Source of the DNA: Pyrenophora tritici-repentis
Taxonomy: Eukaryota > Ascomycota > Dothideomycetes > Pleosporales > Pleosporaceae
DNA: 64,000 nt
Direction of reading: 5' to 3'
NCBI RefSeq assembly: GCF_003171515.1
Contig: NC_089399.1
Coordinates: 2,232,001-2,296,000 of the forward strand
Position 1 is the stretch's first letter. Every line of letters starts with the position of its first letter. The notes under the pieces are model-generated. The model saw only the letters and a program-made list of their open reading frames with translations. It did not search any database and was not told where the DNA came from. The position numbers were made by a program, and so were the translations under genes. This document shows positions 1-64,000 of the stretch, in pieces.

Positions 1-125
1 GAGGGCGGGTTTGCTGGTAGCTGGCTGCGGCCGTCCTCTCTCCATCCAGTTGCCTCCTTGGCGGCCTGGTCGGTGGCCTCATTTCCGGGGGTGCCTACGT
101 GGGCCGGTATCTCTCAGACAGTCAC
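1..125 (-). pseudogene. Fragment of non-LTR retrotransposon RNase H domain
   Basis: Read on the minus strand, this edge fragment gives an RNase H C-terminal motif of the kind found in Tad/I-type LINE ORF2 proteins: PAHVGTPGNEATDQAAKEA. An in-frame TGA lies a few codons before the motif, so the copy is dead. It runs off the left edge of the window. It is not the 3' end of the LINE at 9-11.5 kb, because that copy already carries its own RNase H. Confidence 0.6.
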
Positions 126-1330
126 GGTTAGGTTAGGCCTTTGTCCTGGAGCTCCAGGGCCTTTAACTAACTTAGCTCCTATCCTAGAGCGCTTGGCAAA
201 GCGCCGCACAGTCACACAGCCACGGTCCTAGCGTCAGCAACGATAGATCACAGCTAAGCTGCTTTAAGCCAGGTGCGCGGGTCGTACTTAACTAGTTAAC
301 TAGTTAACTAGTTAAGCAATGTTGGCGGTTCGTTGCGGAGGGATGTTCGACCCACAGGGACGGACGGAGAATAGAAAAACACGACAAACAGCGAGAAATC
401 AACTTTCCGAATTATCGTCACAAGGGACGGAAAATACACCCGCCAATGGCCGCAACGGTCTCTGCAGGCCATCGCGCGTCCCCCCCGCGCCGGTTTGGCA
501 CCTGCACAGCCGCTGTTGCGGCCCTGGCCGGCATAGAAAGCAAAAATTTGCGAGCAAGCTACTTAACATGACACACGTCCACCAAATACAGCGGCAGCCA
601 TCTAGCCACAACATAGCAACGCAAGACGCGACGACGGAGCCCAGACACCCCATTCAGCATCATGGTTACATCACGCACACACAAGGTCATCGATGGGCTT
701 CCTGGCTAGCCCATCACCATCCGGCAATGTCTGCAACGTCCCGCATCGACGAGCCCTCGAGCTGAACGGCATCATCTCTCACGCAAACTACCTCACAGAC
801 ACCCGGCATGCTACTATCGGTGCCATTACATACTTACAGATCACCAGACAGCCTCGTCCACTGTCGCCCCACGTGTTGAAGGACTGGTCCCCCTTCGACA
901 CACCTGACAAGGTCTGAGGAGGTTCGCATGAGAGCTCTCATGCTTAGTAGGCTTGACGACACGCACGAGCGGAGCATCGCTCCTGTGAAGCTGCGTTGTG
1001 ACGAAATGCTGCTGCCGCTGTGCCCGGTGGCAGGTCACACCACAAGATACGGCCACATAGGAACCTAGTGGACAGCATCATAACACTTGAAGAACAACAG
1101 AGATTGGGGAACATACTTTGAGCCCTAGGGGTATTAGGGCAAGCTAGCACACACGACAGCTGAACGCTAGGGGGAGACTGAAGGTACCACAGACGCAAAG
1201 CATGAGGCAACTGTGCCTCTACGAGCCTTGAACAACGCTGCACACACGAGGCTTTGAGCACGGCATACACATGGAAACACAGTTTGCAGAACACACACAT
1301 AGGCAAAAGACGTCACTTCTAGTCTAGAAG
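126..1330. other. Intergenic stretch without a recognisable gene
   Basis: I see no coding pattern on either strand. The open frames here are short, lack domain motifs and are not joined by convincing splice sites. A perfect 8-bp tandem repeat (288-315) is the only obvious structure. The position between retrotransposon and hAT remains suggests decayed mobile DNA. Confidence 0.4.
288..315. repeat. Short tandem repeat (TTAACTAG)x3.5
   Basis: Three perfect copies of the 8-mer TTAACTAG plus TTAA follow one another. The unit is nearly palindromic. No function is evident. Confidence 0.85.
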
Positions 1331-1331
1331 T

Positions 1332-1460
1332 CAATGAGCAAGCTGAGCGAGCTCAGCCAATTGGCTTGCTCAGCCAATTGAGCGGAGGCCAGCAGCTCGC
1401 TCGGCTCGCTCGGATTGGCTGAAACAGGGCTGTCAGCTCGCTCGGCTTGATGGGCTCAGT
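1332..1460. repeat. Subterminal GAGCGAGC repeats, probable left end of older hAT element
   Basis: The block starts with CAATGAGCAAGCTGAGCGAG and then carries many copies of GCTCGCTCGG and its complement. A similar block, in inverted orientation and ending GCTCGTTG, lies at 8895-9047. The two blocks flank all pieces of the older hAT gene and look like its terminal and subterminal regions. I cannot find a matching 8-bp duplication outside the two ends, so the exact boundaries are uncertain. Confidence 0.5.
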
Positions 1461-1502
1461 CCCGATTAGGAAAGTTATATAGAAACCTTGGTGTTGAGTT
1501 TC

Positions 1503-1972
1503 TCAGCTAATATCCCACTTATGTACACCGTATTTCGCGTCCATCTCCTCATCGCTGATAGCCTCCTTTACAGGCACCTCACCACTGCCAAATCTAGCTC
1601 TTATCCATCGTCGATCGCACTGTATTGCTGCTAGAAGTTGCGGAGAAATGCTGCGCCGACGGGGCTCGAGGAGGTCACCCAGCTCGCTGAATAAGCGCTC
1701 ACACTCACAGCTTGAGCCTGGGATTGATAGCATGTCGATAGCAAATTTGCTAAGGCTGGGGTAGCGATCGCGGAGTCCTACCCAGTATTTTATAGGGTCG
1801 ACGCCCTCGCTAGCGATCGGTTCGCTGCGTTTCTAAGCCTCATATTCATCCTCCTCGTTCTCCGTAAGCCCTGCCGGCTTAATAAAGCTGTTAATAGCGT
1901 CTTCTATATCATTGTGCCTAACTTTAGAGCGTAAGCGCGGCTTCGGTAAGCTTTTGTACTCCGCCCACAAAT
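1503..1972 (-). pseudogene. Older hAT transposase, C-terminal piece (interrupted)
   Basis: The minus-strand reading contains the hAT family C-terminal dimerisation motif: CECERLFSELGDLLEPRRR followed by a conserved region ending near RRWIRARF. Upstream in the same frame is an acidic linker with at least one stop. This is the last third of a transposase gene whose other pieces lie at 4720-5208 and 7064-8626. The gene is cut here by insertion of the intact hAT at 1981-4711, whose 8-bp duplication GTTGAAAC flanks the break on both sides. In-frame stops show that it is inactive. Confidence 0.75.
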
Positions 1973-4719
1973 GTTGAAACCAGTGATCGGAATGGTCTGG
2001 TCTGGTCTGGTCTGAGGGTACAGACCAGACCAGACCAGGTGCTTACATAAGGACCGGTCCGACCAGACCGGTCCGACCAACAAGACCGCCAAGAATGAGG
2101 CTGAAGCAAAGAAGGAAGCCGAGGAAATGTGTTTTACTACTGACTGTCAATCTAGTCGTCTTCGTTCTCACTATCCTCGATATCGCTGTTCCCCTCAGCT
2201 TGGGGCTTTCCATACCAGGCCCGGAGACACTCGCACGCTTCTATAATATCTGCCTTCAGCCTACCACGGCGATCGACGATAGTAAGCTTCGCGCTACTAA
2301 AAAGACGTTCGCATTCATCCGACATAGGCGAGATCGCAAACATGTCTAGAGCGAAGCGAGCGAGATCTCGTTGGGAGTCGTAGCGAGATAGCCAGTACGC
2401 AATAGCCTCATTGCAACCTGCCTCTTCGTTATGAAGCCGGTCAGTAGAGATGTATTGTTCATACAAATCAGTTGTAGAAACTGGAGCGTCTATTCGAATG
2501 CGCTTATGTTCCCGCTGGCGATCAAATGCTGGGTCAGGATCTCTCTCCTTCCTGGCTGGTGGTGGCAGCATCTCGACAGGGTACCTTCCCTTATACTCTG
2601 TCTCCCAGAGATGCTTCACCGCTAATTGTGCGTTTTCAAACCACCTCTTCTTCTCTTCGTCGCCATGAAGAACCCACTCTTGCCTGAACCATCCCCACTT
2701 GCGATATGGATCAAGGATTTGAGCCGCATAATATGCCGGTGGAAGGTCAGTATCTTCAGGGAATCGATTTTGCCAATTCAGCTGCTGATTGTTATAGTAC
2801 TCAACGCACTTTAACCAAGCAGCATCAGCGCAGCCTTGAAGGTACTTCCATGTAAAGTTGTTATCGTCCTCAGTGTGGATGTCGTGGTAGTGATCCTTCG
2901 TCTCGCTTATCTCCCGGAGAAGGCAGTCCAAAGTTGAAAACCAGTCCGCAAGTGACGTCTTCTTACCTTCAGAAAGCAAAGTTGCAGCATAGAAGTCTTT
3001 GAGAGCGAGTTCAATCTTTTCAAGCTCAAACCAGTGCTGTCCATCAAGCTTAAAGTTCGCGATCCCTACGGAGCCCTTTCCAGGTACATGACGAGCCGAG
3101 AAGAGCTCTAAACGTTCTCGAACATTTAATGCACGTGTAATCGAATAAAACCATGAGTTCCAGCGGGTCGAGTTGTTCTGGATAAGCTCAAGCCCGTCGA
3201 ATTGCGAAAGATCTCCGCCGATAATAATTGTAGCAAACTCCTCACGCCGTTGTGGAGTAAGCCTGATGTATCGCACCAGGTTGTGAAGACGACCCAAACA
3301 TCCGAACTTCTTCCAGAGCTCTTCCACCTTCGTATAGTCGCCACGTTGATGATGCTTCTCCAGCTTCGCAAGATACTTCTCACAGTTTCGCCCCATAAGG
3401 AACGCCTGGCAACAGAGGTTGATGACATGGCCCAAGCAACGCAGCCGGCGATGACGACGTTGTTTTGACTTCATCCATGGGCAGAGATCCTTGAGTATAA
3501 ACTCAACAGCGGTATCATTTGCCGAGGCATTATCCAGCATAAAGTATCCAATCTGATCTCCGCTAATGTCGTATTCTTCCAGCAATTCAAGGACCACCGA
3601 TCCAAGATTCTCTCCAGTATGTTCGCCGTATATACGTCGCATACCTAAAGCGGTAACACGTCGCATGCCGGTAGTATCAATCCACATAGCGACGACGCCT
3701 AGGATAGCGTAAGGGTTTGGTGAAGTCCAGAGATCAAAGGAGATAGAGATCCTACTCCGTGAATGGTGTAGGTCCTCCCTAAGCTGTTGCTTCTTCGATA
3801 TGAATGCATTCATTACCCAGCTTCGGATAGTCTTCGCAGCCTTCGGGAGGTGGTTGAGTAGTGCCGGATTTAAAAAGAGGAGTAGTTCACGAAAGTACTG
3901 GTTCTCTAATTGAAAGAAGGCGATATGGCAGTACACAATCCAACGAATTAGAAGCTCTTTAAACTTCTCTACTGACTCCTTCCAGAAAAAGATGCTGGAA
4001 GCAGCCCCATCCTTTTGCTGGTCGATTATAGACTTCCGTACAGAACCCTTTCGCTTGATGCCACTCTGGGGATCAATCTGGTGCTTCTGTTCCAGGTGAT
4101 TCCGGATCCTAGAAGTGCCATTGATGACAAACAACTCTTGCTTGCTCTTCCCAACCCTGCACTCATGGCAGTAATACACCTCTTTCTTATCGCTATCTCG
4201 AATGTATTGGAGTCCGTACTTCCAGATGTGTGATGTACCTTGACGGAAATCCTTCCTTGCAATTATTGCACGTTTCACGTACGTGATACCGCCCTGCACG
4301 AACTCATCTGGAGATTCGTGATATTGAATAGGAGTGGGTGATAGTATAGGGGTGGGTGATGACGTGGGGATAGGAGATGGAGTAAGAGACGTTAAATCTA
4401 GTCTTATAATATTCGATGGGGACGGTGAGGTTGGTGTTGAAGGCTCCATAACAATAGTATATAAGTAGGTTGTTAAGGACTTGATTGTTCTATGTAAGTA
4501 GAAGACTTACCTTGATCTTAATGACTCATATTGTGCTAAATTTTCTGGCTAGATTAGTCTAAGATCTAGTCACGTGGACCTATTTATAGCCGGACCGGTC
4601 CGATCATCTAGACCGGTCCGACCACGGTCTCAAAAAATCGCCAGACCAGACCAAGTCTTGGCGGTCTAGACCAGACCAAGACCAAGTCAGACCAGACCAT
4701 TCCGATCACTGGTTGAAAC
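1973..4719. mobile_element. Intact hAT DNA transposon with 8-bp target duplication
   Basis: The element runs from 1981 to 4711 (2731 bp). Both ends begin CAGTGATCGGAATGGTCTGG and form perfect 24-bp terminal inverted repeats (1981-2004 and 4688-4711). The 8-bp direct repeat GTTGAAAC sits immediately outside at 1973-1980 and 4712-4719; that length is the hAT hallmark. Subterminal regions carry many TGGTCTGG-type and CCGGTCCGACC repeats, likely transposase binding sites. One long intact ORF lies inside on the minus strand. The insertion interrupts an older hAT gene, so this copy is younger than its host. Confidence 0.95.
2152..4449 (-). CDS. hAT family transposase (765 aa, intact)
   Basis: A single uninterrupted ORF starts at an ATG and fills most of the hAT element at 1981-4711. 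The N-terminus (about residues 1-45) is Ser/Thr/Pro-rich. A BED-type zinc finger follows at roughly residues 70-120, with a CHEC pair and a histidine pair in RNHLEQKH. The central RNase-H-like catalytic core includes SFDLWTSPN and FMLDNASANDTA. The C-terminus has the hAT dimerisation motif SDECERLFSSAKLTIVDRRG. No stop or frameshift is seen and the length is normal for the family, so the protein could be active. Family knowledge says it would bind the subterminal repeats and cut and paste the element; mobility here is inference. Confidence 0.93.
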   Translation of the reverse strand: MEPSTPTSPSPSNIIRLDLTSLTPSPIPTSSPTPILSPTPIQYHESPDEFVQGGITYVKRAIIARKDFRQGTSHIWKYGLQYIRDSDKKEVYYCHECRVGKSKQELFVINGTSRIRNHLEQKHQIDPQSGIKRKGSVRKSIIDQQKDGAASSIFFWKESVEKFKELLIRWIVYCHIAFFQLENQYFRELLLFLNPALLNHLPKAAKTIRSWVMNAFISKKQQLREDLHHSRSRISISFDLWTSPNPYAILGVVAMWIDTTGMRRVTALGMRRIYGEHTGENLGSVVLELLEEYDISGDQIGYFMLDNASANDTAVEFILKDLCPWMKSKQRRHRRLRCLGHVINLCCQAFLMGRNCEKYLAKLEKHHQRGDYTKVEELWKKFGCLGRLHNLVRYIRLTPQRREEFATIIIGGDLSQFDGLELIQNNSTRWNSWFYSITRALNVRERLELFSARHVPGKGSVGIANFKLDGQHWFELEKIELALKDFYAATLLSEGKKTSLADWFSTLDCLLREISETKDHYHDIHTEDDNNFTWKYLQGCADAAWLKCVEYYNNQQLNWQNRFPEDTDLPPAYYAAQILDPYRKWGWFRQEWVLHGDEEKKRWFENAQLAVKHLWETEYKGRYPVEMLPPPARKERDPDPAFDRQREHKRIRIDAPVSTTDLYEQYISTDRLHNEEAGCNEAIAYWLSRYDSQRDLARFALDMFAISPMSDECERLFSSAKLTIVDRRGRLKADIIEACECLRAWYGKPQAEGNSDIEDSENEDD

Positions 4720-5208
4720 TTGCGGTTGCTGCTCTCTAGCCAATCAGGCTTATCCGCCCACGCTGCGTCAAGGTAGCTTTTGTAGCGAGGATGAAGGATT
4801 ATAGCAGCATAGTAAGCTGGCGAGAGGTCGAGCTTGTTGTAGTACTCGCGGGCTTTAACTAGGGCAGCGCGGAGGTTGATAGCAAGGTGGTCTTCGGGTG
4901 ACTCTGTATGCTCATCATAAATGACGTCTTCATAGCTTTGCAAGCGGTCCTCATAGACTCCAAGTAAGTATTCAAATACTAGAATAACCTCAGCGATTGC
5001 TCCAAAAGCACCGCTTTTGCCGCGGCCTTCAAGCCGTTTTGTAGCTTGTTTTAGTGGCCTAAGCACATCAATATACTCAGCAATCACCTGCCAGTCATGG
5101 GCATTGATCCCATCAGACCTCATCCAATCCGGCGCTGCAGGCAGCTTGTTGTTACGACTTCGGGCGTACGCGTCTTCAGTTTCAATCTTCTAAATATGGT
5201 AGTTGGCG
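4720..5208 (-). pseudogene. Older hAT transposase, central piece (interrupted)
   Basis: The reading frame includes INAHDWQVIAEYIDVLRPLK and LSPAYYAAIILHPRYK, which are typical of the hAT core between the second and third catalytic motifs. It is bounded on the left by the young hAT insertion (duplication ends at 4719) and on the right by the pogo-like insertion (TA at 5209-5210). Removing the pogo element and one TA rejoins the frame with the piece at 7064-7810, which confirms that these are parts of one ancestral gene. It is not functional. Confidence 0.8.
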
Positions 5209-7063
5209 TAACGTGGATGGCAAGCGAGTGGGCCAGGCAAGCGAGTGGGCCACCCCACCAACTTTTGTAACTTCAAAGCGACTTATCTCAACAACGCGAT
5301 AATATTATTGCTAGATATTGATACAGTAGATTACTCTATATTAAGAGTATTAGTGTTGCATGTGCGCGAGTTGTGCCCAGTCTCCTTGCACCTGGTGCAG
5401 CGCCTTTGAGCGCGCTGGCTAAGGCCTGATCGCGCTCCTCCTTGACGCTCTTCATGAGCAATCTGCTGGTCAGCCTCATTTTGAGCTAGTATATCCTCTC
5501 CAGCTCCCTTTGTGAGTACTCCATGCTTCTGTATACGCCTTTTAGAGCGCTGCCTACGCGCTGAGGCTGCGCTGTTAGCCTTCTCAAGACTAGAGATCCG
5601 ATCGCGCATCAGCTCAGCAGACAGCATCATCACCTCAGCGCCCTTCTTCAGCTGGTCAATCGCCTCAATGATCGAAGCTGGTGATGAGCTCTTATGCTGG
5701 CGCACGCGCTCACGTATAAGGCTTGACTGAGCCTCAAGCTCACGCGCGTTGCTCGGCGTTTGAGCTACCCAGGGAGCATCTGGTAGAGCTGCTGGAGGAG
5801 TAGGTGTACGCAGCTGTACATCTAGCTTTGATAGAACAGCCTCTGGTTGTAGAGGAACAAGGCCTGCGCCGCGGAAGGCTGAGTAGATATTAGCTGGCGT
5901 GAACGCTCGATCAAACGCAGCCTTAAACGCAGGCAGAAACTCTAGCTTGGTGATGTGGTTGATGTGGTTGCGCATGAGGCTCTCCACCTCACGGCTATAC
6001 GCGCGCTTTAATGGCGAGAAGCAGCCAACATCAAGTGGCTGGAGTAGGTGAGATGAGTGAGGAGGCATACAGAGCGTATGGATATTGTTCTCCTTACAGA
6101 GCTCCTGGAACTCTAGAGATTGGTGGCTCCTATGGCCATCAATAATAAGCAGGCGACGCGCGCCTATAGTACGAGCCTGCGTGTGAGCGTTGAAGTGCTT
6201 TAGCCACTCAACTCCAAGCTCATTATTCGTCCAGCCATTATCGCTGACTGCGATCGCCCAGTCGCGTGGGATATCCTCCTCATACCACGCTGATAGGTGG
6301 TACTGACCAGCGAAGATGAGGAACGGTGGCACTGACCAGCCACCAGCGCTGATGGCAGCAATCAGCGTTACCCACTCGCGATTGCCTGGCTGAATACTCT
6401 TCCGCCGGCCTCTTCTCTCTGATCCTGTTATAACCAGCTGCGTTGTAATCTTGCCCATCATAAAGCCAGCTTCATCAAAGTTGTAGACATCCTCATCGCA
6501 GATACCCTGCTCAGCCTTTATCTCTTCTACAAGCTTAAACCACCTCTTTATTAATGTCGCATCCTCACACATAGCTCTCTGCCTATCGTACGCTCGGTTG
6601 AAACACGTCCGAAGACTGTCTGTACGCTTAACAAAGTTGGCTGGCCACTTCTGCCCAACCTGGCCAGCGCCGCGCGCAGCCAGCAGCTTATCAGCCATAT
6701 CGCGTGCAGCTGCGTAGGTAGGCGCAAACCCGCGCTGATCTAGGTGAAGTATATAGCTAATAATCACCTCCTCTTCTCTCTGGGTAAGCTTCCTTGAGTT
6801 AGGCTGGCAATCGCGTCGTGCAGGTATACCAGCGCGTCGGCGCGTGAGTGTCATTCGGGCGACTTCAAATGTCCGCGCAGCGTCTCTATTAGACTGGAGC
6901 TGGTTTCGGGTAGTAGCTGAGATAGCTAGCTGTATATCAGCTTCATAAGAAGGGTTTTGGGATTGTTTTGGTGGAGCCATAATTGATTGAAGTTAGGTAG
7001 ATGCAAAAAGTTGGTGGGGTGGCCCACTCGCTTGCCTGGCCCACTCGCTTGCCATCCACGTTA
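5209..7063. mobile_element. Intact pogo-like (Tc1/mariner superfamily) transposon, TA duplication
   Basis: The element spans 5211-7061 (1851 bp). Its terminal inverted repeats are 56 bp and perfectly matched (5211-5266 and 7006-7061), starting ACGTGGATGGCAAGCGAGTG. The repeat contains an internal duplication, GGCAAGCGAGTGGGCC appearing nearly twice. TA dinucleotides at 5209-5210 and 7062-7063 are the target duplication expected for this superfamily. It is inserted in the older hAT gene and encodes one intact transposase on the minus strand. Confidence 0.95.
5331..6980 (-). CDS. pogo/Fot1-like DDE transposase with C-terminal CCHC knuckle (549 aa)
   Basis: An intact ORF starts at an ATG. Residues about 10-55 resemble a psq-type helix-turn-helix. 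A CENP-B-type second DNA-binding region follows (about 60-125, with NSRKLTQREEEVIISYI). The DDE_1 catalytic core shows YNFDEAGFMMG, then LLIIDGHRSH, then MPPHSSHLLQPLDVGCFSPL, the third acidic residue being Asp as in pogo/Fot1 (DDD type). A coiled region precedes a C-terminal zinc knuckle CTRCKETGHNSRTC (C-x2-C-x4-H-x4-C). The knuckle is unusual compared with the minimal pogo layout. The protein sits between perfect terminal repeats and shows no decay, so activity is plausible but unproven. Confidence 0.93.
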   Translation of the reverse strand: MAPPKQSQNPSYEADIQLAISATTRNQLQSNRDAARTFEVARMTLTRRRAGIPARRDCQPNSRKLTQREEEVIISYILHLDQRGFAPTYAAARDMADKLLAARGAGQVGQKWPANFVKRTDSLRTCFNRAYDRQRAMCEDATLIKRWFKLVEEIKAEQGICDEDVYNFDEAGFMMGKITTQLVITGSERRGRRKSIQPGNREWVTLIAAISAGGWSVPPFLIFAGQYHLSAWYEEDIPRDWAIAVSDNGWTNNELGVEWLKHFNAHTQARTIGARRLLIIDGHRSHQSLEFQELCKENNIHTLCMPPHSSHLLQPLDVGCFSPLKRAYSREVESLMRNHINHITKLEFLPAFKAAFDRAFTPANIYSAFRGAGLVPLQPEAVLSKLDVQLRTPTPPAALPDAPWVAQTPSNARELEAQSSLIRERVRQHKSSSPASIIEAIDQLKKGAEVMMLSAELMRDRISSLEKANSAASARRQRSKRRIQKHGVLTKGAGEDILAQNEADQQIAHEERQGGARSGLSQRAQRRCTRCKETGHNSRTCNTNTLNIE

Positions 7064-8626
7064 CCTATTAACCGCTAATTACAACTCAACAGCGCGCTTA
7101 AAACACGAAACGTAAGAGTTATAGCGAGTAACAACTAGCTTAACGGGCTCCTTGATTTTGTGCTGTTCTGTTGGCGCGTTGACAGGCTGGTCCCTAATAG
7201 CGAGCTTCTGATACTTCTCAAAAAGAGCGTACTGTTGTGGTGTTTTGATGTAGTTAATAACCGCGACAAGCACTCCTAATGGTCCATCGCCTCGCCAAGT
7301 AGCCATATTCTCAGCTTCGTTCACGCGCTCAGTCTCCTCGTTGTCGTAGGACTCTTTCTCCTCACCCCAGAGTAGCATCTGGCCAATGAGATTAAGCGTA
7401 TAAGGACCGCAGCGAAGGCGACGCTCAGTAGCGCTAAAGCCTATCTGCAAGGCGAGAGTGTTAATCGTGGTGTTGTTGTTATGTGCGTTGTCGAGGACGA
7501 AGTAACCGAGCTTGCCCACAGTGATTTCGAACTGCTTGAATATTGCCATCACGACCTCAGCCATAGCCTCGCCGGTGTAGGCACCTGTCAGTTGTGGGAG
7601 CGCAATAGGCAAGTCCCTGAGCTCGCCAGAGCTATCAACGTAGTGGGCGACGATACCTAAGTAACCGCGCTTGCCACCTTTTGTCGTCCATCCGTCAAAG
7701 CTTACATAGACTTTGCTCATTGATTCTGAAAGGCTTGCGATAACCTTTAGTAACAGGTAGTTGTACAGGCGTATAACGTATCGTGAGACGCTGTTATAAG
7801 ATGCCCACAAGGCTCGTTCTGCCTCTACGCTAGCTAATTATATCATATTGCGAAAAGACGATGATTCGAATTGTGAGAGTGGGAGGTTGTTTTCGACGAG
7901 CTAGGTAACGGCCGCAAGCCTAAACTCTTGTATATTGAAGTTGGTAAGCTCGTTGGCAACAGCCTAAGAGCAGCCCTTCTGAAGGGCGCGTTCGAGGAGA
8001 GTTTCTTTCCGAGGAGCGACGGTAGTGCGCTTACTTGGAGGCTTCAAGCCATGAACTTTCTTGTCTTCTCCGAGATGACGTGCTGGCGCTGATGGAGACT
8101 GCGAGACGTTATGTATGCCACGGCCAACAGTAGTGAACTTGTGCTTATAGCAATAGTGGCAGATCCACGTAACTTTTGCGACGTTGCTGCGCAAGGCGAT
8201 GCGATAGCCATGGCTGTATACCCAGCTTGCTCGGTTCGAAAGTGATGTGGGCGGCTTGCAGTGCTTTGGGTAGCGACTCTAATTAAAGCCGTCGTATTTG
8301 TCCTCTACCTATACGAAACCCTTGTCGACAGCCTCGCTAGCTGCTCCTGAAGCTGCAACAGTGGCATGCTCGCTGCCCTTAGGTGGTGGGATGATCGTCT
8401 CTTCGGCGCGCGACTCTCGGAGGGTCGCTTCAAAATTTGGTGCTTGTGGCGCGGCAACGAGAGCTTGACGCGGCGACAGCGGTGGAGGAGGTGGAGATGG
8501 TGAGAATGGCTGAGTATCGACTAGCACAGGTTGGCTGGCAGTCCCGCGATGACGCGCTGCGACTCTAGGGCGCTTCGAAGTTGTCGCGATTTCTAGAGCA
8601 TTAACGCATGTTCTTTTTGCTGGCAT
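7064..8626 (-). pseudogene. Older hAT transposase, N-terminal half (decayed)
   Basis: The gene starts at the ATG at 8626 (MPAKRTCVNALEIATTSKRP). It continues as a Pro-rich linker, a BED-like zinc finger (WICHYCYKHK, near 8160) and the hAT catalytic region at 7079-7810 (SFDGWTTKGGKRGYLG, then YFVLDNAHNNNTT). Stop codons and frame breaks occur between 7810 and 7964 and between 8194 and 8309. The gene continues at 4720-5208 and 1503-1972 after two transposon insertions. The many TAG/TAA stops would fit repeat-induced point mutation, but I did not compute a RIP index. Confidence 0.8.
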
Positions 8627-8894
8627 TATAGCAACGGCGAGGTAGATAATAGCTGCAAATAGAGACGCGTTGGTGGAGTATAGGTGAGTGTGGTGGGTGA
8701 TAAGTAGTAAGTGAAGTGTCGCAGAAGGAGAATATTGTTGCCAGGCCGTTAGCCGGAAGTTTAGTAGCTTATTTGCTAGAAATATAGCAAAAAAGAGTGT
8801 ATTTTAGGTTATAACTAGGTTTCGAACTTACGCACTACACCTAAAAATCATCGTGAGATTGCCCCTCCACCAAGTCCTTCAGCCCCAAGTTTCC

Positions 8895-9047
8895 AACCGC
8901 TCCATCCAACCAAGCTAAGCAAGCTGACTGAGCGAGCGCCTATCCCTAAGCTCGCTCGGCTTGCAAGCGCGCACTGCGCGCTCAGCTCATTCGGCTTGGT
9001 CAAAACGTCCAAGCCGAGCGAGCTGAGCGAGCCGGCTCGCTCGTTGA
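8895..9047. repeat. Subterminal GAGCGAGC repeats, probable right end of older hAT element
   Basis: The block carries repeated GAGCGAGC and CTCGCTCGGCTTG motifs and ends GAGCCGGCTCGCTCGTTG at about 9047. It mirrors the block at 1332-1460. Directly beyond it the LINE reading frame begins, in the middle of its C-terminal Cys motif (CHTC), so this end marks the insertion point in the LINE. The 250 bp between 8626 and 8895 hold only the presumed 5' untranslated part of the hAT gene. Confidence 0.55.
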
Positions 9048-11575
9048 CAAGTATGGCAGTCTCTCTTGTTGAATCTCTTAAGGTAGGAGTTGAAGTATCC
9101 ATGTCCTAGCTTGAGTGAGTAGAACGCGCTCGAGATTTCTCTTGGTGTTCCCTTCGGGACTTTGATTGTTGTATGTGTGTTGAGCTTGAAGATCCTTGAG
9201 TAGGAGCTTCTGTTTTTGGTGGGCCTGTCGGTATACCTCTTGTACTCCATCAGTTGTTCTGTTTTTTGTATTTTGTTGATTTCTGTGCCTAAGTAGGCTA
9301 GGCTCGCTATGGTCGATGTTGTTGGTCTCTCTTTAGCTGCTTCCTTTGCTAGCGTGTCGGCTTTTTCGTTGCCCTTGACGTCGTTGTGTCCTGGGGCCCA
9401 CTGCAGGTGGATAGATGCTTTCTTTGTCGTTATTCTCTTTGCAGCTCTGATGCATCTTAGTAGCCACTGTTGTCCCGGGTTGTCCGATAGGTTGTTAAGC
9501 CTATGGATTGCTGCTTGGTTGTCTGCGTATACGTAGATCTCTTGGCCTTCTTGTGCCACTATAGCCGCGTGTTCAAATGCCTGTGCTATCCCCTCTAGTT
9601 CACCGTTGTAGACTAGTTGGGAGCATCCAATGTTTGTCTTTTGAGAAAAGGTTTCTTCGTGGGTGGAGCTGTACGCTACTACACCTACGCCGATCCCTAT
9701 TCCCTTGTCGTGTTGTGAGGCATCTGAGTAGATTGCGGTGAAGTTATCTCCGCTCCTTGATAGGATATAATCCGCGTGTGCAATTGCCTCTTCCTCTTTG
9801 CTCTTTTTTGATACAGTAACCTTGTAGTTAAGACTTTCCCATGGTCTGAACCTATATGGAATTATCTTTTCTACGCTATTGTTGTCTCTCTCTGGGATTG
9901 ACTTAACAATAGTATATAGTTGTCTATGCTGGTTTGGCTTTTTGTAGCTAGCTTTGTCTGTATTTGTGATCCTTGTAATTGCTTTCTGGATTGGGTGGTT
10001 GCTGGATAGCTGGTGTGCTCTAGACGCATACTTTCGGTTGTTGGTGTTGAGTCTAATTGCAGGTGACGTAAGTCCGGATTCAATGCTTGTTGGTAGGGAT
10101 GGTGACGTTCTAAACACTCCAATTATCTTTCTACACGCCAGGTTGTGCAGTGATTGTAGGAGGCTAGTGGCGTAGCTTTGGTTCTTCCAGTATATTTGTG
10201 ATCCGTAGTCTGCAACGCTTGTGACGCATGCTAGGTATAGTTGTCGTACTGCTTTTGGGGAGAGTCCTCTTTCGATGTTGGCTAGTCTCCCTAGTCTATA
10301 GAATGCTTTCCTTGCTTGGCTTACGCGTGTAGCAATATGTTCCTTGAAGGACAGTCTATTGTCTATGTGGATACCTAGCCATTTGATTGTGTCTTTCGGT
10401 TCTACAATGGTGTTGTCTGGAAGCTGTAGGCTTCTCTCTTTTCTCTCTTTCTTGGCGGTAAAGTGGATGAGCTCTGTCTTAGCTATATCGAACATAATCG
10501 CTAAGTTTTTCCCTCGGTGAGATAGTAGGCGGACTTGCTGTTCTAGTATTTTGACGTTTTTCTTTAGCGATGTTGAGGATGTCGATAGAGATAGGTCGTC
10601 AATATAGGATAGGTTGAAGCTTTGTAGTCCTGGGAAGAGGTCTCTGGTGTAGATAAGAAAGAAGATTGGAGACACTGGGCTGCCTTGAGGTATCCCAGCT
10701 ATTATCTCGGAGAATTCTTGTGTCTTATTGTCGAAGGAGAGTCTTAGCGATCTGTTTGAGAAGAAGGATTTTGTCCAAGCGATAAGACTAATTGGAAGGC
10801 CTAGCTTCTTAAGCGTTCGCAGGAATTGATTGTGTGAGACGTGGTCAAATGCTCCCTTTTGTAACGGGCTAGAGCCCAGATGCTATGGTGATCCTCGGTG
10901 GAACCTTCGGAGCTTCCTCGGCACTTTAGATGCTTCGAGAAGCTACGTGAACAACGAGCCAAACGTATATAGATATCGTTGCACTGCAGATAGCTTTCTT
11001 CTTCATCGAATACAATCCTGTTATCAGGCACCGGCATACTTTGCGCAGCCCCTTACACCTTTACGTCTAGGAAGATAGTTGATGTTATTTGGCCTTTCTG
11101 TTTCTGGTGCTGAATTTGGTCGATGAGTAGCATAGCTGCATCTATTGCAGATTTCTTGAGTCTACCCCCAATTTGGGTTGGGTGTAGTAGCTCTGTGATT
11201 TCTGCTAGATTGCTCAGCCTACTTGCGGTGATCCTCTCGTTAATCTTTCCTAAACAGCTTAATAGAGTAATGACTCTGTAGGCTTTTGGGATTGAGTAGT
11301 CTGGTTTTGATGCCTTTTTGAGAACAGCTCCTGTAGCTTGTTTCCAGCATTTTGGGTGGTATCCGTAGTCGAATAGGAGTGAGAAAGCTTTAAACATCGT
11401 TTGCGGTTGAGCTTTGTACGCGGCTGTGATTATGTCTTGTGTTATTGCATCTGGTCCTGGGGTGCTACTTTTGACTTGCCTTGAGCATGCTCGTTCTAGT
11501 TCAGTCGTGGATAGTGCTGGCCAATCCCATCTCTTTTCCTGGTAGTTGGTAAGGACAGACTTTAGTTTCGATCTA
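9048..11575 (-). pseudogene. Tad/I-type LINE ORF2 (reverse transcriptase + RNase H), broken
   Basis: The minus strand encodes the RT thumb/palm and RNase H of a non-LTR retrotransposon. Visible RT motifs are STPGPDAIT (about 11460), FLDVK split from GAFDHVSHN, GIPQGSPVSPIFFLIY (about 10690) and YIDD (about 10590, in place of the usual YADD). RNase H motifs follow: IYSDASQHDKG, YNGELEGIAQAFEHA, YADNQAAIH and WAPGHNDVKGNEKAD. The gene is cut by a 198-bp MITE at 10860-11057 and truncated at its 3' end at 9047 by the older hAT. Its 5' part runs into copia sequence near 11575. No endonuclease domain or ORF1 is recognisable here. Confidence 0.88.
10855..11062. mobile_element. 198-bp MITE inside the LINE reverse transcriptase
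   Basis: The insert runs from 10860 to 11057. Its ends are TGTAACGGGCTAG and, in reverse complement, TGTAAGGGGCTGC, which is an imperfect terminal inverted repeat of about 12 bp. The direct repeat CCTTT flanks it (10855-10859 and 11058-11062). Removing the insert and one CCTTT restores the RT frame exactly at the conserved Asp-Val-Lys-Gly-Ala-Phe-Asp motif, so the borders are firm. It has no coding capacity. The same terminus appears again at 12297. Confidence 0.88.
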
Positions 11576-12296
11576 AACTCTACCTTCTAGATCTTTTTCT
11601 CTTTAAGTAACGAGAACGCGGGTGTCCTAAGCATAAGAGTGTTATCTGTTTGCATACTAACGATGCTGAAGATGCTAGTGTCGCTTTTTGTGATTAACAG
11701 GCATAGGTCGTACGTAGATGTTGCTATGTCTAGTTCCTTGCAATAGTGCCTATAATAGGTTGTCCACTAGTGGACTCCTGCCTCTGCGATTCTATACAGT
11801 GGCTTGATCACATAGAGTAGCGTGCCCCTCAGATATCGTGGTACCAGCTTAGTAGGAAGATGTGCGAGTATCGTCCTCTTTAGGGTTGTCTGCGCCTAGG
11901 GATACGCCTGCGTAATGTCACGGAGCTCGATGTTCATTCCGCGTTGTACTATCTCGAGCGCTAGCGACATAATCAGGCGCTGGCTGCATCGCTAGATAGT
12001 TAGAGATTGCGTCAGGATAGCCTCTTTGCCGTGGTCCTACTAGCCTTAGATAACCAGGCGGGATTTCTTATAGGGCTTAGTTGTCTTTCCCTTGACCTCA
12101 CGTACTAGGCGTGACTTGAAGATCTAGATCTTGCTGTGTAGCCTCTCGTCGTATTGCTCAAACTTAAAGACTCCACGACCTACGAGGTCGCTGATCTCTT
12201 GGTCATTAGATGCTTTAAAGGGTGCGCCTAATGTTGTGATAACTCTATCGTTACGTAGCTTAATAGCTAGCTTAAGATCGTCCTGCTCCTTCTTGG
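11576..12296 (-). pseudogene. Decayed Ty1/copia reverse transcriptase fragment
   Basis: In minus-strand reading with several stops, I recognise copia RVT_2 features: KPYKKSRLVI near the start, RCSQRLIMSLALEI, then GMNIELRDITQAYP, then GTLLYVIKPLYRIAEAGVH, STYDLCLLITKSD and SMQTDNTLML (a decayed form of the YVDD-box region). The 5' side is cut at 12296 by a MITE-like terminus. On the 3' side it blends at about 11575 into the LINE RT. Many Trp or Gln codons are replaced by TAG or TAA, which would fit RIP. Confidence 0.7.
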
Positions 12297-12470
12297 TGTA
12301 ACGGGCTGAGCCCTAGGTCACATGACTAGGCCGCTGGCCTAGTCGCTTCCTTCCTTCTATCACTCCTTCCCCCAGCAGCCCGTGCACCGTGCGCCGCGCG
12401 CCAACCCAAACAAAGCGGGATGGCCGCCCACTTCCTCTTCTTCTCTTCATCTCGACTGTAAATAGCATCT
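12297..12470. repeat. Second MITE-like terminus (TGTAACGGGCT), other end not found
   Basis: TGTAACGGGCTGAGCCC at 12297-12313 matches the end of the 198-bp MITE at 10860 and interrupts the copia frame. The next 150 bases are C-rich and GC-rich, unlike their neighbours. I could not locate a matching inverted end, so the copy is probably truncated. Confidence 0.45.
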
Positions 12471-13130
12471 GGATTAGGTAGCTGGAATACAGTACCTACA
12501 GACCGTTCACAGGTGGTCTGCTCGATGGGTGTTGTTGGGTTGTCTTGGTGCCTTTCGTCGGTCTCCATTTCGTCGTCCAGTATGCTTGGGGTCCGGAGGT
12601 CTTCTGGTAGCTGGACTACGATAGTGTCGCTATCTGGGGCCATTTTAGCCTCTCTGTTGTCTTGTTGTTGTTGTTTCTTGGCTTGGTCTGTGCGTTTGCT
12701 TCTGAAAGTTCGGACGCGTCGCGTTTGGGGTACTAGACTCCTTGTATCTCCACAACCACGCGGCTGCACGGCTTGGGAGTAGTCGGAATCTATTTCTTTC
12801 GATGGATATAGTTGGTTTCTGATGGAGTTTCACGTGTTCGGAAAAACTCGAAGTTGTCTGTGTGTTATAAAACATGTTATTTATAGTATAAAGTAACTTT
12901 AATTAACTCTTCTGTACTCGGTACAGGCAGTGAGACTCTTAATTGTCAGATTTTTATGGATGGGATCAAGTGTGTATTGTCTGTCTCTGTCTACGGCTCT
13001 GTCTGTGGGAGGTGGCCTCGCCTCGGGCTTGGCAGTGCTAAGTCCCGGCGCTAGCCCTGGTTTGGGGGTCTCATGTCCTTCCCCAACCACCATCGGCTCG
13101 ATCATGGAGCAAAACCTCGCCTCAATCTGA
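12471..13130. other. Unassigned repeat-derived stretch with short open frames
   Basis: A minus-strand frame at about 12471-12645 begins MAPDSDTIVVQLPEDL and is acidic and Gln/Thr-rich. It could be the start of a retrotransposon gag-like ORF, but no zinc knuckle is present. A second short Pro-rich frame lies at 12899-13105. Neither has a recognisable domain. The context, between copia and hAT fragments, favours transposon debris. Confidence 0.35.
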
Positions 13131-13549
13131 CAACTAGGCAGCCTTAGCTAAATAATATTATCGAAGTTGTCAGCAAAACGCGTGTTAAACTCTACCGCCA
13201 GCTCCTGCTCTACTGTGCTGTTGTTATTAGCTAAAGCGACTGTAGGAGCGCGCGAGACGGCGGTAGGTGCAACAATAGCCTCCTCTAACTACGATTCACG
13301 CAGCTCAAGGTCGAACGCGTTATCCTTAGATAGCGGTTGACTCCCCTGCTAGCTAGTAGCAAGCAGCGCGCGTGGGGAGGACAGGCGCGTTGGCGCAGGC
13401 ATTGATAATGCAGGTGGTGCTTAACGCGCTAGCGTTGTTGGTGTAGCTACCCGCGCGCGCTTTGTTAGGCGATTTTCTGGTGTTGCGAAGCCAAGCTAGG
13501 CTTGCCTAACCTTTTTAGTTAGTTTGGTCGTGCGCTTAGGGTGCGACAT
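13131..13549 (-). pseudogene. N-terminal fragment of a third hAT transposase
   Basis: The frame starts at the ATG at 13549 (MSHPKRTTKLTKK). Despite several stops it reads as a basic, Pro/Ala/Thr-rich N-terminal region like that of the hAT gene starting at 8626. The frame then runs into a region ending near 13131, after which no catalytic domain is found. Upstream (13680-13830) are repeated AGGCCTTTCAGGCC-like motifs that may be its subterminal repeats. It is a truncated dead copy. Confidence 0.5.
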
Positions 13550-14480
13550 AGCGGCGTTAGGGGACAAATAGAGGAAAAAATCGTGGGTTGCTCGCATATA
13601 AAGACGCATTTACTAGTAGGCGTTACCGTAAAAGTGGGGTTAATTACTTCCTACAAAAAGAGGCTTACAAATTAAATTACAACACTAGAAGTTTCTAACT
13701 TTAAATAATCCCTAAACAACTGTTAAACACAATTAAGCACTCTAAGATTACAAACTATCAGGCCTTTCAGGCCATTCAATCAGGCCTTCACCCTCGGCTT
13801 GAACGGCCTGCAAAATTTAGGTGGTTCGGCTTGAATTGAACGAACTGATCACGTGTCAGGCTGAACAATCCGTTAACCGGAAACTGACGGATTGTTGACA
13901 TGTCTGGGTATATATAGATAGCCACGTAGCCTAGAGCTTAGCTCTCTGTCAATACAACTACAGTATACCTGTACGATTGCTCCTTGAGTGTAGCCCCTAT
14001 CATTAATGGGCGACGGGATTAAACGCGTGCGGCAATTAGTCCTCCGCCAAGCTCTGAGCGAGCGACCGTTAATCCCCCAATGCAACATCATCAAAGAGAT
14101 TAATAGCAAGACGCCCTAGCGCGATGCAGCGCCGATAAGGCCGAGCGGATTGACCGAAGAGACTTTTTCGGACCGCGAGTCTGTAGTACTGCTGTCGGTG
14201 CTGTAGAGCTGGTGTTGGTATGAAGAATTGCATTGAGTTTGGTAGAGTAGCTCATCTTACTGCTCTTAGAGAAGGAGGTGATTCCGGCGACGATATGTGG
14301 GTGAACAATCAACAACAACATGATCGTCCTGGACCGTCGCATGCGACACTGGGACGGGTTGTGACCACGGGAAGTCAGTGTATCCGGACGCGGTAGCTGG
14401 ATGGTCTGCGGACCGGTTGGGTGGTCGCGATATCAAAACTCCCGGATGACCGAAGATGTTGGATGAATTTGAATTGCGGC
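13550..14480. other. Repeat-flank region, possible hAT terminus and LTR-like stretch
   Basis: From 13740 to 13830 the motif CAGGCC recurs, as in hAT subterminal regions. From about 13860 to 14000 there is a TATATATAGATAGCC promoter-like box followed by a stretch resembling a retrotransposon LTR. I could find neither a partner LTR nor TG...CA ends with a duplication, so I make no firm call. No gene is visible. Confidence 0.3.
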
Positions 14481-14772
14481 AGCTAGTCTATTAGTGGAAC
14501 AAATGTCCTCCTCTTTTGGAACCGTGCTCTGTAGGTAGGAGCTGACGTGAGATTTGGTTTCCGAACCTTAGGTGGTAGGAGTATGTCTGCATGTCCGAGG
14601 GAGTGCGGGGGCTTACTATAGTAAGCCCGTGCCGGTGCTTTAGGGTTTGACCTCGTCGATTCTACCTCTACAGAAGTATAGCTCTTTCCACACATTTTGG
14701 ACACTCTTTCCATATTTTCACCCCTTTCGACGCATCCTTCAACATTACCATCACAAGCCAATCGATTTCAAC

Positions 14773-15110
14773 ATGAAGTTCACTCTGCTAGCCAGTGGCC
14801 TGTTCTTTGCTGGCATTGCCCGCGTAAGTTTCCGGATTCGTAAGTGCGAGCCAGTCATAACCTAACGATAACTCTCTAGGCATCTGTCGGCTGCTATTGC
14901 ATCGATATAAGGAGTGGCTTGAACGATTACAAGACAGGAGCGGCTTGTTGTGTCAGAAGACATGGTTCTTCGAACCCTGCTTGGAATGCAGACGGTGCAG
15001 GCTACTGTCGCTACAAAGAAAATCCCCCATGGCCCACTACCAGGGAAGAATTTAACAAATGCTGCATTGATAATGGCTCACGAAATGGCGGCAGCTGCAC
15101 TCGGAGGTGA
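14773..15110 (+). CDS. Small secreted Cys-rich protein (2 exons, about 92 aa)
   Basis: Exon 1 (14773-14823) encodes the start of a signal peptide, MKFTLLASGLFFAGIAR. A 56-bp GT-AG intron (14824-14879, gtaagt...ctag) follows, and exon 2 (14880-15110) begins ASVGCYCIDIRSG. The mature part has eight cysteines in the order C-x-C, CC, C, CC, C, consistent with four disulphides. The protein ends CTRR. Size, signal peptide and even Cys number match the general profile of fungal secreted effector-like or antimicrobial peptides, but I do not recognise a named family and assign no function. It lies between transposon debris and two MITEs, a common setting for rapidly evolving secreted genes. Confidence 0.7.
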
Positions 15111-15234
15111 GAGGTCGTATGATGGGAATGAAAGCACGTACTGTGGCACGGAACTTTGTGGATCTCCAGGGCTTGATGATCCATTTAGGTTTCGGTAACG
15201 GGCAGAAAAAGAAAGGCAACTCCATGGTACCCTA

Positions 15235-15408
15235 TCGATGTGCAGAGATGTCAACAAGCAAGTCAAGCTGGCTTGATTCTTATCGATTGCAGATCACAGA
15301 CCATTCTCTGGGACGTGCCACTGTGCACGAGCCTCTATATTGTCTGTGATCTGCAATCGATAAGAATCAAGCCAGCTTGACTTGCTTGTTGACATCTCTG
15401 TCGATGTG
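15235..15408. mobile_element. 158-bp foldback MITE, copy 1 (hAT-type, 8-bp duplication)
   Basis: The element spans 15243-15400. The first 59 bases are the perfect reverse complement of the last 59, starting CAGAGATGTCAACAAGCAAG, with a 40-base loop. The direct repeat TCGATGTG flanks it at 15235-15242 and 15401-15408. The CAGAG terminus and 8-bp duplication point to mobilisation by a hAT transposase. It has no coding capacity. Its sequence is the same, base for base by eye, as copy 2 at 16505-16662. Confidence 0.95.
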
Positions 15409-16496
15409 TATCCGGCGTCTCATTACAGCAAGCAGCAGTTGGCGCGCAAGTACCTCAAGCAACAGTCAATACGATGTCTCTCTTCAACACTTCTTTCCCA
15501 CACTAACCGCACCGTGCAACCGAGGTGACTGACAACAGAAGTGAAGGAATACAGAAGACAAAAGGAAGAATAGCTAACGATATAGGGGCCATGTCAAAAT
15601 GACTTAAAACAGAGTTATAAGTAGGAACTGGCGGTCTGCCTCTGAGAGATTGGAGGAGAGTAAGATGTGGATATGTGATGTTGCACAACATATCTCACCA
15701 ACTTCGTGTGTTACAAAAGGATATGCGCACACAACCTCCGCCCTTTAGCCCACCAAATCCATCCAGATAACCAATTTTGACACACATCTGACTCTACTCT
15801 AGCCCCCTGAGCCAACCGATTATTCTCATGTCCTTAACCTCGCAAAATTCTTTGTCGCCGCATAACCCTCCTCCTTCTCCAAGAGCGTACACGTCCTCTA
15901 TAAGCAAGAGACTCAGAAGCAGCTCGTCGGAACATACATGCAAACGAAAGCTTTGGGGATCTGTAATTAACATACCGCCGGTCTATACCAAGAAGGCCGC
16001 AGTCCACTTTCTTCGTCAGATGAGCTGTCGTTGAGACCAGAGTCTAGATCCTTTGCGACGGCGACGGCGGCGGCGGCAGCGGCAGCACACACGCAGCTCG
16101 AGCCATGTGCGCCGCGTCGGTCAAAACTCATGTAGTATCTCCGATCAGGTGCGTGAGCAGTAATAACTACCGTAAAGATACGAACGACACCTGAGTAGTA
16201 CTCACATATAGTACCCTCATAATCTCACACCCACGCCAACGTCAAACCATAAAACCGGTACTACCTCTCCTCTTCTCCACCAAGAAACTCTACTCAAAAA
16301 CTCTATCTCATGTGCCGAAATATCATCGAGTAGATTTGGCGAAAACAACATGGTGTGGGAGAGGATACGAGAAGTACCGGTACCATCAAGTCGGACCTGG
16401 ACTAACTTGACTAAGACGGAGGTTAAGCCGCTGCGTTAGTAGAGTAACTACGCCACACGGCATCTACCATAGATCTGGATCCCAATTTAGCGACGC
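15409..16496. other. Intergenic stretch without a supported gene
   Basis: Only short open frames are present. A purine-poor GGCGGC/CAGCGG simple stretch lies near 16055-16085. I see no domain, signal peptide or splice-joined coding series. Confidence 0.4.
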
Positions 16497-16670
16497 GATT
16501 CAAGCAGAGATGTCAACAAGCAAGTCAAGCTGGCTTGATTCTTATCGATTGCAGATCACAGACCATTCTCTGGGACGTGCCACTGTGCACGAGCCTCTAT
16601 ATTGTCTGTGATCTGCAATCGATAAGAATCAAGCCAGCTTGACTTGCTTGTTGACATCTCTGGATTCAAG
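16497..16670. mobile_element. 158-bp foldback MITE, copy 2 (hAT-type, 8-bp duplication)
   Basis: The element spans 16505-16662, with the same 59-bp perfect terminal inverted repeats and 40-base loop as copy 1. It is flanked by the different 8-bp direct repeat GATTCAAG (16497-16504 and 16663-16670). Different duplications with identical bodies show two independent recent insertions 1.1 kb apart, not a segmental duplication. Confidence 0.95.
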
Positions 16671-16857
16671 TGTAGGTAAAATTGAATCGCGCCCTGCTAG
16701 TAAGTACACCAATGCCGTATTACATCCATACACTTGAGTTTGAGTCGCGCGATACGGCCCACTCAGGTACCAAAGGGTGCGGGTAGAGGTAAGGGCGGCT
16801 CAGGTACCAAGTCTGGGGTGTGCGAAGATGGGGCTTGTCTAGTATGTTTTTCATTTT

Positions 16858-18268
16858 TCATTTTTTTCTAAATATTCTATTCACATCTTTCATCACCAAC
16901 TTCCGCACCTGCTTATTCAAGCCATACGTAATGGCATTAGCAAGGCCGATATACTGGGTTGAGCATTGCATAACAGTCAACGCCCTACTCTTGTGGCCGG
17001 ATGCTTCGACCAAGCGGTTAAGCATACCCGGCATCCAGAGGATAATGTAGAGTATGGGGTATGCGTTCAAGAGGAGCATTCGCTTGATTTCGCGCTCAAC
17101 GTTGCGGGATTGGCTTGAGACGCGGCTGGGATTACTGGCTTGTGTTGTACGAGCGTCGTTGGGGGGGGTATCGTGTTTTCCCGAAGATAGAACGTTTAAT
17201 TTATTTTCTGGGGGAGAGTTAGTATTGAGGATAACGGTAGAGACAGGGATGGCGGGACGTACCTAATGTGTCCTTGGAGTATGGGTCAGTCTCCGATGTC
17301 ACGGACACTGTCGTGCAACATTTCTGACAGCCACCTGATTCGATATCCGTCGCTGGTGATTGAGCAGGTCCTCCTTCTGTACAGTCGACATCGACCTGGT
17401 GTTCAACATGGATTTGTCGCAACTCCATCTGAGATTCGCTTCTTTGTTCGACAGCATCATCTTGGCTGGCCTGGCGGTGGTGAACGGTACTGTGGTGGGT
17501 GTACGTCTCTCCGGCTGAGACTAGGTGCAGCGTCTTGTAGTGCTTGCCCATGTATACCCAGATGTAGATGTAAATGCCAATGGTGGCGAGCATGATGGAG
17601 AAGCGCCATGCGTGGCCCAGTGCATAGCGTAATTCGGGCTCTGCGCCTGATATCCAGCACCAATTGCCGCTAACAGGTTTCAATTGGTCTAGGCCTGCTG
17701 CTATGGATGCTGCGCACTGAATCAGCGCTGCTAGTACATTGCGCTTGCATGGACTTACCTGTGGTTGTGGGAATGAACCATACAGAGGCGCAAATGAGAA
17801 TCTTCTTGACAAGACATGTGTTAGGCATGTATGTCGTCCGTGTGATGGTCAGAAGCGTAATGATGGCAATGGCGAGGATAGAGAAGTCAGCGGCCTGGAC
17901 ATTGTTAGCGACTTGGCTCTGTCATACCAGAAGCACGGTATGATGTCACTCACCTGTACGGACCACTGCCCCACCCAGCCGTTAACGGTACAGGCCAGGC
18001 CTGGTGAGGTCTTGCCATGGGTCAAAACATAGAGGCCGGAGATGGAGTTGTTCAGCGAGTTGATGAATTCTAGAGTGGCGGTTAGCTCGAACTCGACGTG
18101 TTTGACTGGGCCCCTACCTGCTAGAGAAAGGTTTAGAACAAGTGCGTGGCGGAAGGATTGTTGTTGCTTTGCGTATACAATGTAGGATATGAGGACACAA
18201 GCGGTTGCTACACAAGAGAGAAGACTGCCAGTAAGTGTTGGGATTAGGACCGGTTCGTCATAAGGCAT
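16858..18268 (-). CDS. Seven-transmembrane receptor, cAMP-receptor-like class (5 exons, 399 aa)
   Basis: Splice reading gives exons 18118-18268, 17954-18069, 17759-17894, 17263-17709 and 16858-17207, separated by four GT-AG introns of 48-59 bp; the total is 1200 nt. The N-terminus MPYDEPVLIPTLTGSLLS leads into TM1 (ATACVLISYIVYA). Later hydrophobic segments include FSILAIAIITLLTI, FSIMLATIGIYIYIWVYM and YPILYIILWMPGM. A long hydrophilic third cytoplasmic loop of about 140 residues is acidic and Ser-rich. The overall plan fits the fungal Git3/Dicty-CAR-like G-protein-coupled receptors. Ligand and G-alpha partner cannot be read from sequence. Confidence 0.78.
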
Positions 18269-19998
18269 CTTGGAATGGGCATGGAGATGCGGCAGGTGAC
18301 CTAAAGAAGATATACTGTATACGTAAGAAGCATGCTACACGATCAGCAAGAAGCCAGCGAAAGCCATTGATCTTGTACCATGACAAATTACCGGCACCAG
18401 CGATCTAGTCATCCCCCGGCTTCCAGCCGCCTCTTGCGTATTGACTTGGATCTTGAGACTGTAGCGGCGGTAACACGAATAGCATATCCTCGGGTTCCTT
18501 GTCCTGGTCGCGACGGATGGTGGATCAGGTTCCCGGCAGCGAATGTACGAGAAGCGAAACCCACTCAAGGGCAAGCGATTTCTCCAACCTCGCTGGCATC
18601 ATGCTTGCAAACAGCTAATATCAGATCGTGCGCTAGCCATGGAAGGGGCGAAGTGCGTACACTACCGTCTAGATTAAGTGAGTGCCGTGCAAATCATTCG
18701 GAGCCTTACCCCATGATCTAAAAAACACGATTGGTCACCCGCTAAAAGCAATCTTGGGGGAGCTACTGGATGACGTGCAGGGTCCACGATCAACGAGGAC
18801 CTCTGAACATCAAAATTCCCCGTGCGCCGATCCAACCAGCCACTATGGGTGACATGGTGCATAATTTTGGCTCCAGGAGTAGCGCCCAGACTCTCAATGC
18901 GTCAGGGGTCATTGGACAGAGTTTTGCATCGCAACCGTGCGCCGAACCTCCAACGCCGGGGTCGAGCTTTGTATGCCGTACCGGTACGGATAGATGAGGC
19001 TAAGAGAGCGGGCGAATGTAGTAACCTTCTGGAAGGTGTGTAGGTTCGGTGTGTAGGTTTGAGCCTTTCTACGGCGGGTAAAGCTAATTTCAAGATGTCA
19101 ACACGGGCCCTAAGCAAGCTCGAGAGTCGCATCTACCACAAGTCTGTGGTGCACATAGTCCATGACGAGATGCGAGATAAGGCATCAAGCGGTCTAAGGC
19201 TGGCCAACTCATCGCCAACCTACATAAAATCGAGATGGCGTCAAGACTATCGAAATGGCGGGTGTTGGTGGCGGCAGTACCGTAAGCTCAATGGCAATGT
19301 TAAATGTACGAAAGTGTCGATCTATCGTGTTCTAGGTGTTGAGCTGGCACTGCCGAACCCCTAAACTTGCAACAATACCGAGCTCAATCGTACTGCGACT
19401 GCACAGTACGACACGTGATACGAACTTTGGTGCGGGCCTAGTCCGCGAGGCCAAAGGATAGACGAAAGTGTGGTTGGTGATTGATAGCGAGTGAAACCAG
19501 AAGGCATAATTCGTGTGACAGGTGACAATGGATGACATGACCCTGCGAAGGTACACGGAAGTCTATTCCCGCCCGTACGCATGAGTGCGCTAGATTGACG
19601 TTTCGGTGTTGTTTCTTCCATCCCGGTTGCATATCTCGAGGGCTTGGGGACCGGCGCAAAACGACCAATCTTTCTATCTCTGGTTGTAGCGCATCAAGAC
19701 GACTATGTAATGTCTTGGCTAAAATGCTTGGCTGCGGGGGTACAATATGATGATGTGGAGGTATGGAGTAGGGCGAGCAATTGTGAGATCTGTTGAGTGA
19801 GATTCAATGTCAGAAGGTGCTTGTTAAGAAGTACTGCTCTCATTGAATACGACGCCACATTGTTCTAAACATGTGTATAGCTGGTACAATGTGCAATGGC
19901 TGTCTGAGAAGCTGTCTGATCATCGGATTGTCAGGTCGAAGTCGGGTTTTCGGTTCAACTTTGTCCGGGGACTGGCTCGGCTATTGTGGTTTTCGAAA
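18269..19998. other. Intergenic stretch without a recognisable gene
   Basis: About 1.7 kb between the receptor start and the two-gene transposon. Open frames are short, overlap on both strands and lack motifs. The first few hundred bases presumably hold the receptor promoter. Nothing else can be supported. Confidence 0.45.
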
Positions 19999-20193
19999 TA
20001 CCTTGAGCCGCCTGGATCTGGTTAGCTTGGTGCCCAAGAACATCAACTCCCATAGTAATTTGTTAGTAAATTAATGCAGCAGCCGTTTCCCACCTCCAGA
20101 AGCCCATGAAGCTAGTCCTGTACTCTAAATCGTTCGTGTATAGCGTTTTGTTTGTGTGGAGCTTGTTGCGAGCTCAATCTAGCTGCTGTTGGG

Positions 20194-21888
20194 ATGCCGC
20201 CCAAGCGCCAGCGTAAGCCGAAGCAGCCATTCGATCAAGGCGTTAACCCGTCCTCCCAGAAGCGTAGAGCGCCAGCAACTAGACAAAATCCTACCCATTT
20301 AACGCCTAAACGTGTCCGCCGTGAGGCGCTGCCGTCGCCTCCAGCGACTGCCCCGCCGCGCCGTCAAAGCCCGTTGTCCGAGCCTGAGCTGCAAGCCACC
20401 CAAACAGCTGCCTCCGCGCAAGCTGAAGATATCGTTGGCGAGGATGAGGATACTTTCGAGGATGGAGATGGCGATCCGCTGCCTGAGGATGAGGATGAGA
20501 TCGCTGCTAAGGGCGCTGCCGGTAGTGTTGAGGATGAGGGAGAGCCAGCGTACCGACGTCAAGAAGGCACTCCATGGCTGCCTCGCTCATCGCAAGCGCT
20601 AGAGGATGAGGTTAATCCTGTACTGCGCGTTAGGTGGAGGGCTTGCCTTGGTGGTGATATGGAGAAACACTTTATTCCTGAAGCTGCCGATAGCGAGCAC
20701 GGCGTACGGCTGTACTCGCTGCATTTCGACGACCTATGGCAGTGGGTAGATGACGTTGTTGCAGAATTACGGCCAAAAAGAGCGAAGATCTCATCTGTTT
20801 GCACTGTTGTTTACCCAGCTAAGCAGGCCAAACGCGAGCGCGCGATAAAGCGATTGCGGCGAGGTGTTGATGCAACGTGGAATAGCTTTCAGCGCCTTGT
20901 TGTAGAGGTTGATAACTATGTCAGCGAGCCAGTAAACGTCGATTTCGAGCTCATCTTGGCTGAAATTCCAGGGGAGCAGCAGCCGTTGCCAACGGTTGTC
21001 GACGGTCCTCGTCGACGCACCGCAACGGTGATTCAAGAGGAGGGGCTTGCTGGTGTAATAGCAGCTGAACAAGCAGGTAGCGGGCATGCTATTGCTATCC
21101 GGGATAGATGGCGCTGTACAGATACCCATTGCGAGAACTATCCTTATTGCTGCTGGATGGCGCCAACAGCGAGGCAGCCAGCGCGCTTCGAAGATCACCT
21201 CTTTGTCAACGGCAACATTATCTCCATGTGGGCAAGAGCAATTACAGCGAGAAGGGCAACGTACGATGAGCCATCTGATGATGTACGGCTTGCAATTTTG
21301 AGAGCAAAGGACCTGCGGGTGCATGAGAAAACGCGCAAGTTGCGGGCGGCTGGAGATGGCGACGATGATATCAAAAGCTTAACAAAACTGCTCATCGTTG
21401 GACAGCTTGAGCGGATGAACAGGCAACCTCAACAGGAGTCTAACTTGCAGGCAGCTGCACCAACGATAACAAGAGCTGAGGTATCTAGTGCATCTCAGTG
21501 GGCGCCTATCCGATATGATCATGAGCAGGAGATTAACGAGCATACTAGTAATTTCTTTAACTACCTTAAGTTAAAATTTCCTACAGTTGGAGAGGACATT
21601 AACGAGCTTTATAAGACTCTTGTTATTGACGGAGCTATGGATATCAACCTCTTGATGCAGCCATCTGGTGATATCTTGAAGTTGTGGACGCAGCATTTCA
21701 AGCAGCCTCCTGGCTGGTTTTTCACGCTACAAAACACTGCAAAAGAATGGCAAGCTGGGTACCAGGGTCTCACAGATCGTAACTGGAGACGAGTCGAACG
21801 TTGTAAGAAAAGAGAAGAGATTGCGCGCAAGAAATTGGTGGTTGAACCGTCTAGCAGTGTTGTGGAGGATGATGGCGAGAATGCTTGA
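20194..21888 (+). CDS. Transposon-borne accessory protein of unknown function (564 aa)
   Basis: I start at the ATG at 20194 (MPPKRQRKPKQPF); the frame is open further upstream but has no earlier ATG. The first 60 residues are strongly basic and Pro-rich, with likely nuclear localisation signals. Residues about 75-125 are very acidic (EDEDTFEDGDGDPLPEDEDE). A central domain follows. Near residues 307-319 lies a Cys cluster, RWRCTDTHCENYPYCCW (C-x4-C-x5-CC-W), with a His about 15 residues later, so a small metal-binding fold is possible. The C-terminal 120 residues are helical and charged. I do not recognise a family. Enclosure by the same inverted repeats as the transposase suggests a role in transposition or its regulation; this is inference. 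Confidence 0.8.
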   Translation: MPPKRQRKPKQPFDQGVNPSSQKRRAPATRQNPTHLTPKRVRREALPSPPATAPPRRQSPLSEPELQATQTAASAQAEDIVGEDEDTFEDGDGDPLPEDEDEIAAKGAAGSVEDEGEPAYRRQEGTPWLPRSSQALEDEVNPVLRVRWRACLGGDMEKHFIPEAADSEHGVRLYSLHFDDLWQWVDDVVAELRPKRAKISSVCTVVYPAKQAKRERAIKRLRRGVDATWNSFQRLVVEVDNYVSEPVNVDFELILAEIPGEQQPLPTVVDGPRRRTATVIQEEGLAGVIAAEQAGSGHAIAIRDRWRCTDTHCENYPYCCWMAPTARQPARFEDHLFVNGNIISMWARAITARRATYDEPSDDVRLAILRAKDLRVHEKTRKLRAAGDGDDDIKSLTKLLIVGQLERMNRQPQQESNLQAAAPTITRAEVSSASQWAPIRYDHEQEINEHTSNFFNYLKLKFPTVGEDINELYKTLVIDGAMDINLLMQPSGDILKLWTQHFKQPPGWFFTLQNTAKEWQAGYQGLTDRNWRRVERCKKREEIARKKLVVEPSSSVVEDDGENA

Positions 21889-22192
21889 AGCTTAGTGGCC
21901 TGAGCGTTTTTGGTGACAGCGGCCCGTGCCCGCTATAGTGTTGAGGTTTTTCAGGCGTTTCAAATGCGCTGCAACAATAGTCTATTTGGATAGCCCTATG
22001 TACAACACTACAACGTTATGCGATTATAACAGGTTAACTTCCTAAGATAGTTCTATATGTATAGAAATAGCTCTTATTTTTTTAGAATTATTAAATCGCT
22101 TTTGTGGGTTGCGCATTAAGGTGTAATCGTTCGCATTTGTATGGTATCATCTACCTATAGAAACGTACTGTGGCATCCATTTAAAAGCACAA

Positions 22193-23167
22193 TTAATAGG
22201 GATAGCCACACCTATGGAACCAGCTTCTGCAGTTAATATTACAGCACACCAGCTGCGCTGCATACTCAAGAAAGACCCCAAAGTCAATGAAGTTCTCCGC
22301 TTGCGCTGAATTCCTTTTCATCCACCCCTTGAGCTGCTTAAAGCTCTTCTCGATGGGGTTGAAATCTGGTGAGTATGGCGGCAGATACTCAAGGAGTACT
22401 CCAGCACTTTGGCAAAGCACCCGTACACGCTCTGATCGATGGATGGAGGCGTTATCAAGCACGATTACTGAGGCTGGCCCTGGGTGAGGATTGCAGAACG
22501 GCAGCACTTGAAACTCTAAGAAGTCTTCTAGGATCTCAGATGTAATCGCGCCTTGAAAGATCTTATAGCTTATGTAGCCATCTATCGTCATGGCTGGCAG
22601 CAGCGACCACCGTTCTGATCGCCTGAAGCTGTGTGATAGCTCCACCGGCTCCCCGATTGGAGACCAGCCATACTTGCGGTCGCCCGTACGCTCATTGCAG
22701 GCGCTCTCGTCCAACGCAACGATCTGCTCCGCCTTATAGTGTTGCGCCATCCTGGCAAGATAGAGGCGGCGGAGTGGCTCACTCTGCTCCTTTGCCCGCT
22801 TTGTTGCAAGCTTGCGAGACCATCTCATCTTCTCTAGCTCTCGGTAAACGCTCGCAAGGCTTATCCTAACGTCGTACTCGTCGTACAAGAAGTCCCTCAT
22901 CTCATCCATGTATGCGCCCGGTGAGCCATTGAGGTATGCCTGAAGGCCTTCGCGCTGAGCTTGCCGGAGTATAGATGGCCGCCCAAGTCGAACGCAGCGC
23001 GGCGGATAAGGCACGCCCCAAAACTCTAAGCTCAACCTCAGCTTTGCTACTGTGTTACGGCTCGCACCTGTAGCTCTAGAGATGGCTCGATCACTTTCGC
23101 AGGCAGCAATTCGGTCGAGGATAGCCTGGAGAACAGCGGGCTGCAAGCGGTGGCCGGTGCCTGGCAT
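22193..23167 (-). CDS. DD34E DDE transposase, IS630/Tc1-like (324 aa)
   Basis: I start at the ATG at 23167 (MPGTGHRLQPAVLQ). A first helix-turn-helix covers about residues 10-45 (SDRAISRATGASRNTVAKL). A second winged-helix region covers about 65-120 (GAYMDEMRDFLYDEYDVRIS). The DDE_3 core has Asp153 in VALDESACNERTG, Asp238 in VIVLDNASIHRS and Glu273 in PPYSPDFNPIEKSF. Spacing between the last two is 34 residues. All three catalytic acids are present and the frame is intact. The gene ends 304 bp from the end of the convergent accessory ORF and starts about 110 bp inside the right inverted repeat. Confidence 0.92.
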   Translation of the reverse strand: MPGTGHRLQPAVLQAILDRIAACESDRAISRATGASRNTVAKLRLSLEFWGVPYPPRCVRLGRPSILRQAQREGLQAYLNGSPGAYMDEMRDFLYDEYDVRISLASVYRELEKMRWSRKLATKRAKEQSEPLRRLYLARMAQHYKAEQIVALDESACNERTGDRKYGWSPIGEPVELSHSFRRSERWSLLPAMTIDGYISYKIFQGAITSEILEDFLEFQVLPFCNPHPGPASVIVLDNASIHRSERVRVLCQSAGVLLEYLPPYSPDFNPIEKSFKQLKGWMKRNSAQAENFIDFGVFLEYAAQLVCCNINCRSWFHRCGYPY

Positions 23168-23493
23168 CGCGATGAGATGGGCTCGAGAAAATTGCAACAC
23201 CAAAAACGCGAGTCAGTAGAGGCGATCGCAGCAAACAATGAACTTCAAATACGTTGTGGGTGTTAGAAAGCGTGGCTGCATCGATTTACTAACAAATTAC
23301 TATAGGAGTTGATGTTCTTGGCCACCAAGCCAACCAGATCCAGGTGGCTCAAGGTATTTCGAGAAACACCCATAACGTCGCGTAGAGTAGGTATGGCGAC
23401 TCCAGCGTCCACCTGACCGTGACAAAACATACAGAACACAACCGTAAGTGAGGTTAGGAAAGAAGAGCGAAAATAGAGTGGTAGGAACAAGAC

Positions 23494-24482
23494 ATGGCCG
23501 CTGGAGTCGCTAGAATGTTGCTCCTAGGCCCAACACACCGCCGCATCTTCGGCCACGCCCTCCAGGCGCGCACCTATGCAACCGCATCTGCGCCTGCGAT
23601 CAGCGTCACAAATGTGCCGGCGCCGCACTGCGGAAGCATACGGATCCTTTCCTTGAACAGGCCAGCAGCACGGAATGCGATATCCCGACAATTGCTTGCC
23701 GAGCTAAGCCACCAGGTCAACAGCATTCTCGATGAAGGAGACAATGGGTCGACGAGGGCGTTGATATTGGCGAGTGAGGTGGATTCGAGTTTCTGCGCAG
23801 GCGCAGATTTGAAGGAGAGAGCGACGTTCACGCCAGAAGAGTGGGTGCACCACCACCTGCACCTTCCAAATTACCAATTCGGGGGAAAGAGCGACTAACA
23901 AGCGACTGCAGCACGGCAAACTTCCTCTCTTCGTTACGAGGCACGTTTGCATCCATTTCCCAGCTTCCCATTCCCACCATATCTGCTCTCGCAGCTCCGG
24001 CCTTCGGTGGTGGCCTTGAACTAGCCCTTACGACGCATCTGCGCATCTTCGCCTCGTCCACTACCGTCGCCCTTCCCGAAACACGACTTGCAATTCTTCC
24101 TGGCGCAGGAGGAACATATCGTCTGCCTGCCCTGATTGGTCTCGCTCGCGCAAGAGACTTGATCCTCACAGGTCGACGCGTGGCTGCGCCAGAGGCTTAC
24201 TTCCTCGGCTTGTGCGACCGCTTGGTCGAGATAACCGCCGATGATGCAAAGCAGGAAGGCGCGCCGCGGAAGAAGGTGCTGGACGAGGCGATAAGGTTAG
24301 CAAGAGAGATATGCGAAGGTGGTCCGATAGCTATCAAGGCTGCGCTGGCGGCCGTGGAGGGGTGCGCATTGGGAGAGCAGGCGGAGAACGCTGCATACGA
24401 TATTGTAGTCAAGACCAAGGATCGGGATGAGGCATTACTTGCTTTTAGAGAGAAGCGAAAACCTGTCTTCAAAGGAGAGTAA
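23494..24482 (+). CDS. Mitochondrial enoyl-CoA hydratase/isomerase family (AUH-like), 305 aa
   Basis: Exon 1 is 23494-23840, intron 23841-23911 (71 bp) and exon 2 23912-24482. The first 30 residues (MAAGVARMLLLGPTHRRIFG) look like a mitochondrial targeting peptide. The crotonase fold shows the oxyanion-hole segment SSFCAGADLKERATFTPED and, after the splice, AAPAFGGGLELALTTHLRI with the usual Glu pair region (LPETRLAILPGAGGTYRLP). Among crotonases this pattern is closest to methylglutaconyl-CoA hydratase (AUH) of leucine breakdown, but substrate assignment within the family is only probable. It converges with HNT1 (91 bp between stops). The two-gene transposon ends only 140 bp upstream of the ATG, so promoter sequence may have been displaced. 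Confidence 0.85.
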
Positions 24483-24573
24483 TGGAAGATAGGACTGGTA
24501 GTGCCGGATGAGATTCTAGCTAAGCGAGATGCTGTGCTATAGACATGGTCATATGATACATGACTGATGTTCC

Positions 24574-25095
24574 CTACATCTTACTCTTGATATCCTCCAA
24601 CAACTTGCTCAGCTCTTCATGTTCCATCTTCTTTGTCGGCCAATCGATGCCCAGTCCTTCCTCCTTATTCGGTTTCGGGATCAAGTGGAAATGCACATGG
24701 TCCACTTCCTGATGTGCGATCCTGCCATTGTTCTGTAGGATGTTGTAGTCCTCGAGGTTTTGGGCCATGGCGATGCGCTTTGTAACGGATAGGACTTCGG
24801 CGAGCTGGTCATCAGGTATGTCGTGGAGCTTCGCACCGTGAAATTTGGGGATGATGAGCTAGCCACCATCAGCTTGGATATAAAGCTGGACATCAAACAG
24901 GACTACGCACAGAGTGTCCCTTGCTCAATGGTCCGATATCAAGGAACGCAAGCGTCTTCATGCTCTCGTAGATCTTCATCGAGGGGATGTCCCCTACACC
25001 AACTTGTCAGTAGGCCGTGTTGCGTAGGCCGTATTCGGCTAGTCAAAGTACAACTTGCCCTTGATGATCTTGCAGAAAATGCACGTAGAGGCCAT
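24574..25095 (-). CDS. HNT1: HIT-family adenosine 5'-monophosphoramidase (HNT1), 134 aa
   Basis: Exons are 25059-25095, 24911-24993 and 24574-24858. The first intron has a GC donor (gcaagt) and a TAG acceptor; the second is GT-AG (gtgcgt...ctag, 52 bp). The protein starts MASTCIFCKIIKGDIPSMKI, with the C-x2-C zinc pair of the HINT branch. It ends with the HIT signature HVHFHLIPK (His-x-His-x-His), whose central His is the nucleotidylated catalytic residue in the family. HINT enzymes hydrolyse AMP-lysine and related phosphoramidates. Length is normal. Assignment rests on intron reading that restores one continuous HIT domain. Confidence 0.9.
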
Positions 25096-25472
25096 TGCAG
25101 TACTCGTCGATGGGGATGGTGGTTGGCTGAATGGTACTTTGGTTCGGGGACCTCGGAAGTAAAGAAGATGACGCAGCACGAAGCTTCAGGACAAGGTGGG
25201 GTCGACCAACGGAATGTGGGGTAGCTGTCTGCACGAACCGCAATATGCCATTGGAGACTATCACACGCCATCAAGCCATCAACATCAGCTTTCACACACA
25301 ATCAATCATGGCATTCAAGTCCAACTACTCCCAGGTCCCTAACAAAGAAAGAAACATATCTTAACCCCTCCACTCCCCCTTTCTCCAGCGACTGCCTCAT
25401 ACCGTTTCAATCACCTCATGTCACGTAACAAATAGAGTCGTAGGCTAGAGACAGATGTTTGACTGCTTTGGT
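25096..25472. other. Intergenic region between HNT1 start and secreted-protein 3' end
   Basis: This region presumably contains the HNT1 promoter and the terminator of the leftward secreted-protein gene. No further gene or repeat is seen. Confidence 0.4.
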
Positions 25473-26188
25473 TTACTAGAAGATGCGATCATTAGTTTAT
25501 ATTCAAAGCGAAGAAGAGACAAACAAAAGTTGTGACTCACCCTGAGTGGGCATCCAGCAGCTGAGGCGCCCAAATCTCCAACAATGCCAGCCGCACATGC
25601 AGCGTAACTAGCCAAAATCTCACCCTGTCTGGCATTTAGGGCTTTCAAAGCAATATGTGCTGCTACGACACACTTGCTTCCATTTCCCAGGGCTTGACCA
25701 ACAGCAGCAGCAACACATGTGTAGCAGTTTCCAGGATGGGGAGCGTCCTTGCAACCCTGAATAAAATTAACCTTTTGCTGATTGATCTGCCGCTCTTTAG
25801 ACTTGAGATCCCTGTCGATTGCGGCATCGATGGCCGTGCTTCGGCGTTCAAGCGCAGTCTCGCGGCGCTGGACGGCGGCAACGGGGATGTTTTCGAGGCT
25901 TTTGAGAAGGGCGGCTTCGTCGAGCTGACCGGTGCAATGGATACCAGGGAAGATTTTCAGGAGCTTGCTCTCAATGTAGTCGCAGGAGTCATGCTTCTTG
26001 GCAGTTGTGTTCCACCCGGTGGACGACAGTTTGCAGTCGATGCCGGGCATCTGGGCTTGCATCATGGGCCACGCTGTTTCCCACAGTGAACCAGTATGGG
26101 ATGAAACCGTTGCAGAGAGGGCGGCGTTGGCGGCTTGAGCACCAAGTGCAAGGCCCAAGGTAACAGTGAGGAGTTGGATGCAGACCAT
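25473..26188 (-). CDS. Secreted Cys-rich protein (about 216 aa), unknown
   Basis: The gene starts at the ATG at 26188 with a clear signal peptide (MVCIQLLTVTLGLALGAQA). The mature part has nine cysteines, including GNCYTC, and a basic central region (RRETALERRSTAIDAAIDRD) that may be a coiled helix or a processing site. Exon 1 ends at 25541 before gtgagt. A 65-bp intron with a branch-like ACTAATGA and ctag acceptor leads to an immediate TAA (25473-25475), giving a C-terminus GCPLR. Without splicing the frame stays open to 25445 (247 aa). I do not recognise a family. The upstream region is filled by a degenerate tandem repeat shared with the divergent secreted gene at 27539. Confidence 0.7.
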
Positions 26189-27538
26189 GATGGTGGTAGA
26201 GGATGGTAGTAAAGCGAAAAGATTTGGGTAGTAAGTGAAGAAGTGCGCTGCAGATAGAGCTTGAAAGTGTTGATGATGGGTGTTAAAGAGATATGTCGTC
26301 TAGTACTTATATGCATTCCTTCTCATCCCCAAGTCGAACACAGATGAGGTAACAGGCTAATTCCATCATGTTTTCGGCACTTTGACTTGTCACTTGGATA
26401 TCAGAACCACCGAACATGGACAGTATTGCGAGGTCAAATGCCTATCATCGCCTGATAGAGGGAGGTAACAGGGAGGAGAAATAGGATACAGAGTCTCCCA
26501 ACAACGGTTAATAGTATAGGGACGAGAAAATCTCCGAGTCTTTCCTTCTTCTAAGCAACTGTAACCTGAACATGGACAGTATGGCGAGAATGAATGTTTC
26601 AGATAAGTCTATCATATCCTAATACAGTGGGGGCACATGGAACAGAATCAAGATACGAAGTCCTTTAGCTACGGTTCTATTATGGGTACGAGAAAATCTC
26701 CGAGTCTATCCTTCTGACAGATAACTGTGACCAAAATATGGACAGTATAGCGAGAATAGATGTCGTAACAAAGTCTATCATCTCCTGATAGGGTGAGAGA
26801 ACATGGAAGAGAAACAGGTGATAGTCTCAAAGCTACGGTTGATGTTGGAGATACGAGAAGTTCCCCGCATCTGTTCTTCTTCCAAGTAGCTGAAACAGAG
26901 AGATGGATAGTATTCCGAGAGCAAACGTCTCACGGGGTGCTGCACCGATGTAATCACACAAATCAAAACAAAAACTACGGAGACATTACTATCATGTTTG
27001 TCCAACGAAGCTATCCGTTTCATGGGTGTATTGTCACTCTTCCCCTGCATAAGGTAGAGGTCGAAATGAACTAAGCCCCTCATCTCCTGATACAGAGAGG
27101 GGTAGTATATGATGAACCAGTTCCACGGATTTTATTGTAAGAGAAAACAACAACAAAGGTAACTGTGGCGGGTGTAAACTGACTATTTATGGTAGGACCC
27201 ACAATACGGTCCACCTGAATACCACAACCCTTGCCACGAGATACAGACGCAGACTTCTGTCTCGCGGAATAACCTTTGATGCTACGAAGGTGGCTTCATC
27301 ACCACCAGCTCATGGCAAGATCTACAACGCTACAAGCCTATAGTAGTGAAAATATGCGAAGGAGCAAGCTTGTCTCGCTGCCACCTTGGCCATCGTGAAG
27401 AGAACAAGAATGGAGATAAAAGGACCACGGTTTCCCAGCTGTGAAACCCATCATCACACACACTTCACTCTCACACTTCCACATCGCTTATTCACTCAAT
27501 CTTCAAGCTTTTCAGCTCAAACACCACCCATCTTCATC
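26189..27538. promoter_or_regulatory. Shared divergent intergenic region of two secreted-protein genes
   Basis: The 1.35-kb gap lies between the minus-strand secreted gene (ATG at 26188) and the plus-strand one (ATG at 27539), so it must hold both promoters. Most of it is occupied by the degenerate tandem repeat at 26410-27110. Just before the plus-strand ATG (27440-27535) the sequence is C/T/A-rich with CATCACACACACTTCACTC-type stretches, usual for fungal 5' UTRs. Confidence 0.5.
26410..27110. repeat. Degenerate tandem repeat, unit about 156-166 bp
   Basis: The phrase ACATGGACAGTAT-GCGAG recurs in diverged form near 26414, 26570, 26737 and 26903. CTATCATCTCCTGATA-like and ACGAGAAAATCTCCGAGTC phrases recur at matching offsets (for example 26523 and 26689). 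A further CATCTCCTGATACAGAG at about 27081 suggests a partial fifth unit. The units differ by substitutions and small indels, so the array is old. It is not a CRISPR: the units are long and there are no spacers. Confidence 0.8.
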
Positions 27539-27864
27539 ATGCAATTCTCCACTGTTACCATCGCTCTCGCTGCGGCGTCCCTTTTCAAGTACAGTCCACT
27601 CTCCTCTTGACGAAAAGACGTTCCATTCTAACCCGCCTGTGTTGTAGCCTGGGAACAGCAGCTGCTCTGCCCTTTGAGGCCGAGGTAGCAGTTTCGGGCT
27701 CAGAGATTGCCAACGAGCCCCGTTCGCTTACTAAGCGCGCCCGGTACACTCACTGCGCCTGCCAAGTCGGTGGACACACTGGTATCGACTCTGACGCCAC
27801 AGCCCGCGTGGTGGGCTTCAACAAGGACCGCTGGGAATTGGGTTAGTTCTTCCCCCACAGCTTC

Positions 27865-27896
<32 letters not shown>

Positions 27897-28121
27897 GAGG
27901 TGGGGGCTTACAATCGGTAGATATCGTCGAGACTCCACGATTCAAATATGGCGCTCATTTCACCGGCTTCTATGTAGGTGCCCCCCCTGTCTATACGTTT
28001 AGCGCGTGACTCACCTTGGTTGTAGGCATATGCCAAAAAGGGCTTTGTTGATGGAACGGCCTTTTACAACGAGTGCTTGCAGAACGGTGCCGGTGACTCC
28101 ACCTGCTTCGGTCGCCAGTAG
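27539..28121 (+). CDS. Small secreted protein with Kex2-type pro-region (4 exons, 130 aa)
   Basis: Exons are 27539-27588, 27648-27841, 27921-27973 and 28026-28121, with GT-AG introns of 59, 79 and 52 bp; the total is 393 nt. A signal peptide (MQFSTVTIALAAASLF...) precedes a propeptide ending LTKR, a classical Kex2 cleavage site at about residues 45-48. The mature part of about 82 residues starts ARYTHCACQVGGHTG and contains four cysteines (C-x-C, C, C), ending STCFGRQ. Intron 2 carries a (GAT)10 microsatellite. The layout matches secreted effector-like or pheromone-like precursors in fungi, but no named family is recognised. Confidence 0.72.
27866..27895. repeat. (GAT)10 microsatellite in intron 2
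   Basis: Ten uninterrupted GAT units lie inside the second intron of the secreted-protein gene. Such a stretch is likely to vary in length between isolates. Confidence 0.95.
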
Positions 28122-30363
28122 GCTTGATATGGGTCTAGTGGCCAAAGATTGGCCAAGGAGGTTTGGGTTTCTAGCTGTGGGGGTGTTGTACAAGGGTGCT
28201 CTTATCAATATCTCTCACCTGATTACAATACTATTTTGTTCTTTTTCTTGACACCGGTCTTCTTTCCACTGTTTGATTCGTCTGAATGCCCTGTAATTTC
28301 ATGATCAATGACAGAAGTAATCTATAGCAAACATTGATCTTCATTTCACGTCCGTAATCTCTCCTAGAGCATATGGCTAGTTCACGCTAGACTAGTTGCT
28401 ACGAACTTTCGAAACCCGTGGGGCCCGAATATCCTTCTATACATATCGTAATCCAGCCAAGACGGCTTATAGTACTGTAATCGGCCCTTCCAAACTAGAT
28501 AGATAGAGGTTATCTATAGTGTACAGACTTTGATCTTCCAAACTTCGCCTTCTTCAGGCAATTCCATTGCCCAGTTTATGCTGTCGTCACATCCCGCAGT
28601 TACTAGCAAGTGTAGCGAAAGTCATTTTAGTTCAGTACTAAATCCTATCTAGACAGATTCGTGTTAGTCAGATAACAAGAATCCAAGTCTTATTGACCTC
28701 GTGAACGGGCCGGGTTACTACCAGCTTGGCTCATAGCTTATGCCAACCGCAAGTACAGAAGAAAACAGTAGTACAATCACATCTCGCGCAATAAGCAACG
28801 GCCCGCCAATTCAAACAGTTTTATTCAGTCCAGAAATCAAGCGCAAGTCCGAGAGCACAGGGGCGTTTGGAATGGTAGTTGTAACAGTGGCAAACTATTC
28901 GTGCTGTACGCAAGGCAACAACTCCGAGAAGACATGCAAGCGGTCCCAACCACGCAATAGGCGCTATCCAGACCAGGAATTAACATAGAGAGATCTATAA
29001 ACTACATTTTCAAGCTACAAGCCAGACGACTCTTCGACCACGAATGAACTACGTCAACATACCCTTTCAACCCCTTCCAGATGCGGTATTTCCGGGGGCC
29101 TCTTCGGGTCGACTGTGCCATAGTAGATACGACTCAGCCTCCCACAGTAGATATGACTCAGCCTCGTTGGGGTCGACTATACCATACAAAATAGGGTTTA
29201 ATATATAAGGCTGCTCCCTACTCGTGGCTTCTACCTCAAGGCTGTTACACTAGACTTGGGTAAAAGGGTTAGTGCTTACACTCAGCTACTTATCTGGTAT
29301 CGCGGCAGATACGTAGGATTGTCGTACGACTGACAGCCTTGAGGTTATAGATAGGAAAGTCGACAGACCTACTCTTCTTGGTTGTGCGCCCTTTGGCTTT
29401 GATGTGTATGGTTTCTTTGTGTGAGTGTGGAGGGAGATCGACATATTGACTCAGGATATTGCAGAGTGGTGCTTGGGTTGTAACGGATTGGCTGGCTACA
29501 CCACACACACACCTCTTTGTATTTTCTGTATCGTACAGGATAGCCGTGACAGCACTCGTATGAGAGCATGAAACTATTTAGGCTATCCTGACTGTGTTAT
29601 TCCGTCCGAGTTCGACAGCAGAACACCAAAGGATCACCCAGGATCAGCCGGGACCACGTAAGTAAGCCCAAGTGCCGTGAAACCATATGGTCCATCCCGT
29701 ACGAACGAACGCCGTGCGCCCTTCCACAAGCATCAAGGTCCACCAAGTGTGTGATCACCACTGCTCCGGGTAGCGCGAACGACGGGTGCGGGTGTAAGCC
29801 GGCACCATTTACGGTAGTTAGTTGTCTAATTTCACATCTCATCTCGGTTTAGCTTGCGGTAAATTGGGGACGGATGCTATTCTTGTAACAACAACTATGA
29901 CGACTGTGCCGTCATCCTGGGCGAACGGTATTGGGCATAGAGATGGCACGTGGAGATGTTCTGCTGCAGCGAGGTAAGCACTACGTACCGGTACGTAGGT
30001 AGAATACGAGCGCCACCCACTATGGCTCACCTGATAATCACGTCGCCTCCTTGCGAGGAAGTTGCATGCGAGGAAAGCTTCAGCATGATGTGTGCGATAG
30101 ATAATGAGGAATATCAGCGATACAGCAAGAGAATATAGTAGTGGAGTGAGTAGTGGGGATAGCGGAGTGCGAGAAGCCTACCACCACTACCGTTAATGTA
30201 AGCCAGCAGGCACCTAAGAAAAGGTTGCAGTTGCCTGCATCAGCCGAATGATGCGTGCGTTGCAAAAAGAAACCCGAACCCCACATCGATCGGGACCCGA
30301 CAAACAAAAGTGCAAAAAAAAGATCAGACGACTCTGAAACAGAGCCATTGGATAGAGCGGTTG
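28122..30363. other. 2.2-kb stretch with only fragments
   Basis: I find no intact gene. A minus-strand snippet near 28500-28615 reads LVTAGCDDSIN and could be the end of a decayed WD40-type gene. At 29110-29160 a 24-bp phrase (AGTAGATAYGACTCAGCCTC) is repeated in tandem. A TATATAAGGCTGC box near 29200 and TGGTATCGCGGC near 29294 recall the end of an LTR and primer-binding region, but no second LTR or pol is present. Confidence 0.35.
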
Positions 30364-30460
30364 CGACATTGACAAGATTCGAACTTGCGAGGCCGAAGCC
30401 ATTAGATGACATGAATGTGATAATTCAAGTCTAACCCATTAACCACTCTGGCACAATGTC
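30364..30460 (-). tRNA. tRNA-Ser (anticodon UGA) with intron
   Basis: The minus strand begins GACATTG and ends CAATGTC plus discriminator G, forming a perfect 7-bp acceptor stem. GTTAGACTTGA...TCTAA forms the anticodon stem with TGA as anticodon. About 16 nt (TTATCACATTCATGTC) interrupt one base 3' of the anticodon, the standard tRNA intron site. The long variable arm (TGGCTTCGGCCT) and the T-arm with GTTCGAATC follow, typical of a class II serine tRNA. A run of T on the minus strand about 40 nt downstream (30316-30323) can act as the Pol III terminator. Confidence 0.88.
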
Positions 30461-30613
30461 AGATAATTGGATGAAAGACATATGTTTTACATTAAATATA
30501 TAGTTGATTTAAGATTGTTCGTGCAAGAGGATTTCGGACCGCACCATAAAACAGACTATGTGGGGCAACATCAGATGTTGTAGCGCTAATTTCATTACGT
30601 CATTCCAACTCAA

Positions 30614-31567
30614 CTAAAGACTAGCCTTACCAGCACCACCACCACCACCACCACCCAAATCACCCTGCGGTTGCTCAAACCTCCCCTCTCGCTTCAATTT
30701 CTCTAAAATCTGGCGAATCCCCCTCTCCGCCGGCTCCCAGAGATTCTCAGGATAATCCTTGTAAATGACTTTAACAATATCCATTGACCCCATCTCAACT
30801 CCTTCGTTCGCTGCCAGTACATCTAGAACCTGCTGTTCGCGCTGATTCCTATGCGTAATGTACTCTGCAATCTTGGCTGGACCGTCTGGAATGACGGGTC
30901 CATGACCTGGATACGCGCGCCCTTTGAATTGCGAAGACATGGCGTCTAGACTCTTCATGTAGGCGGTCAGGTCCTCGAAGACGGCTGTGCCTTGTCCGAG
31001 CACGTTGTCGGCAGTGAACATTGCGTCTTCTTCTTCTAGCACAAAGGCCATGTGGTCGGTTGTGTGGCCGGGGCAGTGGAACGCGCGCAATGTCGCGCCT
31101 TGGGTTTCAAACTTCTGCCCGTCGGTTATGGGGTGCCAGGCGCCATGGGGTTCGTTTTTGTAGACTTGCGTGTCGGGCGAGTGGGAGAGCAGATCGGAAA
31201 CACCGCCGATGTGGTCGGGATGCCAGTGCGTGAGGAGGAGCTTGTCGATGGTGATGTTTTCGGTGGAAAGGAGGGTCTTGATTGAGGCTATCCATTGGGG
31301 TTTGCCCTCGCCGCTGTCGATGAGGAGGCGGGATAGTCCGCGGCCGACGATGTATGTGTTTGTGCCTAGGTTGTTTTAATCCATGTTGATTTGTGAGAGA
31401 TGGCGAGACGTAAACCTTGTAGCGTGAACTTGGAGTTTTTGTTAGGAGACGGGCTGTGTTCAATCGGCGACGATGACGCTTACCTTGCTCGGATTGCCAC
31501 CAAGCACTCTTATTACCCGATCGCTCAGTTTCTCAATCTCAGGGAGTGGTACCAAAGCCTCTACCAT
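30614..31567 (-). CDS. LACTB2-like metallo-beta-lactamase-fold hydrolase (282 aa)
   Basis: Exons are 31484-31567, 31416-31428 and 30614-31365. The middle exon is only 13 nt and encodes FTLQ plus one base. Joined, the N-terminus reads NPSKFTLQGTNTYIVG, which matches the LACTB2/lactamase-like-2 family. The metal motif THWHPDHIGG (H-x-H-x-D-H), a later FHCPGHTTDH and AYPGHGPVI supply the remaining ligands. The C-terminal domain (about 190-270) is the winged-helix-like extension of this family. It ends in a poly-Gly stretch. Human LACTB2 is a mitochondrial endoribonuclease; fungal homologues also act in polyketide release, so the substrate is open. It is divergent from EFM5 with 204 bp between ATGs. 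Confidence 0.88.
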
Positions 31568-31771
31568 ATTTGCATATAGTCGACGTGAAGTAAAAGTCGA
31601 TAAAAGCTTGAGGTTTGGTAATCGAGGGCGCATGATGACTGCTACTTAGGTTGCAGCTCGTCCAAGTTACCGAGGCATGTGCTTATCGATAACTCGACAA
31701 GTGGGATGCGATTTAATCGGACTGTGACTGTTCAGGAACGCCTTGCGACAATAAATTCACGAACAGACGAC

Positions 31772-32641
31772 ATGGCTCTAGTCGAAGGTGACGACGAGAT
31801 ACCGTAAGTTGCCAGAATAACCCTTCTTGGAAAATACTAAATCTCAAAGACAGCTTTCTGGTGACGCCCTAGCCGCGCTGAAAGAGTTTTACGGCGAGCG
31901 AGATGCACGACAAAAGCAGTTTGAAGAGCTAAAAGGCAAAGCCGAGGATGACTTTGAAGGGAAACTCTCAATGGATGCGTTTACAGAAGACTGGAATGCA
32001 AGCCAATTCTGGTACAGTGATGAGACGGCTACGGTACTTGCACGACAGCTATTGGATGGCGCAACGGATGAAACATGTATAGCGGTGGTGTCTGCGCCGA
32101 GTGCGTTTATCCAACTCAAGAACCTGCTTGTAAGTAAGTAGTACGGGGAAGTGGTAACATGGCATACTAAACGAGTCAGAATTCTGGCGAGGTCAAGTGC
32201 CGGCCACAGATCAAGTTGCTGGAGTTTGACGACCGTTTTGCTGTCTTCAAGGAATTTGTCCGGTACGACTTTGAGAAGGCAATTCAACTACCGGCTGAAA
32301 TGAAGGGTGCATTCGACGTCATTATTTGCGATCCGCCATTCCTTAGTCAGGATTGTCAAACGAAGGGCATGTTACAGTCAACCGTGGATATCGAAGAAGT
32401 ATGCTAATTATGCACAGCTGCTCTGACCGTAAGGTGGCTAGCCAAATCATGGACGCAGGACTCTCTACGCCTAGTTGTGTGCACCGGAGAGCGTATGGAG
32501 AGCCTGATCACTGACAAGCTTTATGGAAAGGCCGGTGCAAAGACTACAGACTATGAAATCAAGCATGCTAAAGGACTGAGCAATGAGTTCAGATGTTATG
32601 CCAACTTTGAGTGTGCGGCATGGAAGTGGACAAAGTCATGA
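31772..32641 (+). CDS. EFM5: Protein-lysine N-methyltransferase EFM5 (240 aa)
   Basis: Exons are 31772-31803, 31850-32129, 32180-32366 and 32418-32641. The third intron uses a GC donor (gcatgt...cacag, 51 bp); with it the frame reads DCQTKAALTVRWL, as expected in the family. Other signatures are QLSGDALAALKEFYGERD near the N-terminus, ASQFWYSDETA, and the N6-methyltransferase-like motif DPPFLS at about residue 155. The C-terminus is NEFRCYANFECAAWKW. EFM5 methylates elongation factor eEF1A on a lysine in yeast. It shares a short bidirectional promoter with the LACTB2-like gene and converges with the SEC14-like gene (322 bp apart). Confidence 0.88.
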
Positions 32642-32963
32642 CCCAGAGGTGACACTGAGAAGGGGAGAGGCTCGGGAAAAGTAGATGAATTAGACTCGAA
32701 TTGAAATCAAGTCAATCAACTGTATTCACAGCGGAAGACGTTTGGGCCATTCAGCTTGAACTTCTTCCTGATGCGAACTGCGGCGTATGTGGGGCAGTGA
32801 TGTAGCAAGGCAGCAAAGCATCATTAATTCTGCACCCAGCATTTCTATTATTATCTCTCTTGCAACATCATAGTTGGGCAAAAGCTAGGTATGTAGTCAA
32901 TATCGTGGTATCAAAGATTATCTCTACTTTCCAACCGAAGATCCAATCGGTACATGGCCTACC
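32642..32963. terminator. Convergent 3' region of EFM5 and the SEC14-like gene
   Basis: Both flanking genes end here, and the 322 bp hold no coding signal. Polyadenylation elements for both genes are expected but not resolvable by eye. Confidence 0.4.
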
Positions 32964-34821
32964 TCAACCGACTTTCTGCCCCCTAGTAGCCGTCTGCTCC
33001 CTCAAAAACGCTTCCATGTCCTTTGCACTCGTCGCATCGATCCTCCTATCCATCTCCTCCTCTTCGGGACTCTTTGCCTTCACGGGCTCTTGTATCGGCT
33101 CCTCCTTTTTACTTGCCCCAACCATGCCGGCAACGGCTTCGGCAGCAGAAGTAGCACTCGATGAGACTATGGCAGAAGCTGATGCAGCGGCTTGTTTAGC
33201 TTGGTCTAGGTAACCGGGGGCAGGGGGTTCTTCGCGATCGGGGAGCGGTACCTCTTTAGGGGCCTGGCCAACTGTATTGGGCTCCATGGTCATCGTCTTG
33301 TCTCCATGCCCATGGTCGACAACTGCTGCGTCTGGTGTCCCGTTTGCGAGCTGTCCTGAGGCGTGAGTCTGGTTTTGTTGCTCAAAATTTGCTTCGGATG
33401 TTCCCGCGCGGATAGGCATGCTCACCGAGACGGGTGGTGAGCTCGTCGAAGGGCGCGACTCGGTGTCGGAAGGTGGAGTGTCGATGTCTACGTCGTCGGT
33501 GTCGGGAGGGTGTGTAGCTGTTCCTACACTCGTGAGAGGGTCACCGATTTGGTCCATGGGCGTGGGTGGCATCGGCTCGGTTTGGTTGTAGCCCACGGGG
33601 TTCGGGATGGTGAAGATTAGCTTTCGCCTTTGAGCTCCGTTCTCACTACCAATGCCCCAGGCTTGCATTTCCCCATCAGGTCCTTGTTCCCATTTGAGTG
33701 GGCCAATCGGGAACGTCTTACGTCCGTTCTGGGTGTTGGGGTTCTCCCATTTGATCTGTGCTTCGATGGTTGGTTCAAGATTCGGCAACTGCCCCCACTC
33801 GAAATCGAGACCGCCACCATACTTCTTCGGGATGTTGTCGTGATCAATGTATGCAGACAGTGTCGAGTAGACGTTTTGCGGGGAGAGAATGAAGATCTTA
33901 GAGACAGTGATGGGATCAAACCAGCGTTTGACCCAGCCCCAGACAGTCGGGAAGAAGCTCGGTGCGCCGACGATCTATAACAAAGTCAGCACTTGCCCTT
34001 GTTCAGAAAATAAAGCAGCGACATACAAAAATACGGTCGAGCGTCTCGGGATAGTGTGCTGTGGCCAGAACCGATGCATCCTGCATGTGTCCCTTGAGGT
34101 TCCAGAACTGCTTCAAGCCCACACCGCTGATATCCACAATGTTGTTACTCTGCGAAACGGGAGTCTCTGGATAGCTGCGGGGAACCATGGAGCACAAGGG
34201 CGTGTAGAAGTTTGTGAGCGACTCATACAGGGCGAACAGACGAGTGTTCTTGTTTGCGACATTGGGGATCGTGGTCTTTGACTTTGCGAGTTGCTTTTCG
34301 TAGGCGGAAATGTTCTTGGAGTTGAGGGGAGCGACCTCGAACAAAAAGAGTGGAATTCCGCGTTTGTCGCGTCGGCCAAGCCATTGCGGGTACTACATAA
34401 GGCTGTCAGACAGGATGACAGCGCAAGGTTGTAGGGTTCTCTACCAAGCGGCGCGTTTGCTCATACTCTTCGATATCAATGGTGTTGAAGATTTCGTTTA
34501 GTTTATTCTCTTTCCGCCAATCTTCCGTGCCTTTGAACTGCCTAAAGGCGTCGCGAGGAACAAAACGACGTGCGCGCAGGTAGCGCCTGTAAGCAGTCAG
34601 TGCCTCGCTAATGTCGCATGTCGCAATAGAGATCGTGTTCGCGCTTACAGCATCGTCTCATCGTCATGACTAGCTTGCTTTCCGCCGCTTGCGGGAGTGT
34701 AGTAGCCTGCATCGCGGCATATGTTCTTGAACTCGACCAGCTGAGCCTGCTGATTCTCGGAAAGATGGGAGAGATGCCCCGCGGGATACTGCATCGATTC
34801 AACTCTGCTAAGGTCGGCCAT
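32964..34821 (-). CDS. SEC14-like CRAL-TRIO lipid-transfer protein (563 aa)
   Basis: Exons are 34649-34821, 34445-34586, 34027-34392 and 32964-33974, joined by three short GT-AG introns; the total is 1692 nt. The N-terminus MADLSRVESMQYPAGHLSHL is followed by CRAL_TRIO_N (YLRARRFVPRDAFRQFKGTE). The lipid-binding CRAL-TRIO domain comes next (YPQWLGRRDKRGIPLFLFEV through NIVDISGVGLKQFWNLKGHM and YPETLDRIFIVGAPSFF). It ends at IPKKYGGGLDFEWGQLPNL. The last 250 residues are a low-complexity, Pro/Ser/Glu-rich tail not present in yeast Sec14p, with a charged C-terminal helix. It likely transfers phosphatidylinositol or phosphatidylcholine between membranes; the ligand is inferred only from family. 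Confidence 0.9.
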
Positions 34822-35758
34822 GGTGGGCTATGTATGGGACGAGTAGAAACGGCGTAGGGAGACCAAAAAAGAAGGGAGAGGAGTGGTAATGGTGCAGTAG
34901 TTGGATAATCCACCCGATTCTAGGGCGCCATGTTGCCCTATGCGATGCGGCGGTGCGGCAAGCAGTGACATCAACTGTGGCTGCAGATCCGCGGGCCTGA
35001 CGGAGCATGACCTTCGCGGAGCGGAGGACGAGGGCAGCGAGCGTCGGATCGGTTATGCGAGCTATCCGGACCAAATGTGGACCATCATCTAAAGATTTTT
35101 GCATGGTCTGGGGCTTGTATGGGCGGTTGGTGTACATTGCGTCTACCGCTTTGTTCGCACGAGGTCCGAATGTTCCTGGTCGGCGGACCGTCATATCCGC
35201 TCGATGCCGGCCTGGCCGAGCATGAGCGAGTCTGAAGCCGTATAGGCACATCGGCAAGTGGACTTATGAATGTGCAAACTGCCCCAACTTGATCACCGTC
35301 AGCTGGGTTTTGCCCGAGAAGCCAAGTCCAGCTGTGGATATTTCAAAGTCTACATACATTCCGACGACATGGTAGTCCGTATGTCTATGACCCAAGCCGC
35401 GATACGAACATGTTTAGTCCGATTCGATCGTGGTCGAGACAGGACCAGGGGTGGGTGTGTTAGTAAGCTAGGTAATGTTCCGTGCAGATGTACAAGCCTC
35501 GAGGTGCACTATCGCACCCCGAATGCCGAGGCCGGTTGATAAGCGAACGATGCGATCATCATCATCATTGGCTCAGACATTGACGCAATTCATCACGGGT
35601 AAAGGCACGGATTGAACCATGGCTAGCAGCCCTGACAACTGAGCCACCCGCCATCACCATCAAGGTAACAGGTAGCGCTGCTCGTCACGATAGCCATTTC
35701 CATATCCAAGGCCCGAAATATATCCACCGATCAAAGTTAAAGCAACCCTGGCGCGCCT
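34822..35758. promoter_or_regulatory. Divergent intergenic region, SEC14-like / F-box gene
   Basis: 937 bp between the two ATGs hold both promoters. No ORF with domain content is present. A tRNA-like stretch at 35580-35652 was considered and not accepted (see rejected items). Confidence 0.45.
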
Positions 35759-37617
35759 ATGATGCAGCGCCCCTCCTTCACAGCCCTCCCGACGGAGATT
35801 CTTGAAGCCATCTTCCTCAACCTCGACCCTCACTCGCTCGTATCCGTGTCGCAGACCAACAGGCTGATCAAGCGTCTCACGGCCGATGCGCCGATTGTGT
35901 GGCGCCACCTCTGCAAGACGCGCTTCAAAACATGGGATTCTCGCCACAACATCGCCGCCAAGTTCGCGGGTCCACTGTCGGATATCGACTGGCGGGCGCT
36001 GTATATCCGAAAGCACAAGATTGAGCGCCGTACACGCGACTTGCTGAATCACGTCGTGGCTACTGAACAAGAGCGCATACGGTATATCAACGATATAGCT
36101 GACTTTGGGTACGACGCGAAAGAGGTTTTACTGCGGGAATGCGCCTGTCCAGACGACGCCGAGGATGTGCTGGCGAGAAGGTACTATGCCAATGCCGTGT
36201 TGGAGCGCATACATCGAGAAGCCGCGATCAAGGTGTGGTCGAATTTAGGTGCCGGTAAAGATGTGCCGATAGAACGCGCGCTGGGCGCATACGATGTCTT
36301 CGCAAGAGTGGGAGAAGATGTGGACGTCGATGTTGTCGCCGACGATATCAGTGCACTTGCCAATGGATTGCTAGAAGAATACCCCCTCTTTCGTGACTGG
36401 AGTCCGCGGGTACAGGCTTCCACACTGGCCTCATATCTGCGTGAACGCGGCTTCAACGGCGTACCCGACCGGTCGTATCGTGCGCTGAAGAACTCATTCA
36501 TTGGCCTCGTTTTGCGCTCTGCGGCTCACGAATCGCTTCCCCTCATTTCAGTTGCTATATACTGCGCCGTAGCCCGACTAGTTGGCCTTGATGCTCGCCC
36601 CTGTGGTTTCCTCTTCCACGTCTACACGCTCGTCTACGCACCCAAGAACTACAACCTCAACGGCGAATACAGACCGACTAGCTCCACGGAACGAGAGTAC
36701 ATGTACCTGGATCCATTCCGCTCCACGTCCGAGGTCCGCCAGGGTGATCTCCAGCGCACGCTGCGCGACATGGGCGTGCCCAGTAGTGAACACCGCAGTT
36801 TCCTCAGTGACACGACGACGCGGGAAATGGTGCTGCGTACAGCGCGCAACATTATGAATTCCGTCCAAATGATCCGCGATACGGAAGCTGGAATGGGCCG
36901 CATACAGGCTTCATGGATGAACTCATACCCCGACATGGACAACGCCTTTTACGCCACTATCTGGGCTATGCTGCTCCTCGGACCTACAGACGATACCTCG
37001 CACTTGGGTCACACGGCCACTCGCCGCCGTCAGTACCTACCCTACCTCCTCGAACACTTCCAAGTACATTACCCCTGGGACGTGACTCTGCTGGCCCGCT
37101 ACGTCATCCCCATGTTCTACAACCAGCCCGAGGGCCACCGTTTGCTGCAGTTCGTACAGAGTATGCAGCAGGTGGATGCTATGCGCAAACCGGCGATTAC
37201 GCGCTCTACGCGCACGAACAAAGTCACATTCAAGGTTGGTCAGTTGTTTACGCATAAGAGGTATAGGTACGAGGGCGTTATTACGGGTTGGGATGTTGCG
37301 TGTGATCAGAGTGAGGATTGGATCCAGAATATGCGGGTGGATAATTTGCCGGATGGGCGGAATCAGGCCTTCTATCATGTTTTGTAAGTTGCTTTCTATC
37401 CTGCATGATGGCTGGGTTCTTGGGGCTAACGAGATACTACTCCAGGGTTTGCGACAAGTCTGTCAGGTATGTCGCTGCGGAGAATATACAGCCAGTCAAC
37501 GAGAACACGGGTCCATCGGAGGCGCTTTTGAAACTTGCGGGTCGCCACTTTAAGCGGTGGGATGAGGCGAGTCATTGTTTTGTGAGTAATGTGAGGGATG
37601 AGTATCCTCATGATTAG
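35759..37617 (+). CDS. F-box protein with SirB1/transglutaminase-like and YccV-like domains (598 aa)
   Basis: Exon 1 is 35759-37383, a 62-bp intron (37384-37445) follows, and exon 2 is 37446-37617. Two ATGs are adjacent (MMQRPSF). The N-terminus is an F-box (FTALPTEILEAIFLNLDPHSLVSVSQT...). The middle (about residues 210-400) resembles the SirB1/transglut_core2 region (LISVAIYCAVARLVGLDARPCGFLFHVY). The C-terminus (about 480-590) matches the hemimethylated-DNA-binding YccV-like domain (FKVGQLFTHKRYRYEGVITGWD). This triple architecture is that of FBXO21-type proteins. It should act as the substrate receptor of an SCF ubiquitin ligase. The Cys of a transglutaminase triad is not obvious, so the middle domain may be structural. 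Confidence 0.88.
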
Positions 37618-37896
37618 GTCTGGAATAGGGGTTGGAATGAATAGGAGCAAGGCGTTGGGGGGATTATGGTTTAGATGATTATATGGAAATCACCACTTTT
37701 TTTTTACTACGAAGCCTGTTGTTGGTCCTGTGTGTCTTGACTATCGGGAAATTCGGAGCTGATGGCTATTCTTGATGTGCTTCAGGGACATGTCGCTTGA
37801 TAGATGTAAAGCTGTTGTATGATCCTGTAGTCCTTTACATATTCATCACCTACTCCCAGGCTACTCAACGCCAACCCAGGGTCCTCCAGACTACAC

Positions 37897-39510
37897 TCAC
37901 TTCTTCCCTTCGCCCGGCATGAACCTCTCTAGGTTCTCCTCCAAGAAGCCATTCTCAGCCAACATCTCCAACCACTTCTTGATAACAGGACCAGAGTCGT
38001 ACCGCCGCTGTGTGGCCTGCGCATCCTCTTCCGCCTCATTCTGCATCTCCACCATTATACTTTCCGCCAAACTGTTGGCTTGGTGGATGAGTTGCTTGCG
38101 ACGAACAAGCAGTTGCTGCATATCTTCCTTTGCGATGGCGGACTTCACACTATCTTGGACGGGGTTAGCAACTACATTCGCCTCGACGCCTAGCATGCGG
38201 GGACTGGGCGGCTGTTCGTGTTCTTCAACGAGCTGGTGCCAGTCGGGAGCGGTGCCCGTGGCGGAGAGGTGGTCGAGGCGCGTGTCAACGTGGGTGATGG
38301 TGTTGATGGTGAGACCGGCGCGGTTACGCAGGGAGCACAGCGGCGATTGTGTCAGGGCGATGACACCGTAGTTGTCATCGCCGGCGGCCATGAGGTTGGA
38401 GATGGTGGCGCATGCGGAGGCCAGCCATGTTTCGCCGTTGTCGGTGCCGAAGGATCCGACGGGCGTGGGTTGCTTGTCCAGGCCGTCTAGTTTCCACACT
38501 TGGTTGCCGACGGGCACGAAGGCGATGTAGTGGTGTGCGTTGCCCTCCATGCTCTTGTTGCTATCGTGGGATGCTACTGAGTCGGGGGAAGAGCGTCCAG
38601 ATTTGATGGTTTTCTTGCTCGGCTTGGTCTTCTCGGTAGCCGGTTGGGCCTTGAGGCGTTCGGCGCGCTTGACTCTGAAACTGAGATGCCGGTCGCCTTC
38701 GAGAATGTCCATTTTCTTGGCGAAGGAGTTGTGGATCTTCTTGACAAAGTCGAAGCTTGCGAATGCCTCGCCGCGCTGGTACGGGGTGAAGTAGTTGGTG
38801 AAGTCCTTGAACTGCTCTAGGTGCTCGCCGATGACAACCTCGTCGCTCTGATTCATGAGGATGTTGATCATAGCAAGAGTGGCACAGCTGTTCTGGGCGG
38901 GGAGCTGATTCGCAAACCACACGTCCTTGGGGCACTCGTCGGCTTGGTTGTCGTTGCCAAACTCACGGTAGTGGAACAGTAGAATGAAGCCGTAGATTGG
39001 CTGCGGGATGTTGTCGAGAATGAAATCCTGATCCATGCTGAATACCTCGCGGACGGTGATGTCCTGAACGCCCATCTCACGGAGGATGACGCTGAAGCAC
39101 GCAGGCTCGCTTTCGATTTCGCAAAATCCCTGCCAAGTGTTCTTGTCGAACGGAGTGGCCGGCATATCCGGCGGACTGGGGAACCGTGAGTTTGCTGGCA
39201 GTCCGCTGGATGATGGCGATGGAGAGTCCTTGTGCTTCTTGCTACTGGGTTCAGATTCTATAGAGGGCTCAGGGACACCTCGCTTCCTAGCGTTCGGGGA
39301 GGTGGCCTTGGGAGTTGCAGTTGGACATGTGGAACCGTCGGTGGACTTCGTTGCAGGGGTGTCTTCGACTTGTTCAGCGCTTGAAGAAATTGTATCGCTT
39401 GCAGAGTTTGCTGGCATCTTGCTGGGGGCTGCTTGCTCTTTGCTTTGATCGTGCGTGTGCTCGTTGACGTTAGCGCCAGCTCCAGATTCGGGAGAAATCT
39501 GATCTGGCAT
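37897..39510 (-). CDS. Ubiquitin C-terminal hydrolase, UCH family (537 aa)
   Basis: I start at the ATG at 39510 (MPDQISPESGAGANV); the frame is open upstream but without an ATG. The first 115 residues are low-complexity with a basic KKHKD patch. The peptidase C12 domain (about 120-410) has WQGFCEIESEPACFSVILRE, then NQLPAQNSCATLAMINIL with catalytic Cys209, HHYIAFVP with His327, and WKLDGLDKQP with Asp342. A long insertion lies between Cys and His, as in UCHL5/BAP1-type enzymes, and a helical C-terminal extension follows. The Gln that forms the oxyanion hole appears seven, not six, residues before the Cys. It would remove ubiquitin from substrates. It diverges from POM152. Confidence 0.88.
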   Translation of the reverse strand: MPDQISPESGAGANVNEHTHDQSKEQAAPSKMPANSASDTISSSAEQVEDTPATKSTDGSTCPTATPKATSPNARKRGVPEPSIESEPSSKKHKDSPSPSSSGLPANSRFPSPPDMPATPFDKNTWQGFCEIESEPACFSVILREMGVQDITVREVFSMDQDFILDNIPQPIYGFILLFHYREFGNDNQADECPKDVWFANQLPAQNSCATLAMINILMNQSDEVVIGEHLEQFKDFTNYFTPYQRGEAFASFDFVKKIHNSFAKKMDILEGDRHLSFRVKRAERLKAQPATEKTKPSKKTIKSGRSSPDSVASHDSNKSMEGNAHHYIAFVPVGNQVWKLDGLDKQPTPVGSFGTDNGETWLASACATISNLMAAGDDNYGVIALTQSPLCSLRNRAGLTINTITHVDTRLDHLSATGTAPDWHQLVEEHEQPPSPRMLGVEANVVANPVQDSVKSAIAKEDMQQLLVRRKQLIHQANSLAESIMVEMQNEAEEDAQATQRRYDSGPVIKKWLEMLAENGFLEENLERFMPGEGKK

Positions 39511-40009
39511 GGTGGTGGACGGTATCAAGTGCAAGTTTCAAGCGATTTGCTGGCTGAAGTTGGAACGATTGGTGTGTATGCGTATGTTCGGAGGTTGGAG
39601 GAAAGGAAAGCTGACGGACATGGTGACGGAAGATATGCACAGCACTTATGGCACGGTTACTGTGCGACTCAGACAATACAGAGGTTACAATCAGACGGTG
39701 AATTTGAGTACAGCCAGTGAAAGTGAAAACGAGTCGAGAGAAAGGTGCATGTCCGTGGTTCAAGCTGGAGTTGTCGTGGTAGTGGCACGTGACGTTGAGC
39801 TCGGCGTAATCGTGTTCTGATTGGTCACACAGCCAAAGCAGTCCGCATCCTTGTCGCGACCCGTCGCGTATGCTTCAAGCAAATGTTTGTTTGACTTTCA
39901 CGTCTCTCAAAGGCCGCGCTCCGCCCGCAAACCTGGCCGACGTCCCATCTCACAGCTTCTCTCAGCCGATGAATACGATATAGCAGCAAAAAGGTCAACT
40001 CTTGGTGCG
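39511..40009. promoter_or_regulatory. Divergent intergenic region, UCH / POM152
   Basis: 500 bp separate the two ATGs. The POM152 frame is open from about 39821 but has no ATG before 40010. The region is taken as a shared promoter and 5' UTRs. Confidence 0.45.
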
Positions 40010-43000
40010 ATGAGCAGCACACCGGTCCGGAGAGGCGTAGGCGGCTTCCCATCAACACCGGCGAACACGAACCGATCTCCTGGCTTCCAGAGCCCAAATA
40101 GCACCAATACTACACCACGACCAAATGTACGGGCGTCGCTACCAGATCTGCCCAAGGCCCCGGCACAATCCGGCTCGGGCCCGCTGATTCCTTCGGATAT
40201 CCTCGATCCCGCACAGCAACGCTTCTACGTCTTCGCCCTTTATGTCGCTCTCTGGGCATATCGCACATACGACTTCTACACCTTGGCAGTGGAAGAGGAT
40301 GAGTCGCTTTGGCTGTGCCTAAAATGGTGCTTCTTCGACGTGCTGTTCATGTTTGGCATCCCGCTGCTCGAAATTCCCTGGCTGGAATGGGGCAATGGCG
40401 CCGCCTTTCTCTTGTTTGTCATGCATGCGGCCATGGATGTCATGCTCATGTTTCGAATTGGCATACCAGTACAGACCTGGCTCATGACCTTGGTCGGCTT
40501 CTTGTGGGACAGCGAATTGGCTATCAGCGAACGGAGCGTCAAGCCTGGCGCAATTCTGCACAATGCCTCGTTGATTCTGGGAAAGCAAATTGTCAACATC
40601 TTACCTGAGGGATCCGCCATCTTGAACCCCGACAGGCAGTCCTTCTGTCTAAACTCGACCGTTACCCAACTGGAGATTCCCATCAGAATCAACCAGACGG
40701 AGCCCCACGAGATGGAGCTACTGCGCATCGACATTGCGACCAACATCAACGAGACCATCGTGGTCAAAAAGGGTGAGCTGAAGACAATGATGAAGAAGGC
40801 TAGGAAGGCGGCAAAGTCCACGGACCCTGACGAGCCTTTGACTCTGGCCTACACCGTCAAGAAGCCAGGTGTCTATCTGCTGAAGAGGGTTACGGATCAG
40901 TCCAAGCTCCTAGTGCGACCGCGGTCGACAAACGCCGTCGTAGCCACATGCCCGCAGGCTCGAGTGAAGCCAACAGGCAACGATCGCTGTCGCAGCGATC
41001 TGTCCAACGTTGCTCTAGAAGTCGAAGGAACGCCGCCTCTCAATGTCAAGTACCGCCTGACGGTCAATGGAAAGCCCCGAGGCGGTTCCCAATTCCAGAA
41101 CCTGCAACCAGAAGATTCCGTCTCACCTCTGTCAAAACACACATCACAAGCATTGGTCAAGAGCGGTCGCGAGGACATCTCATGGGCGCGCTCACACAAG
41201 GTCATGGTGCCCCTGAACGAAACCCTCACGACTAGTGGTTCGTGGGAGTATGAGATTGAAGAGGTCCAGGACGGTCTCGGCAACTTTGTCAGCTATGTCG
41301 ATGTCGATGACGATGAGCGTCCAAGACCCAAGATTGCGGGCATTCGCCAGCTATTCGAGGTCCACGAGCGGCCCACGTCTTACCTCAAAGGCTGTAGCCC
41401 CCAAAACCCTCTCCGAGTGCCAAAAGGGAATTCCGCTCGCCTCCCGGTACATTATGCATCTACCGGCAAACACCCGATAGATTCTGCACACACTATCGGC
41501 TACCTTTTCACACCGCAAGAGAACATTGTCGCGGACGGATACCATGCCCCAGACGCAGTACTGCAAAAGCAGGTTCTGAGGAAGGGTGAGCAGCCCGTCA
41601 TCTCCGAGCCCGGTCTTTACACCATCAAGTCTGTCTCAACGGACTTTTGCGAGGGTGAAGTCTTTGAACCTACTTCTTGCCTACTGCAGAACCCACCCAT
41701 GCCGGACCTCACTCTAGACAGTGAGGACATCATTGACAAATGTGCTGGGAATCCAATCGGTCTCCGAGTGGGTCTTGACTTTGTGGGTAGTCCACCTTTC
41801 GTTGTCACCTACTACGAGAAGAAGGACAACAACCGCGAGGTCAGGAAGCCACCGCTCCAAATTGCCAGCCTCCGCAGTACTATCGATCTTACTCCCCAAA
41901 ATGCTGGCCACTATGAATACACCTTCAAGACTATTAGCGACTCGGTATACAAGGAGAGGCCACTGCACAACATCAAACTCCAACAAGACGTCAAACCATC
42001 AGCACAAGCTCATTTCGTCGAGAGCCGCAGGCCTAAGCAAGCTTGCATCGATGAAGTTGCAGAGTTCGATGTTGGCTTTGTCGGTGAAGCACCATGGAAG
42101 CTGGAATACGAAGTCGTCCACAATGGCAAGCGTACCAAGCGAACCATTGAGACAGAAAATCCCCACTACACCATCCGAACAGACAAACTCAGCAGTGGAG
42201 GAGAGTACGTTGTGGCTTTGACCAGTGTTACCGACAAGTCCAAATGCAAGGAGGTTCTGAAAGAAGAAGCGAGAGTCAACGTACGGCACGAGCGACCCAA
42301 GGCCTACTTTGGGCACATTGAAGGGAAGCAGTCTATCCTGGCTCTGGAAAGTCGCCAGGTTGGACTTCCCCTTCGCTTTACCGGAAACGGTCCTTGGAAG
42401 CTGCAGTACGAGAATCTCAAGACCAAGGAAGTCATGAAGGAAACCTTCTCGAGCCCCAACTCATTTCTTCAAGTCAAGGATGCCGGAACTTATCAATTGC
42501 TGTCCGTCAGGGATTCCGTGTGTCCTGGTTTGGTCGACGAGAAGGCTGACCAATTCGATGTTTCCTGGGTGGCTCGCCCTTCGCTCCGCATTCCGGAATC
42601 GAGCGCAATACTAGAGGGTGACAAGTATATCAAGGACGCCGTTTGTGAAGGTGACGAGGATACATTTGATGTTGCTCTTACCGGTACGTTGCCTATTCTT
42701 TAATTCATATTCTTACTCACACACCACAGGAAACGCACCCTTTGACATATCCTACCGACAGGAGTACAAGGACAAAAAGGGAAAAACAGCCTCTGTCAGC
42801 GAAAAGGACTTGCACACTGTTGGCGGCCTCGCCTCGATTCGATCAGAGACATCAAAGGCTGGTACCTACGAGTACACGTTCCTCAAGCTCGCAGACGCCC
42901 GGTACGATCACTCGAAGCAGCACTTCTCGCCAATCACGGTTCAACAAGAGGTCCATTCGCGTCCTGGCGCTCGCTTCGATAAGCCTGGAAAGACATACAG

Positions 43001-43847
43001 CTACTGTTCTAGGGAGTCAGAGGGCGAAGAAGTCATTCCCATTACTCTCGAAGGCGTTGCGCCGTTCTACCTGGAGGTCGAGATCAAGCACCAGGGTACG
43101 CCTAAGCCAGAGATTAGCGTACACAAGAACATTCCCACGAACAAGTACGACCTCAAGATTGAGCATCGCAAGATGCACCTGGGCCACTCCTCGATCTCCA
43201 TCCGCAAGGTACGCGACTCGCGTGGTTGCACACTCAAGCCCCCACCAGGCGGTCCCCGTGTCCAGATTAGTGTTCACGACGCCCCAACCGCTACAGCCCT
43301 CGAAGAACGACAAGACTTCTGCGTCGGCGAGCGCCTCTCCTTCGCCCTCAGCGGCCAAAGCCCCTTCCAAGTCTTCTACACGTTCGAAAAGCAAGAGCGC
43401 AAAGCCGCCAACCCCGGCACCACCTTCCGCCGCCTCGCCGAGCTACCCGGCACCTTCACCATCACGGGTCTCAGCGACTCGGCCTCGGACTGCCGCGCTA
43501 CTCTCGCCCTGACAAAAACCATCCACCCCATCCCGTCCGTCCGTCTCTCCGGCGGCCAGGTCAGCGAAGTCGACATCCACGAGGGCGGCGGCACAGACCT
43601 CGAGTTCCAGTTCTGGGGGACCCCGCCCTTTGAGTTTACTTACACCCGCAGCACGAATGCGAATAAAGCACGGAAGAGCAAGGTGTTGGAAATCAGGACT
43701 GAGGTTAGTCATGACATGAGCATGAGTATTCCCGTGCAGGAAGAGGGCACGTATGAGGTTGTTGCTATTAAGGATCGGTGGTGTAGTTTTGCTAAACCGG
43801 GCGAGGGGCATGATGGGAAGGGGGGGCAGAAGGTTTTGACGTATTGA
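40010..43847 (+). CDS. POM152: Nucleoporin POM152 (1263 aa)
   Basis: Exon 1 is 40010-42683, intron 42684-42729 (46 bp), exon 2 42730-43847. I chose the ATG at 40010 (MSSTPVRRGVGGFPSTP), which fits the Ser/Thr/Pro-rich N-terminus of fungal homologues. Hydrophobic membrane segments lie at about residues 65-155 (FYVFALYVALWAYR and LLFVMHAAMDVMLMF). The rest is a chain of about eight or nine Ig-like repeats in the perinuclear lumen, visible as recurring patterns such as VGSPPFVVTYYEKKD, GNGPWKLQYENL, GNAPFDISYRQEY and GQSPFQVFYTFEK. POM152 forms the membrane ring of the nuclear pore. Length and architecture are normal. Confidence 0.95.
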
Positions 43848-44529
43848 GTGTCAATATTGTAGGTGGGATGGAATAGAAATAGGCAGTGGGGAGGAGGGGG
43901 GTTTGTGCCTTGTTGGAAATGTGCATTGAATGGCGTTTTTATAGCGGGGGGGTTGTTTCTTTTTGGTCTACGAGTGGAGCGAATGCACTCCTCTTCACGT
44001 CTCGTCTTCTGTCTGTCCTGCTTTTTTTGTTTTGAGATGGAAGAGGAGGCATAGCCTTTGTTTTCTGGTCGCTATTAGAGGATATGAGATTGATTGAAAT
44101 CATTTTATATACCCGGTTTGGTTTTGGATGTGTGAGTGAGGATGTGTGTGATGATTCCTTAATATTAGAGATGGCTTTGTGGCGTATACTTGACCGGTTG
44201 AGTGCATACATTCATAACGAGAAAGACTGTTCTCAGCGTGCTTTTAGTCGCACATGGTAGTATCACGAGGGTAGATGTATTAGTTGCAAGTGAGTGTGGG
44301 GGATAGATTGAAGGATCGTGCGAAGGGGAACGAGTGGGAACGAGTGTGAACTTTGTTATATTATAATATCATTATTCTAGTAAAACATGTATCTAGCAAA
44401 GAACGAAAACCCCAGCATAGCACGCATCCTCACCCACCCCGCTGAAAAGAAACCCTCGTATCTAAAACTACTGCCATTGGGTTATTACCATTAGAATCTA
44501 ACACCCGCGCCCACGCCCACAGCTGCAGC
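43848..44529. terminator. Convergent 3' region of POM152 and GH47 mannosidase
   Basis: 682 bp with G-rich and T-rich stretches and no supported gene. An AT-rich segment with TTATATTATAATATCATTA lies near 44354-44372 and may serve 3' end formation. Confidence 0.4.
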
Positions 44530-46354
<1,825 letters not shown>

Positions 46355-47100
46355 GGTTGCATTAAAAGGGAATAAGGAGAAAGGGGGGTAAGCAGAAAAG
46401 AAGTGAGGACACGCGTGCGGAGACGCGCAAGGCTCAGGCCTGCCGTATACGAACTGTGGGGTGCTGATGACGGCTGTCCCTGCCAAGACGGCAGCGCGGC
46501 ATTCTCGTAGGACCAAGGACCCTTGCAGCGATCTTGGACTGCATTATCTCAACACTACGATGACTGGGATAATTTGCACAACATCGTAAGTTGAATGTAG
46601 CTGTGTTCACCTTACTTCTAAGGCAAAGTGTTTAGCAGAGCACTGGAAATTCTCTACGCTTGATGACTCTACGGTACTACTACATATACATTCCGTAAGC
46701 CCTACGTAGATACCGGGTCTGCTGTCTAGATCATGTCTTTTTTAGCAAAGGTCAAGTGAACATGTCTCAGCTTTGATGGCAAGCCCATTAGTCCGTTGAA
46801 GCGTATGACACGCATCTTCGGCTCACACACATACAAAGACTTACAACGGCATCAACGCCTCCATCAATACGCCTTTGTCAACTAACCCGGCTTTCATACT
46901 TTCTCCCCCTCCACCAGGTCTAGAACAATACCAGAGCAAGCCCTTTATCCCTTAGTCTCCTCCCCTTCACACCAACCACCCAGCTATATCAAATATTTAA
47001 ACCACACATTGTCTCACCCATCAAGTCCATCAGAACACCAACTCAATCCCAGGCATCCACTCAATTACAACCAAACCTCCAAAACACCAACACCATCGCA
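46355..47100. promoter_or_regulatory. Divergent region, GH47 mannosidase / orphan gene
   Basis: 746 bp between two ATGs. Near the orphan gene there is a TATATCAAATATTTAAACC stretch (46983-47001), a plausible TATA region, followed by an A/C-rich leader. No other gene is seen. Confidence 0.45.
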
Positions 47101-47673
47101 ATGACCGAGAGAAGAGGCATCCCCCGCCCCCGCCCCCGCACCAACATAATGTTCGATCCAGATCGTATCCTCCGCACCAAGCCCACCCCCCGACCCGCCA
47201 GACCAACCACCAGAAGCACCGCCAAAACCAACCCGAACCCTCCTACATATATTGAATACATCATCAGAAAGGCACCTGTCAGAAAGCCGAACACCACCAA
47301 CCTAACCCGTAGTCGTAGTCGCTTTGACTACCAACTGCGCAACCAGCGCAACCGCCCCACGGGTTTCTACAACGAAACACGTTTAGCTAGAGCGGCACTT
47401 TTGCCGGCTGCGCTAGTTGGAGAGGCGCCTAAGAGGGTTGAGAGGACGATTCGGTGTGGAGAAGTGCGAACTCGTTCTTCTTCGAGGGAAGACGATTCTG
47501 ACACGATTGAATGTGGATCTGTGACTCCTTGTTCGAGTGAAGACGATTCTAACACGATTGTCTGTGGAGGAGCGCGAACTCGTCCTCCGATTAGATACCC
47601 TTGCCCTGTTTGCGGTGGGGGAGGTATGTTACCACGACTGCCATGTCCGGAGGACGTTATCAGATGTGGTTAA
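47101..47673 (+). CDS. Uncharacterised Arg/Pro-rich protein with internal repeat (190 aa)
   Basis: An intronless ORF starts at an ATG, about 100 bp downstream of a TATA-like box. The first 100 residues are Arg/Pro/Thr-rich and basic (MTERRGIPRPRPRTNIMFDP). The C-terminal half contains a repeated unit: EDDSDTIECGSVTPCSS and EDDSNTIVCGGARTRPP, preceded by TIRCGEVRTRSSS, so three diverged copies of a TI-x-CG module occur. A Cys pair PCPVCGGGG follows near the end. No known family is recognised. It is probably lineage-specific. A spurious ORF cannot be excluded, although promoter context and repeated structure argue for a real gene. Confidence 0.5.
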   Translation: MTERRGIPRPRPRTNIMFDPDRILRTKPTPRPARPTTRSTAKTNPNPPTYIEYIIRKAPVRKPNTTNLTRSRSRFDYQLRNQRNRPTGFYNETRLARAALLPAALVGEAPKRVERTIRCGEVRTRSSSREDDSDTIECGSVTPCSSEDDSNTIVCGGARTRPPIRYPCPVCGGGGMLPRLPCPEDVIRCG

Positions 47674-48056
47674 TATGAGTTCTGAGGAGGAGGGGTTTGT
47701 GTGTAGGTGCCGTCCTAGTACTCAGGGACTTCGCTGTATCGTGTGTTATTAGGTTTCGGTGTGTATAGGGTAAGGGTGTGGGATGTGGGAGGCTTTGCTT
47801 GGTTTGTTGGGAGATTTGTTGTGGAGTAATATTATCGTCTTCCTAGTAATTTGGTTCTCAGTGTGTGTTTTTTGCTTGAGTAGGTGTGGGATGTGATAGT
47901 ATCGCACCTGTTGTTGGCGGTAGAGACGTAAACGAGTGGAAAGTGATAAAGAAGCTTTGTTGGAAACTTTTGTTTGGGATTATGGGTCAACTTCAACCCT
48001 GTCTATGTAGAGACAATGCTTTGGTATCCCGACGTTCTATGATACATGACGGCCCA
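47674..48056. terminator. Convergent 3' region of orphan gene and SNIP1-like gene
   Basis: 383 bp, T/G-rich on the plus strand, without coding features. It is taken as 3' UTRs of both genes. Confidence 0.4.
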
Positions 48057-49354
48057 TTATTTGAGTTCCGGTGGCGGCAGCATGACTACGTACTCCCTCT
48101 CGCTTCCACCAAACTTGAGTACGTCCTTGTCCCTGAGCTCAAAGTAGCGACTCGCCTCGAGATCCTCACCATTCAGCTCCGTTCCATTACTGCTCTCCAG
48201 GTCGATGATATAGGGCTTGACCTTTCCGCTCGTGCTCTTTACGCCAAACTCGTCTTCCTTTGTTTTTGTTATGTACCGGAACTGAATAACGGCGTGTTGC
48301 CCGCTCGAACTGGGATGCTCGAGCACATAGTCGGCGACTTCGTGTGCACGGCCTAGTAGCCAGCAACTCTTTTGCCATAATTCAATCGTGTCTACGACAT
48401 CGTCCCCCTTGAAGACAAAGATTCGCCAAGGTTGTGAGGCAGGTGGCTTTCGCGCTTCGGCTGGCTCGTGGTACTTGAGGATGATCTTGGTACCTTCTAC
48501 TCGGTTGGCCGCTTTCGCCAGCGCACCGGTGGGCTTGAAGTTGGGCTTCTCCTTGTCTGGCGGCGCACCTCCATACTTGGACGGCGGCTGAGCAGAGTCG
48601 TCGAGGCCACGGAATGAGACTTCCTGTGATGGTAGAGGTTGCTTTGTTCGTTTATGGGGGAGAGGGCGATCGCGTGCGACGACGGCGTTTGGGGGGGTGG
48701 AGACGCGGATGCCGAGGGCGAGCGGGTACGTGGCTTGCGAGAACGATAGGGTAGGGGCGAGCGTGACCGTCGTCCTTGGGTGGACTTGTCTCTGCGCCGT
48801 CGGTCTCTGGAGCGCGACCGATCTCGACGACTGTGTCTCTCTCTTGAACCATCTCGCTTCTTGTCTCTGTCCGTGTCCTTGGCACGTGAGCGGTCGCGTC
48901 GCTTGTTTTTTGAAGAATCCCTCTTTCTGTCTCCAGACCGATCCCGTCTCCTGTCCCGTGACTTGTCTCGCCGCCGATCCCTTGAGCGGTCCCTTGAGCG
49001 GTCCCTCTTTCCTTCTCTCGAGCCATGGCGCTTCCTTTCTCGGGATGCAACTCGCGGCTTCCGGTATGGTTCGGGTGACGGGTCGCGCTTGACAACTGTG
49101 TCTGGTTCTACAGTCGCATCCTTGGCCTCCCTCGACGAAGGCGGCGGCGGCTTCCTCTCCCTTGATCTACTCCTCGATCGTCGACCAGATGCTACGGGCT
49201 CCTTTTTCGGTCGTTCTGATCCGTGCCTTGAGACCCTTCCCGGACTACCGCTCCTGCTGTTGCCAGTCTGCGGCGAAGGCGAAGCTGTCTTTCCTTCGAC
49301 CAGTTGCTGTGTCAGCAGCCGTCGTGCGCTGTAGGGTGACAAGTCTCTCGCCAT
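48057..49354 (-). CDS. SNIP1/Pml1-type FHA-domain splicing factor
   Basis: I start at the ATG at 49354 (MARDLSPYSARRLL); the frame is open further up but lacks an ATG. The first 200 residues are an RS/RD-rich region typical of pre-mRNA splicing factors. After about 48600 a different frame encodes the conserved part: KPNFKPTGALAKAANRVEG, KYHEPAEARKPPASQPWRI, an FHA domain (LLGRAHEVADYVLEHPSSSG, QHAVIQFRY, YIIDLESSNGTELNGE), ending REYVVMLPPPELK. This is the SNIP1/Pml1 signature (RES complex in yeast). The two frames must be joined by an intron or correction between about 48600 and 48740. I could not identify a phase-consistent canonical splice, and a C7 run at 48691-48697 may hide a base error. 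Confidence 0.82.
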
Positions 49355-50075
49355 GTCGGGGCCGTGTTGTGGGTAAGATGGAGGCGCAGCGTTGAACTTG
49401 GGGCGCAATGACGTTCCACAACTTTTTTTGGCAAGCGGAATATATAGCGAGCCAGCTCTCCAAATGGTGCAATTCGCACTGCGGTGATATTCGGCTAGAC
49501 CATTCCACTGCGGACAAGTGATGCAATATAATGCACGAAGAATTACTGTAAAAGCGCCGAGTGACTAGGACGTAAAAGTGAACACCAGAGCTGTACAGCT
49601 CAGTCGCGGTTTCCCCATACTAGTAGGTCCGAGCGTCCTGCAATGCCATCACCAGCACCGGCGTCGCGCTACCACGCCTCAACGCCATCCCATCTATTCG
49701 CTCCTTCTACAACACGGCGTCCACTTTCGGACCCCCAGGCGGCTAAGAATATGCAAGGAGCACACATTTCTTGTCTCTCGCCCACTCGGCCATTTCCGCC
49801 CCTGTAAGCTTCGTGTCCGGCCTTAAGCTGCCGTGCGGCTCTCACCTAGCAAAGCCCGAGACATGACAGCCGTCACTTAGAACCAGGCAGACGCCCTGCC
49901 AAAGGTAGTAAAACCACCTTGTGGATATCCGTAAACCTTATGGTGACTACGTGCTTGTCCAAATCCTCTTTGCACTTTCATCACACTATCACGATTTGAG
50001 CGCGTCGGCCCCTTTCCCACCTCCATGTATCAGCAGCTTCCACGCCATTGAGCGTGAAGGCGCGAAATCAACGCG
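49355..50075. promoter_or_regulatory. Divergent region, SNIP1-like / coiled-coil gene
   Basis: 721 bp between the two ATGs. No coding feature or repeat is supported; taken as promoters and leaders. Confidence 0.4.
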
Positions 50076-53000
50076 ATGCCTTCCAAGCGAATCCTATCAT
50101 GGTCCAAACGGTCGTCCAGTTCGGAACCCTACTATCGCACAGGAGGGCTGCTTCCCATCGATACGGTTGCGACAGAACCTAGTAATGAATTGGATGCAAA
50201 GGTACGGTAAATCGTTGTAGACAAATCGCATGTACCGCAAGAAAAACGCGCCGCTGCATAGAGAAGCATATGCATAATGCGGCATGCGCGGGTGGTGATG
50301 CTGTGCAACGTCTGCTGTGCCTCAATTTGCTAACCTCCCACTAGACTGCGCTGAAGACTGAACGGCCGAGCCTCGTAATCCTTCCTCCAGACAAGCAGCA
50401 ATATGACCTCAGTCCTGTTACAGATGAGTACAATGGCGTCTTGGTCAGCGCAACGACCAGCCTCCAGACCGCGTTCAATGATCTGTTACGCTCGCCAGTA
50501 TCAAGCATCTCTGCTTTTTCAAGATCTGCATCCGTACAAAAGCCCCTTCCAAACCGCCCACGGTCTGTCTCTGTCTCTTCCATTGCAGAACTACCCGCTG
50601 AATTGCCTGGTTCCCTATTACTTGAAAACCAAGGCTTCCCGTCTTGTACAACCTCTATACCCACCCGCCCTGTCACTCAAATCTATCGGAGAGAAAGTCA
50701 CCCCCCAAGCAAGTGCTTGGATTACGAGAGAGTCTCTTTGGACGCATTGAACTTGATTTCGGCACCATTGGCCCACACAAGAAGCGTCCCAGAACTGAGC
50801 TCGCGATATAGTACTATGAGGCATATTCGTAGCAGTAATGCTCTCAATCCTGGTACTGCCACCAAGGCCGAACCACTGGAGATGAAGGAGAAGCACTTGA
50901 TGAATAATGCCGGCGTGCCGAGCCGTTCGAGATCTCACCTAGGGACGCCACCTTTTTCTCCTAGTGATGTAGGTTCAGTGGCGAGAGAGGAGAGGAATCG
51001 GGGTGGTACGGTGCGGGCAGGTACTGGGAGGGTCCATGCGCGCCCAGCACTGTCGGTGGAAGAGAAAATTTACTGTGGCCGCGATTCTGAGAGACCCCGA
51101 GGCTATCGATCTGAGGTGAGTTGTTGTTTGTTTCGTTGTCGATGCGTGTTTACTGGACAAACAAGATCGCATAACGAAACAGTTTCAGAACTTCTGTATC
51201 CCCCATCTCCAACTCTAATGCGACAAATTGTGCCTGAGCTAGATTCACAAGGCTACTTCTCAGCCAGGCGTGAGGCTTGGTTCTGGGTAGTCCCAATGTG
51301 CAGCGGGTCGCAGGTCTGACAGCCGACGGACGTGGTGGCTCCTTCCACGTCTCATTGCCGCCAGGCCGGCATTTCAAAAGCCGTTGCTACTAATACCTTT
51401 TTCTACCCTACGATGACAACATCGCACGTCTCTAAGAACTTAGTACGTAGTAGACGAATGCTGATCCCGCACTAGGCGTCGTCCCCGCTCAACCCATCAA
51501 GATCGCGCCTCAAGCAGATCGAGGAGCCCAAGTCAACCACCACGCCAGACTTGACTATTTCAAAATTGAAGACTCAATTCAGTCGTCTCAGAGCATCACA
51601 CGAGGCAAAAGTTGCAAGCCTCGTAGAGACACATCAGACGGAAGTCGCGTCCTTGCGCAATCAGATACGGGTGCTCGAGGAACAAAACGGCAGGCACGAA
51701 CTACATCACGGTACGTAATTTCTATCTAACCAACCATCGCTCTTTCCAGTACAGCAGAGACACCATTGCCCTTTCCATTGGGCTGGTCAATGCCGGTTCC
51801 TGGCGCCGTACCCTGTGACACAAGCAATCAACAAACAACTAAACGTTTCTAGCCTCAATCGATAGTTTCCCCTTCGTGTTGGACACGACTGGAAGCACTC
51901 AAATACCCACTCGTGCATGTTCTCAGAACAAACCAAGTCACGCAGCCGCAAAATCGCTTCCATCTATTCGCGGCCCGTTTGAGGGACGGCAGACACCTCA
52001 AAACCCCCAAGAGAATTCTGAAATGGTAAGAACGCTCGTCTTTTGTTATGCAAATCTCGCTAATTTGTAATTACAGGTGTTCTTGAGGCGCAAGCTCAGC
52101 ATACCGCAACCGTCAGAGACTGAGACTCGGAATCTAGCACCGGAACTCAACCAGTTCAAGCAGAACAATGTAGCTCTTCAGGGGCAGATCATGTCACTAA
52201 TGGCAAAGTTGACCGAGTCAAAGAAGAATGAGAGGGAGCTGCGGAGTACATTGGGTATGACCGAGATGAGATGCGCTGAATGGGAAGACAAGGCTGCACA
52301 TGCCGACAATCTCGCGATGAAGATCCAAGCCCTGGAGAACACCATCGAAGATCTTGAAAGTCGTCTCGAGATTGCCAACACCAATCGAATGTGAGTAATA
52401 TTGGTACACGAATACATCGTGGACATGTACTAAGACCGTTGCTCGTCTTAGTGACGCAGAGGAACAACTTTCCAACTTCCAAGGCCAGAAATCGCCCTTT
52501 GACGTTACTTCGTCAAAGCTCGAGCCAGTAATTTCGGACGCAGATGTCGATTCCAAGGAGAACTCGGTCGTGGCTGCCATCGTTGCACGTGTTGAGCGAC
52601 TTCAAGAGGAAGTGAGGGAGAAGAATGCATGCATCGCTGAGTTAGAAGAAGATCGTGAGCAGCTGCGACAGCAATGCGATCAGCTACGGCAAGAAAACAA
52701 CAAACTGTCGATACACTCAGATATCCAGGAAGATCTTCTGCACAAGACGACACGAACGGGTACGGATGTTGAAACGCTTCAGGAAGCCATCAATGAGCGC
52801 GATGCCATTATTGCAGAAAAGCAAAAGACAATTCGGGTAATTGCAAGACAGCTGGAGTATCACAAGCTCTTATTACAGGCTGAGATAAGGAAACACGCGG
52901 CAATCAAACTGTACACCTCTTCGAAAGACGATCCATTGCCGGACCTTACTACGCTCGCAAAAAGAGAAGACATCGACCGATGGATGCGTAGGCTCAAGGA

Positions 53001-54396
53001 ACGCCTTGCAAGAGACCGACCGAGGGGTGAGCAGGATCCTCTACTCGACACGCCCGACGCACAATTGAAGAGCCTCCAACACGAGGTCGACTTCTACGTC
53101 CGAGAGATTATTCTCTTCAAACTAGACATCAAGGGCTACAGAAGCGACATTCGTAAACTGAGAAAGATGACTGAGCAGATGAACGGTTGTGAAAGAGCTT
53201 GCGACCATGATTCAGATGTCTCCTCTCTTAGACCTGTAGCTTCCACACCTGTTCGTTCAGCATTTTGTACGTCAAGTCCTGAGGTGAGCGGCTTCAACAG
53301 TTCTCCGCCTGTTGTGGATACCCCCAGCACTGCAACGGCGAAGGCAGAGTGCCCAACAAGTCCTTCACTGTCATCTCCTTCACACGATTCGTGTCACGCA
53401 ACGACTCCAACGAACCGACTCACCAGAGTCATGACACGACCGCTCGAGCTCGACATACCCACTACATTACAAGAATTGATGGAGGATGACTTGGGAAGTG
53501 GAACGACCCGTGTCGACTCTAATCTCTCTCCCTGTTCAGCTCTACCACTATCACCCGATTACAGGAACGACTTCGTAATGAGCTTCCCTAATCTAGACGT
53601 GCCGAGACCTCTCGTCCACAAGCGTAGTATTAGCGAATCCTCGCTTGCACGTCATCCGGTGTCGGCCTTGTCTTACTCACCGACGCCCTTTCGGATGAAC
53701 AACACTTTGGCGAATGGCAGGACCCACTGCCGGTCAAGTTCCACTTCCGATACAACAAAGGAAATGCAACAGTATGGTGCCTTTGACAAGTTCAAGCCAT
53801 ACGGTATCCGCAACATATCAGTGCCATCACTACCCGATGTCCCGGAAAGTCCAGTAGCTTCCCCGGTCCCAGCTACGCCTACTACACTACGCCTCCGAAT
53901 GGATTCTGCCGCGTCTGAGGCGGACAGGCTGCCGTTGGAGGCGTCACCTCATGATGAACGAAGACCAAGCGTCACTCGGATATCAAAAGTTCCCGCTGCT
54001 ACATCATTCTCTACCGTACTGCCAAAGAGCTGCTCAATCACTAGCAAAGCGCCACTGAAGATTGCGCCGCCTACCTCCCGGAGAGGACTCGGCGGTACCA
54101 TGGCATCTTCAACACCCGTCACCTCACCAACATCCCAAACAGCAGCGTTTAGACAAGACGCGCCTTACACCCCGATATCCACCAACTCCCTCCAAGCAAT
54201 CTTCGCGCCGTACCACCGCAAGAACAGTCTGAGGACCGAGGTACAAGAAGTAGTCTCGACACCACCCCAGACCCCCCGCGCATCTACGCAATGTCAGTGG
54301 AACCAGCGTTCGCACGACAAATCGCGTCCCAGATGTAGGAGAGACAGAGAAGGAGGTGGAAGTGGAAGTGGAGGTGGAGATGTTGAGGAAGGATAG
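50076..54396 (+). CDS. Large coiled-coil protein, unrecognised (about 1190 aa, 6 or more exons)
   Basis: Exon 1 (50076-50201, MPSKRILSWSKRSSSSEPYY) joins exon 2 (50345-51115). Clear later exons are 51476-51710, 51853-52025, 52077-52390 and 52452-54396, with phase-consistent GT-AG introns. The 51116-51475 interval is uncertain: exon 2 stays open to 51319 and could be read through. The middle is coiled coil (for example LEENTIEDLESRLE-like heptads near 52345 and RVERLQEEVREKNACIAELE near 52590). The flanks are Ser/Pro-rich and likely disordered and phosphorylated. The C-terminus is unclear because a second frame after 54310 (Glu/Val-rich, ending SPKESF at about 54517) also looks coding. No family is recognised; a cytoskeletal or septal scaffold role is only a guess. 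Confidence 0.65.
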
Positions 54397-55578
54397 TATT
54401 ACTATTCCGCAGCCGCTGTTTAGTCCGTTTGATTTCGAACAATCGTTGTCGAGGGGGCTTGAGGAGCGGTTTGGGGGTGGGGGTGGTGTCGTGGTTTCGC
54501 CGAAGGAGAGTTTTTGATTATTGGGGGGGAGAGGCGAGGGTAATGTGGGGAGTGTGATGGTGGTGGCGTGAGGAGCATACCGACAATACAGGCCATCTAC
54601 GATATCCTACCGCGCCGATAATCCCGTTTCCATGACAACGCCGAGTGTTCTTGTGAGGCTCAGAGCATACTCGTTGAAGTGTGTATTAACGACGCGACTG
54701 GTGACTTTTCAGAGAACTGCCCATCCTGCTGCTTCCGGTGATGTCGTTATACTCCATCGTAGACAGTGGTGAACGAAGATGCCCTACGCAGCGAATTGCT
54801 TATTCCTGTTTTACCACCAGCGCATAAGATGCCTAACCAGAAAGGCACGTTTCGAAATGCTCTTTGCTTTCTCCGACGAGTGTCTCACTGCTCTATCGAG
54901 TGTTGTGGATCGACGCTGTGGTGTACCGACCGCCTCAGGGACGCATGTAAAGAATACCATTTCTTCTGTTCATTACTCATGTTGGTGTCTGTGCTGCATT
55001 TTTTGTTGAGCACAAGACGGCGTAACAAGCTGAGAGCCCATGCGCAATCGGAGGGGGCGAGGGCGTGATAAGGTAGTTAGTGGTACAAAAAAGATGACGG
55101 CTGAAACATGATAGTCGCGAGAACAGTCATGCCCTCGCGCTGCCACATGAGTGTGAAGGAAGCTTGATGACAGAAAAGATATCCATGAGGCATGCTATCT
55201 GTCACATGCAGTGTGTATCACATCTGGATTGTCTACCGTCCCCCCTTGCTAGGTTGGGGTGATGTGGATGGACAAGCAGGGGGGGTCGTGGGAGCTAGTC
55301 ACAGTTCCGGATTTGCGCCTTGGCAGCGGGGCTTAGACCACCCGGCGGGTCAGTCTTGGGCTGCTAGGCTAGCTGACGGACTGCTGCCCTCTCGCCACCC
55401 TTTGCCGATTAATACCCTCGACCGCTCTCACTCCACGTCTCACTCTCACATATAAACTTCTCTCTCTCTCCTCTCTTCATATACCCCAAGCCCACGCGTG
55501 CTACTTGATCATCACAAGTTACTCTGCTAGACGTTAACTCGACTCGACTCTCTCGCACCAAACCCGCCAGTCGATTTC
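54397..55578. promoter_or_regulatory. Upstream region of eIF1 gene
   Basis: 1.18 kb with no supported gene. A pyrimidine-rich tract (CTTCTCTCTCTCTCCTCTC, about 55458-55476) and an ACTCTCACATATAAAC stretch lie just upstream of the eIF1 ATG, as is usual for highly expressed fungal genes. The first part may contain the last exon of the coiled-coil gene (to about 54517). Confidence 0.45.
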
Positions 55579-56046
55579 ATGACCACGGACATCCAGAATC
55601 TCAAGTCCTTCGATCCGTTCGCGGAGGCCGATGATGCTGGAGGAGAAGTAAAATCCACGCAGCAGAACTACATCCACATCCGTATTCAACGTACGTACCC
55701 CCTTTCCCATGACACCCACCTTGTGTGTCGCGCGCGCGACGACACACGACCTCTCACCGCAACCCCCATAAATCGCGCAAAACGCTGACGTCAACCCACC
55801 ACAGAGCGCAATGGTCGCAAAACCCTAACAACGGTCCAAGGCCTGCCCAAGAAGTTTGACCAGAAGAAGATTCTCAAAGTCATCAAGAAGAAGTTTGCGT
55901 GCAATGGCACCGTCGTCGCCGACAATGAAATGGGCGAGGTGATTCAGCTGCAGGGCGATCAGCGCAAGGATGTTCAGGACTTCTTGACCGACAAGAAGGA
56001 GGGCCTGGGGCTTGATGGGAAGACCATCAAGGTCCATGGTTTCTAA
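55579..56046 (+). CDS. SUI1: Translation initiation factor eIF1 (SUI1), 117 aa
   Basis: Exon 1 is 55579-55690, a 114-bp intron (55691-55804) follows, and exon 2 is 55805-56046. The protein starts MTTDIQNLKSFDPFAEADD. The splice creates the invariant HIRIQQRNGRKTLTTVQGL. Further signatures are KKILKVIKKKFACNGTVV, GEVIQLQGDQRKDV and the C-terminal KTIKVHGF. eIF1 binds the 40S ribosomal subunit and enforces AUG selection. Length is standard. Confidence 0.97.
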
Positions 56047-56478
56047 GATGTGACGTGGTTTGCTGCCTATGCGCGTGCTGCTGCTAGTCGCTTTCTTCCG
56101 CCAAAGAAAAGATTCCCGCTTCGAGGTTCTTTGAGACGAGCTTGACGGCGGAGGGACGAGGAGCTTTGCCGGCAACATCGTTGGGCGTGTTTGCTCACGT
56201 CGTCGATGGTGCTTGGATGCGGCGCGGCTGGGCGAGTATTACCCCATGAAGGAGGTTCTTTACGACTTTCCTATCTCCATCTCTTTAGGGGAGCCAGAGG
56301 ACGGATGGTGGAGGTTTCGCACACTGAAGTAGTAGGTGCTAAAAGGATCACCGAGGAGGATCGTTGGTGGAAGTGAGAGAGGTAGCTTTCACAACTTATC
56401 AATCATAAAATGCTTTTGCAGCCAATATCGTGTCTCCAAGTGACTACATGTATTCATCGGGTATCCTGACACATCATT
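56047..56478. terminator. Convergent 3' region of eIF1 and DNA ligase I
   Basis: 432 bp hold the 3' UTRs of both genes. No other feature is supported. Confidence 0.4.
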
Positions 56479-59211
56479 TCACTCCTCCCCCTCCTCCTCC
56501 ACAACATCATCGTCCTTCCTCACCGGACCCTTGGCCTCCTGCTTCCAATACAACTCAGCCAACTCCCCCGCCTCCGTCGCCTCCTCGACCCCCTTATCCG
56601 CCCTCACCCTCAAAAACCTCGGAAACCGCGTACTCAACCCCCTCTCCCCACTCACCAACCCCATCGCCGCCGTATACGTCGGACTCAGCGTCAAATCCGC
56701 AAACGCCACCTCCCACACCTCCTGCGGTTCAAACCACACTGCCGGCTCCCCCGCACCCCCATTATAACTCACATAACTCGGTTTGCGCGGCAGCACCGCC
56801 GTGCAATCCGCATCATCGGGGTTGTATTTCGCACGGTTGGCCTTGTAAAACGCGTCTGTGAAGCCCGACATGCATTTTGTCACGGCTTCCAATTGGCCGG
56901 ATTCGCCGTTTCGGATCGCGAGTAGGATCGGGGACCACCATGAGGCTTTTCGGCCGGAGCCGTGGAAGGCGGCGATGGGGATTAGGTCGAGGGTTTCGGA
57001 CGTGGTGGTGTTGTAGTCTTTTTTGACTTTGAGCCAGGCGTCGAGGCGTTTGTCGGGTTCGTAGGTGGAGAGGAGGGGTTTGCGGCGAGCTTGTTTGGTG
57101 GTGGTGGGGGGGTTGTCTTGTTGGGTGGGGTTTGAGGTTTTGGTGGGTTTCTTTTTGGGTTTTTGGGGCGTTGGTGGGAGCGAAGGGGTGGTGGCTTGGT
57201 CGGTTTCTGCGAGGAGGTCTGGGTTGGGGAGGTTGTTGTTGTCGAGGAGTTTTACCATTATGCCTTCGCATTTGATGTCTAGCGCGGATTGGAAGAAGGA
57301 TTGTACGGCTTCGACATCGGTGGATGTAGCGTCTAGGCTCTTGACCCATGTGAAGTGGTGGGGGATTTCAACAAAGAGGCTTCTGAGGAGTGATCTTCGC
57401 TCTCTAAACGGTCGGTTTAGTAGCTCCTCGCCATTCAGGTACATGAGGTCGAATGCAAAAAGACAGACGTCGATTGTCACAGCGCCTATTACAACGTCTT
57501 TCCTCGCCCGGTTGGCTAGTGTCTGGAATGTCTTGAGGTCTCCGCTCTCACGATCGACGGCTACAACTTCGCCCTCGAGGATAAAGCTCGACACGCCTTC
57601 TCCTCGTATCTTGGGTACCAGAGCTACTAAATCGGGATACTTGTCTGTCATGACTTCTAGATGCCGCGAGAAGATTGTTACTTTGCCCTTGTCGTCGCAG
57701 TGCACCTGCGCTCTTTGCCCGTCGTACTTGTACTCGCATGCAAAGTCTCGGCCCTGCAACTTGGTGAGCATCTCGCCCATGTCGCGCGTGATGCTACCCA
57801 ACATGGGCCTTAGTGGGATGTGAAGTGCCAGCCCGCAGCGTACGAGTAACTCCTCACAGACGCCAATTTCCAAAAGTACGGGTATCAGATCATTGTAGTT
57901 TGGCCGTCGAGCAAAACATGCCTTGACAATTTCCTCGTTTTTGCTGTAAATTTCCGTCAACTCTTCTTTCTTGAGCTTTGCCATGTCTTTTCGATTGCGG
58001 ATTTCGAATTCGGCGCCTGCGGGTTTTGAGAGCATGAAGGCTCGCGATAATGCGATGAGCATGGTGGTTTTCACGGCGCCGATGCGCAGGTGCTGTACGA
58101 GCGTTCGGACAATGTATCGACTCTCTTCCGCACCTCTTGCATCTTGTACCAACCTCTCCACTATTCTCTGTTTGTTCTCCACGCTGCCATGTCCCTTGCT
58201 ATTCGCAATCTTGACCAACGACTCAAAGACGCTCTTGATAGTCAGCGGTTTCGGTTTGCGCAGCGTAAACGACTGCTTCTTCTTCGCCTCAAACGCCACA
58301 TCGCCCGCATCTCCGTATTTGTTGTTCAGCACTTTCAACCCCGCATTGTCCAGACCGCACACCTTCTTCAGGGCCTTTGAGATGGCTGATCCTCCCAGTC
58401 CCAACTCTAAATCGATGTACGGTGGCGATATCGCATTCGTTGCAAGCCAGACGGCGGGGAGCAGGCTACCGGGGTCGCTTTCGATAATCGTTCGTAGGAG
58501 GTTCACCAGTGTATCTACAATCTTGATTCGACTCGTTGTGCTGTTGACCAGGATGAAACATCGTGTAAGAAGCGCATACGTCGCATGACCTCCATCCGCC
58601 ACCCAGTGCTTCTGCAGGTCTGGTATATAGTCCTGAGGATCGAACTCGAGCGGGCTTTGGTCGAAAGGTATGTTTGCAGTTATGGTATCTTCTTCGGAAG
58701 CAGTCGATTGGAGGGAAAGAGTATTCTTCTGCTTTGGGGGTGCAGCTTTCGACGTCTCTTGTATAGTGCGATTCGGCAAGGACGCATTGTCGACATCATT
58801 CTTCGTGGTGATGTCCGTCTCCCCGGTGTTAGAAGATACTTGACATACTGGTTTACAAGGACCACTGTAGTCGCCAGACACGCCTATTACGTGCTTACCC
58901 ACACTGTCAAGTTCTCTATGACACTCGGGTGCCGTCATAGATTTCCCCGGACCAGCATAAATCTCATTCGAACTTGCCGGCTCCACATCTTGCGCTCGCT
59001 CCTGATCTTCCTTGTCGAATTGCTCCTGAAGTTTTCGCGCCAGTTCTTCATCCGTCAATCCTGTGGTATCATCCTCCGCAGACGCGCTGGTGTTGGTGGG
59101 CGCATCTTTGGATGTCGCTTTAGCCGTTTGTTTCGCGAAGAAGTAGTCTAGACTGCGTACCGGCTTCCCTGAGCCATCATTCTTCTTTCGTCGCTTGGAT
59201 GGGCTGTTCAT
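56479..59211 (-). CDS. ATP-dependent DNA ligase I (910 aa)
   Basis: I prefer the ATG at 59211 (MNSPSKRRKKNDGSGK), which opens with a basic nuclear signal and then a PCNA-interaction-like motif RSLDYFFAKQ. An upstream in-frame ATG at 59295 (MTYDNPGKYS) exists but includes a strong splice donor (gtaagt), so it may belong to a 5' UTR exon or an alternative form, as in yeast Cdc9 with mitochondrial and nuclear forms. The DNA-binding domain covers about 170-450. The adenylation site EYKYDGQRAQVH places the nucleophilic Lys at about residue 495. Ligase motifs include FILEGEVVAVD, FAFDLMYLNGE and EGIMVKLLDNN. A Thr/Pro/Lys-rich insertion follows (about 680-720) before KPLLSTYEPDKRLDAWLKVK and the OB fold. 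It seals Okazaki fragments. Confidence 0.95.
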   Translation of the reverse strand: MNSPSKRRKKNDGSGKPVRSLDYFFAKQTAKATSKDAPTNTSASAEDDTTGLTDEELARKLQEQFDKEDQERAQDVEPASSNEIYAGPGKSMTAPECHRELDSVGKHVIGVSGDYSGPCKPVCQVSSNTGETDITTKNDVDNASLPNRTIQETSKAAPPKQKNTLSLQSTASEEDTITANIPFDQSPLEFDPQDYIPDLQKHWVADGGHATYALLTRCFILVNSTTSRIKIVDTLVNLLRTIIESDPGSLLPAVWLATNAISPPYIDLELGLGGSAISKALKKVCGLDNAGLKVLNNKYGDAGDVAFEAKKKQSFTLRKPKPLTIKSVFESLVKIANSKGHGSVENKQRIVERLVQDARGAEESRYIVRTLVQHLRIGAVKTTMLIALSRAFMLSKPAGAEFEIRNRKDMAKLKKEELTEIYSKNEEIVKACFARRPNYNDLIPVLLEIGVCEELLVRCGLALHIPLRPMLGSITRDMGEMLTKLQGRDFACEYKYDGQRAQVHCDDKGKVTIFSRHLEVMTDKYPDLVALVPKIRGEGVSSFILEGEVVAVDRESGDLKTFQTLANRARKDVVIGAVTIDVCLFAFDLMYLNGEELLNRPFRERRSLLRSLFVEIPHHFTWVKSLDATSTDVEAVQSFFQSALDIKCEGIMVKLLDNNNLPNPDLLAETDQATTPSLPPTPQKPKKKPTKTSNPTQQDNPPTTTKQARRKPLLSTYEPDKRLDAWLKVKKDYNTTTSETLDLIPIAAFHGSGRKASWWSPILLAIRNGESGQLEAVTKCMSGFTDAFYKANRAKYNPDDADCTAVLPRKPSYVSYNGGAGEPAVWFEPQEVWEVAFADLTLSPTYTAAMGLVSGERGLSTRFPRFLRVRADKGVEEATEAGELAELYWKQEAKGPVRKDDDVVEEEGEE

Positions 59212-59625
59212 GGTTTGAGAATGAGGGTTGACGGATTGGATTGCGCATTGCAGAATCGCACTCGCACTGTACTTACCTGGGTTGTCGTACGTCATGACGC
59301 GGACGCTTGGGCCATGTCCGACTCCAATTCACGTGCACACGCGTTGATGTCATTCATAGTTACCAGCTCCATGTCACGATACTGTTGACTGAGATGGAGG
59401 GTGGATGTGAATATTTTTTTCTTACTTACTTCCTAATACATTGTCTCTCTTAAATATCATCTTTCTCAATATCGAGTCATTCCATATCCATTTTAGCTTG
59501 CATGCTCAACTTGAGATCAGTCCAGGTTGGAATACACCCGAGTAGTAGAAGAAGAAGAAGTAAATGAAACGCAATACTATTCGTCCGTCTCCATCTACTC
59601 TCCTAGATCCTTGACACAATCAACT
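59212..59625. other. Region between ligase start and the 195-aa gene's stop
   Basis: 414 bp contain the ligase promoter and the 3' UTR of the upstream gene on the same strand. A (GAA)n-like GAAGAAGAAGAAG stretch at about 59548-59560 is the only simple repeat. Confidence 0.4.
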
Positions 59626-60360
59626 CTAGTAGTTGAGCTCAGGCGTGTCCTCCCTAATCGGCTCAGCCGCCCTCGTACGCTTGCGTCCGTTGTAGTAGTC
59701 ACCACGGGGACCAATCGGGGCTCTGCTCATGAGACCCTGGGTATCATCGTTCGGACCAGGCTGGCGCGCATCATAAGGTTGGGACCACAACTTGAACTCA
59801 CCAGTAGTCAAGCTCGTGTAGCCTTGCTGACCACGGATCTGGGCGCCGACACTGTACTTGGCTGTGTTGTTACGTCAGTATTCGACTGTGGACTGGTGAG
59901 GATAATACTCACTGAACAACTTGGCCGTGTCCTTTTGGAGTCCGTGGACGAGGGCTCGAATAGCCTGGACGGGGCAGGTGCTTGTCTCTGTGCGCAGGAA
60001 CTTGGTCTCGCTTTCTTGGTTGCAGGTAAGGATGGCCACGAATGTCTTTGTGGCTTCGTCCTCTACGATTACAAGGTCTGGGGCGGTTATTAGTGCTTGG
60101 CCTGGGGAGCTGGTATGGTGTTTGTACCGTAGAACTTGAAACGCTCACTTCCGTAGAGAAGACGACAGCTTCCCAGGCTGATCTCCTTGAGGGACTTGAC
60201 TTGGTCAACCTTTTCTTGTTAGTACATGTGGCGATGATACGAGAGAATGGCTCACCTTGGTTGGGTTCTCGAGCCACGACACGCCGGAGATGTCGAGCCT
60301 CGCAGTCTGTACTGCCAAATCGCCCGCGCCACCATTGTTGATGCTGTTGAGGACGGACAT
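59626..60360 (-). CDS. Unrecognised conserved-looking protein (4 exons, 195 aa)
   Basis: Exons are 60256-60360, 60128-60209, 59913-60077 and 59626-59861, with three GT-AG introns of 46-51 bp; the total is 588 nt in one frame. The protein starts MSVLNSINNGGAGDLAVQTA and contains a compact mixed alpha/beta domain (about residues 20-125; GSERFKFYDLVIVEDEATK, FVAILTCNQES). A hydrophilic C-terminus follows (DARQPGPNDDTQGLMSRAPI) with a basic GRKRTRAAE patch that could be a nuclear signal. No membrane segment or signal peptide is seen. I do not recognise a family. Confidence 0.72.
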
Positions 60361-61769
60361 GTTGCTTGAGTAGTCGGCTATCGATGGACGCGGCGAGGTA
60401 ATGGCTAGAGATAAAGCTACGAGAACAGAGTCGTTGCCGGTGTGAGTAAAGGAAGTCCAAGATCAGAAAAGAATCTTAGTCTCTGAAGATAGTGTAAGAG
60501 ATCAAGAAGGAAACGACGAGGACGCAGCTCTAATACCCCAACTACTCAAACCCAAAACTCCCACCTACTTCCCGACACAACGAGGTAAAGGCCATCCTCG
60601 CACCCAGCTGAGCAAAGTAAATGAGCACCTACTTGACCCCATACCAGCGCCCAGCCCCGCCTACCTACAAACTGTATACCTACAAACACCACACCACACC
60701 ACCAATCCAGCACCCTAGCACATCCTCAATTGGCAACAAATCCATTCCATGCCCACACACAGCCCGCAGGACAGACATCGCCGAAGGAAATCGTCAAACA
60801 GACACCAGACCTAGACCCGTGACTTTGATCGAGGTATGTGGTATAGGCGGTGTGGGTGAACTTGTGAAGTGGTGAAGTGGTGATGTCTAGATGGCAAGGT
60901 TATTTGTTTGTAAAGCTGAAGATGGAAGATGTGGGCATTGGGATTGGGTTGGGTTGTACATGCTCTGAACGAACTTCAAAGGTAGAAAACAAACATGATT
61001 GCGTTTGCTATGCCGTACTAGTCATGAGGGTGACTTGCGCTACCTACCGTCACCAGCCTACCTTTCCTTTCCTGCAACTCATGATTAGCCTGGAACGCAT
61101 CTCCTCAACTTTCGTCCACAAACGTACATGGACATTCGCAGAGAGTTTGCTGAGCAATCGCCATGACAAACCCGAGAGTGTAGGTTTATCAAGCAGCAAT
61201 TTAGCATAGCCACCACACACACATACACACAAAACAACAATCTCAGCATAACCACATAAACGAAGATGTATTCAATATCCGTCTCGTCTAGGCACATACT
61301 TCCATGCATCGCTATCGCTATCCCGAACTTTTTCTCCTAAAGTCACGTAAACCCATCCATCCATAATCCTACACTTGCATATCCACCTCACACCCACGCC
61401 CACACCCACATGCATGTAAGCAAGCAAGCAAACATCTATCCTTTAAAAACTACCGTAAAAAAAGTAAAGAAACCGGAAGAAGAAGAAGTGGTGAGGAAGT
61501 GCAAATAAAATAACCCCACCATCTAAACACCGAGTGCCCTGAATGAGGACAAGACAGGAAAAAGATAGCTAAAACAATAAAACTCCCCTATTTGTAAGAT
61601 ATGAAAAAGAAATAAAAAATTTCTGTGCTTCTCCAAACACACACTCCAATGTCGGACTGAAATTGGGGGAAAAGAGTATACATGCACACATAAAGGAAGA
61701 AGAATCGGTAGTGAGGGGGATGTAATATTGTCCGCCATGGGTTCACCACAGCAGCCATTGACCACTTCT
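60361..61769. other. Intergenic region upstream of the 195-aa gene and 3' of MED14
   Basis: 1.4 kb with no supported gene. The left part should hold the promoter of the leftward 195-aa gene. The right part is A-rich, with CACACACACATACACAC (about 61214-61230) and GGAAGAAGAAGAAGTGG (61473-61489) simple stretches, and should hold the MED14 3' UTR. Confidence 0.45.
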
Positions 61770-64000
61770 CTAGTCAATCTCAATCACATTATTCTGATTC
61801 TGACCAGGTCGACCACCTCTATGCTGCTGCTGTTGCTGCATTTGTTGCCGTCCATTTGGCATATGCTGTTGGCTTGGTCTGCCATTGGGCTGCTGCTGAC
61901 CGCGCTGGTTCTGTTGAGATTGCTGCTGTCTCCGCGCCTGCTGCTGGTTGTGTTGAGCTTGCTGTTGTTGGCGGGCTTGTTGCTGCTGCTGCTGTTGTTG
62001 TTGTTGCTGCATCCTAGCTTGTTGCTGTTGCGGCCCATTTGCCTGGGCAACGGCTTGACCCAACGCATGGCCCGCATTCTGAGCTTGCTGCTGTACCAGC
62101 GGTGGAGGCGCAACGTAACCGCCTTCCATCTTGCAACTGAGTACGACCTCATCCAGCTTGCGTAGTGCATCGGGTATTGCGTCCAAATCGGTCACCATGC
62201 CGTTTCGTGTGCCGAACCAGCCTGTCCCCTTTTCGCTGAACAATGTCTTCAACTTCGCTTGTAAGACGTTCAGCCGTCTGTGGCCTTGTCCGCGTTCTGG
62301 CGTTGGTAACAAGTTGGCGTCTTTGGGTCGTAGATTGTCCTCCAGAACCCAATGTACATTGTCACCCTTGTGTTGGAGACGGATGTCGAACGTGCAGACA
62401 GGGTTTGAATATGTGATGCGGTACTTGAGAATGGAGTGGACGTGGATTGCAGGGTTGCAGTAATTGCCTGGTGTGCGTTGTTCAATCTCGCGGAGGACTT
62501 TGAAAAGTGGACGAGTAAGGACAAGAGTAGTGCAGAAGCGATCGAGACCACTGCTATCACTGGAATCAAGTGATGGAAAGGATGGTAATTGGTCGTTGGC
62601 AATCGCAGTGAGTAGCTTGTGAATTCGGTGATGTGGGTTGTTGGGTGATAGCTCAATGGAGAATTCTTGCTCGGAACTGAAGTTGACAGTGGCAGAATAA
62701 GGGGTGGGACCGTACTGGAATTGCACTCGCTGCAACGAAGACGATCCGAGCCGCATCTCGCGCTTCTGGAGTGTAGCCGCAAATGTGCGTAGGCGATTGA
62801 CATCCCGTAGTCGCGATCGAAGTTCTCCGAGTATGTCTTGGGCAAAAGGCGTGGAAAGGAGGATCCTAAAGTTGCCATCTTCTGAGAATTTGAAAGTATT
62901 TTGGGGCGAGGCTGCCATGAGCTTATGCATGTCTGCTGCGACGCCCTTTACCATCTTACCAGCAGCTATATGCCATACGGTCTGGCCTTGCACTCTAAGG
63001 CCCTCGCACGTAATTTTGATATCCGGCTCAAGCCATGCATCCTGGCCTGGTGTTTCCACAAGAAGATGTGGAGTCTGCAAGTGCAACACCCATCTACGAG
63101 CAATGCGACGAGATTCGATACCACCCACCTGTCCCAACTCAGTCTGCAAACTGCAAGTCTTCCTCTCCCTAGCAAGTCGAGATGCTGTGGCGCGGAACGA
63201 TATTACTTGCACCGCAACTCTTCCTATACTCGACAAGGTTTTGCGGTTGATGGGCAAGGAACTTCCATCAGGCCTGTCCATCTTGATTTGCAGAGCAGTC
63301 TTGATACTGTCTCCAGTGGCGCCAATCTCGAAAACCCACCACGACTCACCAGACGAGTCTATTACCGCAGCGAGAGCCCAGCTCGATGGCCACCCGCGAG
63401 GGCAGTATAGAGTGGACGATATAACGTCCAGCTTCACAGCGGCCGTTACTACTTGCGGCCGCAATGACTGTCTTGCTACCGGCTGCCATCCGAGTTGTTG
63501 CGCAATCTTCTGGATCAAAGTGTGGAGGGTACCAGCCAGTACTTGGGTGATTACATCGGCCATTTTTTCAGGCTCTCGACCTTGGTTGAAGGCGTTCTCT
63601 GCCCGCGCAGAAAGTGCACTGGCCGGTCGCATGATGAAGTTACCAGTAACAGGCTCTAGCGACAATGTCATGGAAGTGGATTTTGTGCCGAGGGTCGCGG
63701 CGAGGGTGCAATCCGCAGGCTCTGTCTCGGAGAGATGCGCAGCTGCCATGACTCCAGACTTGAGCTTCTCCTTTGTGGAGCGCAAAATGTCGCTCGTATG
63801 GCGTGCAATGACGAGCTTGATGACTTTCTCGAAGGAAAGGCTGTTCCAGTCAAATTTGAGATTAGCGTCCTTGACCTCCTTGCCCTGACGAAACCAGCGT
63901 GTAGAGAGCGAGGGTACAGGCTGACCTCTCCACGAGACCTTGCCATCTTTTGGCCTGTTACTTGAAATGCCAATCTCGATCCAATTCTTCTTTCCGGGCC
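61770..64000 (-). CDS. MED14: Mediator subunit MED14 (Rgr1), C-terminal part, runs off window
   Basis: The frame is open from the right edge to the TAG at 61770-61772, about 743 residues, so the N-terminus with the MED14 LCEWIA-type region lies outside the window. Visible parts fit the MED14 middle and C-terminal repeat domain: KNWIEIGISSNRPKDGKVSW, WFRQGKEVKDANLRFDWNSL, GWQPVARQSLRPQ and CPRGWPSSWALAAVID. The last 120 residues are a Gln-rich tail (61830-62060, with a run of about 11 Gln), usual for fungal Mediator backbone proteins. MED14 links head, middle and tail modules for RNA polymerase II transcription. No intron is seen in this part. Confidence 0.88.
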   Translation of the reverse strand, partial: PGKKNWIEIGISSNRPKDGKVSWRGQPVPSLSTRWFRQGKEVKDANLKFDWNSLSFEKVIKLVIARHTSDILRSTKEKLKSGVMAAAHLSETEPADCTLAATLGTKSTSMTLSLEPVTGNFIMRPASALSARAENAFNQGREPEKMADVITQVLAGTLHTLIQKIAQQLGWQPVARQSLRPQVVTAAVKLDVISSTLYCPRGWPSSWALAAVIDSSGESWWVFEIGATGDSIKTALQIKMDRPDGSSLPINRKTLSSIGRVAVQVISFRATASRLARERKTCSLQTELGQVGGIESRRIARRWVLHLQTPHLLVETPGQDAWLEPDIKITCEGLRVQGQTVWHIAAGKMVKGVAADMHKLMAASPQNTFKFSEDGNFRILLSTPFAQDILGELRSRLRDVNRLRTFAATLQKREMRLGSSSLQRVQFQYGPTPYSATVNFSSEQEFSIELSPNNPHHRIHKLLTAIANDQLPSFPSLDSSDSSGLDRFCTTLVLTRPLFKVLREIEQRTPGNYCNPAIHVHSILKYRITYSNPVCTFDIRLQHKGDNVHWVLEDNLRPKDANLLPTPERGQGHRRLNVLQAKLKTLFSEKGTGWFGTRNGMVTDLDAIPDALRKLDEVVLSCKMEGGYVAPPPLVQQQAQNAGHALGQAVAQANGPQQQQARMQQQQQQQQQQQARQQQQAQHNQQQARRQQQSQQNQRGQQQPNGRPSQQHMPNGRQQMQQQQQHRGGRPGQNQNNVIEID
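61975..62020 (-). repeat. CAG/CAA (polyGln) microsatellite in MED14
   Basis: Mixed TGC/TGT/TTG triplets on the plus strand encode the poly-Gln run of the MED14 tail. Length is likely variable between strains. Confidence 0.85.

Follow-up and report, generated by a model that had tools for sequence, protein, structure and literature searches.

The wheat pathogen Pyrenophora tritici-repentis carries a Tc1/mariner element in which two convergent genes lie between inverted repeats, one for a DD34E DDE_3 transposase (minus strand) and one for a 564-residue protein, here called ORF2 (plus strand). The copy analyzed occupies positions 19984-23372 (3,389 bp) of a window of 64,000 nucleotides from contig NC_089399.1. 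The element is young, high-copy and apparently autonomous, and the best reading is that ORF2 would assist the transposon as an accessory protein that oligomerises and probably binds nucleic acid. As far as the searched literature goes, the new part is the ORF2 partner family with its predicted make-up, the element itself being already in print. The features of the window copy are the following.

19982..19983, no strand: left TA target-site duplication; TA is common to both flanks across copies
19984..20080, plus strand: left terminal inverted repeat, about 97 bp, from the repeat alignment
20194..21888, plus strand: ORF2, the 564-aa partner protein, from the open frame, homologues, structure models and fold comparisons
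22193..23167, minus strand: DD34E DDE_3 transposase with winged HTH (HTH_33), from PF13358, PF13592 and the invariant triad
23276..23372, minus strand: right terminal inverted repeat, about 97 bp, from the repeat alignment
23373..23374, no strand: right TA target-site duplication; TA is common to both flanks across copies

Alignment with other copies fixed the ends at 19984 and 23372. The first-pass annotation had placed the element correctly but drawn it too short (19999-23356), both true ends lying outside these bounds, and the inverted repeats that it gave as 78 bp are real but longer. Indeed, while an initial repeat search returned 116 nt at 85% identity, the refined terminal inverted repeat measures 95 bp, with 87 of 95 positions identical (91.6%) and element positions 3-97 pairing with 3386-3292. 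The terminal 230 bp contain no internal repeats of at least 9 bp that could be transposase sites. TA stands on both flanks in 27 of the 28 loci with both ends found among L001-L030, the exception being L030, whose left end reads TTAT; in a larger set the same holds for 38 of 39 loci, which represent 35 different sites. The DD34E spacing, the insertion into TA with its duplication, the inverted repeats and the N-terminal HTH are all features of the Tc1/mariner superfamily.

The transposase frame (22193-23203, minus strand) encodes 336 aa and opens with TTG. Because several homologues begin at M13 of this frame, the protein is probably one of 324 aa that starts from the ATG at 23167. It matches PF13358 (DDE_3) at 3.4e-29 and PF13592 (HTH_33) at 4.6e-06, above the cut-off of that family. 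The triad D165, D250 and E285 (336-aa numbering) is invariant in all 22 alignment rows, and 34 residues separate D250 from E285, hence DD34E. ORF2 runs from an ATG at 20194 to a stop at 21886-21888. Both frames are open, and the pair of intact convergent genes seen at first inspection was thus confirmed.

Searches of the genome itself returned 63 matches to ORF2, of which 41 span residues 1-564, and 68 to the transposase. Before grouping, 6 of the 63 ORF2 rows and 15 of the 68 transposase rows were left out; all six of the former and eight of the latter are short pieces within counted loci, the remaining seven being distant relatives (identity 31-51%) or pieces of them. Grouped by position, the matches form 52 loci. 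Both frames are full length and open in 30 of them; ORF2 is full but stop-bearing in 6, full beside a partial transposase in 5 and partial beside a full transposase in 7; both genes are partial in 3, and one locus has the transposase only. These 52 loci rule out that ORF2 is a host gene present once at a constant location, one of two objections that the first-pass annotation had raised against its own proposal. The other, that copies might lack ORF2, fared no better: sequence of both genes is present in all 50 loci that retain both ends, and L031, where only the transposase is found, is a truncated remnant of the right end, starting from element position 2077 (L040 is truncated as well). With the DNA of either end as query, the best 40 scored matches were covered. 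In addition, a 31-base terminal pattern allowing up to 3 mismatches matched the genome 102 times, and its reversed control 0 times. Among the 100 matches listed, 96 form 48 pairs, two come from L031 and L040, and the last two belong to L004 and L022, at which both ends were seen; the two further matches are presumed to be the partners of the L004 and L022 ends. Neither ends devoid of transposon genes nor copies lacking ORF2 were found among these 100 of 102 matches.

Thirteen of the loci L001-L030, the window copy included, are identical across 3,389 bp (i.e. 12 of the 29 other loci), nine further ones are one base off and one is two bases off. The rest of this set shows insertions or single-base length changes, mostly in single-base runs, where they may be assembly errors. 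Because the frameshifts are 1-nt deletions in such runs, frameshifted copies were dropped as a clue to which gene is needed. L012 and L022 have common flanks, and the copies are therefore not all independent insertions. An early stop is found in ORF2 at seven loci (six full-length rows and one partial) and costs the protein its last 7 residues. Since the five loci examined (L038 and L043-L046) carry an identical stop change together with an identical small insertion behind ORF2, and only 7 residues are lost, a lineage with a slightly shorter ORF2 must have multiplied. Three longer copies (L033, L034 and L048) have an insertion inside ORF2. Altogether, the number of loci, the near-identity of the copies and the presence of both genes wherever both ends remain bear out the recent co-mobilisation suggested at the outset.

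ORF2 had been presented as an unrecognised protein with a basic N-terminus and a long acidic stretch, and it is so. Residues 1-60 contain 15 K/R and 2 D/E, and 20 of the 51 residues from 75 to 125 are D/E. No domain was found by a Pfam search with E up to 10. When 15 family members were submitted to Pfam, 14 families matched one member each (best E 0.024), which we take as chance. A PDB sequence search gave nothing convincing (three weak matches in the acidic region, best E 0.093), and no viral structure matched at E 0.001, the best reaching 1.5e-02. The make-up of the protein, largely as predicted by structure models, is the following.

Residues 1-138: predicted disordered N-terminus, basic then acidic (structure model)
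Residues 143-257: PB1-like beta-grasp domain (structure model and fold comparison)
Residues 308-335: Cys/His cluster (alignment; model confidence is low here)
Residues 340-408: helical region (structure model)
About residues 436-526: SAM-like C-terminal domain (structure model and fold comparison)
Residues 528-549: last helix (structure model)

The accessible part of PMC7051960 defines PB1 domains by an OPCA motif (D-x-D/E-x-D/E) or a beta-1 lysine. Both are absent from the predicted beta-grasp domain in the ORF2 alignment: conserved basic residues (K213, R216, K219, R223) occupy the beta-3/beta-4 stretch, which has no acidic core, and residues 143-152 hold no conserved lysine, with R147 and R149 in its stead. 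The Cys cluster first noticed as C-x4-C-x5-CC-W is present, but its C319 occurs in only 4 of 15 rows. What is invariant is C-x4-C-x6-C-W, with C308, C313, C320 and W321 in 15 of 15 rows, and H335 is kept in 14; the cluster is a candidate zinc site. The fold matches of the SAM-like domain include the chromatin proteins Scm, Polyhomeotic, PHC3 and L3MBTL3. No DNA-binding family stood out in the fold comparisons, which exclude none.

We consider it likely that ORF2 serves the transposon. The best explanation, which we hold tentatively and would put close to an even chance, is that of a young, apparently autonomous ITm element with two resident genes, ORF2 being an accessory protein. We were led to the latter idea because ORF2 has no enzyme domain, whereas basic residues in its predicted beta-grasp domain, the Cys/His cluster and a predicted SAM-like module for self-association would fit a multimeric protein that binds nucleic acid. 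By analogy with its family, the DD34E transposase would bind the inverted repeats and move the element by cut-and-paste into TA. The conserved basic beta-grasp surface and the Cys/His (probably zinc) cluster of ORF2 could contact nucleic acid or the transposase, the protein could multimerise via its SAM-like domain, and the multimer could help the transposition complex to form, to hold together or to reach its target. Taken from end to end, this chain of binding, multimerisation and help to the complex is perhaps a little more apt to fail than to hold.

On the other hand, ORF2 could serve the transposon from outside the transposition complex, as a regulator or an anti-silencing/chromatin factor that raises expression, counters RIP, methylation or heterochromatin, or steers the element to open chromatin. 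We regard this, the chief alternative, as fairly unlikely. The acidic disordered stretch might be compared to an activation or histone-contact segment and the SAM-like matches do include chromatin proteins, but a SAM-like fold by itself is no pointer to chromatin, and neither an enzyme domain nor a chromodomain or bromodomain was found in ORF2 by Pfam (E up to 10). This role would have parallels in the TET/JBP genes carried by fungal DNA transposons of other superfamilies, for which anti-silencing is proposed in the accessible part of PMC12730594. It would also suit the nearly mutation-free state of the copies, which is compatible with the weak RIP reported for the species in the portion of PMC5913888 available.

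The family to which ORF2 belongs extends beyond the species. A search of 5.8 billion proteins, which finds only sequences sharing 5-residue words, returned 70 relatives, and a profile search 74. They come mostly from P. tritici-repentis; the other named sources (Setomelanomma, Ophiobolus, Clathrospora and Alternaria) are all Pleosporales and the rest are unnamed metagenomes, while none was confirmed in viral contigs or in bacterial or archaeal genomes. Some relatives are fragmentary or come from incomplete gene models, and one (P0067) stands at 34% identity and 70% coverage. Outside P. tritici-repentis, 11 clusters span 96-100% of ORF2 at 40-66% identity, and the family is therefore old. The N-terminus is the least conserved part (mean majority fraction 0.44, 0 of 138 columns invariant), and conservation peaks at residues 258-351 (0.70-0.74, 21 of 94 columns invariant), which in such an alignment is the pattern expected of a protein under selection. 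Linkage of ORF2 to the transposase through source contigs yielded no convincing pair among 120 of 484 transposase matches, when the lengths of the longest contig per cluster were compared: a length of 1268 appears in both cluster sets and is too short for two genes, and the lengths 3143 and 3144 belong to separate sources.

The accessible part of Manning et al. 2013 (PMC3538342) reports a Tc1/Mariner family of P. tritici-repentis with an ORF sequestered between the repeats. It counts 46 members; in 31, which are nearly identical, both coding regions are present, and transcripts are reported. The family is found in pathogenic isolates and is absent from one non-pathogenic isolate, SD20-NP. Both coding sequences also lie in tandem on one Alternaria BAC. 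Because the superfamily, the species, the counts and the relatives in Alternaria agree, as do the two genes within inverted repeats, the window element is very probably the one of that paper, an identity by description, not by sequence. The first-pass word "undescribed" can hence not be kept for the element and its second ORF; no other description of ORF2 or its domain make-up was found in the openly licensed literature searched. The counts are similar, not equal (46 and 31 against our 52 loci and 30 with both frames open), and the isolate is probably a different one. We did not reproduce the label given to the ORF in 2013, PF08946 (osmosensory transporter coiled coil): the current model has no match in ORF2 (E up to 10) nor in 5 annotated forms, and its 3 matches in this genome are weak, single-copy and all elsewhere.

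A further difference lies in the reading of the second gene. Manning et al. propose a transduplication, in which a captured unrelated ORF hitch-hikes with no role in transposition, and the same species has a hAT element with a histone-H3-like ORF (both in the available part of PMC3538342). Moreover, older, distant Tc1 relatives in the genome have an ORF2 relative nearby in 0 of 5 loci. However, no host source gene, by family match or by name, appears among the 70 and 74 relatives found by searches that need shared 5-residue words, the only host-like names belonging to fused annotations (P0016 and P0068, for example). Codon usage also points away from the host, if weakly. ORF2 correlates 0.44 with the DDE_1 frame, 0.31 with the hAT frame and 0.27 with its own transposase, versus -0.14 to 0.16 with five main host genes, although a short ECH frame reaches 0.30; the transposase for its part falls in between, at 0.11-0.37 against the host genes. 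ORF2 thus leans weakly to the transposon genes. Above all, relatives that keep most of their length at such divergence speak for an old family, and the Alternaria tandem in that same paper for an old association of both genes. On these two grounds, codon usage adding little, the comparison favours ORF2 as a resident partner gene, and a capture seems unlikely to us.

One would also wonder whether the host is what ORF2 acts upon, so that the element is kept, for instance by interference or drive, with transposition and its control left untouched. The two genes are never found to travel apart, and the distribution among pathogenic and non-pathogenic isolates mentioned above could be quoted for it, but recent spread explains that distribution equally. 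Nothing like a toxin domain, a membrane-spanning stretch or a signal was seen in ORF2, and we consider the idea, a purely speculative one, very improbable.

Two-gene cut-and-paste transposons are known from other superfamilies, such as En/Spm and MuDR. These, like PIF/Harbinger, would be alike in their working, since one pair of repeats encloses a transposase gene and a second gene that may encode a DNA-binder, but they differ from the present element in transposase superfamily and target site. In PIF/Harbinger the partner of the transposase is a DNA-binding protein (accessible part of PMC3562529). ORF2 lacks a Myb/SANT or any other Pfam match. Multi-ORF Tc1/mariner elements are themselves a known kind. 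The ciliate elements Tec, Sardine, Thon, Anchois and Tennessee, according to the part of PMC3464196 available, combine an IS630/Tc1-type DDE transposase with further resident ORFs, some of them hypothetical and conserved from one element to another. They are nevertheless DD35E, with a tyrosine recombinase and other hypothetical ORFs among the partners, where the present element is DD34E, and no ciliate ORF is found among the ORF2 relatives of the protein and profile searches. The hAT element with its histone-H3-like ORF (PMC3538342) and the TET/JBP transposons (PMC12730594, in whose accessible text the word "mariner" was not found) are fungal and likewise hold an extra gene; as described there, those genes have recognisable domains, whereas ORF2 has none.

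A bolder proposal, which we find doubtful, is that ORF2 founds a Pleosporales partner family of polymer-forming DNA-binders, built of PB1-like, Cys/His and SAM-like parts, which work with the DD34E transposase and are needed by it; if so, Tc1/mariner would have a genuine two-component lineage outside ciliates. Tc1/mariner transposases are usually seen as self-sufficient, hence their use as tools in many hosts. A lineage keeping an ancient second gene would show what the transposase gains, be it assembly, targeting or escape from fungal silencing, and the near-identical intact copies offer a convenient case for testing in yeast. The resident-gene reading also bears on the claim, in the accessible part of PMC3538342, of a second fungal case of transduplication.

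The frames of the window element are stop-free, as first stated, and the neighbouring transposons that had been called decayed are so only in part: the window also holds open frames of 765 aa, with a hAT dimerisation domain, and of 549 aa, of the DDE_1 type.

The window copy of the two-gene element may have inserted into the promoter of an enoyl-CoA hydratase-like gene, since about 120 bp separates its right end from this gene, whose upstream frame opens at window position 23494. The gene is listed below together with three further frames of the window.

2155-4449, minus strand: open frame of 765 aa with a hAT dimerisation domain (PF05699, 4.3e-07)
5334-6980, minus strand: open DDE_1 transposase frame of 549 aa (PF03184, 2.6e-37)
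8990-10675, minus strand: RNase H frame of 562 aa (PF00075, 4.1e-10)
23494 onwards, plus strand: enoyl-CoA hydratase-like gene (ECH_1, frame 23841-24482)

The DDE_1 frame, which also gives a weak match to a Tc5-type HTH, belongs to a second transposon distinct from the two-gene element and with its frame still open, and the RNase H frame is possibly a retroelement remnant.

Elsewhere in the genome, three element copies (L032, L033 and L034) are each split by an insertion about 2-2.8 kb long, and the matches on either side of it share 11 bp of element sequence (element positions 1948-1958; 1712-1722), as an 11-bp target duplication by another transposon would give. Judged by its spacing, the copy L048 on contig C13 appears to be of the same kind as L033.

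The flanking bases of two further copies, L012 (C7:1117010) and L022 (C31:9478), are identical; these common flanks point to a redundant contig or a segmental duplication. Finally, the gene models of three annotated proteins (P0016, P0068 and P0135) join element pieces to other frames, namely a DUF1682-named frame, Retrotran-gag-2 and an NRPS module.
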